A stretch of DNA of 64,000 nucleotides, from positions 1 to 64,000 of the forward strand of contig JAVJVK010000019.1 in NCBI GenBank assembly GCA_040221175.1. The letters run 5' to 3'. The translations under genes were made by a program, and so were the position numbers. Positions 1 to 64,000 of the stretch are shown piece after piece. Numbering within the stretch: position 1 is the first letter of the stretch; every line of letters starts with the position of its first letter. This stretch comes from Phycisphaerales bacterium (GTDB taxonomy: Bacteria; Planctomycetota; Phycisphaerae; Phycisphaerales; UBA1924). A model generated the notes under the pieces. It was not told where the DNA came from and did not search any database. It worked only from the letters and a program-made list of their open reading frames with translations.

Positions 1-388
1 GGGGGCCGCCTCGCCTCCGCATGCGCTTTCGCTCGAAGACTCGCTCGGCGGATGCTGCGGCGCGGGGGGCAGGGTGAGCGTGGGCGTGCACGGTGGCGCC
101 GGAGCATCCGCGCAGCGAGTCCGCGAGCGGAGCGCATGCGCAGGCGAGGCCCGCCAGGGCCCGGCCAAAGGCCGCAAGCGAGCGAAGCGAGCGCCTCAAG
201 AACACTACCTTTGGTCGAGCCGAAGCGCAGCGGACCGTCTTGTCTGGTGGGGGGCGGGCCGCTCCGCGCAGGCGTCACCCGTCGGCGCACCGTCGAAGCC
301 AGTGCGCACACTCCACCGTGCCCCGCGACGCGCAACGCCCCCCGCGCCGGGCGCAGCCCGCGCCCGGCCCCGCCGGCGAGGCGACCAG
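1..388. other. intergenic, no supported gene
   Basis: Several frames stay open here only because the GC content is very high. None has a ribosome-binding site or a recognisable domain, so I call no gene. The stretch lies downstream of the minus-strand FG-GAP gene and contains the long inverted repeat listed separately. The rest is GC-rich sequence with short reiterated words such as GCGAGCG. A gene that begins left of the window cannot be excluded. Confidence 0.5.
8..150. repeat. long imperfect inverted repeat, ~48-bp arms
   Basis: The left arm (8-56) and the right arm (103-150) are reverse complements over almost their whole length. Both contain GCCTCGCCT, CGCATGCGC, GACTCGCT and GCGGATGCT in the same order once one arm is inverted. 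I count about 42 matched positions of 49, with a few mismatches and one single-base gap. The 46-bp spacer is G-rich. Transcribed in either direction this would fold into a very long stem. It is not a simple terminator because no T tract follows. It could be a structured RNA, the end of a mobile element or a 3'-end processing hairpin. Confidence 0.7.
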
Positions 389-2194
389 CTAATCACACCC
401 CGCGTCGAACGCATTCTGGAAGGCGAGGAAGTCGAAGATGGTCAGCGCGCCGTCGCCATCGAAGTCGGCCCGCGGGCTGCCGGCGTCGAACAGATTCTGG
501 AAGGCCAGGAAGTCGAACAGGGTCAAGGCCCCATCGCCGTCGAGGTCGGCGCCGCAGACGCCGCGACCGAAGACGATGAACGCGCGGCCGGCGGAGGCCT
601 GGCCAGGAAGGTCTGCGCCGACGGCACCCACGAGCATGTCGGGCACGCCGTCCCCGTTCACGTCGCCGCCACCGCCGACGGCGAATCCGGTCCGATCCCC
701 ATCATTGATTCCGATCAGCAGCACGCCGTCGCCAGTGCCCGGACGCAGCACCGCCGGGAAGCCCGTGGTCCGGCCAAAGATGACGTGGGCTACTCCCGGC
801 CCACCGCCGCTATCGCGGCTGACCATGAGGTCGTCAATCCCGTCGTTGTTGATGTCGCCGGCGGCGGCAACGGATCGGGCCGCGCGGTCGTACGAGCCGA
901 ATCGCAGCACCAGCCCATCGCCGCCGTCAAGCGTCTTGAGATCGTACTCGGGCGGAAATGCGCCGCGAGGTCTTCCGAAGACGACGTGGGCCTCGCCGTC
1001 GTCGACCGAGGGGAAGGGACTGCCGTATGGATCATTCGAGGTGCCCGGCGAGCCGACAACGAAGTCGGCGAACCCGTCGCCGTTGATGTCGCCCGCGCCC
1101 GCCAGAGCGCTGCCGAGCCTCGCGTCGAATGCGCCCGTGCTCATCCGGATAGTGCCCGAGGCGAGACCGGGCACGAGGATCTCGGGGTTCGAGAACGGAT
1201 CCGACGCGGCGTCACGCCCCAGCAGCACGAACGCCCGCCCCGACTTGAACGTGGAGCAACTGTAAGTCGTGTAGCAGTACTCGCGACCGAGCGAACTCGG
1301 CGAGCCGAGGAGCAGGTCGTCAAGGCCGTCGCCGTTGATATCACTCGCGATGGCCACGGTGAGGCCCGGATTATCGTCCGGGGCGCTCGCCCGGAATCCA
1401 AGCGGCGGCGCCAGGGTGCGCAGGTCGATGGTGCCCCCCGGCACGGGGCCGTACACGATGCACGCGGCATTGCGGTTGGTGCCGACGACGATGTCGTCCA
1501 GCCCATCGCCGTTGATGTCGCCACCGCCGCTCACCGATCGTCCCGCGAACGAATCCGCGAACGGGCCGTCCCTCCAGCCAATCAGGCGCGTGCCCTCGTT
1601 CGAGCGGAGCCCCGCCAGGGACAGGACCGCAGGCCACGGCTCGCTCGCCGGTCGGCCGAAGATGAGAAACGCGGCTCCGTTCTGGTTCTGGATGTAGGGG
1701 CCGCCGATCAGGATATCGTCGATGCCATCGCCGTTTGCGTCGCCCGCCCCAGCAACGCTCCAACCGGCTCTCGCCCCGCCTTCGGGCCCATCGATCCGGA
1801 AGCCGACCCGGCCGTCGAGCATGGAAGGGTTCAGCAACGCCTGCCAAGGCTCGCGACGTCCGAACACAACGTAGATAGAGCCCGCATCGTCGCCCGGGCC
1901 GAAGTCGGCCCACGGCGCGGCGATGAGCAGGTCGGCAAGACCATCGCCGTTGATGTCACCGACAATGGCCACCGCCTGTCCGGTGGAGTCCAGCCGCGAT
2001 ACGCCATCGAAGACCACGCCCAGCGAGCCATCGCCGCCTTCACTGGGCAGCAGCGTCTCCAACTCGAACCTCGACCCGAACGGCTCGGCCAGCGGGTCGC
2101 TTTGCCCCAGCACGGGGTGCGTGGCGCCAACGCCGACGGCCAGTCCGCACGCGGCCAGGATGCGTGCCTGGGGTGGAATCGCTCCACGGATCAT
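389..2194 (-). CDS. secreted FG-GAP repeat protein with GC-type dockerin tail
   Basis: A 601-residue exported protein of unknown target. The start at 2194 is chosen because GGAGG lies about 8 nt upstream; an in-frame start at 2251 has no such support. The N-terminus looks like a signal peptide (basic start, hydrophobic core, cut near VLG-Q about residue 31). The body has about seven FG-GAP/integrin-type repeats with the calcium-binding signature GDxNGDGxxDxLxG, expected to form a beta-propeller. The C-terminus has two dockerin-like segments, DLDGDGALTLFDFLAFQN and DFDGDGALTIFDFLAFQN, and ends FDAGCD. This tail recurs in two other proteins in the window and is known from Phycisphaerae as a GC-type dockerin. 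A role in cell-surface anchoring is inference. Confidence 0.85.
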   Translation of the reverse strand: MIRGAIPPQARILAACGLAVGVGATHPVLGQSDPLAEPFGSRFELETLLPSEGGDGSLGVVFDGVSRLDSTGQAVAIVGDINGDGLADLLIAAPWADFGPGDDAGSIYVVFGRREPWQALLNPSMLDGRVGFRIDGPEGGARAGWSVAGAGDANGDGIDDILIGGPYIQNQNGAAFLIFGRPASEPWPAVLSLAGLRSNEGTRLIGWRDGPFADSFAGRSVSGGGDINGDGLDDIVVGTNRNAACIVYGPVPGGTIDLRTLAPPLGFRASAPDDNPGLTVAIASDINGDGLDDLLLGSPSSLGREYCYTTYSCSTFKSGRAFVLLGRDAASDPFSNPEILVPGLASGTIRMSTGAFDARLGSALAGAGDINGDGFADFVVGSPGTSNDPYGSPFPSVDDGEAHVVFGRPRGAFPPEYDLKTLDGGDGLVLRFGSYDRAARSVAAAGDINNDGIDDLMVSRDSGGGPGVAHVIFGRTTGFPAVLRPGTGDGVLLIGINDGDRTGFAVGGGGDVNGDGVPDMLVGAVGADLPGQASAGRAFIVFGRGVCGADLDGDGALTLFDFLAFQNLFDAGSPRADFDGDGALTIFDFLAFQNAFDAGCD

Positions 2195-2222
2195 GGCTGG
2201 TTCCTCCTTCGGGGCTCTGGAG

Positions 2223-2251
2223 ACCTTACCCAAAACCGCGTTGTATTGCAA
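2223..2251 (-). promoter_or_regulatory. possible sigma70-type promoter for the FG-GAP gene
   Basis: On the minus strand TTGCAA (2251-2246) is separated by 17 nt from TAAGGT (2228-2223), about 30 nt upstream of the start codon. Spacing is ideal but the hexamers are imperfect, and the region is one of the few AT-richer patches upstream of this gene. This is a visual match only. Confidence 0.3.
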
Positions 2252-2298
2252 GAGTTTCTGGGAACGGATGCACGGCGAGCCTCGTGTTCATCGCGAGA

Positions 2299-2320
2299 AG
2301 CCCGGACTTGCGCCCGGGCT
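2299..2320. terminator. possible stem-loop terminator downstream of nuoD
   Basis: A 7-bp stem AGCCCGG/CCGGGCT with an 8-nt loop lies about 30 nt past the nuoD stop on the minus strand. No U tract follows, so intrinsic termination is uncertain. It may only stabilise the 3' end of the transcript. Confidence 0.3.
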
Positions 2321-2351
2321 CTTTGCAATTCTCATCCGGATGCAGTTTGGC

Positions 2352-3641
2352 CTACCGATCCAACTCCGCCGCCACCACGTTGATCGACCCCAGGATCCCC
2401 ACGATGTCCGCCAGCATGTGCCCCTCGGTCATCAGGGCCATGATCTGGTAGTTCATGAAGGTGGGCGGGCGGGTGCGGACGCGCCAGGGGCGGGGGCCGC
2501 CGTCGCTGACGATGAAGTAGCCAAGCTCGCCGTTGGCGGTCTCTTGCGCGGCGTAGTGCTCGGCGACGGGGGGCTTCCACCCCCGGTTGCTCATGATGAG
2601 CTCGAAGTGTTGGATCAGGCCTTCGATCGAGCCGTAGACCTCGCTCTTGGGCGGCTTGACCATCTTCGAGTCGGTGAAGGCGTTGATCGAGCCGCCGGGG
2701 ATGTCGTCGATGAGCTGGTCGATGATCTTGACGCTTTGCTTGATCTCCTCGATGCGCACGAGGAAGCGGGTGTAGACGTCCCCCTGGTCGGCGACGGGCA
2801 CCTGGAAGCGGACCGGGTTGGCGCCCTGGCCGTCCCAGTTGTCGGCGTAGCAGAGGTAGGGGCTGTCCTTGCGCAGGTCGCGGGCGACGCCCGAGGCGCG
2901 GGCCATGGGGCCGCTGATCGACCAGCCGATGGCGTCTTCCTTGCTGAGGATGCCGATGCCGCGGGTGCGGTCCATGAAGATGCGGTTGCGCTCGACGAGG
3001 GTTTCCAGGTCCTTGATGGCAACCAGGCAGTCGTCGTGGCAGAAGGCCTTGACCATGCGCTGGAAGACCTCCTGGTCGGGCAGGTCCTGCATCGCCCCGC
3101 CCACGCGGGTCCAGTCGGGGTGGTACCGCTGGCCGCTGACGAAGTCCATGATGTCGTAGATCTTCTCGCGGGGGTTGAAGCTGTAGAGGAAGCCGGTGAT
3201 GGCGCCTAAGTCAAGGGCGGCGGCCCCGACGCACAAGAGGTGGTCCTGGATGCGGCCGAGTTCTGCGAGAATCGTGCGGATGACCTTGCAGCGCGGGGTG
3301 ATCTCGATGCCGAACATGCTCTCGACCGCGCCGTGCCAGGCGATGTCGTTGGAGACCGGCGACAGGTAGTTCATGCGGCTGACGATGGTGACGTACTGGT
3401 TGTAGTCGAGCGCCTCGCCCAGCTTCTCGAAGCCGCTGTGCAGGTAGCCGATGTGGGGCGTGCAGCGGGCGATGCGCTCGCCGTCGAGCTCGAGGACCAG
3501 GCGGAGCGTGGTGTGGGTGGCCGGGTGCTGGGGGCCGAAGTTGAGCGTCCAGCGGTCGCCGGTGTCGGGGCGGTCCTGGAGGTAGCCGGTCGACTCCACG
3601 TCGAGGTCGTAGCCCTGGTCCGGTCGCATGGTGTACGGCAT
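2352..3641 (-). CDS. nuoD: NADH-quinone oxidoreductase subunit D
   Basis: The 49-kDa-type subunit of respiratory complex I, on the peripheral arm at the quinone site. The 429-residue protein has the family's characteristic NFGPQHPATHTTLRLVLELDG near the N-terminus, HIGYLHSGFEK, the NDIAWHGAVE region, and a C-terminus ending INVVAAELDR like the usual GEVDR end. Length matches a full NuoD. The start at 3641 (MPYTMRPDQG) fits the family; the frame stays open much further upstream but that part is antisense to the neighbouring glycosyltransferase. There is no strong Shine-Dalgarno. No other nuo gene is adjacent: the next gene downstream encodes a secreted FG-GAP protein and the upstream gene is divergent, so the subunit is encoded away from any nuo operon. 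Confidence 0.95.
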   Translation of the reverse strand: MPYTMRPDQGYDLDVESTGYLQDRPDTGDRWTLNFGPQHPATHTTLRLVLELDGERIARCTPHIGYLHSGFEKLGEALDYNQYVTIVSRMNYLSPVSNDIAWHGAVESMFGIEITPRCKVIRTILAELGRIQDHLLCVGAAALDLGAITGFLYSFNPREKIYDIMDFVSGQRYHPDWTRVGGAMQDLPDQEVFQRMVKAFCHDDCLVAIKDLETLVERNRIFMDRTRGIGILSKEDAIGWSISGPMARASGVARDLRKDSPYLCYADNWDGQGANPVRFQVPVADQGDVYTRFLVRIEEIKQSVKIIDQLIDDIPGGSINAFTDSKMVKPPKSEVYGSIEGLIQHFELIMSNRGWKPPVAEHYAAQETANGELGYFIVSDGGPRPWRVRTRPPTFMNYQIMALMTEGHMLADIVGILGSINVVAAELDR

Positions 3642-3797
3642 GGGTGCTCCGCGGGGGTGCCTGGAGATTCGTCTGGCGAGGCCGATGATAGACGTCGCCG
3701 GTGGGGCTTTGGCGGGGGCCGGAGCTACGATGGGGTGTCCCGCGCCCGTCCTGCGTCCGTCCTGCCCACTTCCTGAACTCCAGCGAGCCACCGCCGC

Positions 3798-5969
3798 ATG
3801 CGCATCTGCCTTGTCAGCCGAGAAATCGCCCCCTTCTGGGGCGCCGGCATCGGGGTCTACGTCTCCCTGATGGCCCGCGCCTGGGCCCGGGCGGGCCACG
3901 AGGTCCACGTGCTCACCGAGGCCCACCAGGGGCTGCTCGAGGAAGGCCCCAAGACCCATCCGGGCGTCCGCTTCCACGCCGTGGACACCCAGGCCGGCCA
4001 GTGCGCCCTGGACGGCTACCGCTGCCCGCTGGAGCGGCACGCGATGGCCGTGCACGAGAAGCTCGGCGAGTTGCACGCCCGCGAGCGCTTCGACTACGTC
4101 GAGTTCCCCGACTTCGGCGGCGAGGGCTGGCTGGCCCTCAAAGCCCGGCGGACGCTGGGCGCCTACGACGGGGCGGTGATGGCCATCCGCCTGCACACGC
4201 CCCTGGCAGACTGCATCGAGCTGAATGCCGACGCCATGCTCGACCGCGAGACGGCCCTGATCCTGGCCATCGAGGCCCAGGCCATGCGCGACGCCGACGC
4301 GCTGATCTCCCCCTGCACCAGCCTGCTCGAGAAGGTCCGCGCCCGCTACGGCCCGGACGTCGCCGAGGACCGCACCTCCGGCTTCGTCGTGCCCTACGCC
4401 TTCGACATGGCAAGCGTGGAAGAGCTTGGCAAGGGCGTGGCCGAGCAATACGAGCGTCCGACGGTGCTCTTCTACGGCCGGGCCGAGCGTCGCAAGGGCG
4501 TGCACCTGCTCGTCCCCGCCGCCCAGCAATTGATGGACGAGGGGCTGGACTTCGACGTGCGGTTCATCGGCGGCGACACGCTGACCGGGCCGGCCTGCGG
4601 CTCGATGCGGCGGCACCTGGAGAAGCTGGCCAGCCGCGCGCACGCCGACCGCTTCCGCTTCGACCCGCCCCGCCCCCGCGCCGAGCTTGGCCCGGCCATC
4701 CGCGGCGCCACGGCCTGCTGCTTCCCCTCGCTGTGGGAGAACTATCCGAACGTGTGCCTGGAGGCCCTGGCGCTCGGCAAGCTGGTGGTGGGGAGCAACG
4801 CCGGCGGCATGAGCGAGCAGATCGAGGACGGCGTCAGCGGGCTGTTGTTCGAAAGCGGCAGCATCGAGAGCCTGAAGGACGCCCTCCGACGGGCCATTAC
4901 CGACGATGCGCTGCGGGAGAAGGTCAAGACGACCGCTCCAGAGCGCGTCGCGACCCTGTGCGACCCGGCCCGCATCGTCGAGCAGACCAGTTCGGCGATC
5001 GAGACCGCCCGTGAGCGGATGGCCAGGACGACCGAGTTTACCGAAGCAACGGCCGCCAGCAACGGCTCGACTACGCCCGATGCCTCGATCATCATCCCCT
5101 TCTACAACATGGCTCGCTGGCTGCCCCAGACCCTCGAGAGTGCCAGGGCCCAGACGCACGCCAACACCGAGATCATCGTGGTCGACGATGGTTCGACCGA
5201 CCCGGCCAGCATCGCGATGATCGACCAGCTCGAGCGCGACGCGTTGGTCCGCGTGGTCCGCAAGCGCAACGGCGGGCTGGGCGACGCCCGCAACGCCGGC
5301 ATTACCCAGGCGCGCGCCAAGTACGTCGTGCCGCTGGATGCCGACGACCTGCTCGACCCCACGTTCGTGGCCAAGACGCTGCACGCGGCGCGGCAGCCGA
5401 GCAAGTCATCGCGCCCGCTGGCGATGGTGACCTCGATGGTCGCGGCGTTCCCCGATCCGCCCGGCACGCACATGGACGCCCCGTGGGTCTGGCTGCCGCT
5501 GGGGCTGGAGCGTGACATGCTGCCCGCGGCCAACGTGTGCTCGTGCTGCGTGGCGCTCATCGACAAGGACGCCATCGCGGCCGTGGGGGGCTACGACGCG
5601 TGGCTGACCAGCTACGAGGACTGGGACTTCTACTGCGCCCTGGCAAGCAGGGGGTACCGCTGCGAGATCATCCCCGAGCGATTGATCTATTACCGCCAGC
5701 GGCAGGAATCGATGCGTCACGAGATCGGCGAGCCGAACCTGGTCCGCTTCCGGGCTCTCATTACCCAGCGACACCCCGATCTGGCCGAGCACCCGGACGT
5801 GGCCCTGCGGATCCTGGCCGGCGAGCTGCGCCAGCACGAGTCGGTCTACCTGCGCAATCCGAGGTATCAGGTCGCCGACCGGATCAACGAAGCGTTCAAG
5901 CGCACGCCGCTGCACCGCCCGCTGAAGAGTCTGGTGCTTCGCACGCTTGGTGTTGGTGCGATGGATTGA
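3798..5969 (+). CDS. bifunctional glycosyltransferase, GT4-like fused to GT2-like
   Basis: A 723-residue probable sugar transferase for surface polysaccharide or glycan synthesis. Residues 1 to about 410 form a GT-B fold of the GT4 type: it starts MRICLVSREIAPFWGAGIGVY, has FYGRAERRKGVHLL at the start of the second Rossmann domain, and a FPSLWENYPNVCLEAL stretch with the family's spaced glutamates. From about residue 430 a GT2 GT-A domain begins (SIIIPFYNMARWLPQTLESA, EIIVVDDGSTDP) with the metal-binding VPLDADD motif. Both halves look intact, so two successive transfers by one polypeptide are plausible. The gene is divergent from nuoD and is followed 69 bp later by purF. Donor and acceptor cannot be read from sequence. 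Confidence 0.85.
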   Translation: MRICLVSREIAPFWGAGIGVYVSLMARAWARAGHEVHVLTEAHQGLLEEGPKTHPGVRFHAVDTQAGQCALDGYRCPLERHAMAVHEKLGELHARERFDYVEFPDFGGEGWLALKARRTLGAYDGAVMAIRLHTPLADCIELNADAMLDRETALILAIEAQAMRDADALISPCTSLLEKVRARYGPDVAEDRTSGFVVPYAFDMASVEELGKGVAEQYERPTVLFYGRAERRKGVHLLVPAAQQLMDEGLDFDVRFIGGDTLTGPACGSMRRHLEKLASRAHADRFRFDPPRPRAELGPAIRGATACCFPSLWENYPNVCLEALALGKLVVGSNAGGMSEQIEDGVSGLLFESGSIESLKDALRRAITDDALREKVKTTAPERVATLCDPARIVEQTSSAIETARERMARTTEFTEATAASNGSTTPDASIIIPFYNMARWLPQTLESARAQTHANTEIIVVDDGSTDPASIAMIDQLERDALVRVVRKRNGGLGDARNAGITQARAKYVVPLDADDLLDPTFVAKTLHAARQPSKSSRPLAMVTSMVAAFPDPPGTHMDAPWVWLPLGLERDMLPAANVCSCCVALIDKDAIAAVGGYDAWLTSYEDWDFYCALASRGYRCEIIPERLIYYRQRQESMRHEIGEPNLVRFRALITQRHPDLAEHPDVALRILAGELRQHESVYLRNPRYQVADRINEAFKRTPLHRPLKSLVLRTLGVGAMD

Positions 5970-6038
5970 GCACCGCGTCGCGCTGCTAGACTTGGCCGAT
6001 CGCCCCACGCACGAGCTCCACCTCCCCCGGGACCGCGC

Positions 6039-7622
6039 ATGCCCCATACCGCCGCCGAAGCTCGCCGTCTGTCACTGCCCGTCCTGAATAATTCCGCTGC
6101 GGCGCGCCCCTCCCACGGGCTCGGGCACGACCCCGACGATTGGGAGAAGAAGGAGAAGTGCGCGGTCTTCGGCATCTGGGCCGGGGCCCACGGCAGCGTC
6201 CGGCCGGTCCACACCGCATACACGGCCCTGTACGCCCTCCAGCACCGGGGGCAGGAGTCCGCGGGCGTGGCCATCAGTGGCGATGCGGGCATCGCCGGCC
6301 ATACGGGCATGGGCCTGGTGCCCGAGGTCTTCGCCCCGCGCGTGCTCGCGACGCTGTCCGATGCCAACCCGCGTGCGGCCATCGGACACAACCGATACAG
6401 CACCACCGGGGCAAGCCTGGCCACCAATGCCCAGCCGCTGGTGCAGACGACTGCGCAGGGGCGCGTCGCGGTGGCGCACAACGGCAATCTCGTCAACGCG
6501 AGCGCCCTGCGGCATGCGTTCGGCGAAAACGGCCACATCTTCCATACTTCCAGCGATACCGAGGTCATCATCCACCTGCTGGCGGCGCCCCAGCAACAGC
6601 GCACGCCCGACCCGCTCGCGGCGACGCTCCGGCGGTTGCAGGGCGCGTATTCGCTCGTAATTCTGTTCGAGGACAGGATCGAGGCAGCCCGCGACCCCTG
6701 GGGCTGGCGGCCGCTCGTGCTGGGCGAGATGGAGGATGGTTCGCCGGTGGTGGCTAGCGAGACGGTGGCCCTGGACGTCATCGGCGCCACGTTCGTTCGC
6801 GAGGTACAGCCGGGCGAGATCGTCACTTTGGACGATGCCGGGGTCCACAGCCGCCGTTTTGCGCCCGAGGCGTCGCCCACGGCGCTGTGCGTCTTCGAAC
6901 ACGTGTACTTTGCCAGTCCTGCCAGCGACGTCTTCGGGCAGAACGTCCAGGCCTTCCGGGAGAACCTGGGCGCCGCCCTGTGGAAAGAAGACTCTGTCCT
7001 GCGCGACACGCCCGCCGACTACGTCATGCCGATGCCCGACTCGGGGCGCAGCGCGGCCAACGGATACGCCCGCGCCAGCGGGATTCCGTATCGCGAAGCC
7101 ATCGTGCCTAACCGCTACGTGGGCCGCACGTTCATCAAGCCGACCCAGCACGAACGAGAGATCGCCGTCCGGCTCAAGCTGAACGTCATCGCCGAGCTCG
7201 TACGAGGTAAGCGGGTGGTGGTCGTGGACGACTCGGTCGTCCGAGGAACAACCACGCGGCTGAAGATGCGGCAGATCTACGAGGCCGGCGCCGCCGAGGT
7301 GCACCTGCGCATCAGTTGCCCGCCCATCCGCCATCCGTGCTACTTCGGCGTCGACTTTGCCACGCGCGACCAGCTCATCGCCAACGGGCGCAGCGTCGAA
7401 GACATCCGCGAGTACCTTGGCGTCGACAGCCTTCATTTCCTCTCGCTCGAAGGCATGCTGGGCTGCGCGATGCATCAGCCCGAGCGATACTGCACGGCAT
7501 GCTGGAGCGGTGACTATCGCATCGACGTGGCGCACCCAACCACGGATCAGTTCGTCGAGCCGCAGCAGGAGAAGATGTTCGACATGGCTCCAGCCCCAGG
7601 AGCCAACGGCCGGGAGGCGTAA
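6039..7622 (+). CDS. purF: amidophosphoribosyltransferase
   Basis: First committed enzyme of purine synthesis, making phosphoribosylamine from PRPP and glutamine. The class II glutaminase domain follows a 40-residue leader and begins at Cys41 in KCAVFGIWAG, the expected catalytic nucleophile after propeptide removal; YALQHRGQESAGV and GHNRYST follow. The PRPP-binding loop VVVVDDSVVRGTT is intact. SCPPIRHPCYFG and the C-terminal CTACWSGDY resemble the [4Fe-4S]-ligand pattern of Bacillus-type PurF, so an oxygen-sensitive cluster is likely. The 527-residue length is slightly long because of the N-terminal leader; the exact start is uncertain but lies before Cys41. Confidence 0.95.
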   Translation: MPHTAAEARRLSLPVLNNSAAARPSHGLGHDPDDWEKKEKCAVFGIWAGAHGSVRPVHTAYTALYALQHRGQESAGVAISGDAGIAGHTGMGLVPEVFAPRVLATLSDANPRAAIGHNRYSTTGASLATNAQPLVQTTAQGRVAVAHNGNLVNASALRHAFGENGHIFHTSSDTEVIIHLLAAPQQQRTPDPLAATLRRLQGAYSLVILFEDRIEAARDPWGWRPLVLGEMEDGSPVVASETVALDVIGATFVREVQPGEIVTLDDAGVHSRRFAPEASPTALCVFEHVYFASPASDVFGQNVQAFRENLGAALWKEDSVLRDTPADYVMPMPDSGRSAANGYARASGIPYREAIVPNRYVGRTFIKPTQHEREIAVRLKLNVIAELVRGKRVVVVDDSVVRGTTTRLKMRQIYEAGAAEVHLRISCPPIRHPCYFGVDFATRDQLIANGRSVEDIREYLGVDSLHFLSLEGMLGCAMHQPERYCTACWSGDYRIDVAHPTTDQFVEPQQEKMFDMAPAPGANGREA

Positions 7623-7625
7623 CCC

Positions 7626-8393
7626 GTGCGAGATCGCGCCCATCGACCGGCCGTGCTCCTGCCCGTGCTGGTGTTCGGGCTGCTGGGCGCGCTGTGCGCA
7701 CTGGGCTCCGCGGTGGTTACCGTGCTCATCCCTGATGGCGGGCAGCACGCACCACGCACGAGCATGCGGCACGATCTCTCGGAGAGCCGAACGATCTACG
7801 TCTTCACCGTCCGGCGGCCGGGGTACATGCTCATGTCCGTCAGCGGCCCGATGCCAACGCACGTCGCGGACGAGCTCGATCGGATCCGAAGCCAGGCGAT
7901 ACCCATCGGCGATGGTGATCCGCGGCCGGGCTGGCTGCAAGGTGGCGAGCCGCTCCAGCCCCAGACGTCCCGCGGCATCGCGGCGGGATGGCCCTTCCTC
8001 TGCGTGTGGGGTCGGACGGATCGCAACGTCAACGGCCGACCGCAAACCGTGCATTCCGGGCTGGCCCATGTCAACGTGCGGGGCGTACAGCGCGCGTTCC
8101 CATGGCGCCCGTGGTGGCTCGGGTTTGCGGGCAACGTCGCGTTCTACGGCGGGGCGATGCTCGTGCTCTGGTACATTCCGGTCCTAAGCATCCGACGCAT
8201 CCGGCGCGCGAAGGGGCGGTGTCCGAACTGTGCCTATCCGAACTTGGTAGGCGCTGATCGGTGCTCTGAGTGCGGCTACGAATTCGAGCCGGCCGTGGCG
8301 GGCTCCAGCGACACTTCCGCAGCTTCGTCGGCGTCGTCGGCCCAGACCACTTCGACCTTCACGTCAAAGAGCTCCAGCAGAGAAGACAAGTGA
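7626..8393 (+). CDS. membrane protein with C-terminal zinc ribbon, unknown
   Basis: A 255-residue protein starting at a GTG three bases after the purF stop, so probably cotranscribed. It has an N-terminal hydrophobic helix (LPVLVFGLLGALCALGSAVV), an extracytoplasmic region, a second helix near residues 165-185, and a zinc ribbon CPNCAYPN...CSECGYEFEP near the C-terminus. The overall plan (membrane helix plus CxxC pair) is shared with the zinc-ribbon proteins at 28.9-32.0 kb. The last 118 bp, coding a Ser/Thr/Ala-rich tail, are antisense to the 3' end of the next gene. Function unknown. Confidence 0.65.
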   Translation: MRDRAHRPAVLLPVLVFGLLGALCALGSAVVTVLIPDGGQHAPRTSMRHDLSESRTIYVFTVRRPGYMLMSVSGPMPTHVADELDRIRSQAIPIGDGDPRPGWLQGGEPLQPQTSRGIAAGWPFLCVWGRTDRNVNGRPQTVHSGLAHVNVRGVQRAFPWRPWWLGFAGNVAFYGGAMLVLWYIPVLSIRRIRRAKGRCPNCAYPNLVGADRCSECGYEFEPAVAGSSDTSAASSASSAQTTSTFTSKSSSREDK

Positions 8394-8968
8394 CGAGCCA
8401 CGCTGCGCTTGGCTTCGGCGAGGTACTTGGGCTCCTTACTCTCGTACAGCTTTGCTGCATCGCGCTGGGCGGCGGCCATGAGTTCGGTCTGGCGCTCGGC
8501 GGTCATGGGGATGACGTCGAACAGGCCGAGCACGCGGCCGTGCTGGATGTCGTAGGGCGTGACGTCCGAGAGGCGGAGCAAGCCGTCGATCTCGGGCAGC
8601 GTGACGCGATATCGGTTGACGCCGATCTGCTCGATGTCGGTGTGCTCGATTCTGGTCAGGTCGATCGAATACTGCTTCTCGAAATGGAAGATCATCGCGA
8701 CCTTGGCCTGGCTCAGCAGCAGCGGGGGCATCCACTGGAATCCGCGGGAAGCCGTGGCGATCTCCTTCACCATGACCTCCAGCCCGACGAGTCGGCCTAC
8801 CGAACGCACCCGCTCGGCCAGGACAATGGTCTGATCGACCTTTGGCGGCTCGGCCTGCTTGCGCTGGCGACTGACACGGTGGCGCCACACGATCAGCACG
8901 GCCGCAGCAAGCAAACCACCAGCGACGAACGTGACCGCGACGAGGCCCAGGATTTCAAGGATGCCCAT
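8276..8968 (-). CDS. DUF4230 domain protein, membrane-anchored
   Basis: A 230-residue protein with one N-terminal transmembrane helix (residues 5-28) and a cytosolic or periplasmic region resembling DUF4230. That family features a strand with an FHFEKQYSIDLTRI-type segment, a VTLPEI motif, and a C-terminal helical stretch ending in FDVKVEVVW. Function of the family is not established. The gene is convergent with the preceding zinc-ribbon gene and their 3' ends overlap by 118 bp. The membrane protein gene at 9021-9647 lies upstream on the same strand, 52 bp away, and may share its transcript. Confidence 0.7.
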   Translation of the reverse strand: MGILEILGLVAVTFVAGGLLAAAVLIVWRHRVSRQRKQAEPPKVDQTIVLAERVRSVGRLVGLEVMVKEIATASRGFQWMPPLLLSQAKVAMIFHFEKQYSIDLTRIEHTDIEQIGVNRYRVTLPEIDGLLRLSDVTPYDIQHGRVLGLFDVIPMTAERQTELMAAAQRDAAKLYESKEPKYLAEAKRSVARHLSSLLELFDVKVEVVWADDADEAAEVSLEPATAGSNS

Positions 8969-9020
8969 GCAATGTCCTTGGGAATGAAGAGCGAAGGGTT
9001 GCGTCGGCTCGCTGGCGTGG

Positions 9021-9647
9021 TCACGCGGGCGAGGTATTCTCGGACTTGCGCTCGTCCAAGGCCATCTCGAACGGCCGGATCATCAGGTGAATACCCGCGG
9101 CGGTGAGCACGACGAACACGATGAACAGCATCAATGCGGCTGCACTGGCTACGAAACCACCGGCATCGACCAAGGATTCCCGGATCGGTTGTGCAGGACC
9201 GATAAATCCGAGCGAAGCAATCCCGGCCCCTGCCGCGAGAAGCACGCCCCCGAGGATCACGCGGCGCCAGGCGTGCCCACGGCGACCCAGGACGAGGCAG
9301 GCTGCCCAAACGCCCAACAGAATGGCCAAGACCATGCGGACCCCGAGCATGGGCACCAGTATGCCCGAGCCGAGCGTGTTGCGCCCGGCCAGCGTGCTAA
9401 GGAATGCCGCCACGGCCAGGCAGCCGGCGGTGGTCGCCAAGGCCATTGGCAGGTTGTCACGGTGGAATCCGAGGCCGGCCAGCACGAGTACGAGCCCCGA
9501 GCCGAGCACGATGGGCTCGAACAACAGCAAGGGCCACACCAGATTGTCGACCGCGAAGAGCGCCAGGAACAAGCCGACGAGGGCCGATAACGCGAGGATT
9601 ACGCCGCCGGCAATGAAGAGCAGGTTGGCCTTGGTATTGCGTGTCAC
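9021..9647 (-). CDS. polytopic membrane protein, unknown
   Basis: A 208-residue, very hydrophobic protein with about six predicted helices, ending in a short charged tail (EMALDERKSENTSPA). I see no catalytic motif and no recognisable family. It starts divergently from fliD and is followed on the same strand by the DUF4230 gene. The start at 9647 (MTRNTKANLLF) gives a short basic N-terminus before the first helix, which is typical of an inner-membrane protein. Confidence 0.6.
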   Translation of the reverse strand: MTRNTKANLLFIAGGVILALSALVGLFLALFAVDNLVWPLLLFEPIVLGSGLVLVLAGLGFHRDNLPMALATTAGCLAVAAFLSTLAGRNTLGSGILVPMLGVRMVLAILLGVWAACLVLGRRGHAWRRVILGGVLLAAGAGIASLGFIGPAQPIRESLVDAGGFVASAAALMLFIVFVVLTAAGIHLMIRPFEMALDERKSENTSPA

Positions 9648-9733
9648 GGTTCCATTATCGGCAAGATCTGCCGGTCAATCCGGCCTGGCATCGGGCGTGG
9701 GGGAAATCGGATTCGATTTCCTGCTCCGCTCGG

Positions 9734-9741
9734 GCCGATAG
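9734..9741 (+). promoter_or_regulatory. GCCGATAG, possible sigma28-type -10 box before fliD
   Basis: GCCGATAG differs by one base from the flagellar sigma28 -10 consensus GCCGATAA and sits 52 nt upstream of the fliD start. The expected -35 region (TAAAGTTT) is not recognisable at the right distance, so this is only suggestive. Confidence 0.25.
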
Positions 9742-9792
9742 GCCCTTTGGTGGCAGCGGGGGAAGGTCCCTCGGCGGGCAAGGAGGTCTGCG

Positions 9793-12633
9793 ATGGGTGG
9801 CATCACTTCGGGCATCGGGCTGGCCAGCGGCCTGGATACCGCTTCGATCATCCAGCAGTTGCTTTCTTTAGAGGCCCGGCCGAAGCTGCTGGCCCAGCAG
9901 CGGCTGAGCAACATCAAGGTCCAGCAGAGCGCGTACCTGGACATCAACTCCCGTCTGCAGAATCTGCGCGGCCTCGTGAGTGGCCTGCGCACCCAGCCGG
10001 TGTTCGATGCCAAGAAGGCTTCCAGCAGCGATGAGTCGGTCTTGACGGCGACCGCGTCGGCCGGCGCGGCGCCCGGCTCGTACACATTCCTGGTCGATCG
10101 GCTGGTGAGCACCGAGCAATGGCTGACCCGCGGCTTTTCGTCGGCCGACGACGTGCCGGTCGGGGCAGAGGCCTTTACCTTCGAGGGAGCCGAGGCGCGC
10201 CTGGACACGGATACCGCGCTGGCCGACCTGAACGGCGGCAACGGCATCACGCGGGGCAAGATTCGAATCTCGGACGGCACCGATTCCGCGGAGATCGACC
10301 TGTCCAGGGCCGCGACCGTGAACGAGGTTCTCGACGCGATCAATGAGGCAGACATCGACGTGACGGCGTCGGTCCGAGGTGGCAAGTTCGTCCTCACGTC
10401 CGGGTCCGGCTCGGGCGGCGACATCTCGATCACGAACGTGGGCGAAGCAGAGGTTGCCGAGTCGTTGGGCCTGGCTGCCGGTGCCACCGTGTCGGGCGCC
10501 GAGCGAGCGGGCGCCAACGTGTATGGCCTGTCGGAGACGACCGCCCTCTCCGTACTGAACGACGGTCGCGGCGTGTTCGCCAATCAGATCATCGGCCAGA
10601 CGGCAGACTTCACGATCTCGGTGAATGGTGACGAACGCGACATCCGGCTGGGCGAACTCTACGATGCCGGCGGCGAACTCATCGAGGGCAAGGCCGTCAC
10701 GGTTGGCGATGCGCTCGGCCGCATGAACGACGCGCTCGACGGAACCGGCGTCGAGGCGCGCATCAATGCCGATGGCGATGGGTTCGAACTGTTCGACTCC
10801 ACGGGCACCGCCACGATCGAGATCTCGGAAGGCACGGGCCTGCTCGGTAGCGCTTTGGAAGACCTGGGCTTTACCGCGGGCACCACGGTGGGGTCTGTCG
10901 AGGGCGAGATGGTGCTCGCGGGGATGAACAGCACCCTGCTCTCGGGGTTGCGCGGGGCTGCGGCCGATCTTGGCGACGGCGTGCTGCAAGTTCGAGCGCG
11001 CGATGGCAGCGTCTTCAACGTGACCATCAGCGATCTTGATACCGACGTCAACGGGTTGCTCACGCAACTGCGAGATCAGATCGATCCGGCCAAGATCACG
11101 ATCGGGCTCGATGAGATGGGCACGGGCCTTACCTTTACCGACGTGTCGGGCGGCTCGGGTAATCTCTCGATCGTGGGTTCGGGAGGCGCGAGCGATACGG
11201 CCGTGGCGCTGGGCATCAGTACCGGCGCCAGCGGCGTTGCCGAGAGCGCGTTCACCGGCGATCGCATCCAGCGGCAGTACGTCGGCCTGAACACGCTGGT
11301 CTCGGACCTGAACAACGGTGACGGCATCGGCACCGGGAAGTTCCGCATCATCGACTCGACGGGCAAGGCGAGCGAGATCGAGATCACCAGCGACGTCAAG
11401 AGTGTTGCCGATCTGCTCCGCACCGTGAACTCGGCCATCGAAGGTGACGACGTCTCGATCCGCATCAACGACAACGGCGATGGATTCGTCGTCGAGGATG
11501 CGGCGGGCGGGGCTTCCAAGCTGCTGATCGAGGACGTATCCGGACTCGTGGCCTCCTCGCTGCGCATCGAAGGTGAGGCCGAAGACGCGGGAGACAATCG
11601 CATCGTGGGCAGCTACGAAACCCGCATCGAGTTCGAGGCCGACGACACGCTGCGCGACGTGATGCGGAAGATCAACGAGGCCGGCGTCGGCGTGACGGCA
11701 TCGATCCTCAACGAGGGCGTGGGTGCGAATCCATTCCGCTTGAGCCTGACGGGCCGCGATGCCGGCGTGGCGGGCCGAACGTTGATCAACACGGGCGACT
11801 TCGATCTGGGCTTGTCCCAATTGCAGGAGGGCGCTGACGCGAAGGCGTTCTTCGGCTCGACCGACCCGGCCAAGGCGGTGCTGTTCACCAGTTCGTCGAA
11901 CACCGTGACCGACGTGTTCGAGGGGCTCACGCTGAACTTGCAAGGGGCCAGTGAGTCGGCGGTCACCATCAACGTGGCCGCGGATCGCGGCGAGTTGGAG
12001 ACCAAGATCGACGAGTTCGTGACGGCGTTCAACGAGACGCTCGATCGCATCGACTTCCAGACCCGCTACGACCAGGAAACCGAGGCCCGCGGGCCATTGC
12101 TTGGCGACAGCACGCTACTGGGCCTCAAGAACGCAATGGTCAACACCATCCTCGGCCCTCCGCTGAACGTCTCTGGCCGCTACACCAACCTCAGCCAGGT
12201 TGGCATCAGCATCGGCGAGGGTGGCCGGCTGGAACTGGACAAGGAAAAGCTGCAAGAAGCCATCGAGACCGATCCGCAGGCCGTCGAGGATCTGTTGATC
12301 AATCGAGAGATTGATCAGTCCGGCGGCACGCGGACCCTGGGCGAAGGCATCACCGTGACGGATCCATCCGCTCGGGAGACTTTCTCGTCGCTGGGCGTGT
12401 TCGCCCGGATCGAGGAACTCAGCCGGACATACATCGACTCGGTCGACGGTGTGCTGACGGCCCGGGGGCGAGCGCTTGACAACCAGGTCCAGTTGCAGGA
12501 AGATCGCATCTCTTTCTTCGATCAGAAGCTGGCCGACAAGCGCACCCGTCTTGAGCGTGAGTTTGCGTCACTGGAAACCATCATAAGTAATTTCCAGGCC
12601 CAACAGGCGGCGCTGGCTTCTTTGACGGGATAG
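9793..12633 (+). CDS. fliD: flagellar filament cap protein FliD, enlarged
   Basis: Caps the flagellar filament and guides flagellin assembly outside the cell. The N-terminus (GITSGIGLASGLDTASIIQQLL) and the following helix are the FliD N-domain. The C-terminus ends in a long helix (residues ~865-940: SLGVFARIEELSRTYIDS onward) as in other FliD proteins. The start has a strong AAGGAGGT 5 nt upstream. At 946 residues it is about twice the usual 450-500. The extra length consists of several flagellin hook-IN-like repeats of the form GxFRIxDSTGxxxxIEI followed by a helix and VxIRINxNGDGFxVxD (near residues 140-210, 275-345, 385-460, 500-580 and 605-660). fliS follows 47 bp later. Confidence 0.9.
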   Translation: MGGITSGIGLASGLDTASIIQQLLSLEARPKLLAQQRLSNIKVQQSAYLDINSRLQNLRGLVSGLRTQPVFDAKKASSSDESVLTATASAGAAPGSYTFLVDRLVSTEQWLTRGFSSADDVPVGAEAFTFEGAEARLDTDTALADLNGGNGITRGKIRISDGTDSAEIDLSRAATVNEVLDAINEADIDVTASVRGGKFVLTSGSGSGGDISITNVGEAEVAESLGLAAGATVSGAERAGANVYGLSETTALSVLNDGRGVFANQIIGQTADFTISVNGDERDIRLGELYDAGGELIEGKAVTVGDALGRMNDALDGTGVEARINADGDGFELFDSTGTATIEISEGTGLLGSALEDLGFTAGTTVGSVEGEMVLAGMNSTLLSGLRGAAADLGDGVLQVRARDGSVFNVTISDLDTDVNGLLTQLRDQIDPAKITIGLDEMGTGLTFTDVSGGSGNLSIVGSGGASDTAVALGISTGASGVAESAFTGDRIQRQYVGLNTLVSDLNNGDGIGTGKFRIIDSTGKASEIEITSDVKSVADLLRTVNSAIEGDDVSIRINDNGDGFVVEDAAGGASKLLIEDVSGLVASSLRIEGEAEDAGDNRIVGSYETRIEFEADDTLRDVMRKINEAGVGVTASILNEGVGANPFRLSLTGRDAGVAGRTLINTGDFDLGLSQLQEGADAKAFFGSTDPAKAVLFTSSSNTVTDVFEGLTLNLQGASESAVTINVAADRGELETKIDEFVTAFNETLDRIDFQTRYDQETEARGPLLGDSTLLGLKNAMVNTILGPPLNVSGRYTNLSQVGISIGEGGRLELDKEKLQEAIETDPQAVEDLLINREIDQSGGTRTLGEGITVTDPSARETFSSLGVFARIEELSRTYIDSVDGVLTARGRALDNQVQLQEDRISFFDQKLADKRTRLEREFASLETIISNFQAQQAALASLTG

Positions 12634-12680
12634 CGACATTTCGGCTCAACCCGTTCGCGGGAAACGTCGATTGGAGAGTC

Positions 12681-13151
12681 ATGCCACCTGAATCGGCCAT
12701 GTCATACTTGCGTTCCCAGGTCATGAGCGCCTCGCCCGCCGAGTTGCGCCTGCTTCTGCTCGACGGCGCCATCCGTTTTGGCTACCAGGGCAAGCAGGGC
12801 CTGATCGATAAGAACTTCGAGCAAAGCTACGAGGGCATCAGCCAGTGCCGGGCGATCATCACCGAGTTGGCGGTGGGGGTCAATCGCCAGGTTGACCCGG
12901 ACCTGTGCGATCGCGTCACCAGCGTTTTCATGTTCATGTTCGGCGAGCTCACGCAGGCAAGCATGGAGAAGGACCCCGATCGAGTACAGGGCGTGATCGA
13001 CCTGCTCGAATTCGAGCGAGAGACCTGGAAACTGGCGATGGACCGGGTTAAGCAAGACAAGGCCGGCGTACCCGCCGCGCAGCAAGGCGCCCAGCATCAG
13101 CCTGCTTCAAGCGTCGAGTCTCAGCCCAGGTCGCTCAGCGTGCAGGCGTAG
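12681..13151 (+). CDS. fliS: flagellar export chaperone FliS
   Basis: A small helical cytosolic chaperone that binds flagellin and delivers it to the flagellar export gate. The 156-residue protein has the family's YLRSQVMSASPAELRLLLLDGAIRF opening, which is the most conserved FliS segment, followed by four-helix-bundle amphipathic stretches (IITELAVGV, DRVTSVFMFMFGEL, VIDLLEFERETW). A GGAGAG lies just upstream of the start. It follows fliD as in many flagellar operons. The C-terminal 30 residues are low in complexity and the last 17 bp overlap the convergent holB. Confidence 0.92.
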   Translation: MPPESAMSYLRSQVMSASPAELRLLLLDGAIRFGYQGKQGLIDKNFEQSYEGISQCRAIITELAVGVNRQVDPDLCDRVTSVFMFMFGELTQASMEKDPDRVQGVIDLLEFERETWKLAMDRVKQDKAGVPAAQQGAQHQPASSVESQPRSLSVQA

Positions 13152-14223
13152 GCCCGGCCTCTGCCAGGCGCTCGGCGAGCACCTCGTACGCAAACTTCGG
13201 TTGCACGTCGCGGCCCAGCAGGCCCGAGCATGCCGTGATGGCCTCGAGCGCTTCGGGGCCCACCTGTTCGTTGCGCAGGAGCCTCCGCGCCCATGTTGCG
13301 ATGATGCCCAGGGCAAGGCCGTGGGCGGTGCGGTTGGCTGCGTCCTTGCTGGCGGCGGGGTTGGCCTTTACCCATGCCTCGGACCAGTCGCTGGCGAGCT
13401 TGGCGCAGGCTTCGGCCAGGGATCCGTCGTCGCGGCCGGCAAGTGCAGCCTCGGCTAGGGGCTTCAGGGTCTCGAACCATGTCGTCACGCCCGTATTCAA
13501 CATAAGCTCGGCCAAGCCCGGGGAGCCATCGGCCAGGTAGAGCACGCTCGAGCGCTCGGCATCGCCGATGGCCCCCCGGCGAGCGAGCCAGGCCTGCATG
13601 GCGTCGTTGTCGACCGGTCCAATGCGCAAGCGCTGGCAGCGGCTGTGGATGGTGGGCAGCAGGTCGTGGGGGCGATCGGCGACCAAGATGATGACCGTTC
13701 GGGGCGGTGGCTCTTCGAGCGTCTTGAGCAAGTGGTTCTGGCCCTCGCGGGCGAGCAGGTGGGCCTCGTCGATGACGCAGACCTTGGCTGCCAGGCCGCC
13801 CGGCAGGCTCGAAGTGCGGGCGACGGCGGGGTCGAAAAACTCGCGGAGCAGATCGATGGAGATGTTCCGCTGCTTCTTGTCGCGGAGTTCGGCTTCCTCG
13901 CTGTAGCTGGCGAGTTCCTTCGAGATCAGCGTCAGATCGGGGTGGGCGCCGCTCTGGAGCAGGTCCTGGGCTTCCTCGCGCTCGGGGCCCGACTCGGGCG
14001 TCAGCAGGGCGGCGCCGAAGGCCAGAGCGAGCGTGCGCTTGCCCACGCCGGGCGGGCCCTGGAACATCCACGCGTGGGGCACGCGGCCGGCCGCCAGGGT
14101 CTTTCGAAGGAAGCCGACCGCCTCGTCCTGTCCCAGCACGTCGTCGAGCGAGCCGGCGGCCACCGCCCGCTCGGGCAGCGGATCGGGCTCACGGGTCGCG
14201 GCTTTGCGGGTGCGTTTGGCCAT
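13135..14223 (-). CDS. holB: DNA polymerase III delta-prime subunit
   Basis: Clamp-loader subunit that helps place the sliding clamp on DNA. The 362-residue AAA+ protein has a nucleotide-fold domain with GPPGVGKRT at residues 56-64, CVIDEAHLLA (Walker B/DExx-like), LLKTLEEPPPRTVIILV, and the sensor SRCQRLRI, all typical of DnaX/HolB proteins. The Walker A has Arg after the invariant Lys (GKRT instead of GKT/S); delta-prime subunits commonly have degenerate P-loops, so loss of ATP hydrolysis here is not a sign of decay. It converges on fliS with a 17-bp overlap. Confidence 0.85.
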   Translation of the reverse strand: MAKRTRKAATREPDPLPERAVAAGSLDDVLGQDEAVGFLRKTLAAGRVPHAWMFQGPPGVGKRTLALAFGAALLTPESGPEREEAQDLLQSGAHPDLTLISKELASYSEEAELRDKKQRNISIDLLREFFDPAVARTSSLPGGLAAKVCVIDEAHLLAREGQNHLLKTLEEPPPRTVIILVADRPHDLLPTIHSRCQRLRIGPVDNDAMQAWLARRGAIGDAERSSVLYLADGSPGLAELMLNTGVTTWFETLKPLAEAALAGRDDGSLAEACAKLASDWSEAWVKANPAASKDAANRTAHGLALGIIATWARRLLRNEQVGPEALEAITACSGLLGRDVQPKFAYEVLAERLAEAGPTPAR

Positions 14224-14254
14224 GCCGGGGCGAGGCTAGGCCGCGATGCAACGG

Positions 14255-15667
14255 TCAGGTGCTGCGCAGCCGATTACGGCCGTTGAGCGCTGCCACCTTG
14301 TAGCACTCGGCCAACGTGGGGTAGTTGAAGACCGTGTGGATGAAGTAGTCCAGCGTGCCGCCCAGGGCCATAACGGCCTGGCCGATGTGGACGATCTCGG
14401 TGGCCCCCGCGCCGATGACGTGGACGCCCAGGATGTGCTGGGTCTCCTGGTGGATCAGCAGCTTGAGCATGCCCAACTCGTCGCCCAACAGCTGGCCGCG
14501 GGCGATCTCGTCGTACTGGGCCACGCCCGACTCGAAGGGGATGTTCTGCTCGGTCAGTTCCTGCTCGGTCTTGCCCACCATCGAGATCTCGGGGATGGCG
14601 TACACGCCGTAGGGCAGGGTCTTGCTGTGCTCGGGAAGTTGCAGGCCAAACATGTGGCACGCGGCGTGGCGGCCCTGCTCCATGCTCGTGCTCGCCAAGG
14701 CGGGAAAGCCGACCACGTCGCCTGCTGCGTAGATGTGCTCGACGGCGGTTTGGTAATGCTCGTTGACCTCGATGCGGCCGCGCTTGTCGGCGGAAAGCCC
14801 GGCGGCCTGCAGATTGAGCGATTCGGTGGCGCCCTGGCGGCCCACGCAATACAGCAGGCAGTCTGCCCGCAGGGTCTTGCCGCTCTCGAGATATACCTCG
14901 GCCATCTGATCATTGCCGCTGCGGGCCAGGTCGGGTGGATCGATGACCGAGATGCTGACGGCCTTCTCACCCAGGCGCAGGGTCATGCCGCGCTTGCGCA
15001 GGTGGAACTGCAGGGCCTCGGTGATTTCCTTGTCGACGAAGCCCAGCAGTTCATTGCGGCCCTCGATGAGCGTGACACGCACGCCCAGGGCGGTGAGCAT
15101 CGAGGCGTATTCGGTGCCGATGACGCCGCCGCCGATGACGATCATGGTCGCCGGCAGGTATTCCAGCCGCAGGAGTTCGTCGCTGGTGATGACGTTCTGG
15201 CCGTCGAAAGGGATGTCGCTGGGGCGGGCCGGGCTGGCGCCGGTGGCGATCATGACCTTGTCGGCCTTGATCTCCGACACGTTGGCTCCCGCGACGCGGA
15301 TGGTGTGACCGTCGATGAAGGACGCCTCGCCGTAGGCAACGTCGATGCCGTTGGAGGCGAAGTGCCCTGCAATCTTGGCGACCTCGTGGCGGATGACCTT
15401 GTTCGCCGCCTCGAGCAAACCCGCGAAGGACTGGCTGCGGGCCGACATGAAGTCCCGCTCGGTGGGCAGCAGGCTCTTGTTGCCGCTGGTGCCCAGGATG
15501 GCCTCGCGCAGCGCCTTGCTGGGGATCGTGCCGGTATTGACCGCAACGCCGCCGACCTCGCGGAAACGCTCGATCACGCACACGCGCTTGCCGACCTTGG
15601 CCGACTGGATCGCCGCCCGCTGGCCGGCGGGACCGCTGCCGATGACGCAAAGGTCGTAGGTGCCCAT
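14255..15667 (-). CDS. sthA: Si-specific (soluble) NAD(P)+ transhydrogenase
   Basis: A cytosolic flavoprotein that interconverts NADPH and NADH. The 470-residue length matches SthA. The N-terminus CVIGSGPAGQRAAIQSAKVG is an FAD dinucleotide fold and VIGGGVIGTEYASMLTALGVRVTLIE is the NAD(P) fold. The segment GGVAVNTGTIPSKALREAI aligns with the redox-active site of dihydrolipoamide dehydrogenases but has neither cysteine of the disulfide. Its length, TIPSKALR motif and C-terminus support SthA rather than Lpd. The start at 15667 (MGTYDLCVIG) is the natural one for the fold; the longer open frame upstream is antisense to pgk. Confidence 0.88.
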   Translation of the reverse strand: MGTYDLCVIGSGPAGQRAAIQSAKVGKRVCVIERFREVGGVAVNTGTIPSKALREAILGTSGNKSLLPTERDFMSARSQSFAGLLEAANKVIRHEVAKIAGHFASNGIDVAYGEASFIDGHTIRVAGANVSEIKADKVMIATGASPARPSDIPFDGQNVITSDELLRLEYLPATMIVIGGGVIGTEYASMLTALGVRVTLIEGRNELLGFVDKEITEALQFHLRKRGMTLRLGEKAVSISVIDPPDLARSGNDQMAEVYLESGKTLRADCLLYCVGRQGATESLNLQAAGLSADKRGRIEVNEHYQTAVEHIYAAGDVVGFPALASTSMEQGRHAACHMFGLQLPEHSKTLPYGVYAIPEISMVGKTEQELTEQNIPFESGVAQYDEIARGQLLGDELGMLKLLIHQETQHILGVHVIGAGATEIVHIGQAVMALGGTLDYFIHTVFNYPTLAECYKVAALNGRNRLRST

Positions 15668-15720
15668 GTCTGCTGCTTCCCGATGCTGCCGTCGGGATTG
15701 ATGAGAGCCCGGCCGGCGTG

Positions 15721-16926
15721 TCAGTCGTTGGTCGCGTCGAGGATCTCGATCGCCTCGAATCGCTTGCCTTCGAGCATCTCCACCGAGGCGCCGCCACCGG
15801 TGGACACATGGGTGATATCGGTCGCAAGGCCCATCGAATCCAGCGCGGCTGCAGAATCTCCGCCGCCCACGATGGTGGTGGCCCCCGCCCTGGTCGCCTC
15901 GACCAAGGCCTGGGCTACGGTGCGAGTGCCCCCGTCGGCCCCGGGCCACTCGAAGATGCCCATGGGACCATTCCACAGGACCGACTTGGCGCCCGCGATC
16001 CGATCGGCGTACATCCTGGCGGTCTTGGGTCCGATATCGACCGCGACGGCTTGATCGGGGATGCGTTCTTCCGCACGGGTAGGGGCCCCGTGGTCAAACT
16101 TGTCGGCCACCATGTGATCGATGGGCAGGAGCAGGTCGACGCTGGCTGCCTTGGCCGCCGCCATGGCGCGCTCGGCCGTCGAGACGTGGTCTTCTTCGAC
16201 CAGGCTCGTGCCGGTGGGCTCGCCCTTGGCGCGCATGAACGTGTAGGCCATGGCGCCGCCGATGAGCATCGCGTCGCACTTGGGCAGCAGGTGCTCGATG
16301 GCGCCGATCTTTGATGAGACTTTGGCGCCGCCGAGGATCACCACCATCGGCTTCTTTGGATTCGCGACGGCGTCGCTCAGGAACTCGATCTCCTTCTCGA
16401 CCAGCAGGCCGGCGACGCGTGGCTTGCCCTCCATGGTCCGGGGTACGGCGACCATCGAGGCGTCGGCACGGTGGCAGGTGCCGAAGGCGTCGTTGACGTA
16501 GAGGTCGCCGTATGCCGCGAGTTTCTGAGCGAAGTCCGCGTCGCCGGTCTTCTCGGCCTTGTGGAAGCGCAGGTTCTCAAGCAGCACCACGTCGCCGGGC
16601 TTCATGGCCTTGACGGCCTTGGTCGCATCGTCGTCGACGCAGTCCTTCGACGGGAACTGCACGTCGATGCCGAGCAACCCCGAAAGATGCTTGGCCACCG
16701 GTTCGAGGCTGAACTCGGCTTCGTAGCCCTCGCCCTTGGGCCGGCCCATGTGGCTCATGAGCACGACGCTGCCGCCACGATCCAGCACGCTCTTGATCGT
16801 CGGAATCGCCGAGCGGATGCGACGGTCGTCGGCAATGTCGCCACCGTCCATCGGTACGTTGAAGTCCACGCGGACAAGCGCCCGCTTGTTTTCGACGGGG
16901 GTCTGGGCAATGGTCCGCGTTGGCAT
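15721..16926 (-). CDS. pgk: phosphoglycerate kinase
   Basis: Glycolytic ATP-forming enzyme converting 1,3-bisphosphoglycerate to 3-phosphoglycerate. At 401 residues it is full length and shows RVDFNVP, LMSHMGRPKG, ENLRFHKAE, VILGGAKVSSKI, LWNGPMGIFEW and GGGDSAAAL in order, with the C-terminal HVSTGGGASVEMLEGK hinge. It begins 36 bp after atpH on the same strand, so it appears to sit in the F0 transcript where atpA would normally be found; sthA follows 53 bp later. Confidence 0.97.
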   Translation of the reverse strand: MPTRTIAQTPVENKRALVRVDFNVPMDGGDIADDRRIRSAIPTIKSVLDRGGSVVLMSHMGRPKGEGYEAEFSLEPVAKHLSGLLGIDVQFPSKDCVDDDATKAVKAMKPGDVVLLENLRFHKAEKTGDADFAQKLAAYGDLYVNDAFGTCHRADASMVAVPRTMEGKPRVAGLLVEKEIEFLSDAVANPKKPMVVILGGAKVSSKIGAIEHLLPKCDAMLIGGAMAYTFMRAKGEPTGTSLVEEDHVSTAERAMAAAKAASVDLLLPIDHMVADKFDHGAPTRAEERIPDQAVAVDIGPKTARMYADRIAGAKSVLWNGPMGIFEWPGADGGTRTVAQALVEATRAGATTIVGGGDSAAALDSMGLATDITHVSTGGGASVEMLEGKRFEAIEILDATND

Positions 16927-16962
16927 GGAAGTGCATCCCTTCTGGAGGGAATGAGTCTGGAA

Positions 16963-17604
16963 TCAGGCGTCGGGGACGTCCGAACTGGTGCTCGCCTGGG
17001 CGTCGATCATCTCACCGACGCGAGCACGGATGCGGGCGGCGCCTTCGTGCCCGAGTTGGTCGCGCAAGCGTCGAACACGCGCCGCGATCGAGCCGTCCAC
17101 GAGCTGATCGCCGAACCGCAGCTTCAGGCCGCCGATCATGGCCGGATCGCTGCGGTGGTGGGCCACCACGTCCTTGCCCAGGGCCGAGGCAAGCCGCTCG
17201 CGGATGGCATCCAGGTCGGCCGAACTGATGGGTCCGGCGGTGTGGACGTCAACTTCGAGGCGGCCAAAGGCTTCCTGAGCCTTATCGTGGAAGGCCTTGA
17301 CCATCCCCGGCAGACGGCCGAGGCGGTCCTTGTCGTTGAGCACGAGCAGAAAGGTAAGAGTTCGGCTGGAGACTTTACCCTCGAAGACCTTCTTGAGCGA
17401 TGCGGCGCGATCGCTGGTGGACAGCACCCGAGAGGCCAGGAACTCGTTGAAGGCCGGGTCCTTGTGGGCCATATCGAGGATGGCCTCGAGCTCGTCGAGT
17501 GTTTCCTGGACGGCCTGGTCGCCGCCGCTCTTGTGGCACACCTCGAACAGGCTGGTGGCGTAAATGTCCGACAGCGCGTCGGGCGGTGTTTCAAGCAGTG
17601 GCAT
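16963..17604 (-). CDS. atpH: ATP synthase F1 delta subunit
   Basis: Peripheral-stalk subunit that clamps F1 to the b subunits. The 213-residue protein begins with the helical N-domain (DALSDIYATSLFEVCH, ILDMAHKDPAFNEFLAS) and has the family's LLVLNDKDRLGRLPGMVKAF segment and the C-terminal IGGLKLRFGDQLVDGSIAARVRRLRDQL. Slightly longer than E. coli delta (177) through an acidic/serine-rich C-terminal tail. It lies 42 bp after atpF and is the last ATP synthase gene in this run. Confidence 0.92.
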   Translation of the reverse strand: MPLLETPPDALSDIYATSLFEVCHKSGGDQAVQETLDELEAILDMAHKDPAFNEFLASRVLSTSDRAASLKKVFEGKVSSRTLTFLLVLNDKDRLGRLPGMVKAFHDKAQEAFGRLEVDVHTAGPISSADLDAIRERLASALGKDVVAHHRSDPAMIGGLKLRFGDQLVDGSIAARVRRLRDQLGHEGAARIRARVGEMIDAQASTSSDVPDA

Positions 17605-17646
17605 GCCGTGGGTACTCCCGGAATGGCGCCAGAACGGAAAACGATG

Positions 17647-18267
17647 CTAGTTGTTCGACGCCCGGCGACTGGACTCGAACTCGCTGAGGGCCTGCTCGAC
17701 CAGGCGTGCCTGGTCCTGCTCGCTCACCTCGCGCTCGAGGATCTTGGTGGCCATGAGCGTCGCGAGACGCGCGGCCTCGGCGTACAGCTCGTTGACCGCC
17801 ACGCGCCGGGCCGCGTCGATGTCCTTTTGCGCCTTCTCGCGCATGCGGGACAGTTCGGCGTCGGCCTTGGAGCGCAGCTCAGCGGTGAACTCGGCCTGGC
17901 GGGCCTTGGTCTCCGCGAGGATACGCTGGGCCTCGCTGCGGGCCTCGGTGAGCTGGCTCTCGTAGCGCTCCTTCATCGCGTCGGCCTCGGCCAACGCGCG
18001 CTTGGAGGCTTTCAGGCCTTCAAGGATCTTGCGATCCCGCTCTTCGAGGCCCTTGACGATGGGCGGCCAGGCGAACTTCCACAGCAGGAAGAACACGATG
18101 CCGAACACCAGGAACGTGGCGACCATCATCGGCACGCCCTGCTTGATGCCCGGGATGACGGTGCCCTTCTTGCCGGCCTCGTCGGCGGCCATGGCGATGG
18201 CCGGCAGCGCGAGGACGGCCGCCGAGGCGACCTTCCCGAAATGGGATTGAATCAGCGAACGTCGCAT
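17647..18267 (-). CDS. atpF: ATP synthase F0 subunit b
   Basis: Stator stalk subunit. The 206-residue protein has an N-terminal leader (VASAAVLALPAIAMA, probably cleaved near residue 27) before the usual membrane helix VATFLVFGIVFFLLWKFAWPPI, followed by a long charged coiled coil (LEERDRKILEGLKASKRALAEADAM onward). Leaders of this kind are uncommon in proteobacterial AtpF but occur in planctomycetes. The gene lies between atpE and atpH. Confidence 0.93.
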   Translation of the reverse strand: MRRSLIQSHFGKVASAAVLALPAIAMAADEAGKKGTVIPGIKQGVPMMVATFLVFGIVFFLLWKFAWPPIVKGLEERDRKILEGLKASKRALAEADAMKERYESQLTEARSEAQRILAETKARQAEFTAELRSKADAELSRMREKAQKDIDAARRVAVNELYAEAARLATLMATKILEREVSEQDQARLVEQALSEFESSRRASNN

Positions 18268-18322
18268 CGCGACCTCCTCTGGGCGCGCACCGGCGGTGCC
18301 GGTGCGCCTGCGATCGGCCGGG

Positions 18323-18724
<402 letters not shown>

Positions 18725-19756
18725 TCAGACCGGCGAGGCCGCGGTGGGAACGTCCTGGTCGTAATGCTCGTCCACGTGGTGGTGGTGATCGCCGTGGTGG
18801 TCGAGCAGGCCGATGAACACGGCCGTGAGGAACATGAAGATCAGCGCCTGGAGGAAGCTGACGAAGACCTCCAGCAGGAAGATGAACGTGGCCATCAGGA
18901 TCACCGGGATCCACAGCACCACGGCCACCAGCATGCCCGCACCCGTACCCAGGGCGGCCGTGTCGCGGGCGATCATCTCGAAGAACACGAACATGACCGC
19001 CAGCAGGATGTGGCCGGCCGTCATGACGGCGAACAGACGCAAGGCCAGCGCGATGGGCTTGATCATGGTGCCCATGATCTCCACGGGCACCATGATGGGC
19101 CACAGGAAGACCGGGGTGCCGGCCGTCAGGTGCTTGGCGTACTCACCCACGCCCAGGCGCATCACGCCGGCGATGTTGATCACCAGGCCCGCGACGATCG
19201 CCAGGGCGCCCGTCACCCAGATGCTCTGGGTCGCCGTGCCGCCGAAGGGCGCCACGTGGGCGTCCTTCCACTTGGTCGCTTCTTCGCCGAACACGCCGGC
19301 CTCGACCAGGTAGAAGTTGATGAACATGTTGACGTCGATCAGCGGAATCATCCCCAACAGGTTGTTGATGAGGATGAAGAAGAAGACGCACAGCAGATAC
19401 GGCAGGAACTTGTCGCTGCGATCGCCCAGCACGGGCTTGATCATCATGTCACGCAGGCCGACGATCAGAACCTCGACGAGCTGGGCAAACTTGCCGCGCG
19501 TCAGGTAGCGGGCCTCGCCCTGCGAATCAGGGCCGGTCCGCACGCGCTTGGCCACGTAGAAGCCGATGAGCAGCATGAGCACGCCCGAGATGACCAGGTT
19601 GGCCGTGGCCGACGACCACCACCACCAGCCGCCGGGAGAGATCATGAACGGGTGGGCCACGATGTGATCCACCGGGCTGGGCAGCGCGTTGGAGTCGGCG
19701 GCGGCCACCAGCTTGGTGGGCAGGTTGGTCAGCATGTCCAGGCCAATGGGCGTCAA
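18725..19756 (-). CDS. atpB: ATP synthase F0 subunit a
   Basis: Membrane stator that forms the ion half-channels against the c ring. The 343-residue protein has the conserved LVEVLIVGLRDMM and IKPIALALRLFAVMTAGHILL segments; the Arg in ALALRLF is the essential stator arginine, and FLLEVFVSFLQALIFMFLTAVFIGL is the last helix. Longer than E. coli AtpB (271) owing to an N-terminal extension and an unusual histidine-rich C-terminus (HHGDHHHHVDEHY). Its start overlaps the stop of the upstream small membrane gene by 4 bp (ATGA). Confidence 0.95.
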   Translation of the reverse strand: MTPIGLDMLTNLPTKLVAAADSNALPSPVDHIVAHPFMISPGGWWWWSSATANLVISGVLMLLIGFYVAKRVRTGPDSQGEARYLTRGKFAQLVEVLIVGLRDMMIKPVLGDRSDKFLPYLLCVFFFILINNLLGMIPLIDVNMFINFYLVEAGVFGEEATKWKDAHVAPFGGTATQSIWVTGALAIVAGLVINIAGVMRLGVGEYAKHLTAGTPVFLWPIMVPVEIMGTMIKPIALALRLFAVMTAGHILLAVMFVFFEMIARDTAALGTGAGMLVAVVLWIPVILMATFIFLLEVFVSFLQALIFMFLTAVFIGLLDHHGDHHHHVDEHYDQDVPTAASPV

Positions 19757-20211
19757 CGCGTGCCTCCGCTCGTCGGGTCAGGAGAAACCGAGGGGTGCTG
19801 GCGGAAGCTCTTCAGGGCCAGGGCGCTGTCCACGCCCACGGCCGTCAGCCCGCCCGCCAGCAGGGCGAGCCACAAGCCGAGCCCCATCGTTGGCGCGGCC
19901 AGCGCAAAAGCAATGCCCGCCACGATCAAAACCAGCAATCTCGCCGTCGAGAGCGCCAGCCAGGCCATGCCCGCCACCGCCGGGCGATAGGGGCCGGTCA
20001 ACGCCGCGCCACCCCAGGCCAGCGCCCATGAGCCGCCCAGCAGCATCGCCGCCACCATGCCGCCCCGCAGCGAGTCGCCTTGAGCGCCCGCGGCCATCGC
20101 CAGCATCGCGCCCAGCATCGCCGCCACCGCCGACGCGACTGCGCCGATGCCCACGGCCGAGGGGCCGTAGAGCGAGATCGAGGCGGATTGCGGGGCGGTA
20201 GCTTGGGTCAT
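19753..20211 (-). CDS. AtpI-position membrane protein
   Basis: A 152-residue membrane protein with four hydrophobic helices, located immediately before atpB and coupled to it by an ATGA overlap. Position, size and topology match the poorly conserved AtpI/AtpZ proteins that precede F0 genes and are thought to assist c-ring assembly or magnesium uptake. Sequence similarity to AtpI is not obvious by eye, so the assignment rests on context. The start at 20211 (MTQATAPQSA) is the only one that keeps the frame clear of the divergent MoxR gene. Confidence 0.6.
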   Translation of the reverse strand: MTQATAPQSASISLYGPSAVGIGAVASAVAAMLGAMLAMAAGAQGDSLRGGMVAAMLLGGSWALAWGGAALTGPYRPAVAGMAWLALSTARLLVLIVAGIAFALAAPTMGLGLWLALLAGGLTAVGVDSALALKSFRQHPSVSPDPTSGGTR

Positions 20212-20418
20212 GTTCGGGGTCGTACTGCGGGCCTTGCGGGCGGGTCGGTCGAGCCTTCCCCCCCGGGGGGCGTAAGGGTAGCGGGTATGGTCCCCATAGG
20301 CGAGCCCGTCGGGCACCCACAGGGCTCCGATTGTGGCGTATGCTGGCCTTCCTGACGGGGGTGGCCAGCCTCTTTCTTCGGACCGCCTGGATCTTCCGAC
20401 CGACCCACGGAGCGCAGC

Positions 20419-21360
20419 ATGACCGACGCCGATGCCGGCCCCATCTCCAGGCTCAGGGACAACATCGCCTCGGTGTTCATGGGCAACCCCCGGGCCATCG
20501 ACCGCGTGCTGCGCACCATGCTGGCCGGTGGGCACCTGCTGATCGAAGACGTGCCCGGCGTGGGCAAGACGGTGCTGGCCGGGGCCATCGCCCGCAGCGT
20601 GCAGGGCAAGCTCGCGCGCGTGCAGATGACCCCGGACCTCTTGCCCAGCGACATCCTGGGGGTGAGCGTCTACGACCGCGACCGCGGGGAATTCAGCTTC
20701 AAGCCCGGCCCGATCTTCGCCAACTTCGTCTTGGCCGACGAGATCAACCGGACGACACCGCGCACGCAGACGGCCCTGCTCGAGGCCATGAGCGAGGCGA
20801 CCGTGTCGCTGGACGGCACGAGCCACCCGCTGCCCAAGCCCTTCATGGTGATCGCCACGCAGAATCCCTACGACTTCGAGGGCACCTACTTGCTCCCCGA
20901 GAACCAGCTCGATCGCTTCCTGATGCGCACGCGGCTGGGCTACCCCGACCCCCAGACCGAAGTCCAGGTGCTCGAGCGCCGCCCGGCCAGCAACGCGCTG
21001 CCCCAACTCCAGGCCGTCATGCCCTTGGAGACGCTCAGCGACCTGCAACAGAAGGTCAGCCAGGTGCGCGTGGACCAGAAGATCCTCGAGTACGTCGTTG
21101 CGATCGCCAACGCGACGCGCCGCTCGCCCGACCTTCGGCTGGGCCTCTCGCCCCGTGGCGCGCTCGCGCTCACGCAGGTCGCCCGCGCGACGGCGCTCAT
21201 TGATGGCCGCGACTACGTCGTGCCCGAAGACGTGCTGGACAACATCATGCCCGTCGTCGCCCACCGCCTGATCGTCCGTGGCGGGCTCGAGCAGGGCGAT
21301 GGCCGCGAGGCCGAGGGCATCCTGGAAGGGATCATCCAGGGCGTCGAAGCACCGACCTGA
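20419..21360 (+). CDS. MoxR family AAA+ ATPase
   Basis: A 313-residue MoxR-type AAA+ ATPase, a family that usually remodels or activates vWA-domain partners. Walker A is EDVPGVGKT (residues 44-51), Walker B VLADEINRTTPRTQ, followed by LLEAMSE, the sensor IATQNPYDFEGTY and the Arg-finger region LDRFLMRT. The C-terminal lid has LGLSPRGALALTQVARATALIDGRDYV. Unlike the MoxR gene at 45.4 kb, no vWA or DUF58 gene is adjacent: the divergent neighbour is the atp operon and the gene downstream is a secreted dockerin protein. Its partner is therefore unknown. Confidence 0.9.
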   Translation: MTDADAGPISRLRDNIASVFMGNPRAIDRVLRTMLAGGHLLIEDVPGVGKTVLAGAIARSVQGKLARVQMTPDLLPSDILGVSVYDRDRGEFSFKPGPIFANFVLADEINRTTPRTQTALLEAMSEATVSLDGTSHPLPKPFMVIATQNPYDFEGTYLLPENQLDRFLMRTRLGYPDPQTEVQVLERRPASNALPQLQAVMPLETLSDLQQKVSQVRVDQKILEYVVAIANATRRSPDLRLGLSPRGALALTQVARATALIDGRDYVVPEDVLDNIMPVVAHRLIVRGGLEQGDGREAEGILEGIIQGVEAPT

Positions 21361-21407
21361 TCGCGGTCGGGCCGCAACCGGCGGCGGCTGCTGTCGGAAG
21401 AAGTGGC

Positions 21408-22835
21408 ATGCGAAGTCGTGTCCATTGCGTGTGTGTGCTAGTGGCGATGGTGGTGGGTCCGGGAAGTGTGATGGCCCAGGGGGCGTGTGAGCCCCAGCGA
21501 CTTGCGCCACCCCCAGACGTACCGCCCACCTCGTTCGGCTCGACGGCCGTGACGAATGGTCGCTCCTGGCTCGTGGGCGACAAGAGCGCTCGCACGTGGT
21601 GTCCCGGCGATCCGTTCAGTTGCTCTGCGGGGGCCGTGATTGCGTACGAAGAGTTCGATGGCGCGCTGGAACAGGTCCAGACAATCGTGCCGCCCGACGT
21701 CCAGCAGGGCATGAAGTTTGGCGACGCCCTTGCGATCCACGGGGACGAATTGATCGTCGGCGTGCCGGGTAGGCGTTGGACCGACACGGAAGTCCTCGGG
21801 GGCGCCTTCGCATACCGGTTCGCTGATGGGCGATGGACCGAGTTGGAACGAATCCAGCCGCCCCCGGGGGCTGCACCCGAGCAATACGACTATCTCGGCG
21901 GCTGGGTGGCGTTCGATGAGTCGCTGGCCATCCTGCGGTCGGAGATCGCGATGTCGTCGATCCTCGCGGTCTATGCCCGCACGCCCGAGGGCTGGACGTT
22001 CCGCGAATCGCTCGAAGCGCCCGATGGCGTGCCCGACGACGCGTACTTCGGCGAGAATCCCGCGCTCTCGGACGACTGGCTGTTCGTCACGGCCCGCGAC
22101 GACTCCACCGCCGCCGACCGCGCCGGCTCGGTGTACGCCTACCGCCGCCACGGCGACGACAGCCTGGAGTTTGTGCAGAAGCTCTACGCACCCGATCCCC
22201 AGGAGCGTGATCGTTTCGGATACAGCATCGATCATCAGGGGACGACGCTTGTGGTTGGAGCGTTCCTGGCCGACCGTCCGTTCGATGGCCAGGGACTCGT
22301 CTTCGTCTACGGCCTGGAGAACGATCGCTGGGTCCTCCGGCAGGAGATCGCCCTCGGCGACGCCCGACGCAACGACGGCTTCGGGGCGGCGGTTCACCTC
22401 GACGGCGACCTGCTGCTGGTGCAGGCCCGCGGCCGGCGAGACGGCACGTCATCGGGCAAGGTCTTTCGTTTCGAGCGCGACGCCGCGGGGCACTGGTACG
22501 AGATCGGTCAGCTCGTTCCCAACCCGCCGGTGTACGCCGGCTCCTACGGCTGGGCGATGGCCTCGGCGGGCGGCGCCTCGGGCATGGCGCTCGTGGGCGC
22601 CCACGACGACGTCACGCTGCCCGCCGATCAGTACGGCGCCGCCTACTACTTCGACCTCGCCTGCAACCCCTGCGTCCCCGACCTCGACCTGGACGGTTCG
22701 CTCACCATCTTCGACTTCCTGACATTCCTGAACCTGTTTAAAGATGGAGAAGCGGCCGCCGACTTCGACGGCGACGGCGAGTTGACGATCTTCGACTTCC
22801 TGGCGTTCCAGGACGCGTTCGACGCGGGCTGCTGA
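21408..22835 (+). CDS. secreted beta-propeller-like protein with GC-type dockerin tail
   Basis: A 475-residue exported protein. The N-terminus (VCVLVAMVVGPGSVMAQ) is a signal peptide with cleavage near residue 23. The body has repeated blocks with F/Y-G-x-x-I/V and GDxLIVG-type cores (GDALAIHGDELIVGVPG, FGYSIDHQGTTLVVGA), as in FG-GAP/kelch-like integrin propellers. The C-terminus carries two dockerin-like segments, DLDLDGSLTIFDFLTFLN and DFDGDGELTIFDFLAFQD, ending FDAGC. It is the second of three proteins in the window with this tail. The stop is 2 bp from the stop of the convergent TPR gene. Confidence 0.8.
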   Translation: MRSRVHCVCVLVAMVVGPGSVMAQGACEPQRLAPPPDVPPTSFGSTAVTNGRSWLVGDKSARTWCPGDPFSCSAGAVIAYEEFDGALEQVQTIVPPDVQQGMKFGDALAIHGDELIVGVPGRRWTDTEVLGGAFAYRFADGRWTELERIQPPPGAAPEQYDYLGGWVAFDESLAILRSEIAMSSILAVYARTPEGWTFRESLEAPDGVPDDAYFGENPALSDDWLFVTARDDSTAADRAGSVYAYRRHGDDSLEFVQKLYAPDPQERDRFGYSIDHQGTTLVVGAFLADRPFDGQGLVFVYGLENDRWVLRQEIALGDARRNDGFGAAVHLDGDLLLVQARGRRDGTSSGKVFRFERDAAGHWYEIGQLVPNPPVYAGSYGWAMASAGGASGMALVGAHDDVTLPADQYGAAYYFDLACNPCVPDLDLDGSLTIFDFLTFLNLFKDGEAAADFDGDGELTIFDFLAFQDAFDAGC

Positions 22836-22837
22836 GC

Positions 22838-25447
22838 CTACCTCCCCAGCCGCTGATCCATGGCTTCCAGCCGCTGGCGATGGATGTCGCGGTCCGGTTC
22901 GATAATGGTCAGCGCCTCGACGTGGTCGCGAGCCTGGGTGAACTCGCCCGCGCGCCAGGCGATCGTGGCAGCAAGCTCGCGTAAGGGTGCGTCGAAGGGC
23001 TCGATCCGCACGGCACGGTTGGCCTTGGCGAGTGCTTCTTCCGACTCGTCGCGCTGCATGTACAGGCGTGCCAGTTCGGCCGCATAGGCGCCGGTGTACT
23101 GGGCCCGGGCGTCCAGGTGCTCGAGGTAGCCAATGGTCGTCTCGTCGGCGGGGTCGATGCCGGTTTCACGGGCCAGCAGCACGAGCATACGCCGCGGCTC
23201 GTCGGCCACGGGCACGGCGGTCGCCCATCGCGTCAGGATGTCGCGCATGTCGTCGGTGGGCCGGCCGTTGTTTTCCTCGAGCCGGTTGCGCGCGACCTGC
23301 TCGATGAGCTGGGGATGGTGCGGATAGGCCTCCAGCAATGCCGAGAGGCTCGAGGCCTGCTCGCCCGTGTCCGTCTCGTACTGCTGGGCGAGTTGGTCGA
23401 GCGTGGGATAGCGCTCGGGCGGGAGCAATCCCCAGCCGCGGGCCTGGCGCGCGGCCCAGGCGAGGAAGTCGGACTCGAGCTCGTCCTGGTCGATCTCCAG
23501 CACGCTCGTGAACGCCTCGCGCTGCGTCTGGCCCGCCGCGTAGGCGTCCATCAGGTCCAGCGGCGCGGCCGAGCCGAAGCGCTCGACGAGGTACTCGTAC
23601 AGCCACGCGGACTGGGCGTAGGCAAGGCTGCGGTCGCCGGGCCGCCTCGGGCGGATGAACCCGAAGCTCAGTTCGTCGAGGGGGAACAGCTCGTCCTTCT
23701 CGAGGGCCGCCGTCAGCATGCGGGCGCGGTTCTCGTCCCATGGCCCGTCCTCCAGGAACACCGCCTGCGCCTCGGTGAACCAGTGGGGCACACGATTCTT
23801 TGTGCGGCTCAGGCCCACCGTGTGCACGTACTCGTGCTGCAGGACACGCGGCCAGTCGTAGCCTTGTGTGGTGCTCCCGGGGTTGGGCCGGGGCGTCTCC
23901 ATGGCGATGGCCGGGCCCGTCGAGGCGGCAATCGTGAAGATGTCGGGCATGCCGGTGATGCGCACGGCGAACCAGTCGTGGCTTGGCATCAGGTCGATGA
24001 CGGTCTTGCGGTCCGGCTCGTGGTCCAGCCCGTTGTCGGCTTTCCCGGTGATGCGTGCGTGGATGGCTTCCATGACCGGGGCCATCTCTCGGGCGAGCAC
24101 GGCGTCAGGGCCGGAGCGGTAACGGATGGTGAAGTGCTCGGTCTCGATGCGCTCGTAGTTGGCAAGTTCGCTCGCCAGGCGCAGCGTGTTCTTCGCCCGC
24201 ACGTTGAAGGGATCGAGGGCCGTTGCGCGCTCCAGGGCGGCGATGGCCGTGTCGTCCTGAGCCGCCTGCATCGCCAGCAGCCCAAGCTCGATCCACGGCT
24301 CGGGCCAGGCGGGCTGGCGTTTGGTTGCTTCCTCGAGGTATTCCATCGCCGGGGCGTACTGCCGCCAGTCGGCCAGTTGCTTCCCGGCCTCGTAGTGGGG
24401 CAGCGCGCTGCCCGGTGAGAGCTCTTCCAGCAGGGCCACGAGCTCCTGCTCCTTGGCGCTGTCTCGATACACCGCGGCGATGGCCAATCGCAACGCCAGC
24501 GCGTCGCGCATCGTGGGGTAGGTTTCCAGCAGCTCGTCGACGGCCTGGGCCGCCAGGCGCGGTTCTTTCTGGCGCAGGAGCGAGCGTGCCCGGATCAGCG
24601 TGGCATACGGGGACGTCGCGCCCGGGCGCACCGAGGCGGCGATGCGGTCCAGCTCGCTGGCGACGGCTTCTGCGGCGTCGAAGTTGAACGAGCGCACGTG
24701 GCTCTCGCCGAGCGCACGCCACGCCGCGGCGCTGGAGGGATTCAGCGCGAGCGTTTCCATCAGGGCCTCTCGGGCCTGGGGCCGGTTGTCACGGGCGTCC
24801 AGCAGCGTCGCCTCGGCCAGGCGCGCGGGCCAGTACAGGCGGTCCAGCTCGTCGCGCACGGTCGCCAGCAGGGTGGCCATCAAACCATAATCGCCCGCGC
24901 CCTGCTCCACGCCCACCGTGCGGGCACGGATGATCAAGAGGCGCACGCCCTCGGTCAGCTCCCGGGCGTCTTCCGCTCGCTCGCGTGCGAGTCGGTTCAT
25001 GGCGATGTCGGTCACGCGCCGCACGGCGACGAGATCGCCCAGCAGTTCGTTCGCCTGCGCACGCAAGCGCAGGGCCCGCATCGTGCCATCGTCCTCGATC
25101 AGCGACAAACCTTCACGAACCTGGCCGCGGAGGATCATCGCCTCGGCGGTGTCGAGAACATCGGATTCGTCGCTGGCAAGTGCCGGATGGTTGAAGTCCC
25201 CGGCGGCCAGCGCGGCCTTGGCGGCAATAGCGGGGTCTCGAAGATCCGTATCCGTCCACTGGCCGTGGAAGACGCGAAGCTCGCGCCGCTCGGCGTCGGT
25301 CAGGTAGCCGGCCTCCAGGGCCCGCTGCACGGCGGGCGACAACGCGATGCCGTCTTCCTGCACGCGGTTCTGGGCAAGGGCCAGTCCCGCGCAGGCCAGC
25401 AGGGCCGCCAGGGCGGTTCGCAGGGGTCTCTGGACGCTCTTCATCAT
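22838..25447 (-). CDS. exported TPR protein with peptidase-MA-like HEYVH domain
   Basis: An 869-residue exported protein. The signal peptide is at residues 1-26 (ALAALLACAGLALAQ). Helical TPR-like repeats fill roughly residues 30-430, with good TPR spacing in PAWPEPWIELGLLAMQAAQDD. A domain from about 435 carries HEYVH at 538-542, which fits the HExxH zinc site of gluzincins, followed by PHWFTEAQAVFLEDG, whose Glu could be the third ligand. More TPR-like helices follow to the end. This combination is the peptidase MA-like arrangement. Substrate is unknown. It is the last gene of the run starting at ruvA; GGGAGG lies upstream of the start. Confidence 0.75.
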   Translation of the reverse strand: MMKSVQRPLRTALAALLACAGLALAQNRVQEDGIALSPAVQRALEAGYLTDAERRELRVFHGQWTDTDLRDPAIAAKAALAAGDFNHPALASDESDVLDTAEAMILRGQVREGLSLIEDDGTMRALRLRAQANELLGDLVAVRRVTDIAMNRLARERAEDARELTEGVRLLIIRARTVGVEQGAGDYGLMATLLATVRDELDRLYWPARLAEATLLDARDNRPQAREALMETLALNPSSAAAWRALGESHVRSFNFDAAEAVASELDRIAASVRPGATSPYATLIRARSLLRQKEPRLAAQAVDELLETYPTMRDALALRLAIAAVYRDSAKEQELVALLEELSPGSALPHYEAGKQLADWRQYAPAMEYLEEATKRQPAWPEPWIELGLLAMQAAQDDTAIAALERATALDPFNVRAKNTLRLASELANYERIETEHFTIRYRSGPDAVLAREMAPVMEAIHARITGKADNGLDHEPDRKTVIDLMPSHDWFAVRITGMPDIFTIAASTGPAIAMETPRPNPGSTTQGYDWPRVLQHEYVHTVGLSRTKNRVPHWFTEAQAVFLEDGPWDENRARMLTAALEKDELFPLDELSFGFIRPRRPGDRSLAYAQSAWLYEYLVERFGSAAPLDLMDAYAAGQTQREAFTSVLEIDQDELESDFLAWAARQARGWGLLPPERYPTLDQLAQQYETDTGEQASSLSALLEAYPHHPQLIEQVARNRLEENNGRPTDDMRDILTRWATAVPVADEPRRMLVLLARETGIDPADETTIGYLEHLDARAQYTGAYAAELARLYMQRDESEEALAKANRAVRIEPFDAPLRELAATIAWRAGEFTQARDHVEALTIIEPDRDIHRQRLEAMDQRLGR

Positions 25448-25516
25448 GGGACCAACGCCTCCCGGTCCCTTGTTCTTCGCCCATATCCGGGGGGCGGCTT
25501 GCGGGAAAGTGTCCCG

Positions 25517-26464
25517 CTAGGGGCGTTCCCTGCCCGTCTCGGGGGTTCGCAGCGGGATCTCGTTGACCGTCCAGCCCTCGGGCGCCTCGATGGTCAGCAG
25601 GTCCTCGCGGGGCGGGTCGTTCACCTTCAGGGGGTGCATGAGCTGGACGATCGACACGTCGTTGGCGTTGGCGTCGACGGTCCGGCTCATCCTGGGCAGC
25701 AGCCTTCCATCCTCGCCGGCCTTGTACCACAACCGGATCTCGGAAAACTTCGTGTCCGCGCTCGCGCGCCTTGGGACCAGCAGCAGCTGCACCGATCCCT
25801 CGGCGAAACGCATCAGGTTCTCGGCTATCCGGATCTCGGTGCGGTCGAAGGGATCCTCGGGGTCGAGTTCCTCGCTGGGCTCCAGGCTCTGCGTCGCCGG
25901 GACCAATCGCACGTCGTAGCGGCGGAGGATGTCCTCTTTCTGCTGGCCGATGGGAAGCGGCGGGAAGGGGCCGTCGCCCAGCTCGAAGGGATCGACCTGC
26001 TGGCCTTCGGCGACGATCTCGCGCTTGTTGATCTGCTGCTCGCCGTGGAGCATTTCTGTCAGATAGCGGCCGTCGAAGGCGATGGTCTGGAGCGCGCGCT
26101 CGTCCTCGAAGTAGCGTTCGCCCGCCAGCAGCGTGTCGAAGCGGACCGCGAAGCGGCGGTTGGTCGGTCCCGTTTCGGAGGGCTCTTGCGCGAAGGCGAT
26201 CTCGCCCGTGCGCCTCGTCAGAGCGCCGCCAAGATCGGTAATGGTCGTATAGATGATGCCGCTGGTGAAGGATTCCAGGTCCGCGTCGGCGTCCTCGAGG
26301 GCCGCCAGCACCGCCTCGGCCGTCTCGTAGTCCTGGTTTCCCGCTGCGCGTTGCTCCTGGGCGATGGCCACGGAACTTCCCGTCCCCGACTGGTGGGCGC
26401 AGGCGATGGGCCCGGCCATCACGAATCCGGCGGTCAGCATCACGCTCAGCACGTCCGTGCGCAT
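25517..26464 (-). CDS. LolA-like exported protein, possible lipoprotein
   Basis: A 315-residue exported protein. The start at 26464 is preferred because it begins a signal peptide (SVMLTAGFVMAGPIAC) and follows GGGAC; an upstream in-frame ATG only adds residues encoded by the ruvX tail. The PIAC-AHQ junction is a non-canonical lipobox, so lipidation is doubtful. The body has alternating beta strands (DLESFTSGIIYTTI, RRFAVRFDTL, LQTIAFDGRYLTEM, RLWYKAGEDGRLLPRM) reminiscent of the LolA/outer-membrane lipoprotein-sorting fold. It starts 4 bp after the ruvX stop. Role unknown. Confidence 0.6.
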   Translation of the reverse strand: MRTDVLSVMLTAGFVMAGPIACAHQSGTGSSVAIAQEQRAAGNQDYETAEAVLAALEDADADLESFTSGIIYTTITDLGGALTRRTGEIAFAQEPSETGPTNRRFAVRFDTLLAGERYFEDERALQTIAFDGRYLTEMLHGEQQINKREIVAEGQQVDPFELGDGPFPPLPIGQQKEDILRRYDVRLVPATQSLEPSEELDPEDPFDRTEIRIAENLMRFAEGSVQLLLVPRRASADTKFSEIRLWYKAGEDGRLLPRMSRTVDANANDVSIVQLMHPLKVNDPPREDLLTIEAPEGWTVNEIPLRTPETGRERP

Positions 26465-26468
26465 GGTC

Positions 26469-27005
26469 TTACGTCCCTTCTTCCCCCACGCCGTCCTTGT
26501 TGGGATGCGCGGGGTCGTTCTTGCCGTCCTGGTCATCGTTGGCCTTCCCGGCCGCGAGGTCCTGGAGGAAGGCCTGCAGGAGGGCCGCCGCGGCGATCGA
26601 GTCCCGTCTTCGCTTCTTCTGCAGGTGGGTCATGCCGCTGCCGCCCATGGCCCAGTCGGCCTGCTTGCTGGTCAGGCGCTCATCGGCGAGATGGACGGTC
26701 CGGCCGGTGTGCTCGCCGAGCCGCCGGGCGAATTCCCGGCTGAGCTTGCTGCGATGGCTCTCCTGGCCATCGAGATGCAGGGGCAGGCCCACGACGAGTT
26801 CCAGGCGGGGGCTGGAACCATACTCGCGTGAGATTTCTTTTTCGATCGCCCGGATGAGTTTCTCGCCCCCCTCGTGCCCGATGGGGATCTCGAGCGTCTT
26901 CCACGGCGAGGCGACGAGCGTATGGTCGTCGCCCACGGCAAGACCCGTGCGGCGGTCGCCAAGATCGACGGCGATGTAGCGCGTGATCGGGGGCGCAAAG
27001 CCCAT
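26469..27005 (-). CDS. ruvX: putative pre-16S rRNA nuclease / Holliday junction resolvase-like
   Basis: RuvX/YqgF protein, 178 residues, an RNase H-fold nuclease implicated in maturing the 5' end of 16S rRNA. Motifs are AVDLGDRRTGLAVGD (first catalytic Asp), LVVGLPLHLDGQES, HLADERLTS, and KRRRDSIAAAALLQAFL with the final Asp. The C-terminus is extended by a hydrophilic tail (ANDDQDGKNDPAHPNKDG). The start at 27005 overlaps the manC stop as TAATG, so the two are translationally coupled; the longer open frame upstream is antisense-type readthrough of manC. Confidence 0.9.
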   Translation of the reverse strand: MGFAPPITRYIAVDLGDRRTGLAVGDDHTLVASPWKTLEIPIGHEGGEKLIRAIEKEISREYGSSPRLELVVGLPLHLDGQESHRSKLSREFARRLGEHTGRTVHLADERLTSKQADWAMGGSGMTHLQKKRRRDSIAAAALLQAFLQDLAAGKANDDQDGKNDPAHPNKDGVGEEGT

Positions 27006-28150
27006 TACATCAGCGCCTCGGGCAGGTTCGCGTGCAGGTCCTTGAGCGCTTCGGCCCTCGCGCTGGGCATGATCAGCGTGGCGCCCTTCGTGTGCACGAC
27101 GACCATGTCCTGGCAGCCCAATAAAGCCACCGTGTGCCCCGCCTCGCTGTTGACCACGAGGTTGCCGCTGGAATCGTGGGCGACCGCGCCCGAATCTTCG
27201 CCCAGGGCCGCGACGCGGTTGTCCGCCGAATCGCCCTGAAGCGTTCCCGCGTAGCTGGCCCACGAGCCCACGTCGATCCACGAGACGTCCATGCGCAGGG
27301 TCGCGACGGTGATGGCCCCGCCGATGGCGTTCTTCGCCGCGTGCGTGGTCGCCGGCTCCATGATGGCGTAGTCGACGCTCTTCTTCGGCAGTTCGGGGTA
27401 GACCCGGTGCAGCACGGCGTCGCGGTCCTTGGTGTCCCAGGCCCGGGCGATCTCCATCAGGCCGTTGTAGGAGGCCGGCAGGAAGGAGCGCAGGCAGTCC
27501 AGGAAGGTCTGGGCCTTCCAGACGAACATGCCGCTGTTCCAGCCATAGACACCCTCGGCCAGATACGCCTTCGCCGTGGCTTCGTCGGGTTTCTCCACGA
27601 ACTTCTCGACGTGGTATCCCAGCCCCTCGGTGCCCTCGATCTCGCCGGCGCGCCGGACGTAGCCGTAGCCGGTGGCCGGGTAGGTCGGCTCGATCGAGAA
27701 GGTCACCAGCGTGCGCGGGGCTTGCTCGACCAATTCGAAGCCCTGCCGCACCACCTCCTGGAACGTCGCCACCGGCTCGATCACGTGGTCGGCCGTCATG
27801 ACACAGAAGCTCGCCTCGGGGTCCTTCGCCGCCAGCACGGCCGCCGTCAGCCCCACGGCGTTGACCGTGTCACGCCCGACCGGTTCCCCGAGGATCTGGT
27901 CGCTGGAAAGCCCATCGAGCACGGCGGCAACATCATCGCGGTAGCGTTCCAGCGTGCACACCAGGAGGTTCCGTTCTGGAACCAGGCCTTCCAATCGCCC
28001 GGCCGAGACCTCGATCAGGCTGCGCGGCGTCGAGCGTCCGGGCTCGGAGAGGAAGCGCAGCAGTTGCTTGGGTTGCGCCCTGCGGCTCATGGGCCACAGC
28101 CGCGTTCCGGATCCCCCGGCCATGACCATCGCGTAGCGGTGTTCGTCCAT
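27005..28150 (-). CDS. manC: mannose-1-phosphate guanylyltransferase
   Basis: Makes GDP-mannose from mannose-1-phosphate and GTP for glycan synthesis. The 381-residue protein has the nucleotidyltransferase signature MAGGSGTRLWPMSRRAQPKQ, GRDTVNAVGL, CVMTADHVIEP, EKFVEKPDEATAKAYL, WNSGMFVWKA and the late DVSWIDVGSWASY motif. It is a single-domain form without the C-terminal cupin isomerase domain of bifunctional ManC/AlgA. It lies between ruvA (33 bp gap) and ruvX (TAATG overlap). Confidence 0.88.
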   Translation of the reverse strand: MDEHRYAMVMAGGSGTRLWPMSRRAQPKQLLRFLSEPGRSTPRSLIEVSAGRLEGLVPERNLLVCTLERYRDDVAAVLDGLSSDQILGEPVGRDTVNAVGLTAAVLAAKDPEASFCVMTADHVIEPVATFQEVVRQGFELVEQAPRTLVTFSIEPTYPATGYGYVRRAGEIEGTEGLGYHVEKFVEKPDEATAKAYLAEGVYGWNSGMFVWKAQTFLDCLRSFLPASYNGLMEIARAWDTKDRDAVLHRVYPELPKKSVDYAIMEPATTHAAKNAIGGAITVATLRMDVSWIDVGSWASYAGTLQGDSADNRVAALGEDSGAVAHDSSGNLVVNSEAGHTVALLGCQDMVVVHTKGATLIMPSARAEALKDLHANLPEALM

Positions 28151-28183
28151 CGGCCGACCGTATGCGCCGGCCCCGGGGGCGTC

Positions 28184-28804
28184 CTAGAGCGAGAGCGCCA
28201 GCGACACCAGGTCCGACGCCTCGAGCCCGTCCCCGGCGTGCTTCTGCCTGGCGAGGGCGACCTTCCTGGTCGCCTCGGCGGGCGGCTCGCCCAGGGCGAT
28301 GAGCGCCCGCACGGCGTCCTCGGCCTGGGGGTCGCTTGGCTTCTTCACTTCCACGGCCGCTTCCATCTCGTCGATGGCCAGCGCGTCGCGGAACGCCGGG
28401 CCGAGTTCCTCGACCAGCGTCCTGGCCAGCTTCGCCCCGATCTCGGGCAGGCGCTTGAGGCCCACCTCGTCGCCCCGGGCGATCATGGCGCCCACTTCGG
28501 TCGGGGGCTCGGCCAGCGCCCGCAGGGCCTTTCGATGCCCCAGCCCGCGGATCTGGGTCATGGCCTCGTAGACCTCACGGTCGGCGGCGGTCGCGAAGCC
28601 GAAGAGGCGGGGGATGAAGCTGGCCCCCTGGTTGGGGCTCTCGAGCACGTGAACGGTGAACAGCTCGGCCTGCGCGCCGGCCCGGCCCAGGCGTCCATCC
28701 ATGTAGGGCGGCAGCAGCACGTCGTAGCTCACGCCCGAGGCGGTGGCGATCGTTGCCCGGCCCGTGCGGATGTCGGCGATGGCGCCGGCGATGTGCGCGA
28801 TCAT
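28184..28804 (-). CDS. ruvA: Holliday junction branch migration protein RuvA
   Basis: DNA-binding subunit of the RuvAB branch-migration complex. The 206-residue protein shows an OB-fold N-domain (MIAHIAGAIADI, GVSYDVLLPPYM), two helix-hairpin-helix motifs (MTQIRGLGHRKALRALAE; LKRLPEIGAKLARTLVEEL) and a C-terminal RuvB-binding domain (AEDAVRALIALGEPPAEATRKV). RuvC and RuvB are not nearby. It heads a minus-strand run and is divergent from the zinc-ribbon cluster. Confidence 0.93.
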   Translation of the reverse strand: MIAHIAGAIADIRTGRATIATASGVSYDVLLPPYMDGRLGRAGAQAELFTVHVLESPNQGASFIPRLFGFATAADREVYEAMTQIRGLGHRKALRALAEPPTEVGAMIARGDEVGLKRLPEIGAKLARTLVEELGPAFRDALAIDEMEAAVEVKKPSDPQAEDAVRALIALGEPPAEATRKVALARQKHAGDGLEASDLVSLALSL

Positions 28805-28912
28805 GGTCGGGGTCCTCGCGGGTGCGTCCGTGCGGCCAGAGGATATCCGCCGGCGGGGGCGATGGCCCGTCGCCCCGGCGGGCGCCGCCGCACGGACCCT
28901 CTACCCTCCGCC

Positions 28913-29344
28913 ATGCCCAGCGCCCCGTCCCAATCCACCGACGCGGACCGCCCGGTCGTGCAGGGGTGGCCGCTGCTTGATCGACGGATCCCCGGGGCGG
29001 TCCGGCGGTGCATGTGGTGGAACGTCTGGGTGAACGGTCCGATGCCGCTCGTCATTCTCATGGCCATCATCCTGGGCGGACTCGGCGCCACCCCGTTCAT
29101 TCGATGGGTGGGCGTGCCCAGCCTGGCGGTGGTCGCGATCGGCTGGGCGTTGTTCTGCCACGCGTCTATCAAGCGCACCCTCCGCCGCGCCGCCGCGCAC
29201 GAGCACCTGCTCTGCCCCGAGTGCCTCTACGACCTGCGCACGCTCCACGCCGCCGGCGCCTGCCCCGAGTGCGGCCGGGCGTACGAGCGCGAGGCCGTGC
29301 GGGCGCAGTGGGTGGATGCGCAGCGGCGGCTCACGCGGAAGTAG
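28913..29344 (+). CDS. two-helix membrane protein with C-terminal zinc ribbon
   Basis: A 143-residue protein: hydrophilic N-terminus, two transmembrane helices (PLVILMAIILGGLGA; VPSLAVVAIGWALF) and a C-terminal zinc ribbon LLCPECLYDLRTLHAAGACPEC followed by RAYEREAVRAQWVD. The CPxCLYDLRxL...CPECG ribbon is a planctomycete-typical module. Function unknown. The last 141 bp are about 90 percent identical to 30968-31108, a detached copy of the ribbon. The start (MPSAPSQS) is chosen as the first ATG after the ruvA divergent region. Confidence 0.7.
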   Translation: MPSAPSQSTDADRPVVQGWPLLDRRIPGAVRRCMWWNVWVNGPMPLVILMAIILGGLGATPFIRWVGVPSLAVVAIGWALFCHASIKRTLRRAAAHEHLLCPECLYDLRTLHAAGACPECGRAYEREAVRAQWVDAQRRLTRK

Positions 29345-29371
29345 GCGAGCCGCGCGGTCCTACGGTTTCCG

Positions 29372-29830
29372 ATGGCGACCATGCCCAACGAGCGACCTCC
29401 CGGCGGGTGGGCCTGGGTGTCCGAGGCGGTGCGCCCGCCGGCCGGGACGCCGCCGGCCGTGGCCGCGCAGCGTCGCCTCGTCCTCGGCTTCACGGGCCTG
29501 TTCGTGGGCGGGCTGGGCCTCTTCCTGCTGACATTCGCAACGGGCGTCGTGCCCAGCGGCGCCCTGGGCGCGCTCTCGATCTTCGTGGCCGGGCTGGGCG
29601 TGGCGGGCGCGCTGTGGGCCGGGCGACGCATCGAGTCGATCTTCCGCGTGGTCCGCCGGTCCGAGTTCACCCTCTGCCCGGCCTGCCTCTACGACCTGCG
29701 GGCCCTCGACCAGGCGGGGACATGCCCCGAGTGCGGGCGGCCGTACGAGCACACGTCGGTGCAGATCCGCTGGGTCGAGGCCGAGCGGCAGCATCGCCTC
29801 TGGCGCGAGGCCCAGCACGCCGGCGACTGA
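29372..29830 (+). CDS. zinc-ribbon membrane protein, paralog of the preceding gene
   Basis: A 152-residue protein with the same plan: a proline-rich hydrophilic N-terminus, two membrane helices (LGFTGLFVGGLGLFLLTF; ALGALSIFVAGLGVAGALWA) and a zinc ribbon LCPACLYDLRALDQAGTCPEC with RPYEHTSVQIRWVEAE after it. It follows the previous gene by 27 bp on the same strand, so both are likely cotranscribed and arose by duplication. Function unknown. Confidence 0.7.
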   Translation: MATMPNERPPGGWAWVSEAVRPPAGTPPAVAAQRRLVLGFTGLFVGGLGLFLLTFATGVVPSGALGALSIFVAGLGVAGALWAGRRIESIFRVVRRSEFTLCPACLYDLRALDQAGTCPECGRPYEHTSVQIRWVEAERQHRLWREAQHAGD

Positions 29831-30025
29831 GCCGGCCGAGCGGCGCCCCGCGGCGGGCGAGCCCGAGCGCCCCAGACGTGCGATCCGTCGCGCGGCCGTG
29901 GCGTCCGGCGAACTCGACGGCCATGTTCCTCGCTCGCGAGAGCGGCTCGTTGCGTGCGTCGGTTGGCCGGGCCGTGGCTTCACGCGGGCGCGCAGCGGTG
30001 ATGCTCGGCCTCGCGGCCGGCCGCG

Positions 30026-30904
30026 TCAGTGGCCATCTGGCAGCAGCCCGCCGAGCACGCCCCTGGCCCGGTGGCACCGCCACGCCAGCAGGCCCATCGA
30101 CGCGACCACGCCCAGGCCGGATGTGCCGATGGCCCACCAGATCGCATCCGCGCTGCTGAGTGCGCGCACGGCGGGGATGAGCCCGATGGCCGGGAGGATC
30201 GACCACGCGACCTCGCGCCAACGCGGCGGCACGGGAGCGCCGGCGCGGGCGAGCACCAGGCGGGCGTACGCCGCGCCGGCGACGTAGAACGCCGCGCACC
30301 CGATCGTCGCGGCGAGCGCGCCCAGGCCCGCCAGGAGCACGCCGGGTCCGGGGGCGACGATGCCCGCCGTCACGCCGGGCAGCACGCCCAGGCCCACGCC
30401 CGCGGCGATGATCATGAGGCCGACGCGGGACGTGCGACGCGGGCCGCTGGCGTACCGCCGGCCCGCCCCGGGGTGCCGCCGCCACCGCCGTTCGAAGGCG
30501 CCCAGCGGCCCGGCGGCGGCCAGCACCAGCACGATGCTCAGCACGAGCGCCACGGTGCCCGCGTCGCGCAGATCGTCGGCGCTGGGAGACGCGACTTCGG
30601 TTGCCGCCACCGCCGCCGCGCACGCCGCCGCCGCGCCGATCAGCAGCGCGGTCCGGCCGATCCAGCCCAGTTCCGCCCGCACGTGCCGGACGTACAGCGG
30701 ATGGCACTTCCGCAGGTCCCACGCCGGCCGACTCGCCGCCACGTCCAGTCCGCACTCGGGGCAGACGCCCGCGGCCGGCAGCCCGGCCAGGCTGTAGCCA
30801 CAGCCGTAGCACCACGCGGGCGATGCGTCGGGCCGGCTCGCCGCGACGCCCGGCCCGCACGCGTCGGCCCGCGGCTCGGGCACGGGATGGTCGTCGGCCG
30901 GCAT
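30026..30904 (-). CDS. zinc-ribbon membrane protein, N-terminal ribbon type (copy 1)
   Basis: A 292-residue protein with the reverse architecture of the neighbours. The ribbon is near the N-terminus (WCYGCGYSLAGLPAAGVCPECGL, residues ~31-53). A hydrophilic segment (WDLRKCHPLYVRHVRAELGW) precedes about six membrane helices. It starts MPADDHPVPEPRADA, closely matching MPADDQPTPEPKADA of the gene at 31118-32017, so the two are paralogs. Function unknown. Confidence 0.7.
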   Translation of the reverse strand: MPADDHPVPEPRADACGPGVAASRPDASPAWCYGCGYSLAGLPAAGVCPECGLDVAASRPAWDLRKCHPLYVRHVRAELGWIGRTALLIGAAAACAAAVAATEVASPSADDLRDAGTVALVLSIVLVLAAAGPLGAFERRWRRHPGAGRRYASGPRRTSRVGLMIIAAGVGLGVLPGVTAGIVAPGPGVLLAGLGALAATIGCAAFYVAGAAYARLVLARAGAPVPPRWREVAWSILPAIGLIPAVRALSSADAIWWAIGTSGLGVVASMGLLAWRCHRARGVLGGLLPDGH

Positions 30905-30964
30905 CGCGGGATCATTGGCGCGGGCGGGGGTGTCCACGGACCACGCGCCCGCGCCGTTCGGGCC

Positions 30965-31108
30965 GACCACCTGCTCTGCCCGCAGTGCACCTACGACCTG
31001 CGCACCCTCGACGCGGCGGGCGCCTGCCCCGAGTGCGGCCGGGCGTACGAGCACGGGGCCGTGCGGGCGCAGTGGGTGGATGCGCAGCGGCGGCTGAAGC
31101 GCACGTAG
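30965..31108 (+). pseudogene. detached zinc-ribbon fragment, 3' end of a 28913-type gene
   Basis: This stretch encodes DHLLCPQCTYDLRTLDAAGACP, then ECGRAYEHGAVRAQWVDAQRRLKRT and a stop. It matches the last 47 codons of the gene at 28913-29344 at both protein and DNA level (about 127 of 141 aligned bases by eye, counting from 30968). No membrane helices or credible start precede it; upstream is the N-terminal region of the opposite-strand paralog. Both cysteine pairs and the reading frame are intact, so it could still be expressed if a start exists (for example the ATG near 30888), but it looks like a relic of duplication or recombination. Confidence 0.65.
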
Positions 31109-31117
31109 CGCGGGCGT

Positions 31118-32017
31118 TCAGTCGGGCTGGGAGAGCAGGCCCTTGAGCACGCGCAGCGCCCGGCCACATCGCCGCGTGGCCCGGGCAGCCGTCAGCATGA
31201 TGGCCACCAGCCACGGCACGGCCAGCCACCACCACGGGGTGTAGCCGCCCAGCGCCGAGGCGAACGCGGCCGTGTAGCCGATCCACACCACCGCGTCAAC
31301 GGCCGCATCGTTGCTCTGGGAGGCTTCGTAGCCGGCGCGATCGAGGATGTGGCTGGCGTAGTCGAAGGTGGCCGCGCACGCGATGCCCACGCCGAGCACG
31401 CCGGCCACCAGGGCGACCACCGCAAGCGCGATGCCGAGCGGCTGGAAGGCCTCCCGCACCGCCGCGGCGATGGCCAGGGGGATGGCCGCGCCCGCGGCGA
31501 GCAGGTACACGCTGGCCCGCACCCGCCCGCGCATCGACGCGCCCGGGGCGAGATGGTCGTTGGCGTGGCGGCGCATGCGCCGCGCGGCCAGAACGAGGCC
31601 GCCAACGCCGAACAAGACGCCGGGCAGCACGCCACCGCTGATCAGCCCGCGGGCGTAACCCTCGGCGGCCAGGCCATCGATCAAGGGGTCCAGCAGCAGC
31701 GCTGCGGCGCCCGCCATGGCGCCAAAGCCGATCCAGAACGCGGCCCAGAACAACGCGCCGAGCTCGTCGACGTCCTGCGCAATGATCGCCCGATGGCACG
31801 CGCGAAGATCCATCGCCGGCCAGCTCGCCGCGACATCCCGACCGCACTCGGGGCACACCCCGGCAAGGTCCAGGCCCACTAGCTCGTACCCGCACGCGAC
31901 GCAGCGCGCCCCCGCGGGCGGCCGCTCCGCGGTGGGTTCCAATCGCCCCGCGGCGGGGGCGACCGGCTCGGCGGCGTCGGCCTTCGGCTCGGGCGTGGGC
32001 TGGTCGTCGGCCGGCAT
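31118..32017 (-). CDS. zinc-ribbon membrane protein, N-terminal ribbon type (copy 2)
   Basis: A 299-residue paralog of the 30026-30904 gene. It has the MPADD N-terminus, a ribbon RCVACGYELVGLDLAGVCPECG, the motif WPAMDLRACHRAIIAQDVDELG that parallels WDLRKCHPLYVRHVRAELG in copy 1, then about six membrane helices (FWAAFWIGFGAMAGAAALLL and following) and a conserved basic C-terminus CGRALRVLKGLLSQPD versus CHRARGVLGGLLPDGH. The frame stays open upstream through the 21-bp repeat array, but the MPADD start shared with copy 1 argues against that extension. Function unknown. Confidence 0.7.
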   Translation of the reverse strand: MPADDQPTPEPKADAAEPVAPAAGRLEPTAERPPAGARCVACGYELVGLDLAGVCPECGRDVAASWPAMDLRACHRAIIAQDVDELGALFWAAFWIGFGAMAGAAALLLDPLIDGLAAEGYARGLISGGVLPGVLFGVGGLVLAARRMRRHANDHLAPGASMRGRVRASVYLLAAGAAIPLAIAAAVREAFQPLGIALAVVALVAGVLGVGIACAATFDYASHILDRAGYEASQSNDAAVDAVVWIGYTAAFASALGGYTPWWWLAVPWLVAIMLTAARATRRCGRALRVLKGLLSQPD

Positions 32018-32063
32018 CTCGGCATCCTTAGCCCGCGCGGGCCGGAGCGCGGGCGTGGCGTCG

Positions 32064-32231
32064 GGGATCGGCCCCCGATCCTCCCGAATCGCGCCGCGAT
32101 CATCGTGAATCAGCGGCTGATTCACGATGATCGGCCGGTGATCCTCGACGATCCGTGGGCGATTTTCGAGGATTCTGCTGGGTTTTTCGTGGATCGGCGA
32201 GAGAATCGCGCGGATCCGGCGCGGATTGGCG
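32064..32231. repeat. eight degenerate 21-bp tandem repeats
   Basis: From 32064 the sequence divides cleanly into consecutive 21-bp units, each with the pattern nnGATCnGnnGnnGATTnnCG or a close variant. Examples are GGATCGGCC at 32065, GATCGGCCGGTGATCCTCG at 32129, GATCCGTGGGCGATTTTCG at 32150 and GATCCGGCGCGGATTGGCG at 32213. A ninth unit (32232-32252) is very weak. Each unit has two GATC/GATT/AATC words about 10-11 bp apart, so one word falls on nearly every helical turn for about 170 bp. The array fills most of the intergenic region between the divergent genes at 31118-32017 and 32318-33001. Adjacent units do not have identical sequence, so this is not a CRISPR or a simple microsatellite. 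Confidence 0.75.
32097..32133. promoter_or_regulatory. 17-bp perfect inverted repeat within the 21-bp array
   Basis: CGATCATCGTGAATCAG is followed by CGG and then CTGATTCACGATGATCG, a perfect 17-bp palindrome with a 3-nt centre. It spans parts of repeat units 2 to 4 and is much more symmetric than the surrounding units. It could be an operator for a dimeric protein, or a hairpin in a transcript. No T tract follows on either side. Confidence 0.6.
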
Positions 32232-32317
32232 AAAGTCGGGCGGCGGCCCGGCCGATGCTCTCCAGGGAGCGACCGGTCGCCGATGGGCGGTGGCCGGGGC
32301 GCCGTGGAGGTTTCGTC

Positions 32318-33001
32318 ATGCGACTGCCGAGCTCGAAGATCGGGAAGCTGGAGTACCTCGAACGCCGCGTGGGCGGGTGGGACGCCGATCCGGCCGCCGT
32401 GGGGCTGGCGAGCGGCCAGTCGGCCGCGGCGGTCGAGAGCACGCAAGCCGCCCGGGCCGCGTACGACGAGATGCTGGCCGCGCGGCGCAAGGCCGAGGCG
32501 CTGCACGACGCGTGGCTGGGGGCCATGAAGACGGCCGAGGGCGATGGGCGCTCGTGCCTGCGCTCGATCGACGCGTTCGCCAAGAACAGCCCACAGCCGG
32601 ACACCATCTACGCGAGGGCGTCCATCGAGCCGCCCAAAGACAAGCACCCGCTGGGCAAGCCGCCGACCCCGACGAAGGTCCGCATCACCATGGACACCCA
32701 GGGCCAGGCGAACCTGGCATGGGGCGGCACGCGGCACGGCGGCACGGTCTTCCAGGTGCAGCGCCGCACGATCGGCATCGACGACGTGGAGGGCCCGTGG
32801 GAAACGGTCGCCACCGTGGCCGAGCGCAGGTTCGTCGACGAGGCGACGCCGAGCGGCGTGCGGGGCGTGAGCTACCGCGTGCGCGGGCAGCGCTCGGGCG
32901 GCGTGGGTTTCTACTCGAGCCCGATCGTTATGCCGATGGGCGTGTCGGGCGTCGCGGGGACCATCGCGCCGGCGCGGGGGAGCGGGCGGGCGGCGGGCTG
33001 A
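32318..33001 (+). CDS. fibronectin type III-like protein, unknown
   Basis: A 227-residue protein starting at an ATG with GGAGG 7 nt upstream. Residues ~1-105 are helical and hydrophilic (KLEYLERRVGGWDADP, TQAARAAYDEMLAARRKAEAL). Residues ~115-205 look like one Fn3 domain: TPTKVRITMDTQGQANLAWG, VFQVQRRTIG, GPWETVATVAERRFVDEA, GVSYRVRGQR. No signal peptide is visible. The open frame extends upstream into the 21-bp array, but the strong ribosome-binding site favours 32318. Function unknown; the arrangement recurs in planctomycete genomes. Confidence 0.7.
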   Translation: MRLPSSKIGKLEYLERRVGGWDADPAAVGLASGQSAAAVESTQAARAAYDEMLAARRKAEALHDAWLGAMKTAEGDGRSCLRSIDAFAKNSPQPDTIYARASIEPPKDKHPLGKPPTPTKVRITMDTQGQANLAWGGTRHGGTVFQVQRRTIGIDDVEGPWETVATVAERRFVDEATPSGVRGVSYRVRGQRSGGVGFYSSPIVMPMGVSGVAGTIAPARGSGRAAG

Positions 33002-33028
33002 GGGCGCGCGGGCCGCGGGCCCGATGGA

Positions 33029-35041
33029 CTACACCAGCGTCTGCCCCGGCAGCAGCGGCGGCACGGGCACGCCCAGCAGGTCGGCGATGGCGCGCAAGAG
33101 GTCGGCCTCCGATGGCGTCACCTCGTGGTCGTGCGCGATGGCCACGGCGGCGGCCTGCAGGACCACCTGCTTGAGCCGGGGCGCCATCGTGCGCAGGTCG
33201 GCGATGGCGGCGTCGAGCCTCGCGGGCGCGCGCTCCTGGGCGCTCGGGAACGCGAGCGTGGGGGGCATGCCCGGGGCGCGCTTGATGACTTCCGAGGCGG
33301 CCTCGAACGCGTCCTCACCGTCGCCGGGCATCCGCTGGCCCGCCCGGCACACGGCGCCGAGCACGGCGCTCAGCTGCGGGCCCAGCTGGCCCATGGCGTA
33401 GTACTTCACGCCCGGCGGGCGGGCGTCCCTGAAGCGCTCGTCCAGGTGGGTCTCGAGGATCCGCAGCAGGGCCCACTCGTTCGTTGTCAGCTTGCCGTCG
33501 GCCATGGCCAGCTCGTGCACGACGCGGCGGAAGGTCTCGTGCTGGGATTCGCTCAGGCGCGCCAGCGCGCCGAGGCAGAGGTCGACCAGGGGCAGGCAGA
33601 GGTCGGCGTCCAGGCCGGCGGCGTCCTTGGCCAGCTCGCGGACCAGCGCGGCGACGCCGGTGTCGCCCTGCTGGTCGAGCACGTCGAGCTGCTTTCGCAT
33701 GGCGGCGTCGTCGCCGGTCCAGTGCACGAAGAGCGCGTACGCGACGGCCCGGCAGCCGTAGGGGTCGCGCGCGGCCGATTTGAGCTTCTCGGGGATGCGG
33801 TCCAGCAGCGTCCGCGCCTGGCCGGCGTGGGCCTCGCCCGCCGCGCCGATGAGCGCCAGCAGGGGCAACGCGGCCGCGGCCCCGGTGGCGGCGGCGCCCT
33901 GCCGATCGCCCATGCGCTCGCGCATGGCGTCCTCGAGTTGCTGGCGGGGGCCGGGGGTGCGTTTCCTGGGTTCGTCCTGCTTAGGCGGCTTGATGGCGCG
34001 CGGCTCCAGGAACGTGCCGTCCCACGTCGGCAGCACGGCGCGGATGCGCTTCTTCAGCGGGGGGTGGCTGGCGAGCGATGAGCCAAGGAAGCTGCTCGCG
34101 CCGACCGCGTTGCCGAAGAACATGTGGCTCATCTCGCGCGCGTGGGCGTTCATGATGGCCGCCCGCTTCTTCGCCCCGCCGATGCGGCGCAGCGCCCCGG
34201 CCACGCCCTCGGGGTTGCGGGTGAACTGCACCGCGCTGGCGTCGGCCAGGAACTCGCGCTGGCGGCTGACGGCCGCCTGGATCAATCGGGCGAACATCGA
34301 GCCGATCCCGCCGATCACGATCAGGCCCACGCCCAGCACGATGATGACGATGGCGCCCTTGTTGTCGCGGCTTCGGGCCAGCGAGCCGTAGTAGGTGGCC
34401 CGCATCAGCGTGTACCCGGCCAAACTCAGCAGCACGATGCCGCCCAGGATGCCAACGAGGCGGATGTTCAGGCGCATGTCGCCGTTCAAGATATGGCTGA
34501 ACTCGTGGGCCATGACGCCCTGGAGCTCGTCGCGCGTCAGCCCGTGCACGCACCCGCGCGTGACGCCGATGACCGCGTCGCCGGGGGAATAGCCCGCGGC
34601 GAAGGCGTTGATGCCGCTCTCCTGCTCGAGCATGAAGACCGGCGGCACGGGCACGCCGCTGGCGATGGACATCTCCTCGACGACGTTGAGGACCATCCGC
34701 TCGTCGGGGTCGGTCGTCGACTGGTCGATGGGGCGCCCGCCCAGGCTGCGGGCGACCGTCATGCCCCCGCCGCGGAGTTCGCTGATGCGGTAGGCGGTCC
34801 CCCCCGCGATCAGAAGCGCCGCGCCGATGGCGCCGCCGCCGGCGAACATGGCCAGCAGGAACGGGTCGGGGCCGTTGCCGCTCTTGTCCTCGACCGTGAG
34901 CAGCGCGATGACGACGGCCAGCGCCGCCACCGCCGCGCACGTGAGCAGCACCGCGCACGCGTAGAGGAAGACCAGGAGCCCCGTGCGCTTGCGCGCGGTC
35001 TCCTGGCGTCCGAAGAAGTCGGTGGTCTGCAGGTCGGCCAT
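33029..35041 (-). CDS. M48 family zinc metalloprotease with long C-terminal extension
   Basis: A 670-residue membrane protease of the HtpX/M48 type. Two N-terminal helices (residues 21-50 and 62-82) are followed by the peptidase domain with HEFSH at 179-183, two more helices, and SRQREFLADASAVQ supplying the third ligand Glu. Beyond about residue 360 there is a C-terminal helical region with HELAMADGKLTTNEWALLRILE, reminiscent of TerB-like acidic helical domains. Canonical HtpX is about 290 residues, so more than half of the protein is additional. LemA is encoded immediately upstream; M48-LemA pairs are common in bacteria and suggest membrane-protein quality control. Confidence 0.87.
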   Translation of the reverse strand: MADLQTTDFFGRQETARKRTGLLVFLYACAVLLTCAAVAALAVVIALLTVEDKSGNGPDPFLLAMFAGGGAIGAALLIAGGTAYRISELRGGGMTVARSLGGRPIDQSTTDPDERMVLNVVEEMSIASGVPVPPVFMLEQESGINAFAAGYSPGDAVIGVTRGCVHGLTRDELQGVMAHEFSHILNGDMRLNIRLVGILGGIVLLSLAGYTLMRATYYGSLARSRDNKGAIVIIVLGVGLIVIGGIGSMFARLIQAAVSRQREFLADASAVQFTRNPEGVAGALRRIGGAKKRAAIMNAHAREMSHMFFGNAVGASSFLGSSLASHPPLKKRIRAVLPTWDGTFLEPRAIKPPKQDEPRKRTPGPRQQLEDAMRERMGDRQGAAATGAAAALPLLALIGAAGEAHAGQARTLLDRIPEKLKSAARDPYGCRAVAYALFVHWTGDDAAMRKQLDVLDQQGDTGVAALVRELAKDAAGLDADLCLPLVDLCLGALARLSESQHETFRRVVHELAMADGKLTTNEWALLRILETHLDERFRDARPPGVKYYAMGQLGPQLSAVLGAVCRAGQRMPGDGEDAFEAASEVIKRAPGMPPTLAFPSAQERAPARLDAAIADLRTMAPRLKQVVLQAAAVAIAHDHEVTPSEADLLRAIADLLGVPVPPLLPGQTLV

Positions 35042-35065
35042 GCGTGGGTCAGGCTACGGGCCGGC

Positions 35066-35686
35066 TCAGTTGAAGGCGACCTTGGGGGCCTCCTGGATCT
35101 GGGCCGAGTCCTCGAACTCCAGCAGGGCGGCGTCCTGGCCGTGGCCGAACAGGGGCGCGACGGCGACCTGGGGGAAGCTCTTCTTGTAGATGTTGTACCG
35201 CGTGACGCCGTCGTTGAAGGCCTGGCGGGCGAAGGCGACCTTGTTCTCGGTGGAGGTGATCTCCTCCTGGAGCTTCATCATCTGGTCGTTGGCCTTCAGG
35301 TCCGGGTAGGCCTCCATGACGGCCATGAGCCGGCCCATCGCGCCCGTGAGCGCCCCCTCGGCGGCGCCCAGGTTCTGCATGGCGTTCGGGTCGCCGGGGT
35401 TGGCGGCGGCGTTGTTGAGCCCGCTGACGGCCTGGTTCCTCGCGGCGATGACCGCCTCGAGCGTCTCGCGCTCGTGGCTCATGTAGCCCTTGGCCGTCTC
35501 GACCAGGTTGGGGATGAGGTCGTGGCGGCGTTTCAGCTGCACCTCGATCTGGGCGAAGGCGTTCTTGAACTGCTCCTTGAGCTGGACCAGCTTGTTGTAG
35601 ATGGCGATGAGCCAGCCGATGCCGCCCAGCCCCACGAACGCAACCACGGCGACGATGGCAAGAATGATCCACACGCCCATAGACAT
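35066..35686 (-). CDS. lemA: LemA family protein
   Basis: A 206-residue protein with an N-terminal membrane helix (VWIILAIVAVVAFVGLGGIGW) and a helical body typical of LemA: YNKLVQLKEQFKNAFAQIEVQL, RRHDLIPNLVETAKGYMSHE, YPDLKANDQMMKLQEEITSTE, AFNDGVTRYNIYKKSFPQ. Start supported by GGGGAGCGG directly upstream. It is 24 bp from the M48 protease gene on the same strand. The family's biochemical role is not settled. A 14-bp perfect palindrome CGCGGGGCCCCGCG at 35711-35724 lies upstream and could be regulatory. Confidence 0.9.
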   Translation of the reverse strand: MSMGVWIILAIVAVVAFVGLGGIGWLIAIYNKLVQLKEQFKNAFAQIEVQLKRRHDLIPNLVETAKGYMSHERETLEAVIAARNQAVSGLNNAAANPGDPNAMQNLGAAEGALTGAMGRLMAVMEAYPDLKANDQMMKLQEEITSTENKVAFARQAFNDGVTRYNIYKKSFPQVAVAPLFGHGQDAALLEFEDSAQIQEAPKVAFN

Positions 35687-35896
35687 CCGCTCCCCTTTCC
35701 CTTTGAGTCTCGCGGGGCCCCGCGCCCCCGGGACAGTATTCGGGATTCATCGTACGAGCTTGCACGCGGGCCGGCCGCGGATGAACCGAACCCGCTCAGG
35801 GGCGTCCCCATGGCCAGACGGCTAACATGGGGCCGGCGCGGGGGCCTTGGGGGTCTGGCGCCATCGCACCGGATGGACCGTCGAAAGGGGCCGAGC

Positions 35897-36298
35897 GTGA
35901 ACCTTCCCGAAGTCGCCAAGTGGCAGAAGATCCTGCTGTTCATCATCCTGGGCATGCTGATCCTGTACGTCGCCAACATCGGGCTGGCCGTGACGGGCAA
36001 CCTGAACGCCCCGCCGCCGGCCGGCTCGCCCGCGGGCACGCCGGCCAGCCCGACGGCCATCAGCCTGGTGCTCAGCGCCGTGGGCCTGGCCCTGGTCGTC
36101 GGGGCGATCGTCGCGATGATCCTGATCGGCGGCGCCCTGGGCTGGGGCATCCTCCCCCGCGTCCTGTGCGCGCTGCTGATGTTCTGCCCCCTGATCAACC
36201 TGATCACGCTGCTGGTGGTCAACGCCAAGGCGACCGCCGCGCTGCGCGCAGGGGGCTACAAGGTTGGCTTCATGGGCGCGCAAGGCCCGGCGGCCTGA
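35897..36298 (+). CDS. small membrane protein, unknown
   Basis: A 133-residue protein with three membrane helices (WQKILLFIILGMLILYVANIGLA; ISLVLSAVGLALVVGAIVAMIL; LGWGILPRVLCALLMFCPLINL), ending in KVGFMGAQGPAA. The GTG at 35897 is preferred because AAGGGG lies 6 nt before it; an in-frame ATG at 35873 would add eight residues. The nitroreductase gene follows 15 bp later. No family recognised. Confidence 0.6.
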   Translation: MNLPEVAKWQKILLFIILGMLILYVANIGLAVTGNLNAPPPAGSPAGTPASPTAISLVLSAVGLALVVGAIVAMILIGGALGWGILPRVLCALLMFCPLINLITLLVVNAKATAALRAGGYKVGFMGAQGPAA

Positions 36299-36313
36299 GG
36301 CGACCAAGGCGGC

Positions 36314-36982
36314 GTGAACGATCGACCCAACGTGCCCGACGGCTTCGTGCCCCTGAACCCCTACCGGCCCGAGGGCTCGCCCCTCGAGGCCGCGCGGCGG
36401 TTCTACGAGGTCATGGACCGCCGGCGGACGGTGCGGATGTTCAGCGACGAGCCCGTGCCGCGGGAGGTCATCGAGACCTGCCTGCTGGCGGCCGGCACCG
36501 CGCCCAGCGGCGCGCACAAGCAGCCGTGGCGGTTCGTGGTGGTGGGCGATGCCGAATTGAAGCGGAAGATTCGCGCCGCTGCGGAGGAAGAGGAGCGCGA
36601 GTTCTACGGCCGCCGCGCCAGCGAGCAGTGGCTGGAGGACCTGCGGCCCTTCGGCACCGACGAGCGCAAGCCGTTCCTCGAGGTCGCCCCGTGGCTGATC
36701 GTGGTCTTCAAGCTCGCCAAGACCGACGATGGCGGTCAGACGTACTACACGAGCGAGTCGGTCGGCATCGCCACCGGCATGCTGCTGGCGGCCCTGCACC
36801 ACGCGGGGCTGGCGACGCTCACGCACACGCCCAGCCCGATGGGGTTCCTGAAGGACGTCCTGGGCCGGCCCGAGCACGAGCGGCCGTTCCTGCTGATCCC
36901 CGTGGGGTACCCGGCCGAGGACGCGGTGGTGCCCGCGCTGGAGCGCAAGGGGCTGGGCGAGATCAGCGTGTGGCACGAATAG
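36314..36982 (+). CDS. nitroreductase family protein
   Basis: A 222-residue FMN-dependent oxidoreductase of the nitroreductase fold. The FMN phosphate-binding motif is [20 protein letters not shown], followed by [19 protein letters not shown], which together resemble the iodotyrosine-deiodinase-like subgroup. The middle has [22 protein letters not shown], and [13 protein letters not shown] is the C-terminal strand region. Starts at GTG with AAGGCG upstream and is probably cotranscribed with the preceding membrane protein. Substrate unknown. Confidence 0.88.
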
Positions 36983-36988
36983 CCGCCG

Positions 36989-38797
36989 TCAGCTCGGGCG
37001 GCCGGTGAAGCGGTTGAAGCCCAGCGCGGCCAGGACCAGGGCGGCGGCGCCGACGGCCGACAGGCACAGCGTGTTGATGAAGACCATGCCGGTGAAGGTG
37101 GCGGCGCGGACGGTGCCGCCGCCGTCGAGCTTCTCGTATCGCAGGAAGTAGTTGAACCGGTCCCACTCGCCCGTCGCGGTGGTGCTGGCCTCGGTCAGCA
37201 GGATGAAGGGATTGGAGACCATGATGACGTCGCTGAGCGTCTCGCTTCGGGAGGCGTAGGACTGGTAGAAGTTGTACTGCATGTAGAAGTTCAGCGCCAC
37301 GGGCATGCCCAGGAAGAGGACCAGCGGCACGATCATGTTCAGCACCGAGGCGGTGACGCCGCGCTTGCAGGCAAGGCCCAGCAGCGTGCCCGTGCCGGCG
37401 AGCATGAGCATGAGTCCGCCGGTCAGCATGAGGGCGTGCAGGGCCCCGATGGGGTGGAACCAGCCCGTGGACATGACCAGCACCAGGTGGAAGCCCACGA
37501 CGCCGGGCACCAGCCAGAGGCGGCGGACCGAGCCCAGGGCCTTGCCCAGCACGACCTGACCGGGTCGGACGGGCGTGGTCAGCAGCACGCTCCAACTGCC
37601 CGCGTCCCGCTCGCTGCTGATGGCCGCCGGGGCCGAGAGGGCGGCCTGCACCGTCATGGCAAGGGCGGCGATGACCAGCAGCGTCGTGGTCAGGCCCGAG
37701 TGATCAAGGCCGGCGACGGCGTAGAGAAACAGCAGGATGCCGATGCCGATGGCCAGGGCGATGACGGTTCGCTTGCCGTTGCCCAGCGCGTTGAGCCGCA
37801 ACTCCCTCCAGAGCACGGGGCGATCGCCCACGGGCCGGCTCTGGCGATCAGCGCGTGTCGCGGCCGAGCCGGGGCCATCGCCTCCCGGAGCGAGCAGGCG
37901 TGTCATGGCGCGGCCGGCGTCGTCGCCGCCCGCTTCGCGCTTGAGCACGCCGCGGAGTACGAAGATGGAGAAGAGCGTGACCAGGCCCGAGACGAGCGTG
38001 AGGTAGATGACCGTCGCGACCCAGAACCCGCGCACGGCCGCGACGGACGGCCCGGACACCTGCTCGGGGCTGAGCACCGCGAACAGGGCGATGGGGGCGA
38101 TGCACTTGAAGAACGTGTTGTCGGGGTTCGGGTCGAGGCTCCACTCGGTGGCCATCATGCCGACCCATGGCAGGAACACCAGCACGGCGGTCGAGCACAA
38201 GGCGAAGAACACGACCGAGGGCGTCCGGCGATGCCAGATGCTGAACATGAGGGCCAGGGTGGAACCCAGCATGCCCACCGCCAGGGCCAGGGCGACGCTG
38301 GCGACGATGGCTTCCGCCTCGACGCCGCCGAAGACACGCAGTGCCAGCAGCAACGGCAGCGGGACCAATGCGAGGATCACCAGTTGAACGGTGCGAGAGC
38401 CGAGCTTGCCCAGGACGATGTCGCGGCTGGTCAGCGGTGTGGTCAGCAGCGTGGACAGCGTGCGCTGGCGCTTCTCGTCGGAGATGGCGCCGGCGGTGAG
38501 CACGGGGGCGACGAGGGCCAGGACGCTCATCTGGACGACCGCGACCGTGGCCAGCATGGCCGGCGCCAGGAGCTCGAGCACCGATTGCTGGGCCCACATG
38601 CCGTTCTGGTTCGAATCCCAGACCGAAACGAACACGAGCGCGACGATGGCCAGCAAGAGGAGCGTGTATCCCGCACGAACCCAGTGTGGGGCACGGCGTC
38701 GGCCCAGGGAGCGAACCTCGCGCTGGAAGATGGGGCCGACGAACATCCGCAGCAGTGACCGCGGCGATCGCACCAGCAGGCGCAGCGGCGCGATCAT
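36989..38797 (-). CDS. ABC-2 type transporter permease
   Basis: A 602-residue inner-membrane protein with two six-helix halves, each with an ABC-2 signature: GAISDEKRQRTLSTLLTTPLTSRDIVLGKL (about residue 105) and ISSERDAGSWSVLLTTPVRPGQVVLGKAL (about 395). These are typical of export permeases that pair with one ATPase; here two permease halves are fused. The start codon overlaps the stop of the upstream ATPase by 4 bp (ATGA). It is the last gene of the vWA/MoxR/ABC operon; the nitroreductase gene converges with a 6-bp gap. Confidence 0.85.
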   Translation of the reverse strand: MIAPLRLLVRSPRSLLRMFVGPIFQREVRSLGRRRAPHWVRAGYTLLLLAIVALVFVSVWDSNQNGMWAQQSVLELLAPAMLATVAVVQMSVLALVAPVLTAGAISDEKRQRTLSTLLTTPLTSRDIVLGKLGSRTVQLVILALVPLPLLLALRVFGGVEAEAIVASVALALAVGMLGSTLALMFSIWHRRTPSVVFFALCSTAVLVFLPWVGMMATEWSLDPNPDNTFFKCIAPIALFAVLSPEQVSGPSVAAVRGFWVATVIYLTLVSGLVTLFSIFVLRGVLKREAGGDDAGRAMTRLLAPGGDGPGSAATRADRQSRPVGDRPVLWRELRLNALGNGKRTVIALAIGIGILLFLYAVAGLDHSGLTTTLLVIAALAMTVQAALSAPAAISSERDAGSWSVLLTTPVRPGQVVLGKALGSVRRLWLVPGVVGFHLVLVMSTGWFHPIGALHALMLTGGLMLMLAGTGTLLGLACKRGVTASVLNMIVPLVLFLGMPVALNFYMQYNFYQSYASRSETLSDVIMVSNPFILLTEASTTATGEWDRFNYFLRYEKLDGGGTVRAATFTGMVFINTLCLSAVGAAALVLAALGFNRFTGRPS

Positions 38798-39726
38798 TGC
38801 ACGGTGCCCTTGGTCAGCCTGAGGAAGGCGTCCTCGAGTCGGGCCTCTTCGGGTCGCATGGCGCCGATGCGCGCGCCGGCTCCGATCAGCTTCTCGATCA
38901 GGAAGTGATGCGACTCGACTTCGGGCGCGAGGTCGACCGTGATGGAAGCGCCGTTGGTCGTAACCCGCAGCACGCGGCCATCGTCCTGGAGCGATGCCGC
39001 GGCAGACTCGGCGGCGATGCCGCCCTCGATGGCGATGCGAACCCGATCACCAAGCGAGGCCTTGCGATATGCGTCCTCGAGGCTGCCCGAGAAGAGCAGC
39101 TTGCCGCGCTCGATGATGCCGATGGTGTTGCACAACTCGGCCAGTTCGGTCAGGATGTGGCTGGAGATCATGATGGACTTGCCCATGCGGCCCAACTCGG
39201 CCAGGAGCGTGCGCATCTCGATCCGCGCCCGAGGGTCCAGGCCGCTGGCGGGCTCGTCGAGCAGCAGCACCTTGGGATCATGGATCAGCACGCGGGCCAC
39301 GCCCAATCGTTGGGTCATGCCGCGGCTGAGCCCGTCGACCGGGCTGCGCCGCTTGTCGGCCAGATCGGTCAGTTCCAGCACGCCATCGACGACGGTCTTG
39401 CGCTGCTTGCGTGGAATCTCGAAGGCCGAGGCGAAGAACTGGAGGTACTCGTCGACGGTCAGGTCCTCGTAGACCCCCAAAAAGTCGGGCATGTATCCGA
39501 TGAGCCGTCGAATGACGGCGCCTTCGGTGCGGACATCGTGGCCATCGACCGTAGCGTCGCCCGAGTCGGCCTTCATCAGGCACGCCAGGATCTTCATCGT
39601 GGTGCTCTTGCCCGCGCCATTGGGGCCGATGAAGCCGAAGACCTCGCCCGGGGCGATGTCCAGCGAGAGATCATCGAGCGCCAGCAACTTGCCATAGCGC
39701 TTGGTCAGATTGCGTGCTTTGATCAT
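38794..39726 (-). CDS. ABC transporter ATP-binding protein
   Basis: A 310-residue ABC ATPase of the GldA/ABC-2 export type. Walker A is GPNGAGKSTTMKIL, followed by a Q-loop, the signature LSRGMTQRLGVARVL, Walker B VLLLDEPASGLDP and the switch His in ISSHILTELAEL. The C-terminal 90 residues form an extra domain seen in this subfamily. It starts at 39726 within an ATGA overlap with the upstream gene, and its stop overlaps the permease start, so the chain is translationally coupled. Confidence 0.93.
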   Translation of the reverse strand: MIKARNLTKRYGKLLALDDLSLDIAPGEVFGFIGPNGAGKSTTMKILACLMKADSGDATVDGHDVRTEGAVIRRLIGYMPDFLGVYEDLTVDEYLQFFASAFEIPRKQRKTVVDGVLELTDLADKRRSPVDGLSRGMTQRLGVARVLIHDPKVLLLDEPASGLDPRARIEMRTLLAELGRMGKSIMISSHILTELAELCNTIGIIERGKLLFSGSLEDAYRKASLGDRVRIAIEGGIAAESAAASLQDDGRVLRVTTNGASITVDLAPEVESHHFLIEKLIGAGARIGAMRPEEARLEDAFLRLTKGTVQ

Positions 39727-41822
39727 GGCATTGGCTCGACGGGGATCGCCAGGCGGCACACCCACGTGGTATCAAACGACTCTCCGACGGCGGAAGCGAT
39801 GAGGGGTGTGTCGTCGGTCCAGGCGGCGTACACCACGGCCCAGTCGTCGGTATTGCTCAGGACCTCGAATCCCGGGCTTCTGTCTCTGGCGCCGGGGAGT
39901 TGGGTGCTCAGGATCGGCGGTGGCCGACGAGGCACGTCGTCATAGACGAACGACATAGCCCCGTATCGCCCCTCGGTGATCGTGCGAAGGTCGAAGGAGC
40001 GTGGAGGTTCGAGTGCCAGATCCGTGCGGCTCGCGCGCAGCACCCGCGTGCCATCGCGGGAGGAAGCTTCGTTGTTCGAACGGAAGCGCAGCCACTGCCC
40101 ACTGAGGCGAACCGCGAGCGATTCGACGTTGAGTGCGGCCGCGCCCTCGAGCCGCAATTCGTATCCTGCTTCGTCAGCATAGAAGCGCGCAGTGAACGGG
40201 GGAGGTGTGGGGCCATGCTGCTGGAAGTTGCGGATCGTCCACAGCCGGGCATTGGTGGGCTGGGGCTGCGGGGCCTGACCGGTGTCGAGTTGGGTCAGCG
40301 AACCCAGATTGGTGTACTGCCAGGGATGGACCACGGGTGAGAGCCAGGCCCCGGACTCGATGTCGTCGAGTTGGATTGTGGCGGATCGGTTGAGGAAGAT
40401 GCCGCTCACGGTCGTCTGCCAGGCGTGCGTTGGCCCGCCGGGTTGGCCCCATGCATCGATCACGCGGATGTTGCCCACGGTCGTGGGACCCGACCGGACC
40501 TTCGTTGGCACAAGCCACGCGCCGACGGTGGCCAAGGCGATCCATGCCAGTGCGGTGAGCCACCAGCGATGGAGCGATCGAAGACGCTTGAGCAGGAAGC
40601 GATCGATCGGGCCGAGGGTGATCGCCAGCGCGAGCATCATGGCAAAGATTGCCAGAAACGCGCCGGTTCCCACCGCCGGGGCGCGCGAGACCCAGTTGAG
40701 CCCCGCGATCAACGCCGCACTTGGAACTGACTGGACGTCCCATGCGCCACCGCCCAGCGCGGCCCGACCCAGTTCGAGACGATCCTCGATCTGTACGGCA
40801 AGCGTGCCATGCCAGGCCGTCTCGGTTGCGGCGATCAGATCATCATCGGCCAGGGTGTCGGGGTCAAAGCCGACGACAAAGACCTCGCCCAGGCCCACAG
40901 GCCCGTGGGCGACGAGCCTTCCGGTTTCTCTGGGTGCTTTCCAGCCGGCAGGGAGCGTGGCGGGATCGAAAAGCCGCGCCACGATGTCGCCCGGGCCTCC
41001 CAAGCTCCTTGGAAGGATGGCTTCTTGAGCCTGACCGATGACCAGTCGGTCGGGCGCATAGTTGGACAGGATGAGCTGGATGGCGTTGTTGTCCGCATTG
41101 GCGATGAGCAATCTGCCGCCAGAAATGACCCACTCTCGAAGGGCTCGCAAGCCGTCTGGCTCCAGTCGGGCCGCAAGTGCTCCATCGATCACGACGGCAG
41201 CGAGCCCCTGGAAGGCCATGGGATCGGTCGGAAGCCAGGGTGGCAGGCCGACGGCTGGTGGAACAGCCGACGCGACCCTCGCGACCGCCGTACGCGCCCG
41301 CAGTTGCTCTGCTGCGGCACCGACGAACTCTCGCTCGTAGTTGTCATGCCCGAAGGCCATGCGTAACGATGGCGAGCCCACGCCGAGGATGATGGGCATT
41401 GTGCTTGGCGGGTCGAAGGCGATTGATAGTGCACCTGCAACAGCCCCGTACGCCGAACTGGCGATGACCGACCCGCCCTCACTGATGAGTTCGACGCGGA
41501 GGCTTGCAATCGATGGTGGGATCCACACCGTCGTTTCGACGATCGTCTCACGGCCGGGCGTGGTGGCGACGGGCAGGATCGTCGTGAGTGTGTCTCCGCC
41601 CGACGTGTCGATGCGGATTCGCGCCACGGCCTGGACGGGCTCGTCCAGCGCGCTGACGACGACGCGCACGGGGGCCCATCGTTCGGCGGGCAATCGACCG
41701 TTGAAGCCGAGATCGAGCAGAACCGTCGGGACGGAGGGGCCTTGCTGGTCCTGGGCATGGGCTGCAACGGCAAGCACCATCGCGGCGATGATGCTCACCC
41801 ATCCCGTCCATGCACGCCTCAT
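39723..41822 (-). CDS. exported membrane protein of vWA/ABC operon, unknown
   Basis: A 699-residue protein with signal peptide (MRRAWTGWVSIIAAMVLAVA, cut near AHAQ), a large extracytoplasmic region rich in beta strands, and two membrane helices around residue 390-440 (GAFLAIFAMMLALAITLG; WWLTALAWIALATVGAWLV), then a second extracytoplasmic part. It contains ALREWVISGGRLLIAN, resembling the glutamine-amidotransferase-like segments of vWA/BatA-neighbourhood proteins (GlnAT-like domains without the catalytic Cys). The start overlaps the upstream BatA gene by ATGA, and the stop overlaps the ATPase start by ATGA. Confidence 0.7.
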   Translation of the reverse strand: MRRAWTGWVSIIAAMVLAVAAHAQDQQGPSVPTVLLDLGFNGRLPAERWAPVRVVVSALDEPVQAVARIRIDTSGGDTLTTILPVATTPGRETIVETTVWIPPSIASLRVELISEGGSVIASSAYGAVAGALSIAFDPPSTMPIILGVGSPSLRMAFGHDNYEREFVGAAAEQLRARTAVARVASAVPPAVGLPPWLPTDPMAFQGLAAVVIDGALAARLEPDGLRALREWVISGGRLLIANADNNAIQLILSNYAPDRLVIGQAQEAILPRSLGGPGDIVARLFDPATLPAGWKAPRETGRLVAHGPVGLGEVFVVGFDPDTLADDDLIAATETAWHGTLAVQIEDRLELGRAALGGGAWDVQSVPSAALIAGLNWVSRAPAVGTGAFLAIFAMMLALAITLGPIDRFLLKRLRSLHRWWLTALAWIALATVGAWLVPTKVRSGPTTVGNIRVIDAWGQPGGPTHAWQTTVSGIFLNRSATIQLDDIESGAWLSPVVHPWQYTNLGSLTQLDTGQAPQPQPTNARLWTIRNFQQHGPTPPPFTARFYADEAGYELRLEGAAALNVESLAVRLSGQWLRFRSNNEASSRDGTRVLRASRTDLALEPPRSFDLRTITEGRYGAMSFVYDDVPRRPPPILSTQLPGARDRSPGFEVLSNTDDWAVVYAAWTDDTPLIASAVGESFDTTWVCRLAIPVEPMP

Positions 41823-43921
41823 ATCTGCACCTTGCGGTTGTAGACGTACCACTCGAGCATCATCACAAGGATGCCCGCCACGATGAGCCAGGGCCAGAGC
41901 GGCCTGGGGGCGCGATCCGTGCCTTCCGGCGTGGCCGCTGCTCCTACCCGTTCGGCACGGATGACCAGTTCCCGTCGGGGCGAGATATCCGAGGCCGTGC
42001 TGCTCGTGATGTTGACGGCAAACTGTCGCTCGCTTCGACCGTTGCTGCGCGTGTCGTTGGGGCCGGGCGGGCCGTCCCATGAGAGGGTGTACAGGCCAAT
42101 CGCATTCAACGGACCGGCGATCGCCTGGCCGGTGTCGTCGACAACGATTGAGAATCGATCGCCCTCGGGCGGGCTGAGTTGGGCCGTATCAACGCCAGCG
42201 GGCAGCGACTCGCCGCGAGCGACGCCGGGACGGCTGGCCTGGCGTGCATCTCCGGGGCCGCCATCGGTCACGTGACGCACTGCCTGGCCGAGGAACACGA
42301 TGAAGCTGGGCTCGAGCCACCAGTTGCTCTCGTCCAGATCCCACGGGACGACGACGGCGCGCGTTCGGGCAGAAGACAGGCCGATGATCGCTGGGCCGGT
42401 TCCGGCCGAAGCAATGACCGTGGCCGTTCCATCTTCGGTGGGCTCGACGAGCCGGCTGGCCGAGAGGCGGACGGCCGAGAGCGAGAGCCCCCGGAGCGTG
42501 GGGTGATCGCGGCGCCAATCGACGACCTCGGTCGGCGGTCCTTCGCCTCGATCGATCAGTGCCGAAGGGCCGGTGGGCACCGCATCGAACACCAGCCAAC
42601 TCCCCGGCGGCAGGCCAAGGTCGGCATCCGCTGGCGCGGCCGGGAGCCAGCCGTCAAGCACGACGACGTCGAATCGCGTGAAGGGATCGTCGAGCGCCTG
42701 GAACGATTCGGGCGTAAAGACCTCGACCCGCTCGACTGGTAGGGCCGAGAGGGCCTCGCTCAGCACGAGGCTGCCGTAGGTGACCAGCGCGAGGGATAAG
42801 CGCTTGGCGCCCGGCAGCACGACCCAGGCTCGATCATCGCGGTCGAATGCATCTGGGGCCCCACCGGTGGAGGCGTCGAGGATGCGTGCTTCCAGGACTG
42901 CCGAACCGGGGCGGCGGATCTGGAACTCGAGACCGCTCGAGGTGGGGGTGATCAACTCGGTGGTGCTGCCATCCTCGTCGACCCGTTGTTCGATCGTTGC
43001 GGCTGGCAACGTGAGGCGACGGGCGGCAGCCGAGTTGCCGTCGATCAGCAGTTCGACGGCGATGTTCGTCGGCTGCCGAGCGGTTGATTGCAGGCCGACG
43101 AGCACCGACACCTCCTCGGGCTGCCGTAACTGGCGGCGGGCGTCGAGCGCGGTGATGCCGACGTTGCCCGTTTCCTGCTGGCCCAGCGATACGAATTCGA
43201 TTTCGTCGCCGGCGTGCAGATCGACGCTTTCACCGCCTTCGGGTCGACCATCGCTGAAGATGTGGATGGTGCCCACGCTACCGGGCAATGGTTCGGCCGC
43301 CTCGCCCTCCGCCTCAGCGGGAGGCGCCTGGAGTGGTGCTTGGGCGCGGACGAGCCGGAGAGGTTCGTCGAGTCGACTTGGGGCGTCAGTTGGCTTTATC
43401 GACTCGATGGCCTCGCGCAGCAACCGCTTGTCGCTGGTAAATGGCTGGAGCATCTCCGCCGTATTGTCGAACGCGACAACCATGGCTTCCTGGGCATCCG
43501 AAACTCCGAAGACGCCGGGCTCGCGCAATCCGTCGATGAATTCGAGCGCTCGTCGCTTGGCTTCGTCGAGCCGGCTGATTGCGTTGCCGTTCGCATCCGT
43601 TCCGTCGATGACGCGCATGGAAGCGCCGCGGTCGATCACGATGGCGTGGCGGCCGCTGGTGGCGCGATCGCCTTCGATCTGCGGCTGGCCCAGAGCGAGC
43701 AGCACGGCTGCAAGGGCGAGCAGTTGCAGGAGGAGCAGGATGTTCTTGCGCAGCTTCTGGAACGGAGCGTTGGCCTGGAGGTCCTGGACGGCCTTCTTCC
43801 ACAGCAGGGTGGAGCTGATCTCAACATCCTGTCGCCTCAGCTTCAGGAAGTACAGCAATAACAGCGAAGGCACGGCGATGGCCGCGGCGATACCGGCGAT
43901 GGCGGGGGTGAGCCAGGTCAT
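41819..43921 (-). CDS. BatA/vWA domain membrane protein
   Basis: A 700-residue protein. The N-terminus is a BatA (aerotolerance) domain with a membrane helix, LKLRRQDVEISSTLLWKKAV and a second helix (ILLLLQLLALAAVLLALGQP), then a vWA-like domain beginning IVIDRGASM at residues 95-102. The MIDAS DxSxS is altered to D97-R-G-A-S101. A C-terminal membrane helix (WPWLIVAGILVMMLEWYVYN) closes the protein. Start overlaps the upstream DUF58 gene stop by ATGA and its stop overlaps the next gene by ATGA. BatA proteins usually act with MoxR and DUF58 partners. Confidence 0.85.
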   Translation of the reverse strand: MTWLTPAIAGIAAAIAVPSLLLLYFLKLRRQDVEISSTLLWKKAVQDLQANAPFQKLRKNILLLLQLLALAAVLLALGQPQIEGDRATSGRHAIVIDRGASMRVIDGTDANGNAISRLDEAKRRALEFIDGLREPGVFGVSDAQEAMVVAFDNTAEMLQPFTSDKRLLREAIESIKPTDAPSRLDEPLRLVRAQAPLQAPPAEAEGEAAEPLPGSVGTIHIFSDGRPEGGESVDLHAGDEIEFVSLGQQETGNVGITALDARRQLRQPEEVSVLVGLQSTARQPTNIAVELLIDGNSAAARRLTLPAATIEQRVDEDGSTTELITPTSSGLEFQIRRPGSAVLEARILDASTGGAPDAFDRDDRAWVVLPGAKRLSLALVTYGSLVLSEALSALPVERVEVFTPESFQALDDPFTRFDVVVLDGWLPAAPADADLGLPPGSWLVFDAVPTGPSALIDRGEGPPTEVVDWRRDHPTLRGLSLSAVRLSASRLVEPTEDGTATVIASAGTGPAIIGLSSARTRAVVVPWDLDESNWWLEPSFIVFLGQAVRHVTDGGPGDARQASRPGVARGESLPAGVDTAQLSPPEGDRFSIVVDDTGQAIAGPLNAIGLYTLSWDGPPGPNDTRSNGRSERQFAVNITSSTASDISPRRELVIRAERVGAAATPEGTDRAPRPLWPWLIVAGILVMMLEWYVYNRKVQI

Positions 43922-44847
43922 CGCAGCACCCCGCGCTTACGCAGGTAGTCCATCAGCAGCGTGTCGATGGGCGTGTCGCTGCGGACGGTCATGTGGGTGA
44001 TCTCGCGGGCGGCGCAAAAGTGCTGGACCTCGCGCATGTAGGCCTCGACGACCTTCTTGTATCGCTTGAGCAGCGGGGCGGAGATGGTGACTTCGGCGTG
44101 GTCGCGGTCTTCCACGTCTCGCAGTCGCAGGTCGCCACCGACGGTGGGGTCGAGTTCCTGCGGGCTCATGACCTGCAAGACGATCAGGTCGTAGCCGCGG
44201 CCGGCGAGCAGGCGCAGGCCGTCCTGGTAGCCCTCCTTAATGAGCAGATCGCTCAGCACGACCATGACGCCCTTGCCGGTGCGGTTGAGGGCGATGCGCT
44301 TGCAGGCGTCGGTGAAGGGCAGGTCGCCGCCGGGTTCGAGGCTGCACATCCAGCGGCCCATCTCGTGGACACGCCTGCGGCCTCTGAGATTGCGCACGCT
44401 GGTCAGCACGCCCGTTCCATCCTCGGCTCGCGCGATGGCCGTCGCAGACACGCGGTTGAGGTTCACCAGACCGATGTACCCCAGCGCCATCGCGGCACGC
44501 TGCATGAACGTGAACTTGTTCGGCGAGCCACAGTCGGCGGATCCACTGCAATCGAGGACAACGTGCAGCGAGAGGTCTTCCTCTTCCATGAACAGCTTGA
44601 GGAACAGCCGGTCGAGGCGGCCGTAGATGTTCCAGTCGACGTGCCGCAGGTCGTCGCCGCTGACGTATGGCCGGTGGTCGGCGAACTCGACGCTCTCGCC
44701 GCGCTTCTTGCTCCGTCGCTCGCCCTGGACCTTGCCGCGAAAGATCTTGCGGCTCTGGAGGTCGACGCGGGATAGCTGCGCAACGAGATTGGCGTCGAGC
44801 AGGTCGTCGACGGTCTGGGGGCGTTTTGGGGAGGCGTCTTTGAGCAT
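43918..44847 (-). CDS. DUF58 domain protein
   Basis: A 309-residue cytosolic DUF58 protein with the family's DHRPYVSGDDLRHVDWNIYGR motif, LHVVLDCSGSADCG (a vWA-like MIDAS with D99, S101, S103) and the C-terminal LMDYLRKRGVL. DUF58 proteins usually occur beside MoxR ATPases and BatA proteins, as here. The start overlaps the upstream lipoprotein stop (TAATG) and the stop overlaps the BatA start (ATGA). Confidence 0.92.
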   Translation of the reverse strand: MLKDASPKRPQTVDDLLDANLVAQLSRVDLQSRKIFRGKVQGERRSKKRGESVEFADHRPYVSGDDLRHVDWNIYGRLDRLFLKLFMEEEDLSLHVVLDCSGSADCGSPNKFTFMQRAAMALGYIGLVNLNRVSATAIARAEDGTGVLTSVRNLRGRRRVHEMGRWMCSLEPGGDLPFTDACKRIALNRTGKGVMVVLSDLLIKEGYQDGLRLLAGRGYDLIVLQVMSPQELDPTVGGDLRLRDVEDRDHAEVTISAPLLKRYKKVVEAYMREVQHFCAAREITHMTVRSDTPIDTLLMDYLRKRGVLR

Positions 44848-45373
44848 TAGAAGTCAACGACTATCGGATCGAAGTACGCAGCATGAGATTCTGGTCGAAA
44901 GCCCTCGATACGCACCTGTTTGAGCTTGTAATCATCTCCGAATGTGAACACGTATCTGTTCACGTCGTTCGCGTAGCTGTAGCCGGAAGGGGGGCAATCT
45001 AGCCAGATGCCCTTATCAGTGAACTCAAGACGATCGGTACGCTCGATTCGCCAATGCTCCGGGTGATCCGACATCCAACTGTCGATCGTGGGGAGGGGCA
45101 TCTCGCCAGCCAGATGATTCATGTCTCCCAGGAAGATCCTTGCGCCATCCGCCGTTTGGGCAAGCTTGTACGACAGTCGCTGAAGGCCGAGCGTTTCGGC
45201 TTTCATCTGCACGCGCGAGTAGCTGTCGTCGGCTGAAAAATTGTCACGCAGGCGACCCTCAACACTATCACTTTCGAGATTGGCGTAAAACTCCGGCTCG
45301 GGCCCCCAGCTGTTCCAGCAGCAGCCGGTGAGCACAAGCGGTGTGATGACCAGAACAGCGAGCCGACGGTGCA

Positions 45374-45374
<1 letters not shown>
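44847..45374 (-). CDS. predicted lipoprotein, unknown
   Basis: A 175-residue predicted lipoprotein inserted between MoxR and DUF58. The start at 45374 overlaps the MoxR stop (TGATG), while a GTG one codon earlier is also possible. The N-terminus MHRRLAVLVITPLVLTGCCWN is a lipoprotein signal peptide with lipobox LTGC. The mature part is hydrophilic with aromatic residues (FYANLESDSVEGRLRDN, HPEHWRIERTDRLEFTDKG). I recognise no family. Its codon composition is somewhat AT-richer than its neighbours, suggesting a later insertion into the operon. Confidence 0.65.
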
Positions 45375-46423
<1,049 letters not shown>

Positions 46424-46448
46424 GGTGATTCACTCCTGCCTGCTGGCT

Positions 46449-49400
46449 CTATCGATCCTTGAACTCATCGCGCGTGCGCTGCTTGGCCTTGAGCAGACGC
46501 GACATGCCCTGCTCTTCTTCATCTGTGGTGGCATCGGGTTTCTTGGTGCTGGGCTGCTCCGGGGCCCCGTTGGCCGCGCCTTCGACCACGCTGCCCTTCG
46601 TGCCCTTGAGATCTTCGTCTGATACCTCAAAACGAGCCTTGGCGGTCGCCTGCTGCTCGCTTGCCCGCATGGCGGCGCGCACCTTCTGGCTCGGCCCCTC
46701 GTCGGGGCGCTTCAGGCGATCCTGGGCTTTGGCTCGTGCCGTTCGCAAGGCATCGATCTGCTGAGATTGGGTTTGTTGCTTGGCATTCAGGCTCTTCTGG
46801 ATGAATCGCCCAATGCCCCGAACATCGACTCGCACGCGGCGGATGCCAACGTCCAGCAGAAACAGGCCGATGCCGAGCATCGCCACGGGCAACCAGATGC
46901 TGCGAAGGGCGACGGGCATTTCGATGCCCTCCCGTCGCCATGGGCTGACGGCTTCATCCATCGAGTCTGCCGAGAGGAGCTGCCCGCCGGTCACCTCGGC
47001 CACCTGCCGAAGCAACGCGTCGTTGGTCCGCGTAGCTCGGAACTCGTCGGCAAACGGGCGGTCGATGGCGGCGCGCGCCGTGCCGCGCAGGCGTTGCCCA
47101 TCGGCCTGCGGCGCGTCGTAGTTCAGGCTCAAGAGGTACGAGCCCGATTGCTCGGTGTCGAAGACGCCCTCGTAGAGCCCGGGCCCGGTCTGTTGGAGCG
47201 AGACGTCGATGCCGGTGCCATCGGGGGCCGCCAGGCGGCCATTGATCGTGGCGAAGTTCATGCGCTGGCCGGCTGCATCGGTGGCCTCCACGACGACGCG
47301 GGTCCGGTCGCCTTCCCGCGTGGTCACGATGCGGATGCTGGCGTCACCGCTGGCGCGCATCGTCCACCGAACGTGCTGTTCCCAGAACTGCTTATAGTCG
47401 CCCCAGGCCAGCCACATTGGGTTCCATCGGCTCAATGCATCGCTGGTATACGTTACGACGCGCCCCAGCCCATGCTGCCATTGCGCCATCACCGGATCGT
47501 TCTCCTGGCCTCGCATGGTGACGACCGACATGCCCTCGCGATCACCTGCGACGACGTAGCCGCTGATTGGCGGAACACCTCGGATGCCGCGCGAAGCCTC
47601 GGTGAGTCCGGGCGTAAACGCGGGCACAAAGGGCGTGCCCTCCCAGACGAGCGGACGGCTGATGGTCTGGGCTTCGCGAATGAAGATCTCAGGGAGTTGG
47701 GCCTTGCTGTTGGCGATGGTCACCGGGTAGTAGCGACCGTTCGTGGCTGCGGCGATCTCCTGCATCAATGCATCGTTCGAGAAGTCGCCAATCGTCACGG
47801 TTGAAATCGAGATGTTCGTTTGCCGGGCACGGCGGATGATGGTCTGGAACTCCCGGCTGCTGCCGGTTGTCTGCCCATCGCTCAGCACGATGATGTGCTT
47901 GACAGCGGCGGGCGCATCCTCGAGTTGCTCCAGGGCCATCACGAGGCCGGGCGCCATGTTCGTGCCGCCGCCGACCTCCATGCGCCGGATGGCCGAGGCG
48001 AACGCGCCGCGGTCGGTGAGTTCGGCCAATGGCATCACAAGGCCCGCCGAGCTGTCGAATCGAATCACCGAGGCCATATCTCGCGACGAGAGCGTGTTGA
48101 TGCCCGCCAGCGCTCCTTCTTTCGCGATGTCGAGCTGGCTCTGCCCGAGACCGCCCACGCCACCGCCCATCGAACCCGACGTATCGATGACGATGGCGAT
48201 GGCGCCCTTTGGAAGCTGGCGCTTTTGCGGTGGATCAAGACGGATCGGTAGTGCGTCTTCGAGGGGGCTGTTGATCCAGCCGCCGGCGCCAAACGAGTTT
48301 GGACCGCCGAGCATCACCAGCCCGCCACCGGCGTCGTGCACGTATTGGCGGAGCTGGTCCATGGCCATGCGGCTGAAGTTGGCCGCCGGCTGGTTCATCA
48401 GGACGATCGCGTCGTAGGCGCCAAGCCCGACCAGACTGTCGGGCATCGCGGCCGAGGGGCGGGCATCGACCAGCACGCCCGCTTCGGTCAGCGCTTGCAG
48501 GAAGGGCTGGGCGGTGGGAGGGTCTTCGACGAGCACCAGCACCTTGCCCTCTCCTGCAACGAATGTGGTCGCCAGGGCGCGGTTGTTCTCGAGGATGGTA
48601 TCGCCGGCCTGGGCCGAGCTTGGCTCGAAGACTGCCTCAAAGCGAAGCACCTCCGCATTGGGCACACGAATGGGTACGACGAAGCTGTTCAGTCCCGGGT
48701 CGAGTTCGACCTGCACGCCCGGGCCGGGGCCGTCCGTTGCGATGTTGATCGGTGAGCCATTGGCCGTGATGGTCAGCGTGCCACTGGCAACGCTGTTGGA
48801 ACGGAGCGCGACGCGCAGGTTGGCGTTCTCGCCCATTCGAGCCGTTGCCGGAGCCAGGATCTGCTCGACGATGACCTCGTTCTCGTAGTTGTACCGAAGC
48901 GGCAGAACGTCGATCGGCACGCCCTGCGCACGAGCGGAGCGAGCTTCGGACAGCAAATCGCCCGTGGTCTCGTTCCCATCGCTCATCAGCACGATGCGGT
49001 AGGCGGCGTCCGTTGGCCTGACGGCCAGGGCGAGGCGAATAGCCTCGGCCAGGTTGGTTTGATCCGTTCGGCCCGTAAAGGCCCGGTCGATCTCTGGCGC
49101 CATGGTGCGGGGCAGGTGTTCGATGATCGCCTCGCCGGCGACCGCGACCGTGCCAATGCGGTCCTTTGGCTCTTTCTCTATCCGGGCGGCTTGGCGTACG
49201 AAGGCCCGCGCACGCTCCTGGACGATGGCGGGGACGGAGCGGCTCATGTCGACCACAAACGTCGCCGAAACGTCCTCGGCGGTGTCGCGCGACGCGGGCC
49301 GCGCCAGGGCTGCCACAAGCATGGTCAGGACCAGGAGCCGAACGATCAGGGCGACGCGCCGGCCGTTCGATGCCATGCCCGAGAGGCTCTTCCTGCCGAT

Positions 49401-49499
49401 CACCACTGCCATGGGCACCAGCACCACCAGCAGCCAGAGCCAGTGCGGCTGGGCGAATTCGATGGGCCCCACTCGGAGCACGGCCAGCAGACTCAGCAA
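46449..49499 (-). CDS. large two-vWA-domain membrane protein
   Basis: A 1016-residue membrane protein that heads the operon. It starts at a TTG with GGAGGG about 7 nt upstream. Two N-terminal helices are followed by a vWA domain with FVVDMSRSV (D84, S86, S88) and a second vWA domain with IVIDTSGSMGGG (MIDAS Asp at residue 439, both serines present). Between them LREYVHDAGGG-type and GGPNSFGAGGW segments resemble the glutamine-amidotransferase-like fold used by this family. A late helix (LPVAMLGIGLFLLDVGI) precedes a basic, Gln/Lys-rich coiled tail. Probably acts with the MoxR ATPase encoded next. Confidence 0.85.
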   Translation of the reverse strand: MLSLLAVLRVGPIEFAQPHWLWLLVVLVPMAVVIGRKSLSGMASNGRRVALIVRLLVLTMLVAALARPASRDTAEDVSATFVVDMSRSVPAIVQERARAFVRQAARIEKEPKDRIGTVAVAGEAIIEHLPRTMAPEIDRAFTGRTDQTNLAEAIRLALAVRPTDAAYRIVLMSDGNETTGDLLSEARSARAQGVPIDVLPLRYNYENEVIVEQILAPATARMGENANLRVALRSNSVASGTLTITANGSPINIATDGPGPGVQVELDPGLNSFVVPIRVPNAEVLRFEAVFEPSSAQAGDTILENNRALATTFVAGEGKVLVLVEDPPTAQPFLQALTEAGVLVDARPSAAMPDSLVGLGAYDAIVLMNQPAANFSRMAMDQLRQYVHDAGGGLVMLGGPNSFGAGGWINSPLEDALPIRLDPPQKRQLPKGAIAIVIDTSGSMGGGVGGLGQSQLDIAKEGALAGINTLSSRDMASVIRFDSSAGLVMPLAELTDRGAFASAIRRMEVGGGTNMAPGLVMALEQLEDAPAAVKHIIVLSDGQTTGSSREFQTIIRRARQTNISISTVTIGDFSNDALMQEIAAATNGRYYPVTIANSKAQLPEIFIREAQTISRPLVWEGTPFVPAFTPGLTEASRGIRGVPPISGYVVAGDREGMSVVTMRGQENDPVMAQWQHGLGRVVTYTSDALSRWNPMWLAWGDYKQFWEQHVRWTMRASGDASIRIVTTREGDRTRVVVEATDAAGQRMNFATINGRLAAPDGTGIDVSLQQTGPGLYEGVFDTEQSGSYLLSLNYDAPQADGQRLRGTARAAIDRPFADEFRATRTNDALLRQVAEVTGGQLLSADSMDEAVSPWRREGIEMPVALRSIWLPVAMLGIGLFLLDVGIRRVRVDVRGIGRFIQKSLNAKQQTQSQQIDALRTARAKAQDRLKRPDEGPSQKVRAAMRASEQQATAKARFEVSDEDLKGTKGSVVEGAANGAPEQPSTKKPDATTDEEEQGMSRLLKAKQRTRDEFKDR

Positions 49500-49857
49500 G
49501 ACTCACCCTCCAAGGCCGCCGCCGCGGCAAAGAACGTCTTGGCGGTCATGAGGGAAATCGGCATGGGTGACCCCGATCGGCAAGCCGGTTCGGACGAGAG
49601 TTCGTCCACCTTCTCGATCCTACCGGCGACCGTGGCTCAGGGTTCAAATACGCATGTTGAATGCGAAATACGCGGTTGATTCAGGATCACCCGAACGGAT
49701 CAGAGGAATCCAGCATTAATCTTGGTTCATTCAGTGCCCAAGCGCGAAACGGTGTCCCCGCAAGTGGGGTAGTTGGGACGAGGACAGCTGTGTTGCGCTG
49801 CGTCCCGATCGCGTTCATTGGGGCTTGCCCCAATACAGAGGATAGAGAGGTATCGTT
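49500..49857. other. divergent intergenic region of the vWA operon and dockerin gene
   Basis: 358 bp separate the TTG start of the vWA gene (minus) from the dockerin gene (plus). On the minus strand a 23-codon frame starts at 49564 (MPISLMTAKTFF onward) and ends within the vWA start at 49493, embedding its GGAGGG ribosome-binding site; this may be a leader peptide or chance. On the plus strand there is the hairpin at 49817-49834. No full gene or clear promoter is visible. Confidence 0.5.
49817..49834 (+). promoter_or_regulatory. 5'-leader stem-loop before the dockerin gene
   Basis: ATTGGGG, loop CTTG, CCCCAAT form a perfect 7-bp stem 23 nt upstream of the start codon, directly before the ribosome-binding site GAGAGG. 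A stem here could protect the mRNA 5' end or modulate translation of a highly expressed secreted protein. No T tract follows, so it is not a terminator. Confidence 0.4.
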
Positions 49858-50562
49858 ATGAAGAAGATCGTTGCTGCTTCGATGCTCGCCGTGCCCGCCT
49901 TGGCGCTGGCCCAGGTGACGCCCGTCGGCCCGTTCACCGGTGACCTCCAGGAGGGCTTCGACGCCCTGCCCGGCGGTTTCCCGGCATCCCACCCAGTGTT
50001 CGATGGCACCGCTGAGATGATCAGCACGGGTGGTTCCATGCACACGACCACGGGCTGGAGCTTCATGTGCGTCATCCGTCCGTTCGAGGGTTCGCGCCTG
50101 GCGGCTTCGGCCGGTGGTTTCGTGATCTACGAGTTCACCGACGAGGTCGGCATGTTCGGCGGATACTTCGGCACCAACGCCGATACCAGCGGCCCCGACG
50201 CCACCGCTCGCTTCCTGGACGCTTCGGGCGCCTTGGTTGACGAGGCCGTCATCGAGATCAACCCCGACTGCGCTTGGAACTGGAATGGCTGGGAGGTTGC
50301 CGGCGGCGTCACGACCATCGAGATCGAGGGCGCCGTTTTCGGTGGCGCCTTCGTCCAGATGGACGCGATGGAGCTGACCTACGGCTCGGCCAGCTGCTAT
50401 GCCGACTTCGACATGGACGGCGACCTGACCATCTTCGACTTCCTGGCCTTCCAGAACGCCTTCGACTCGGGCGATCTGGCCGCCGACTGCGACGAGGATG
50501 GCAGCCTGACGCTGTTCGACTTCCTCTGCTTCCAGAACGCGTTCGACGCGGGCTGCGAGTAA
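49858..50562 (+). CDS. secreted protein with GC-type dockerin tail
   Basis: A 234-residue exported protein. The signal peptide is MKKIVAASMLAVPALALAQ (cut near residue 19). The middle is a single beta-rich domain (residues ~20-180: GFDALPGGFPASHPVFDGTAE, FVIYEFTDEVGMFGGYFG, TIEIEGAVFGGAFVQMDAME) that resembles jelly-roll-like modules of planctomycete secreted proteins. The C-terminus has two dockerin-like repeats, DFDMDGDLTIFDFLAFQN and DCDEDGSLTLFDFLCFQN, ending FDAGCE. It follows a leader hairpin and is followed by a strong terminator, so it is probably a monocistronic, well-expressed gene. Confidence 0.85.
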   Translation: MKKIVAASMLAVPALALAQVTPVGPFTGDLQEGFDALPGGFPASHPVFDGTAEMISTGGSMHTTTGWSFMCVIRPFEGSRLAASAGGFVIYEFTDEVGMFGGYFGTNADTSGPDATARFLDASGALVDEAVIEINPDCAWNWNGWEVAGGVTTIEIEGAVFGGAFVQMDAMELTYGSASCYADFDMDGDLTIFDFLAFQNAFDSGDLAADCDEDGSLTLFDFLCFQNAFDAGCE

Positions 50563-50614
50563 TCCAAGAACCCGGCGAAGGCCGGACACCGATTCGAATC
50601 CAATGCTGACCCGG

Positions 50615-50644
50615 CCACCCCCGCACCCGCGGGGGTGGTTTTTT
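50615..50644 (+). terminator. rho-independent terminator of the dockerin gene
   Basis: CCACCCCCGC, loop ACCC, GCGGGGGTGG form a perfect 10-bp stem followed by six T residues, 53 nt after the dockerin stop. Textbook intrinsic terminator in the plus direction. Confidence 0.9.
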
Positions 50645-50775
50645 CTCGTGGCTCCAGTCGAGGGACACTCCGATAACGAGAAATCTCCTGAGGTTTCCGG
50701 GCGTGCTCAAGGGGGGATCGAATCGGGCCGAAGATCAATTCCGGGAGTTGCCCCGACGCAGGAAAGAGGTGTCGT

Positions 50776-51270
50776 ATGGGTTCGCACGACGACGACGCGT
50801 TGCTCGAGGCCGTCCGCGAGGTGTTCTGGACGACCATGCAGGTGCCAGTCGAGAACACGGGGCAGCGGGAGTGGTCCGGTGATTCCGGGCCGATCGCAGT
50901 TTCTGTCCAATTCGACGGCGATCCAGGCGGCCACCTCACGCTCGGCATGGATGCACATGGCGCCCAACGCATTGCATCGATCTTCAGCGGGCGCGACGTG
51001 CCGGCCGAAAGCGCTGCGTGCTCGGATGCGCTGCTCGAACTGGCGACCATGATCTGCGGGCGCGCGACGGCACGGATGGGACTTGTCTCCAACGTTCGGC
51101 CCCTCGGCCTGCATGATGAGCGGGAATCGCGGGCTGGCGAGGTCGGAAGCGAATCGATGATGACAGCACGGACGCTGCGACACGAGCACGGCTTCGTGAC
51201 GCTGGAACTGGTCACAACAGGTACGAGTGCGGTCGAGCGTGAACCGGCCGCTGGAGTGAAAGCGCGATGA
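50776..51270 (+). CDS. CheX-like chemotaxis phosphatase family protein
   Basis: A 164-residue protein with the CheC/CheX-like fold: DDDALLEAVREVFWTTMQV, GHLTLGMDAHGAQRIASIF and DALLELATMICGRATARM. CheX proteins dephosphorylate CheY-P using a Glu and an Asn in an ExxN motif; here the expected site reads E88-L-A-T91, so the Asn is replaced by Thr. Activity may be reduced or altered. The start has AGGAAAGAGG upstream, and the stop overlaps the CheY-like gene by ATGA, coupling it to its presumed partner. Confidence 0.75.
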   Translation: MGSHDDDALLEAVREVFWTTMQVPVENTGQREWSGDSGPIAVSVQFDGDPGGHLTLGMDAHGAQRIASIFSGRDVPAESAACSDALLELATMICGRATARMGLVSNVRPLGLHDERESRAGEVGSESMMTARTLRHEHGFVTLELVTTGTSAVEREPAAGVKAR

Positions 51271-51656
51271 AGATCCTCTTGATCGACGACTCGAAGACGA
51301 TGCGTGAGATCATCCGTTCGGTGCTGGTGCAAATCGACGACGTCGAGGTCTGCGAAGCCGTAGGAGGCCATGAAGGGCTTGCCCTTGCGGCATCCGCCGA
51401 GCCCGACCTAGTGCTCGTTGATCAACTGATGCCGGAGGTCGACGGCCTGCAGTTCATCCGAGCCTTTCGCGAGCGAAACACGCGTACGCCCATTATCCTG
51501 CTCGGATGTAGCAATGACCGTCGGCAGGTGGTGGAGGCGATTCGGGCAGGCGCGAACAACTTCCTGGCCAAGCCGTTTACGCCCGATTTGCTCGGGCAGC
51601 GTGTCCGCGAGACCATGGAAGCACTCTCGCCACCGACCATTCGCGTCGCTTCGTGA
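51267..51656 (+). CDS. CheY-like response regulator receiver, single domain
   Basis: A 129-residue receiver domain without output domain. Acidic pair D7/D8, phospho-acceptor D52 in VLVDQLMPEVDGL and the conserved Lys102 in NFLAKPF are present. The usual Thr/Ser after beta-4 is Gly80 (PIILLGCSN), a departure that would affect the phosphorylation-dependent switch. The ATGA overlap with the CheX-like gene and the DUF342 gene 12 bp downstream indicate one operon. Confidence 0.9.
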   Translation: MKILLIDDSKTMREIIRSVLVQIDDVEVCEAVGGHEGLALAASAEPDLVLVDQLMPEVDGLQFIRAFRERNTRTPIILLGCSNDRRQVVEAIRAGANNFLAKPFTPDLLGQRVRETMEALSPPTIRVAS

Positions 51657-51668
51657 GGTACCTGCGAC

Positions 51669-53162
51669 GTGTCCGTCGAGACTTTGGAGCAAGCCTGTCG
51701 TGTCATCATCTCCCCGGACGGAGTGCGCGCCGTCTTGCGCATTGCGCCCAATCGCGAGAATGAGAGCGTCACCACCGATATGATCGAGGCGGTGCTGAGC
51801 GGCCAGGGCATAGACGCGCAACGAATGCTCAAGCCCGCCATTGCTTCATTGGTGGAGCAGTTGCGGACGAAACCGGGAGAGGAAGCAGAAGCGGTGGCCG
51901 CCGAAGGTGTGGCGCCCACGAACGGAGCCGATGGCTGGTTCGAGCGATCGCCCGAGCTGGCTTCGCCCGAGCCACCGGCAGCAGGACCGGAAGACTCCGC
52001 GGTTGACTTCTACGCGCACACCTCGATCGTCGTCGTGCGTTCGGGGCAGGTCCTGGGCGTGTTGCACGAGCCGACGGAATCCGCCGACGGACTGGACGTG
52101 TATGGAACGCCAATCAAGGCTTCACAGGGCCAGGCGGCAGCGTTTCGGCTCGACGACTCGGTCGAACTCCGCGAAGATGGTTCGGTCGTCTCACTCTTCG
52201 ACGGATGCCTTGATGTCAGCGATGGCCAGTTGTCGGTGCGAGCAACGCTGGAGATCGATGAGTCGGTCGATTTCAGCACCGGAAACGTTGACTTTCCTGG
52301 CAACGTGACGATCGGCGGAGGCGTGTGCGACAAGTTCAAGGTGTGCGTCGGGGGCGATCTCGAGGTCCTGGAACTGGTTGAAGCGGCACGAATCGAAGTC
52401 ACGGGCTCTGCGACGCTCCATCGGGGCATCGCCGGCCGCGGGAAGGGCTCGCTTTCGGTTGCGGTCGACCTTGAGGCTGGTTATGTCGATGGCGCCCGCC
52501 TGTATGTCGGCCGAGATCTCCTCGTTCGCAAGGAGATCTCCAACTGCACCACCATCGTGGGGCGCTTCGTGCAATCGCCCGAGTGTTCGGTGGTCGGTGG
52601 CGAGATGTCATTTCGATTCGGCGGCAACGTTCGCACGCTTGGGAGTGAGGCCGAGACCGAGCTGCTCGTGCGCATCGGCTGCGATCCGGAGATGGATGCC
52701 CGGGCGAAGCTGCTCGATGGGGCCCTTCGTGATATCGCTGGCCGAATGGAGAAGATCCGAGCGAAGCTCGCCGAGGCGAGCCCCGCTGATGCCAACAGAC
52801 TGAACGCCGAACTGGCGCGGCTCGAGTCGCGTAGGCCATCCATTCGGTCGGCCCTTGAGCGATTGATCGATTCGTATGGACGCATGGCGGGCGCAATGCT
52901 TCGGGTCGAGCGGTCGATCATGCCGGGTGTGACGCTGGCGATTGGTCCGCAGGCGGCGACGGTGCGCCAGGGGCTCCCGGGGCCTGTTGAGATCCTCGTG
53001 GATGAGAGTGGCACGATGGTGTTTCGCACTCCGGGATCGAAGACGATGACACCGCTGGCCGGGAAGGCCGTGATGCACGTCGATCGCGACGCGGTAGACC
53101 TCGACGATCTCCAGCGTTGGCTCGAGAGCCCCTTGCTTGGGTCGTCCGAGAACGCGGCCTGA
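51669..53162 (+). CDS. FapA/DUF342 family protein
   Basis: A 497-residue DUF342 (flagellar assembly protein A-like) protein starting at GTG with GAGGT about 9 nt upstream. The central region has the family's beta-helix of short repeated strands (FSTGNVDFPGNVTIGGGV, KVCVGGDLEVLELVEAARIEV, GSATLHRGIAGRG, VDGARLYVGRDLLVRKEI). A helical coiled segment follows (LRDIAGRMEKIRAKLAEASPAD). FapA proteins are linked to flagella or surface behaviour but their mechanism is poorly known. It lies between the CheX/CheY pair and a PilZ gene. Confidence 0.85.
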   Translation: MSVETLEQACRVIISPDGVRAVLRIAPNRENESVTTDMIEAVLSGQGIDAQRMLKPAIASLVEQLRTKPGEEAEAVAAEGVAPTNGADGWFERSPELASPEPPAAGPEDSAVDFYAHTSIVVVRSGQVLGVLHEPTESADGLDVYGTPIKASQGQAAAFRLDDSVELREDGSVVSLFDGCLDVSDGQLSVRATLEIDESVDFSTGNVDFPGNVTIGGGVCDKFKVCVGGDLEVLELVEAARIEVTGSATLHRGIAGRGKGSLSVAVDLEAGYVDGARLYVGRDLLVRKEISNCTTIVGRFVQSPECSVVGGEMSFRFGGNVRTLGSEAETELLVRIGCDPEMDARAKLLDGALRDIAGRMEKIRAKLAEASPADANRLNAELARLESRRPSIRSALERLIDSYGRMAGAMLRVERSIMPGVTLAIGPQAATVRQGLPGPVEILVDESGTMVFRTPGSKTMTPLAGKAVMHVDRDAVDLDDLQRWLESPLLGSSENAA

Positions 53163-53326
53163 CCCACGGCAGTCCGTCGGCGTTCGAGTTCGGGATAACC
53201 GTGAAATCAGCACGAGATTTCTGATTGGAGAGGGCTCGTTGATCCACCGATGAACACGCCGGCGGGAGGTCGGTTGCTTCCCGCCCGATTCCGTGCTCTG
53301 CTGTCCCGGACACGGAGGCTCAAACC

Positions 53327-53704
53327 ATGATGCGGTGGCCCTACATGAGACCAGTTCCAGCTCAACCTGATCCGAATCAGAAGCGTCGAACCGGGAGGAT
53401 CGCTCCCGAAGGTGTTCAGTGCGATATCGGCACAGTGCTCGACTTGTCGGCCGGCGGCGTCCGGTTGTCGGGTCGCGGTCCGCAGCCGGGCCGCGTTGGA
53501 GACAAGGTCTCGCTCCAATTGGATTGGGGTTTCGGCAAGCAGGAGTTCGAAGGCGTCGTGACGCGCCTCGAGCGTCGGTGGTTCTTCGGCTGGGTGGCCG
53601 GCGTGAAGTTCGAGAATCTGACGCCGGCGCGCAAGCAGGCGTTGTCGAAAGCCTCGATGCTCGCGGCCAGCGGCGAGATTACCGAGTGGTGCCGGGCGAG
53701 CTGA
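53327..53704 (+). CDS. PilZ domain protein
   Basis: A 125-residue protein made of one PilZ domain. Both c-di-GMP-binding motifs are intact: R20-R-T-G-R24 (RxxxR) and D39-L-S-A-G-G44 (DxSxxG). The remainder (VSLQLDWGFGKQEFEGVVTRLERRWFFGWVAGVKFENL) completes the beta barrel. The start is preceded by GGAGG. It probably senses c-di-GMP for the nearby signalling genes, although 164 bp separate it from the FapA gene. The 3' end overlaps the convergent threonine aldolase gene by 26 bp. Confidence 0.88.
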   Translation: MMRWPYMRPVPAQPDPNQKRRTGRIAPEGVQCDIGTVLDLSAGGVRLSGRGPQPGRVGDKVSLQLDWGFGKQEFEGVVTRLERRWFFGWVAGVKFENLTPARKQALSKASMLAASGEITEWCRAS

Positions 53705-54782
53705 TGCCTGTGAGTTGAGCGGCGCAGGCGTGCCACGCCTGCGTTGCCTGCTGCGCTTGGGCGGGCGAGATACCCAGGTGGAAGACGGCGCGTACGCGAC
53801 CGTCTCCCTCGGGCAGGATGCCAACGCCCGCGTCGGCGAGCAATGCACAGAACTCGTCAGCCGTGCTTTTCTGGACTTCGAGCGGAGCCTCAGGTGCCAT
53901 GCGCGCGAAGACGATGTTGGTGCGCACGTCGGCGGGGTCGAGCGCCATGCCGGGGCACGCCGCGATCGCATCGGCCAGTTGGTGCGCGTGGGCGTGATCG
54001 TCGGCCAGTCGATCGATGTGATGGTCCAGCGCGTGCAGGGCCGCAGCGGCAATAATGCCCGACTGGCGCATGGCCCCGCCCAGTAGCTTGCGCCACCGGC
54101 GGGCCACGGTGATGGTCTTTGCATCGGCGGCCAGGGCCGAGCCCACGGGGGCGCCCAAGCCCTTCGAGAAGCACACGCTCACGCTGTTGGCACCCTCGAC
54201 GAGGCGAGCGAGCGGCTCGCCCGTGGCGACGTGGGCGTTCCAGAGGCGTGCGCCGTCGACGTGAAAGCGGAGATTCAGGGTCTTTGCTTCTTCGGCGATC
54301 GCGTCGATGGCGCCGACGTCCCACACGTGGCCGCCGCCCTTGTTGTGGGTGTTCTCGATGGTGACGAATCGAGTGGGCGGGCAGTGCTGGTCCTCGAAGC
54401 GGATGTTGCGGCGCAGCGTTTGGGGCGTGAACTGGCCGCGCTCGCCGGGGACAAGGCGGATGGAGCAGCCGGCGACGGCAGCGTACCCGCCGGTTTCCCA
54501 GTGGTAAATGTGCGATTGCTCGTGGGTGACAATCTCATCACCCGGGCTGGTCTGAGTCTTGATCGCCAGAAGGTTGGCCATCGTGCCGCTGGGCACATAG
54601 ATCGCGGCTTCCTTGCCCAGCAACTCGGCCACGCGGGCCTCGAGCTCGCGCACGGTGGGATCGCCCTCCTGCACGTCGTCGCCCACGCGTGCCTTCGCCA
54701 TGGCCTCGCGCATGGCGTCGGTCGGTCGGGTGACGGTGTCGCTGCGGAGGTCGACGGCAAGCTCTGGGGTGGGGGCGCCCAT
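53679..54782 (-). CDS. low-specificity L-threonine aldolase
   Basis: PLP enzyme that cleaves threonine or allo-threonine to glycine and acetaldehyde. The 367-residue protein has the N-terminal DLRSDTVTRPTDAMREAMAKA, VGDDVQEGDPTVRELE, LRFHVDGARLWNAHVA and the PLP-lysine motif VCFSKGLGAPVGSAL (Lys207). All are typical of LtaE-type aldolases. The N-terminal motif fixes the start at 54782. The gene is followed closely upstream by the MFS gene on the same strand (24 bp) and overlaps the PilZ gene by 26 bp at its 3' end. Confidence 0.9.
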   Translation of the reverse strand: MGAPTPELAVDLRSDTVTRPTDAMREAMAKARVGDDVQEGDPTVRELEARVAELLGKEAAIYVPSGTMANLLAIKTQTSPGDEIVTHEQSHIYHWETGGYAAVAGCSIRLVPGERGQFTPQTLRRNIRFEDQHCPPTRFVTIENTHNKGGGHVWDVGAIDAIAEEAKTLNLRFHVDGARLWNAHVATGEPLARLVEGANSVSVCFSKGLGAPVGSALAADAKTITVARRWRKLLGGAMRQSGIIAAAALHALDHHIDRLADDHAHAHQLADAIAACPGMALDPADVRTNIVFARMAPEAPLEVQKSTADEFCALLADAGVGILPEGDGRVRAVFHLGISPAQAQQATQAWHACAAQLTGISSPGTTR

Positions 54783-54806
54783 GGGGGTCTCCAGTTCGAT
54801 GAACGA

Positions 54807-56168
54807 TCAGGCGCTGGTGCGGCTGGGCGGCGCGGGTTCGAAGGGTTGCTCGCGGATGCGGCTTTGCACGGTGGGATCCTTGGCCAGCACGAAGAACGCC
54901 GCCGTGCCGCAACTCGCCACGAGCAGGCACAGGCCGTAGGTCCACGCGCCGGGGTTTGATTCGAAGCCCGAACTGGCGGCGATGGTGTAGATCGAGACAC
55001 CCAGCATGGGGGCGAGGGCCCCACGGACGCCGGTGAGGGTGACGTGGACGCCCATGTACTGCGACTCGCGGCCATGGGGGGCAAAGTCGAGGTGGCCCAG
55101 GTTCCAGGCGAGCACGCCGCCAGCGAAGGCGATGCCCTTGGCGACGACTGCAAGCACGATGAGCCAGAGCTGGCCCGTCCAGACGCCGGCGATCATGAGC
55201 GAGAGATTCAGGAGGAACGCCCAGCTATGGATGGTGCGGAAGCGGACGATGTGGGTGTGGTCGAGCAGGCGGGCCCAGACGGGGATGAAGAGCGGCATCA
55301 GCCCCAAGGGGATGGAACTGGCGATGAGGATGCCCGCCAGGTAGCCCAGGCCGAACTGCTCGCGCAGCACCAGTACCAGCGGAGCGCCCGCCATCATGTT
55401 GCCCATGCCAAGCAGGAACTGGGCGGACATGAACCGCGCGAAGGGCGGATCGTCGCGCAGCGTGCGCACGACCGACCAGGGGTTGAGCGAGACGGCCTTC
55501 TGAGAATCGCCCTTGCGTTCGCCGGCCAGGAGCACGGCCTCGTGGCGTACGCGGATCTTGGAGTAGTGCCAGACGCCGATACCGGCCAGGAGCACGCCCA
55601 GGGGCAGGATGATCCGGAAGGCCCGATCGTCGAAGTCCATGGCCTGGCCGAGTCCGAGCCCGAGCAGAGCCAGCGTGAGCACCTGGATGGTCGCGAACTT
55701 GCCGGTGATCTGGGCCCGCACATCCCGTCGGTAGTTGTATCGCCAGACGGTGGAGCGGATGGTGACCAGCCCGGCCCAGCACATGCGCCCGCCGATGACA
55801 GCAAGCGTGGTGCTCGCCAGGCCCAGCCCGTTGCGCGGGCTGAAGGCGATGACGAGCACCAGGGCCAGGAGCCCAAGCTGGAGCATGTTCATGAAGCGGA
55901 TCTTGGGCACGCCGTGGCTGAGCTTCACCCACAGGAAGCTGGTGATGTTGGCCATGGCCGGAGCGGCGGCGAGCAGGCCCACGGCGAAGTTAAGCAGGAT
56001 GCGGTCGACGCGGTCTTCGTAGGCCACGCGGACGAGCACGCTGATGATGGCGCCCTCGGTGGCCGCCAGGGCGAAGGGCAGGAAGACGGCGGCCAATGCC
56101 TCGCGGCGATAGTTGGGCCGGGCCATGGGGGGCAGCGATTGGGGCAAGAAGCTCCACAGCACGCGCAT
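54807..56168 (-). CDS. major facilitator superfamily transporter
   Basis: A 453-residue inner-membrane permease with about twelve helices in two bundles. The central loop (KIRVRHEAVLLAGERKGDSQKAVSLN) separates the halves, and LFIPVWARLLDHTHIVRFRTIHSWAFLLN follows the second-half helices. No substrate-specific motif is readable. The start is uncertain: I place it at 56168 (MRVLWSFLPQ), but an in-frame GTG at 56234 and an ATG at 56126 are possible and none has a clear Shine-Dalgarno. Divergent from lepA. Confidence 0.78.
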   Translation of the reverse strand: MRVLWSFLPQSLPPMARPNYRREALAAVFLPFALAATEGAIISVLVRVAYEDRVDRILLNFAVGLLAAAPAMANITSFLWVKLSHGVPKIRFMNMLQLGLLALVLVIAFSPRNGLGLASTTLAVIGGRMCWAGLVTIRSTVWRYNYRRDVRAQITGKFATIQVLTLALLGLGLGQAMDFDDRAFRIILPLGVLLAGIGVWHYSKIRVRHEAVLLAGERKGDSQKAVSLNPWSVVRTLRDDPPFARFMSAQFLLGMGNMMAGAPLVLVLREQFGLGYLAGILIASSIPLGLMPLFIPVWARLLDHTHIVRFRTIHSWAFLLNLSLMIAGVWTGQLWLIVLAVVAKGIAFAGGVLAWNLGHLDFAPHGRESQYMGVHVTLTGVRGALAPMLGVSIYTIAASSGFESNPGAWTYGLCLLVASCGTAAFFVLAKDPTVQSRIREQPFEPAPPSRTSA

Positions 56169-56332
56169 GGCCACCGATCGCGAGGCCTTCCGGAGGGGCG
56201 TCGCGATCGGGCTTGTCTGCGGTGGGGGGCTCACCAGTCATATTTGGCAACCAAGCCCGGAAGGCAAGTCCGTGCGGGCTGGCCCGCACGAGGCACTGGC
56301 GTGTGGGGGCGGGTTCGTGTCCGCGTGCGAAC

Positions 56333-56338
56333 TACAAT
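56333..56338 (+). promoter_or_regulatory. possible -10 box (TACAAT) for lepA
   Basis: TACAAT, one base from TATAAT, lies about 82 nt upstream of the lepA start in an otherwise GC-rich stretch. No -35 hexamer is evident at 17 nt, so confidence is low. Confidence 0.3.
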
Positions 56339-56419
56339 GCTCGCTTCGGGGCTCGCCCCGGCCAAGTCCCGTACCAAAAACCTCGCCGCAGCCGCCCGAA
56401 CCCGGAGCACCCAGCCCGT

Positions 56420-58240
<1,821 letters not shown>

Positions 58241-58245
58241 GCGTC

Positions 58246-58773
58246 ATGCCAGAGCCCATCACGCCTGCCGATTTGTGGGATTTCGCCAAGCAGATCGCTG
58301 CTGAAGATGGCTCGGACTGGGAATCCGTCCTCGATCCGATCGGACTCCTCTATGGCGGAGACTTCCCACGATATGACGCGACTCCGACCAACGGCGAGGT
58401 CTTCGCCACGACAGGCGGCGATGGAGTCCACTTCGTATTCCTCGATGTACCTGGCAATCCAGTCGTTATGGTTGTGCCGATGGCATTCGAGCGTGCCCAC
58501 ATCATCGTTGGCGGAAACCTGCGCGAGTTCCTGTGCCTTGGATGCATGTGCGGATACTTCGGGCTTGAACAACTTGCGTATGACTGGATTGACACGATCG
58601 AGTGGATCAAAGATCCCCGATCGTCGAAGCAGTATCCGGAAGAACTGAGGCTGCTCTTTGCATTGCGACAGCGCTTTGGGCTCGAACCTCTTGCCGATCC
58701 ATACAAGCGACTCAAGGAACTGCGGGGCCAATATCGGGATTGCATCGTGGTGAGCAGCAAGAACGGTGAGTAG
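58246..58773 (+). CDS. conserved hypothetical, possibly SMI1/KNR4-like
   Basis: A 175-residue protein of unknown function, 5 bp after lepA. It is acidic, lacks a signal peptide or membrane helix, and has mixed alpha/beta character (TPADLWDFAKQIAAEDGSDW; GVHFVFLDVPGNPVVMVVPMAF; YPEELRLLFALRQRFGLEPL). A similarity to SUKH/SMI1-type folds is only a loose impression. Its stop overlaps the following VOC gene by one base, so the two are coupled. Confidence 0.6.
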   Translation: MPEPITPADLWDFAKQIAAEDGSDWESVLDPIGLLYGGDFPRYDATPTNGEVFATTGGDGVHFVFLDVPGNPVVMVVPMAFERAHIIVGGNLREFLCLGCMCGYFGLEQLAYDWIDTIEWIKDPRSSKQYPEELRLLFALRQRFGLEPLADPYKRLKELRGQYRDCIVVSSKNGE

Positions 58774-59171
58774 TGCCCACCCTCCTCGAGACCATCCTCT
58801 ACACCCGCGACCCCATCGCCACCGCACGTTTCTATGCGGAGGTCGTTGGTTTGCGCTTGTTGGAAGAGCCCAGCGAGCGGATGGCGGTGTTGCGCGTGGG
58901 GGAAGGGTCGGTGCTGTTGTTGTTCGAGCCGGAGTGGTCGGGGCGGCCGGGGCGGGACGTGCCGAGCCATGGGGCGACCGGGCCGGGGCATGTGGCGTTT
59001 CGGGTCGATGACTTCGGCGCGTGGCCCGCGCGGTTGGCGCAGCATGGTGTTGAGATTGAGCGTGAGGTGGCGTGGCCGCCGGGGTTCTTCCGGGCGGGCC
59101 GGTCGATCTACTTCCGCGACCCCGCTGGCAACTCGGTTGAGGTGATGGACGCGGACATCTGGCCGGCATGA
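58773..59171 (+). CDS. VOC (glyoxalase/bleomycin-resistance) family protein
   Basis: A 132-residue single-module VOC protein. It starts with a GTG that overlaps the upstream stop (TAGTG). Typical segments are TLLETILYTRDPIATARFYAEV, VLLLFEPE, HGATGPGHVAFRVDD, and YFRDPAGNSVEVMD with a metal-ligand Glu. Substrate is unknown; VOC proteins include glyoxalases, dioxygenases and resistance proteins. It closes a lepA-led group. Confidence 0.88.
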   Translation: MPTLLETILYTRDPIATARFYAEVVGLRLLEEPSERMAVLRVGEGSVLLLFEPEWSGRPGRDVPSHGATGPGHVAFRVDDFGAWPARLAQHGVEIEREVAWPPGFFRAGRSIYFRDPAGNSVEVMDADIWPA

Positions 59172-59665
59172 GCGTCCATGAAACAGGCCCGCATCCAACG
59201 GACGCGGGCCTGAAAGCTCCCCGATCGGAACCGTTTCAGAGCTCCACCAGGCCAACTCGGAGACTATTTGGACGCTCTCGGGCGTTTGAAAGGGCCGGGC
59301 CGAGCGTACACAAGGGATACCCGTGGCCGAGAGTTGGCACCATGTTGGCAGCTCAGTTGATCAGTTGCCCCACACGGACTAGCGACGCGAGGTTACCGTT
59401 AAGCTTTATGCGCGAGGGAGCCCAACCGACAGTAATGCCACCGGACTGCCAGCCAAGCCAAGGTCAAACGCAGCCCATGCGAAGAATCTTTTCCACTCTA
59501 AACTGCTGCCACTGCAAGAGTTAGGCCCTGACAACCACATGTCGCTTAGAAGAATAGCCCAGATGGGCTTGGCGCAGGTGAGGGCATTTGGTACAACATG
59601 GGAGATCTACGAAAGCGAGCAGCGTGTTCGGCACGATTTGAGAGCGGATGATGTGGGGGACAGCA
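59172..59665. other. intergenic, no supported gene
   Basis: 494 bp between the VOC gene and the accessory genes. Composition shifts towards AT here. A 118-codon frame at 59168-59524 has an ATGA overlap with the VOC stop but no ribosome-binding site, no domain and a Ser/Pro/Arg-rich sequence, so it is not called. The stem-loop at 59185-59211 sits at the left edge. No tRNA or site-specific recombination signature was seen. Confidence 0.5.
59185..59211 (+). terminator. stem-loop after the VOC gene
   Basis: AGGCCCGCATCC, loop AAC, GGACGCGGGCCT form a 12-bp stem with one A-C mismatch, 13 nt after the VOC stop. There is no T tract, so it may be a weak or factor-dependent terminator or an mRNA 3' stabiliser. 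Confidence 0.45.
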
Positions 59666-60097
59666 ATGCGTGTGAACGCTGTGAGTCGCTTGGTCGTGGC
59701 GGTGTTTTGCCTGGTGGCTGTCATAAACGCAGCCGGTCAAGTCGCCTGCGATAGCGCTGAGGAATTGCCGCTGACAACTCCGCCACCGGCGCCGTTCCCG
59801 CTCTCGAAGGTCGAGTACAGCGCGAGCTCAGGAGAGTACTCCTGGTTCAGTGGTTTCGAGTCAGTCGGATGGCAGCACTTGTTGTGGGACATCTGCAACG
59901 CCCCCTACAGCCAAGGTGTTGACCTGCCCGACGGAGTTTCGCGTGGATTCCGGCTCGGCATCAGCCTGCTTGCGAGTCCGTCACCTGGAAACTACCTTCC
60001 GCCCTCGCCGACGCTCGGTGGCGACTCGCTGCCACTCTTGCCGCCGGGTGCCGGGGATGCCCCCGCGGCATGGCGTGATATTGGCCGTCCCACCTGA
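59666..60097 (+). CDS. exported hypothetical protein
   Basis: A 143-residue predicted secreted protein. The start at 59666 is supported by GGGGGAC 6 nt upstream; the signal peptide is MRVNAVSRLVVAVFCLVAVI with cleavage near residue 24. The rest is proline-rich with aromatic residues (LTTPPPAPFPLSKVEYSASS; GNYLPPSPTLGGDSLPLLPP). It may be the N-terminal remnant of a larger secreted (for example Rhs-type) protein rather than a complete gene. The next gene starts 2 bp after its stop. Confidence 0.5.
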   Translation: MRVNAVSRLVVAVFCLVAVINAAGQVACDSAEELPLTTPPPAPFPLSKVEYSASSGEYSWFSGFESVGWQHLLWDICNAPYSQGVDLPDGVSRGFRLGISLLASPSPGNYLPPSPTLGGDSLPLLPPGAGDAPAAWRDIGRPT

Positions 60098-60099
60098 CA

Positions 60100-61029
60100 A
60101 TGAAGCGTGTAATTGATGTCAGTTTCGGTGTCCATGACGCTCAATTGGATGAGTGTCTTCGCGAAATGGCACCGCTGCGACCGCAAAAGCGGTTTGGCCC
60201 TGTAAATAGCAGATGGATCATACATTTTATGGTGGATCGTTCCGATCTACAACGCATTGAATCCTTTGCGCGACGATACAGTGAATACTTTCATGACAAC
60301 CCAGGTGAGCCCTTGTCGTATCGTGAAGAGTGTATTTTCACGAAAGAAGAACTCGATGCAGCAGAGATGCTGCAAGTATGGGTCAATCGCTCGCCATGTT
60401 GGGCCCTGGGAATGGTTGAGGGCGGTACGTCTTTTGACTGGACCATTCGGCCCACGGACGACAACCCCGCTCCGTGGTGTTGGCAGAAGAGCCCTTGGCA
60501 GATGAAAAATAGAGATGTTCCCAAGCCGCAGGTGGGCATGCACATTTCCATGAGGGCATATGTTGTTCATCGGAGACTACTCGACGTGGTGCCTGGTCTG
60601 TCGTACAAGCATGTCAAGTTATGTCCAGTCATCGCTTCAAGCAACCCCAGTGGCTGGTTCCAGTTGATGACGGACCGTGTGATGCCGCCATTTGACGATG
60701 CGACCACGGGGATTCAGACTTATGGAATGGAATACGCCCCGCCGGGCTCGCCTCGTACGATCGTCGGCAAAGCGGAGGAAGGAGAGTGGGCGGCCTATCG
60801 ACGCGCTGATGTGCTCGAGCGATTCGGCTCGCTGCCACCAGTCGCGTTTACATGGGAGCTCGCGGGGTGGTGGGGACGCGGGATCGGAGTAAATCCCAGC
60901 CCCAACGATCTTTCCCAACAGAACGTACCTCCCCAACCAGTTCTAATCGTAGACCAGCAAACACGTCGTGATCTGATCGCCGCAAGTGTCAAGCGACTTA
61001 AATTTGTTCCTTTGCGATGGGTGGATTGA
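60100..61029 (+). CDS. hypothetical protein beside Rhs-core gene
   Basis: A 309-residue, soluble-looking protein of unknown function. No signal peptide or membrane helix. It is AT-richer than the surrounding genome (for example around 60210-60360), which suggests acquisition. The middle is rich in Trp and Pro (RPTDDNPAPWCWQKSPWQM), and residues ~165-215 have the pattern GLSYKHVKLCPVI...GWFQLMTDRVMPP, loosely like some immunity-type proteins. I cannot assign a family. It is tightly packed between an exported protein and the Rhs-core gene, which it overlaps by 13 bp. Confidence 0.6.
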   Translation: MKRVIDVSFGVHDAQLDECLREMAPLRPQKRFGPVNSRWIIHFMVDRSDLQRIESFARRYSEYFHDNPGEPLSYREECIFTKEELDAAEMLQVWVNRSPCWALGMVEGGTSFDWTIRPTDDNPAPWCWQKSPWQMKNRDVPKPQVGMHISMRAYVVHRRLLDVVPGLSYKHVKLCPVIASSNPSGWFQLMTDRVMPPFDDATTGIQTYGMEYAPPGSPRTIVGKAEEGEWAAYRRADVLERFGSLPPVAFTWELAGWWGRGIGVNPSPNDLSQQNVPPQPVLIVDQQTRRDLIAASVKRLKFVPLRWVD

Positions 61030-61448
61030 AGCTTATCAGGTGTTGCCCGCTCGCGTGGTTTCTTGCGACGCTATTGTCTGTCCTGAGCGCGAATCACCTG
61101 CACGCGATGGCGATGCCGCACCTCGGCCACAAGGGTCTGTTCGTTGATTGCCAAGATGTTGGGATCGTGACAGGGTACGGCCAGGCGGAGAGCCCTCGGC
61201 TGGTACCGTACGGCCACACGATCTACCACAATTGGAATCGCGTGTACGTCCCGGCGTTGGGCGGGTTCATGCAGCGCGATCCTATCGCGACGGCGGCGAG
61301 CCTGCTGAGCATGAGTTCGACCGGTCGCGGCTTCGCGGCGGTGTCGCTGGCGTCCAGCACGGAGGACCTGTGCGGCGACGGGATGAACCTGTACGAGTAC
61401 CTCGGCTCGAATCCGTGGCAGCGGAGCGATCTGGTTGAACTGATGTGA
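61017..61448 (+). CDS. orphan Rhs repeat-associated core with own leader, truncated
   Basis: A 143-residue protein whose C-terminal half is an Rhs core: HTIYHNWNRVYVPALGGFMQRDP, then FAAVSLASSTEDLCGDGMNLYEYLGSNPW. In planctomycete Rhs proteins the same block precedes the variable C-terminal toxin-like region. Here the frame ends ten residues after GSNPW (QRSDLVELM), so no toxin domain is present, and no YD repeats precede the core. Residues 1-32 (LIRCCPLAWFLATLLSVLSA) look like a signal peptide. It overlaps the upstream gene by 13 bp and has no clear Shine-Dalgarno. Either a degraded Rhs gene or a minimal standalone core. Confidence 0.65.
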   Translation: MGGLKLIRCCPLAWFLATLLSVLSANHLHAMAMPHLGHKGLFVDCQDVGIVTGYGQAESPRLVPYGHTIYHNWNRVYVPALGGFMQRDPIATAASLLSMSSTGRGFAAVSLASSTEDLCGDGMNLYEYLGSNPWQRSDLVELM

Positions 61449-61451
61449 CGC

Positions 61452-62078
61452 CTATTGGGTCGAGCCAGCGGGAAGGGGAGTTCGGCTAGCGCTCTTGTTG
61501 CCTGTGAGCGTGATGAAAGTGCCAGCGGCCCAACTCCGCCACGCCTCGTCCTCGCCCTCAAGCCTGAGCGTGTCCAGCCGTGCGAGCGTCTGGTCATCGG
61601 CGCGTCCCGCCCGAACCTCAAGCCTCGTCAATGCCTGAACCGTTGGCCGATGCCCCGGGTGCACTTCAAGCGCCCGGCGGTACTGGGCGATGGCCTCGTC
61701 GACGCGGCCGGCCTTCTCGAGTGTGAGCGCCAGGTTCATGCGCGGGTCGGGGTGGCCGGGCATGAGGCGGCGGGCCCACTCGAACTCGTTGGCGGCCTCG
61801 TACAAGTCGCCGCGTTCGAGCAGGAGCACGCCCAGGTTGTTGTGCGAGGGGCCGTGGTAGAGATCGGCGGCCAGGGCGTCGCGCAGCAGCTTCTCGGCCC
61901 GCTGCGGGTCCTTCTCCATGAGGTCGACCGCCTCGGCGGCGAGCTTCTGGGCCCGGTCGGTGTCGCGACGGATGGGCGGCTGGTTGACGTAGGGGCTGGG
62001 CGAGGTCGAGCGGCAGCCGAGCGGCAGTGCCGCGGCGATGCACAATGCGAGCAAGAGGGCCGGCGAGGTTCGTGTCAT
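61452..62078 (-). CDS. TPR lipoprotein
   Basis: A 208-residue outer- or inner-membrane lipoprotein with signal peptide MTRTSPALLLALCIAAALPL and lipobox LPLGC. TPR helices follow: AQKLAAEAVDLMEKDPQRAEKLL, HNNLGVLLLERGDLYEAANEFEWA, PRMNLALTLEKAGRVDEAIAQYRRALEVHP. It is reminiscent of PilF/pilotin-type lipoproteins. The start overlaps the stop of the PilO/GspM-like gene by ATGA, placing it at the end of that operon. Confidence 0.8.
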   Translation of the reverse strand: MTRTSPALLLALCIAAALPLGCRSTSPSPYVNQPPIRRDTDRAQKLAAEAVDLMEKDPQRAEKLLRDALAADLYHGPSHNNLGVLLLERGDLYEAANEFEWARRLMPGHPDPRMNLALTLEKAGRVDEAIAQYRRALEVHPGHRPTVQALTRLEVRAGRADDQTLARLDTLRLEGEDEAWRSWAAGTFITLTGNKSASRTPLPAGSTQ

Positions 62079-62611
62079 GGCCGCGAGTCCCCCTGCGAGC
62101 GTTCGGACGCATCGTACGTCCGGCTCAGCATCAGTCCAGCGTCGTACCGGTTGCCGTCGCCGCGACGCGGGCGGGTGAGCTCAACACGCGCGACCAGCCA
62201 TTCTGGATGATCGGCTTCGAGCCGCGCAAGGAATCGGCCGAGGTCGCCGGGCGTGATGCTGGTGAGGGCGAGTCGAAGCGTCTGCCGGCGCAGTCCCGCC
62301 TCGCCGACGTCCGCATCGCTCTGCTCGTCGAGCGATCGCATGGCGGAGTCGGGCAAGCCGGCGGCGGCGAGAGTGTCGGCGATCTCAGCGAGCGCATCGG
62401 CTCGGCTGCCGGTTGTCGCGATGCGTTGGGTGTGGAGGCTTGCCTGGAGGGATCGGATCTCGGCGATCTGCTGCTGAACGGCCACGAGCTCGGCGTTCGC
62501 TTGATCGAAGGTGTTCGCGGTGCTGCGCCATCGCGCGAACGAGATGGCCAGGATGGTCACCGAAGCGACGAGGGCCGCAAGGCCGATCAGCATGAGTGCG
62601 CGGCCGTTCAT
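62075..62611 (-). CDS. PilO/GspM-like assembly protein
   Basis: A 178-residue bitopic protein: a short cytosolic start (MNGRA), one membrane helix (LMLIGLAALVASVTILAISFARW), a coiled coil (FDQANAELVAVQQQIAEIRSL) and a C-terminal ferredoxin-like fold region. This is the plan of PilO and GspM proteins, which form the inner-membrane platform of type IV pili and type II secretion. Coupled by ATGA overlaps to its neighbours on both sides. Confidence 0.55.
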   Translation of the reverse strand: MNGRALMLIGLAALVASVTILAISFARWRSTANTFDQANAELVAVQQQIAEIRSLQASLHTQRIATTGSRADALAEIADTLAAAGLPDSAMRSLDEQSDADVGEAGLRRQTLRLALTSITPGDLGRFLARLEADHPEWLVARVELTRPRRGDGNRYDAGLMLSRTYDASERSQGDSRP

Positions 62612-63447
62612 TGGCGGCCTCCGGTGTGGATGAGCGAGACTTCCAGCCGCGTGACGTCGCCATCACGCTGCGTTTCGGTCCGCACCTGTGGGAGGGCGGA
62701 CTCGAACGTGCTCGCCTCGGCGAGACGGCCGGCCAGCGCGATGGCGGCCTCGCGTGACGGCGCGACGGTGCGGAGTGTCACCCGATCCGCGGCGGCCTCG
62801 ATGGACTCGACTTGGAAGCCCTCGCCCGTGGGCCACGCCTCGAAGAGGGCCGCGAGCGCATCGCGGCTGTCGATCGGCTTGTCGTCGCGGTCCCCGCTCG
62901 CGAGCGTGCGCAGCCTGCGCAGTTCCCCCGTGAGGGCGAGCTGGGGCGAGGCGCCTTCGCGCCACTGCGGGAGGGCCTCGCGTGAGAGGTCCAGCGTTGC
63001 CGCGTCGGCCGATCGTGCGTGGTCCAGGATCGTGCCCGTCCGCTGGTCCAGCTCGTACGCCGCAACGAGGCTGCTAGCGGCAAGCATGATGGCGAGCGAA
63101 GCGACTCGATGGCGCCGATGGCGGCGGATCCTGGCTGGTAGATAGGACCGAGCTAGGAGCTCGATCGGGCCAGTTTCAATGCCGACTCCCGCTGGCAACG
63201 CCGCGACGCGCGAGCTCAGGACGCCCTCGGCGAGCCAGTGGTCTGCCAACTCGTGATCCACCGCGACCACGACCAGTTGGTCGCCGAAGACTCGCCAGGC
63301 GATGCACAGCTCGTCGATCGGCCGTGGCAGTTGGCCCTCGCCGGCGTAGGCCGCGACGCGAGCGTTCAGGCGGCCGGGCGGCCGGGGGGCGACCGCGACG
63401 TAGCACGTGTCCACAGGGACCTCGATCGTGTGCGTGCCCTTCGTCAT
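62608..63447 (-). CDS. PilN/GspL-like assembly protein
   Basis: A 279-residue protein with a cytosolic N-terminal part (VAPRPPGRLNARVAAYAGEG) that may be a reduced actin-like domain, one membrane helix about residue 115-130 (VASLAIMLAASSLVAAYEL), and a periplasmic coiled/ferredoxin-like C-terminus (EAAIALAGRLAEASTFESAL). GspL or PilN is the natural match in this operon context. Sequence similarity is too low to decide between them by eye. Confidence 0.55.
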   Translation of the reverse strand: MTKGTHTIEVPVDTCYVAVAPRPPGRLNARVAAYAGEGQLPRPIDELCIAWRVFGDQLVVVAVDHELADHWLAEGVLSSRVAALPAGVGIETGPIELLARSYLPARIRRHRRHRVASLAIMLAASSLVAAYELDQRTGTILDHARSADAATLDLSREALPQWREGASPQLALTGELRRLRTLASGDRDDKPIDSRDALAALFEAWPTGEGFQVESIEAAADRVTLRTVAPSREAAIALAGRLAEASTFESALPQVRTETQRDGDVTRLEVSLIHTGGRQ

Positions 63448-63935
63448 GACGGTCCGCCTTGCAATGCCAGCTGGCGTGTTCGCCCGGCGAGTTCGAGCAG
63501 GACGGTCGATGCCGTTACCTCGCGCACACGGACTGATCCGACGGTGTCGCCTTCGCCCGCAAAGAAGATGCGTTGTTCGCCGGGGTCGTAGAGGGCCACT
63601 TGCCAGCCGCCCTCGGCTTCCACAATGGCGACCAGCGTCAGATTGATTGCCGCGGGCGGCGGTGGCGGAGGTGGTGAGGGCGTCGACAATCTCGCGCTGG
63701 CTACTCGTGTCGTCTCGGCCTGCTTGGGCTCGGGCCAGAGCACCACATCAAAAACGGAGGCATCCAGTCGTGTGTTGGCGCTGTCCGTGGCTGGCACGAC
63801 TGGTTCGTCGATGCGTACAGCGATGGGAAAAGAGCCCGCTGGCCGCGTCGCCCAACAGACGGCCGCGCCGCATGCGATGATCGCGCATGCCATGCCTGCG
63901 GTCGTGATCGCACGCTCGCGGGTTAGCCGATTCAT
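63444..63935 (-). CDS. GspC/PilP-like secretion/pilus protein
   Basis: A 163-residue protein with one N-terminal membrane helix (ITTAGMACAIIACGAAVCWA), a proline-rich linker (STPSPPPPPPPAAI) and a small beta domain (LTLVAIVEAEGGWQVALYD, QRIFFAGEGDTVGSVRVREVTASTVLLELAGRTRQL). That is the layout of GspC and PilP homology-region domains, which contact the secretin. The start at 63935 is supported by GGAGG. ATGA overlaps link it to the gene on each side. Confidence 0.6.
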   Translation of the reverse strand: MNRLTRERAITTAGMACAIIACGAAVCWATRPAGSFPIAVRIDEPVVPATDSANTRLDASVFDVVLWPEPKQAETTRVASARLSTPSPPPPPPPAAINLTLVAIVEAEGGWQVALYDPGEQRIFFAGEGDTVGSVRVREVTASTVLLELAGRTRQLALQGGPS

Positions 63936-64000
63936 CGCGTGGCCTCCGGGTGGGGCTCCCACAGGATGGGCGTGCGGCGTTGGAGCATCCAGTCGCCGCT
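63932..64000 (-). CDS. partial gene, C-terminal end, first gene of the pilus/secretion run
   Basis: Only the last 22 codons and the stop lie inside the window (SGDWMLQRRTPILWEPHPEA, then TR). The stop overlaps the start of the GspC/PilP-like gene by ATGA, so it belongs to the same operon. Too short to identify; a pilus or secretion component is expected from context. Confidence 0.5.
   Translation of the reverse strand, partial: SGDWMLQRRTPILWEPHPEATR

Follow-up and report, generated by a model that had tools for sequence, protein, structure and literature searches.

In plasmid iterons and multi-operator arrays, tandem sites are placed about two helical turns apart on one face of the DNA and are recognized by proteins that act as oligomers or dimers; the sequence differs from array to array. 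CRISPR arrays combine a constant repeat with unique spacers of ~25-50 bp. With 10.5 bp per helical turn, two turns correspond to 21 bp.

The nearest prior observation found comes from a long-read study of lake bacteria in which, according to its accessible text, non-coding deletions of Planctomycetota are often located at intergenic tandem repeats (PMC9426551). The accessible parts of PMC4060949 and PMC6461901 concern DNA-structure features and freshwater Planctomycetes, respectively. No description of a class of arrays with a fixed 21-bp period was found in the literature searched, whose coverage excluded most subscription journals.

The sequence studied here, called the window, is a stretch of 64,000 nucleotides of a Phycisphaerales bacterium, and it harbors a 21-bp tandem array in the gap between two divergent genes. 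The features of the locus are as follows.

31118 to 32017, minus strand: divergent neighbor encoding a zinc-ribbon membrane-like protein (CVACGY..CPECG and hydrophobic segments recognized by eye; predicted start).
32061 to 32245, no strand assigned: 21-bp tandem array of ~8.8 units, the eight clean ones at 32067-32234.
32098 to 32132, no strand assigned: perfect inverted repeat within the array, with 17-bp arms and a 1-bp center at 32115.
32246 to 32317, plus strand: spacer from the array to the start codon of the plus-strand gene.
32318 to 33001, plus strand: divergent neighbor, a member of an FN3-like family with a long helix and an FN3 fold (predicted start, backed by the family alignment).

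The eight clean units are in register and start at 32067, 32088, 32109, 32130, 32151, 32172, 32193, and 32214. With lax scoring, TRF delimits the array at 32061-32245 with period 21, 8.8 copies, 61% matches, and 7% indels; with stricter scoring, the window array was not listed. Its self-match is 0.58 at both lag 21 and lag 42, against a mean of 0.27 over lags. In a scan of the 64 kb, it ranks first in 21-bp periodicity (z 8.3, runner-up 3.8), and the best z among the other periods of 14-30 is 5.4. The array is real and beyond chance. The exact 21-bp spacing over eight units reported in the preliminary description is borne out, as is the position between divergent genes, with predicted ATG codons at 32017 (minus) and 32318 (plus).

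The words GATC, GATT, and AATC occur 15 times in 168 bp of the array, compared with a mean of 1.85 and a maximum of 8 elsewhere in the window. Two such words per unit, about 10-11 bp apart, had been claimed. The first 11 words (32066-32171) follow this rule with alternating spacings of exactly 11, 10, 11, and 10 bp, but the last ones depart from it (21, 12, 9, and 11 bp). The array also forms an inverted repeat, a feature absent from the preliminary description. Its arms match at 17 out of 17 positions (column-shuffled mean 12.4, z 5.2), and the repeat is located in the portion (~32088-32159) that matches an array on the rpsD side in the same genome. A phage or mobile-element link through this central palindrome was dropped: the sole match in viral contigs is taken as chance because the motif is part of a long tape-measure-like ORF, with no array seen around it.

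The product of the plus-strand gene was modeled with AlphaFold (mean pLDDT 89.6, pTM 0.48) as a long helix followed by an FN3 fold, and its Foldseek list is dominated by FN3-type domains (best E 1.9e-5). A promoter is predicted in the spacer at 32246-32317 or in the 3′ end of the array. The minus-strand frame is open from 31118 to 32737, in accordance with the earlier statement that both strands stay open across the array; on the plus strand this is not the case, since the listed ORF sharing the frame of the plus gene begins inside the array, at 32105. As judged by eye, neighboring genes at 28800-32017 also encode CxxC..CPECG zinc ribbons with hydrophobic segments, an apparent local expansion on both strands. 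Further away, at 402-555 and 50401-50553, there are 81-bp tandem duplicates which by eye resemble coding repeats of the dockerin calcium-binding type.

A DNA search of the whole genome (3.44 Mb, 20 contigs) for the pattern of the window array, a check proposed in the preliminary description, gave two more arrays of similar sequence, one between an ilvE-like gene and rpsD and one upstream of a TPR protein gene. The feature common to the arrays of this genome is the period and not the sequence. This was determined by a census that covered a quarter of the genome (864 kb), comprising 800 kb of contiguous blocks picked blind to repeats plus the window, for periods 13-32, with a lag-21/42 detector and a filter against low-complexity coding sequence. 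The filtered calls number 30 at period 21, two at 14, one at 15, and none at the 17 other periods. Distinct intergenic arrays of period 21 amount to 26, that is, ~1 per 33 kb, leaving out 101887 (seryl-tRNA-synthetase-like coding), 145214 (within an FN3 gene), 215231 (a second stretch in one gap), and 686691 (overlapping a gene start). Extrapolation of this density predicts ~100 arrays in the whole genome. In 464 kb without the filter, there were 19 calls at period 21, 16 at 42, and one at 14, the last being the only call at a period that is not a multiple of 3; the other multiples of 3 from 12 to 45 received 2-7 calls each, mostly in the same low-complexity coding places. When indels were allowed, TRF showed long, high-scoring arrays at 21, 42, and 63 and many weaker matches at other short periods, with 27 the commonest; the indels reach 13% in some arrays.

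The arrays adjoin FN3, glmS, nrdR-like, ffh-like, and other genes (names assigned by eye), and one more is found near rpsD, outside the sample. An RNase Y identity for the gene beside the array at C4:380305 was dropped, as it was found in one of the seven genomes of the genus at E<=1e-30. The sample has 120 intergenic gaps that measure 250 bp or more, and 24 of them contain an array. They are tandem in 14 cases, divergent in seven, and convergent in three, and the respective numbers for array-free gaps are 46, 40, and 10; these counts exclude the gap of the window itself and one array at a block end, and the orientation classes are approximate because the gene models derive from a home-made hexamer caller. 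The arrays are therefore not limited to promoters, nor do they need divergent genes on either side, and eight of the 24 begin no more than 35 bp from a stop codon.

Units of different arrays are rarely related. Of 595 pairs formed by 35 arrays of the same genome, nine exceeded the 99.9% null, and three of these nine involve arrays located by similarity search. Orthologous loci were compared through 11 array pairs from species of the genus (G000 being the genome of the window), tested against column-permuted nulls with 300 permutations. A unit is common to four pairs, namely rpsD of G000 and G001, the FN3 loci L049 (G000) and L044 (G004), and the window locus with G001 and with G006. This is an indication that the sequence does not vary with complete freedom on short time scales. 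In the remaining seven, 116 to 217 of the 300 permutations scored as high and the units are unrelated: rpsD of G004 with G000 and with G001, glmS of G000 and G001, the FN3 locus L055 (G001) with L049 and with L044, and the window locus of G000 with G005 and with G004.

In the case of rpsD, the arrays are placed at -501..-291, -542..-236, and -536..-321, and the encoded proteins are 97-98% identical to that of G000. Such an array occurs in three of the seven genomes of the genus; G005 is weak (0.47), and G002, G003, and G006 have none at the threshold. The array upstream of glmS (C4:715792-716712 of G000, i.e., L267, and its ortholog) is confined to G000 and G001, two of the seven. L049, L044, and L055 have a downstream neighbor of 82-83% identity, and their arrays end 284-301 bp upstream of the start. 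The window locus is recognized by its neighbor, an M48-type peptidase gene, which is 86% identical in G005 (L047) and also present in G001; the orthology is a best hit of 74% for the G006 gene and a weaker flank match for L051 of G004, 57% to the neighbor of G001.

The orthologous window array of G001 is 80% identical over 141 bp. Against G001, G006, and a second locus of G001, the register is net zero over ~32075-32196, where small alignment gaps cancel, and shifts appear only close to the alignment end, in two of the three comparisons. In other species, this locus holds 21-bp arrays built of different units. Absence or dephasing of the array in relatives, which the preliminary description had named as evidence against its view, is thus not what the orthologous array of G001 shows. 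G001 has a further stretch of 21-bp periodicity, made of a different unit, where another zinc-ribbon gene begins (L039, 5364-5531 of C8).

Samples of 100 kb from twelve other genomes contained clear arrays in G004 (two), G005, G018, G029, and G016 (one each), after a coding-like call in G005 and another in G016 were set aside by eye. No clear array was present in the samples of G025, G065, G021, G071, G056, and G051, and that of G070 gave only a 7-bp microsatellite-like call. A 100-kb sample free of arrays is weak evidence, because G025 has an almost perfect array elsewhere. G021, G070, and G071 showed no match to the FN3-like family. The call of G070 (C1:49131) and the regions upstream of FN3 genes in G012 and G024 (L133 and L141) consist of 7-bp repeats that score at 14 and 21 as well, and they are possibly a different type of repeat or a seed of the 21-bp class.

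The FN3-like family comprises 44 copies in the genome of the window (32318-33001 and 43 others), each of ~220 aa with a long N-terminal helix. Pfam gave nothing above the cut-off for six members, NCBIfam gave nothing above it for the 14 members of the family alignment, and PHROG gave a weak tail-protein match over the FN3 part in one of six (E 2e-5). Within the taxonomic family, 18 of the 46 genomes sampled carry the FN3-like family; across the phylum, 6 out of 119 do, namely three members of the genus and three genomes with partial matches only.

The upstream region could be tested for 43 of the 44 members, L075 being too close to a contig end. Period 21 is top-ranked among 14-30 in 29 of the 43, and in a stricter test 26 have an array upstream, with no qualifying repeat of another period within 14-30. 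Downstream, none of the 44 has an array of period 21, one has a repeat at 14, one at 15, and two at 27. The stricter test used control lags of 12, 15, 18, 24, and 27, so those periods are handicapped in both counts. Seventeen of the 43 members have no upstream array. On the FN3 gene tree, array presence requires seven changes (shuffled mean 13.5), a number as low in none of 500 shuffles. Sister genes may nevertheless carry differing units, for instance the GATC type of the window against the CGTCGTAC type of L049. In other genera of the taxonomic family, clear 21-bp arrays accompany 8 of the 25 FN3 loci that are the best matches among members, in 6 of 15 genomes, and two of these arrays are 0.96-0.97 perfect. 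From their position, the arrays of this class may regulate the FN3 genes.

The anatomy of the unit was studied in 53 arrays, 44 of the same genome and nine of the genus, chosen for 21-bp periodicity; L063, L066, L070, L094, arrays shorter than 147 bp, and the calls at 101874, 215154, and 686668 were left out. Lags 21 and 42 give mean self-matches of 0.59 and 0.60, as the choice of arrays entails, and all remaining lags up to 45 give 0.28-0.31; therefore, there is no general sub-period of 10.5 or 7 bp. A 7-bp sub-repeat was accordingly rejected (shift-7 z>2 in 10 of 53, mean z 0.31, sem 0.14). For the shift of 10, z exceeds 2 in two of the 53, the window array and L076. The 10-11-bp rhythm, and with it a GATC cluster of the Dam or SeqA type as a general feature, was abandoned on this count, and the GATC part of the earlier account is specific to the array type of the window.

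Conservation rises and falls once in each unit (z 4.2), with roughly one half of the unit conserved and the other freer. Consensus units are self-complementary at 14.15 positions on average, compared with 12.08 in genomic 21-mers of equal G+C (combined z 7.6), and 12 of 40 are individually palindromic at p<0.05. The best dyad lies within 2.5 bp of the conserved center in 34 of 53 arrays (null 23.6, sd 3.5, from shuffling columns inside each half); in two it lies at the free half (null 7.1, sd 2.4). The unit profile underestimates the length of local inverted repeats (mean z 1.38, sem 0.22), and z exceeds 2 in 19 of 53 arrays. Units fitting another register better are 10 out of 459, and among 27 strong unit matches located in the flanks outside the array borders, 12 are in register, 1.3 being expected if uniform; because the detector favors phase-coherent arrays, it accounts for part of the scarcity of phase slips, and these counts are supportive rather than proof.

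The array is a member of a lineage-specific class of intergenic tandem arrays, united by their 21-bp period and not by sequence. The mostly unrelated arrays of this repeat length suggest that the spacing is kept rather than the sequence. The explanation we tentatively place first, at somewhat below an even chance, is that the two-turn spacing is selected, for same-face protein sites or for in-phase bending, while the sequence turns over by tandem duplication. It also upholds, as the best reading, the earlier preference for selection on spacing over recent slippage, since relatives keep 21-bp arrays and the register is net zero against G001 and G006.

As 21 bp is the shortest whole-base-pair length equal to whole turns of 10.5 bp, the core of every unit falls on the same face of the DNA. 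Conserved dyad cores, one per two-turn unit, would then be aligned on one face, and a hypothetical oligomeric DNA-binding protein built of dimers may assemble along ~200 bp upstream of a promoter. Alternatively, small bends would add up in phase upstream of the promoter. In either case, tandem duplication would swap units and change the sequence fast, and only the changes that keep the phase would survive. We infer that aligned dyad cores for an oligomeric protein are most likely, with bending as a close alternative. Several observations oppose this. About 100 arrays of unrelated units would require many specificities or recognition of shape, and 28 of the 40 consensus units are not palindromic singly at p<0.05, against the dyad-core reading. 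A promoter role is unlikely in the three convergent gaps out of 24. Selection on spacing is also opposed by the 17 FN3 members free of arrays and by the patchy rpsD and glmS arrays (3/7 and 2/7 genomes). The unit shared in four of 11 orthologous pairs, the eight of 24 arrays close to a stop codon, and the lack of 10.5-bp AT phasing and of surplus in-phase roll weigh on the same side.

A broader form of selection on two-turn spacing is a distinct, if somewhat doubtful, possibility: the helical period itself would be the inherited signal, read by machinery or DNA mechanics that recognize a two-turn repeat of any sequence, with FN3-family genes as the main clients and species keeping the array while its units are replaced.

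The main rival, which we regard as rather unlikely, is a mutational ruler, in which a replication, repair, or mobile-element enzyme of the lineage duplicates exactly 21 bp in non-coding DNA. At the same rather low level of belief, the arrays would be born, homogenized, and lost neutrally, with selection keeping the coding sequence free of them. Period and arbitrary sequence are explained more simply in this way, for instance the unrelated units in seven of 11 orthologous pairs, and a ruler accords with the 24 of 120 gaps that hold an array with no clear preference of orientation. The longer local palindromes (19 of 53 arrays) fit template-switch mutation. We know of no enzyme with a 21-bp duplication step, which counts against the ruler. 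The frequent deletions at intergenic tandem repeats of Planctomycetota, as far as described in the accessible text of PMC9426551, are in its favor. It is disfavored by the placement at FN3 genes, as 26 of 43 upstream against none of 44 downstream is hard to reconcile with a position-blind process, and by the clustering of array presence along the FN3 gene tree. Degenerate arrays that are still in register also speak against it, within the bias of the detector toward coherent ones.

Less probable still is that DNA mechanics suffices, with in-phase repeats of any unit summing small bends into curved DNA before promoters or between genes and no specific protein reader. Bending was computed with a simple roll model, in which perfect 210-bp repeats bend by 0.194 degrees/bp at period 21 and by 0.016-0.030 at periods 17-20 and 22-24. 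Real arrays bend 1.94 times as much as their shuffles, with 45 of 53 exceeding their own shuffled mean, and free sequence together with a strict period would be accounted for. On the contrary, the model also bends periods 31 and 32 (0.13), yet the census has no calls there. No in-phase roll was found in excess of column-permuted units (mean z 0.08, sem 0.15), nor is the AT phasing of the arrays at 10.5 bp significant (z 1.4). Dyad cores next to free halves are left unexplained by curvature. Selected two-turn spacing is favored because repetition at period 21 bends the DNA in the model whatever the unit is, and the real units add nothing beyond repetition.

The arrays are quite improbable as elements acting as RNA or single-strand hairpins in 3′-end formation, termination, or stability. 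Such a role would agree with the excess of local inverted repeats (mean z 1.38) and with the eight of 24 arrays starting close to a stop codon, but just three of 24 gaps are convergent, the FN3 genes carry their arrays at the 5′ and never at the 3′ side, and hairpins do not need a two-turn DNA period. A search of Rfam with 31900-32450 gave no family at gathering score, the best being a chance-level mir-138 (E 0.15).

The coding heptad repeat put forward in the preliminary description, i.e., seven codons per 21-bp unit translated from one strand, is rejected on the sequence evidence in spite of the matching length and the open minus-strand frame: relative to three related loci, the array differences by codon position are, for the plus frame, 14/17/11, 20/20/14, and 15/20/14 and, for the minus frame, 10/17/15, 12/23/19, and 14/20/15, lacking the third-position excess of the adjacent gene (30/24/50, 29/25/50, and 29/21/50), the column conservation of the units shows no periodicity of 3 (mean z 0.12, sem 0.14), and the filtered census has no calls at 18, 24, 27, or 30.

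Searches by sequence similarity, the usual route to conserved non-coding function, would largely miss these arrays: period, place, and anatomy persist, though most arrays are dissimilar and those of several orthologous loci are unrelated. If the period is selected, the arrays would constitute a natural experiment, replicated many times, on helical phasing alone in bacterial intergenic DNA, and they would point to a DNA-binding protein or an effect of DNA mechanics in Phycisphaerae tied to a large FN3 family. If the mutational ruler is true, an enzyme duplicating DNA in exact 21-bp steps awaits discovery.

In comparison with known systems, the CRISPR array is set aside by size, as the whole unit is 21 bp and its free half ~10 bp. 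The arrays resemble iterons and operator arrays in having sites at whole helical turns and a conserved core with a free spacer. They differ in their density of ~1 per 33 kb beside ordinary genes and in that no shared binding protein is known. A plasmid iteron at a replication origin by a Rep gene was also discarded, since the 26 arrays lie beside ordinary genes (names by eye). Similarly to REP and BIME elements with RAYT transposases, which the accessible text of PMC3733652 reports in Planctomycetes too, the units are short, extragenic, palindromic, and clustered. REPs, however, are described there as families that each share one sequence, with GTAG or CGTC tags, whereas the present arrays have a fixed period and, for the most part, unrelated units; the nine similar pairs out of 595 exclude a single palindromic family across the genome.

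The tandem repeats of lake Planctomycetota share with the present arrays the phylum, the intergenic site, and the proneness to length change, and the accessible text of PMC9426551 states no unit length, phase, or gene association for them. Prokaryotic satellites, minisatellites, and VNTRs, as defined in the accessible text of PMC6749651, consist of at least four head-to-tail units of 10-200 nt, are partly intergenic, and arise by tandem duplication; with its eight 21-bp units, the window array fits this definition. The same text describes no lineage-fixed period, and most of its long-repeat satellites are multiples of 3 and likely coding. In the genome studied here, on the contrary, mostly unrelated non-coding arrays have a single period.
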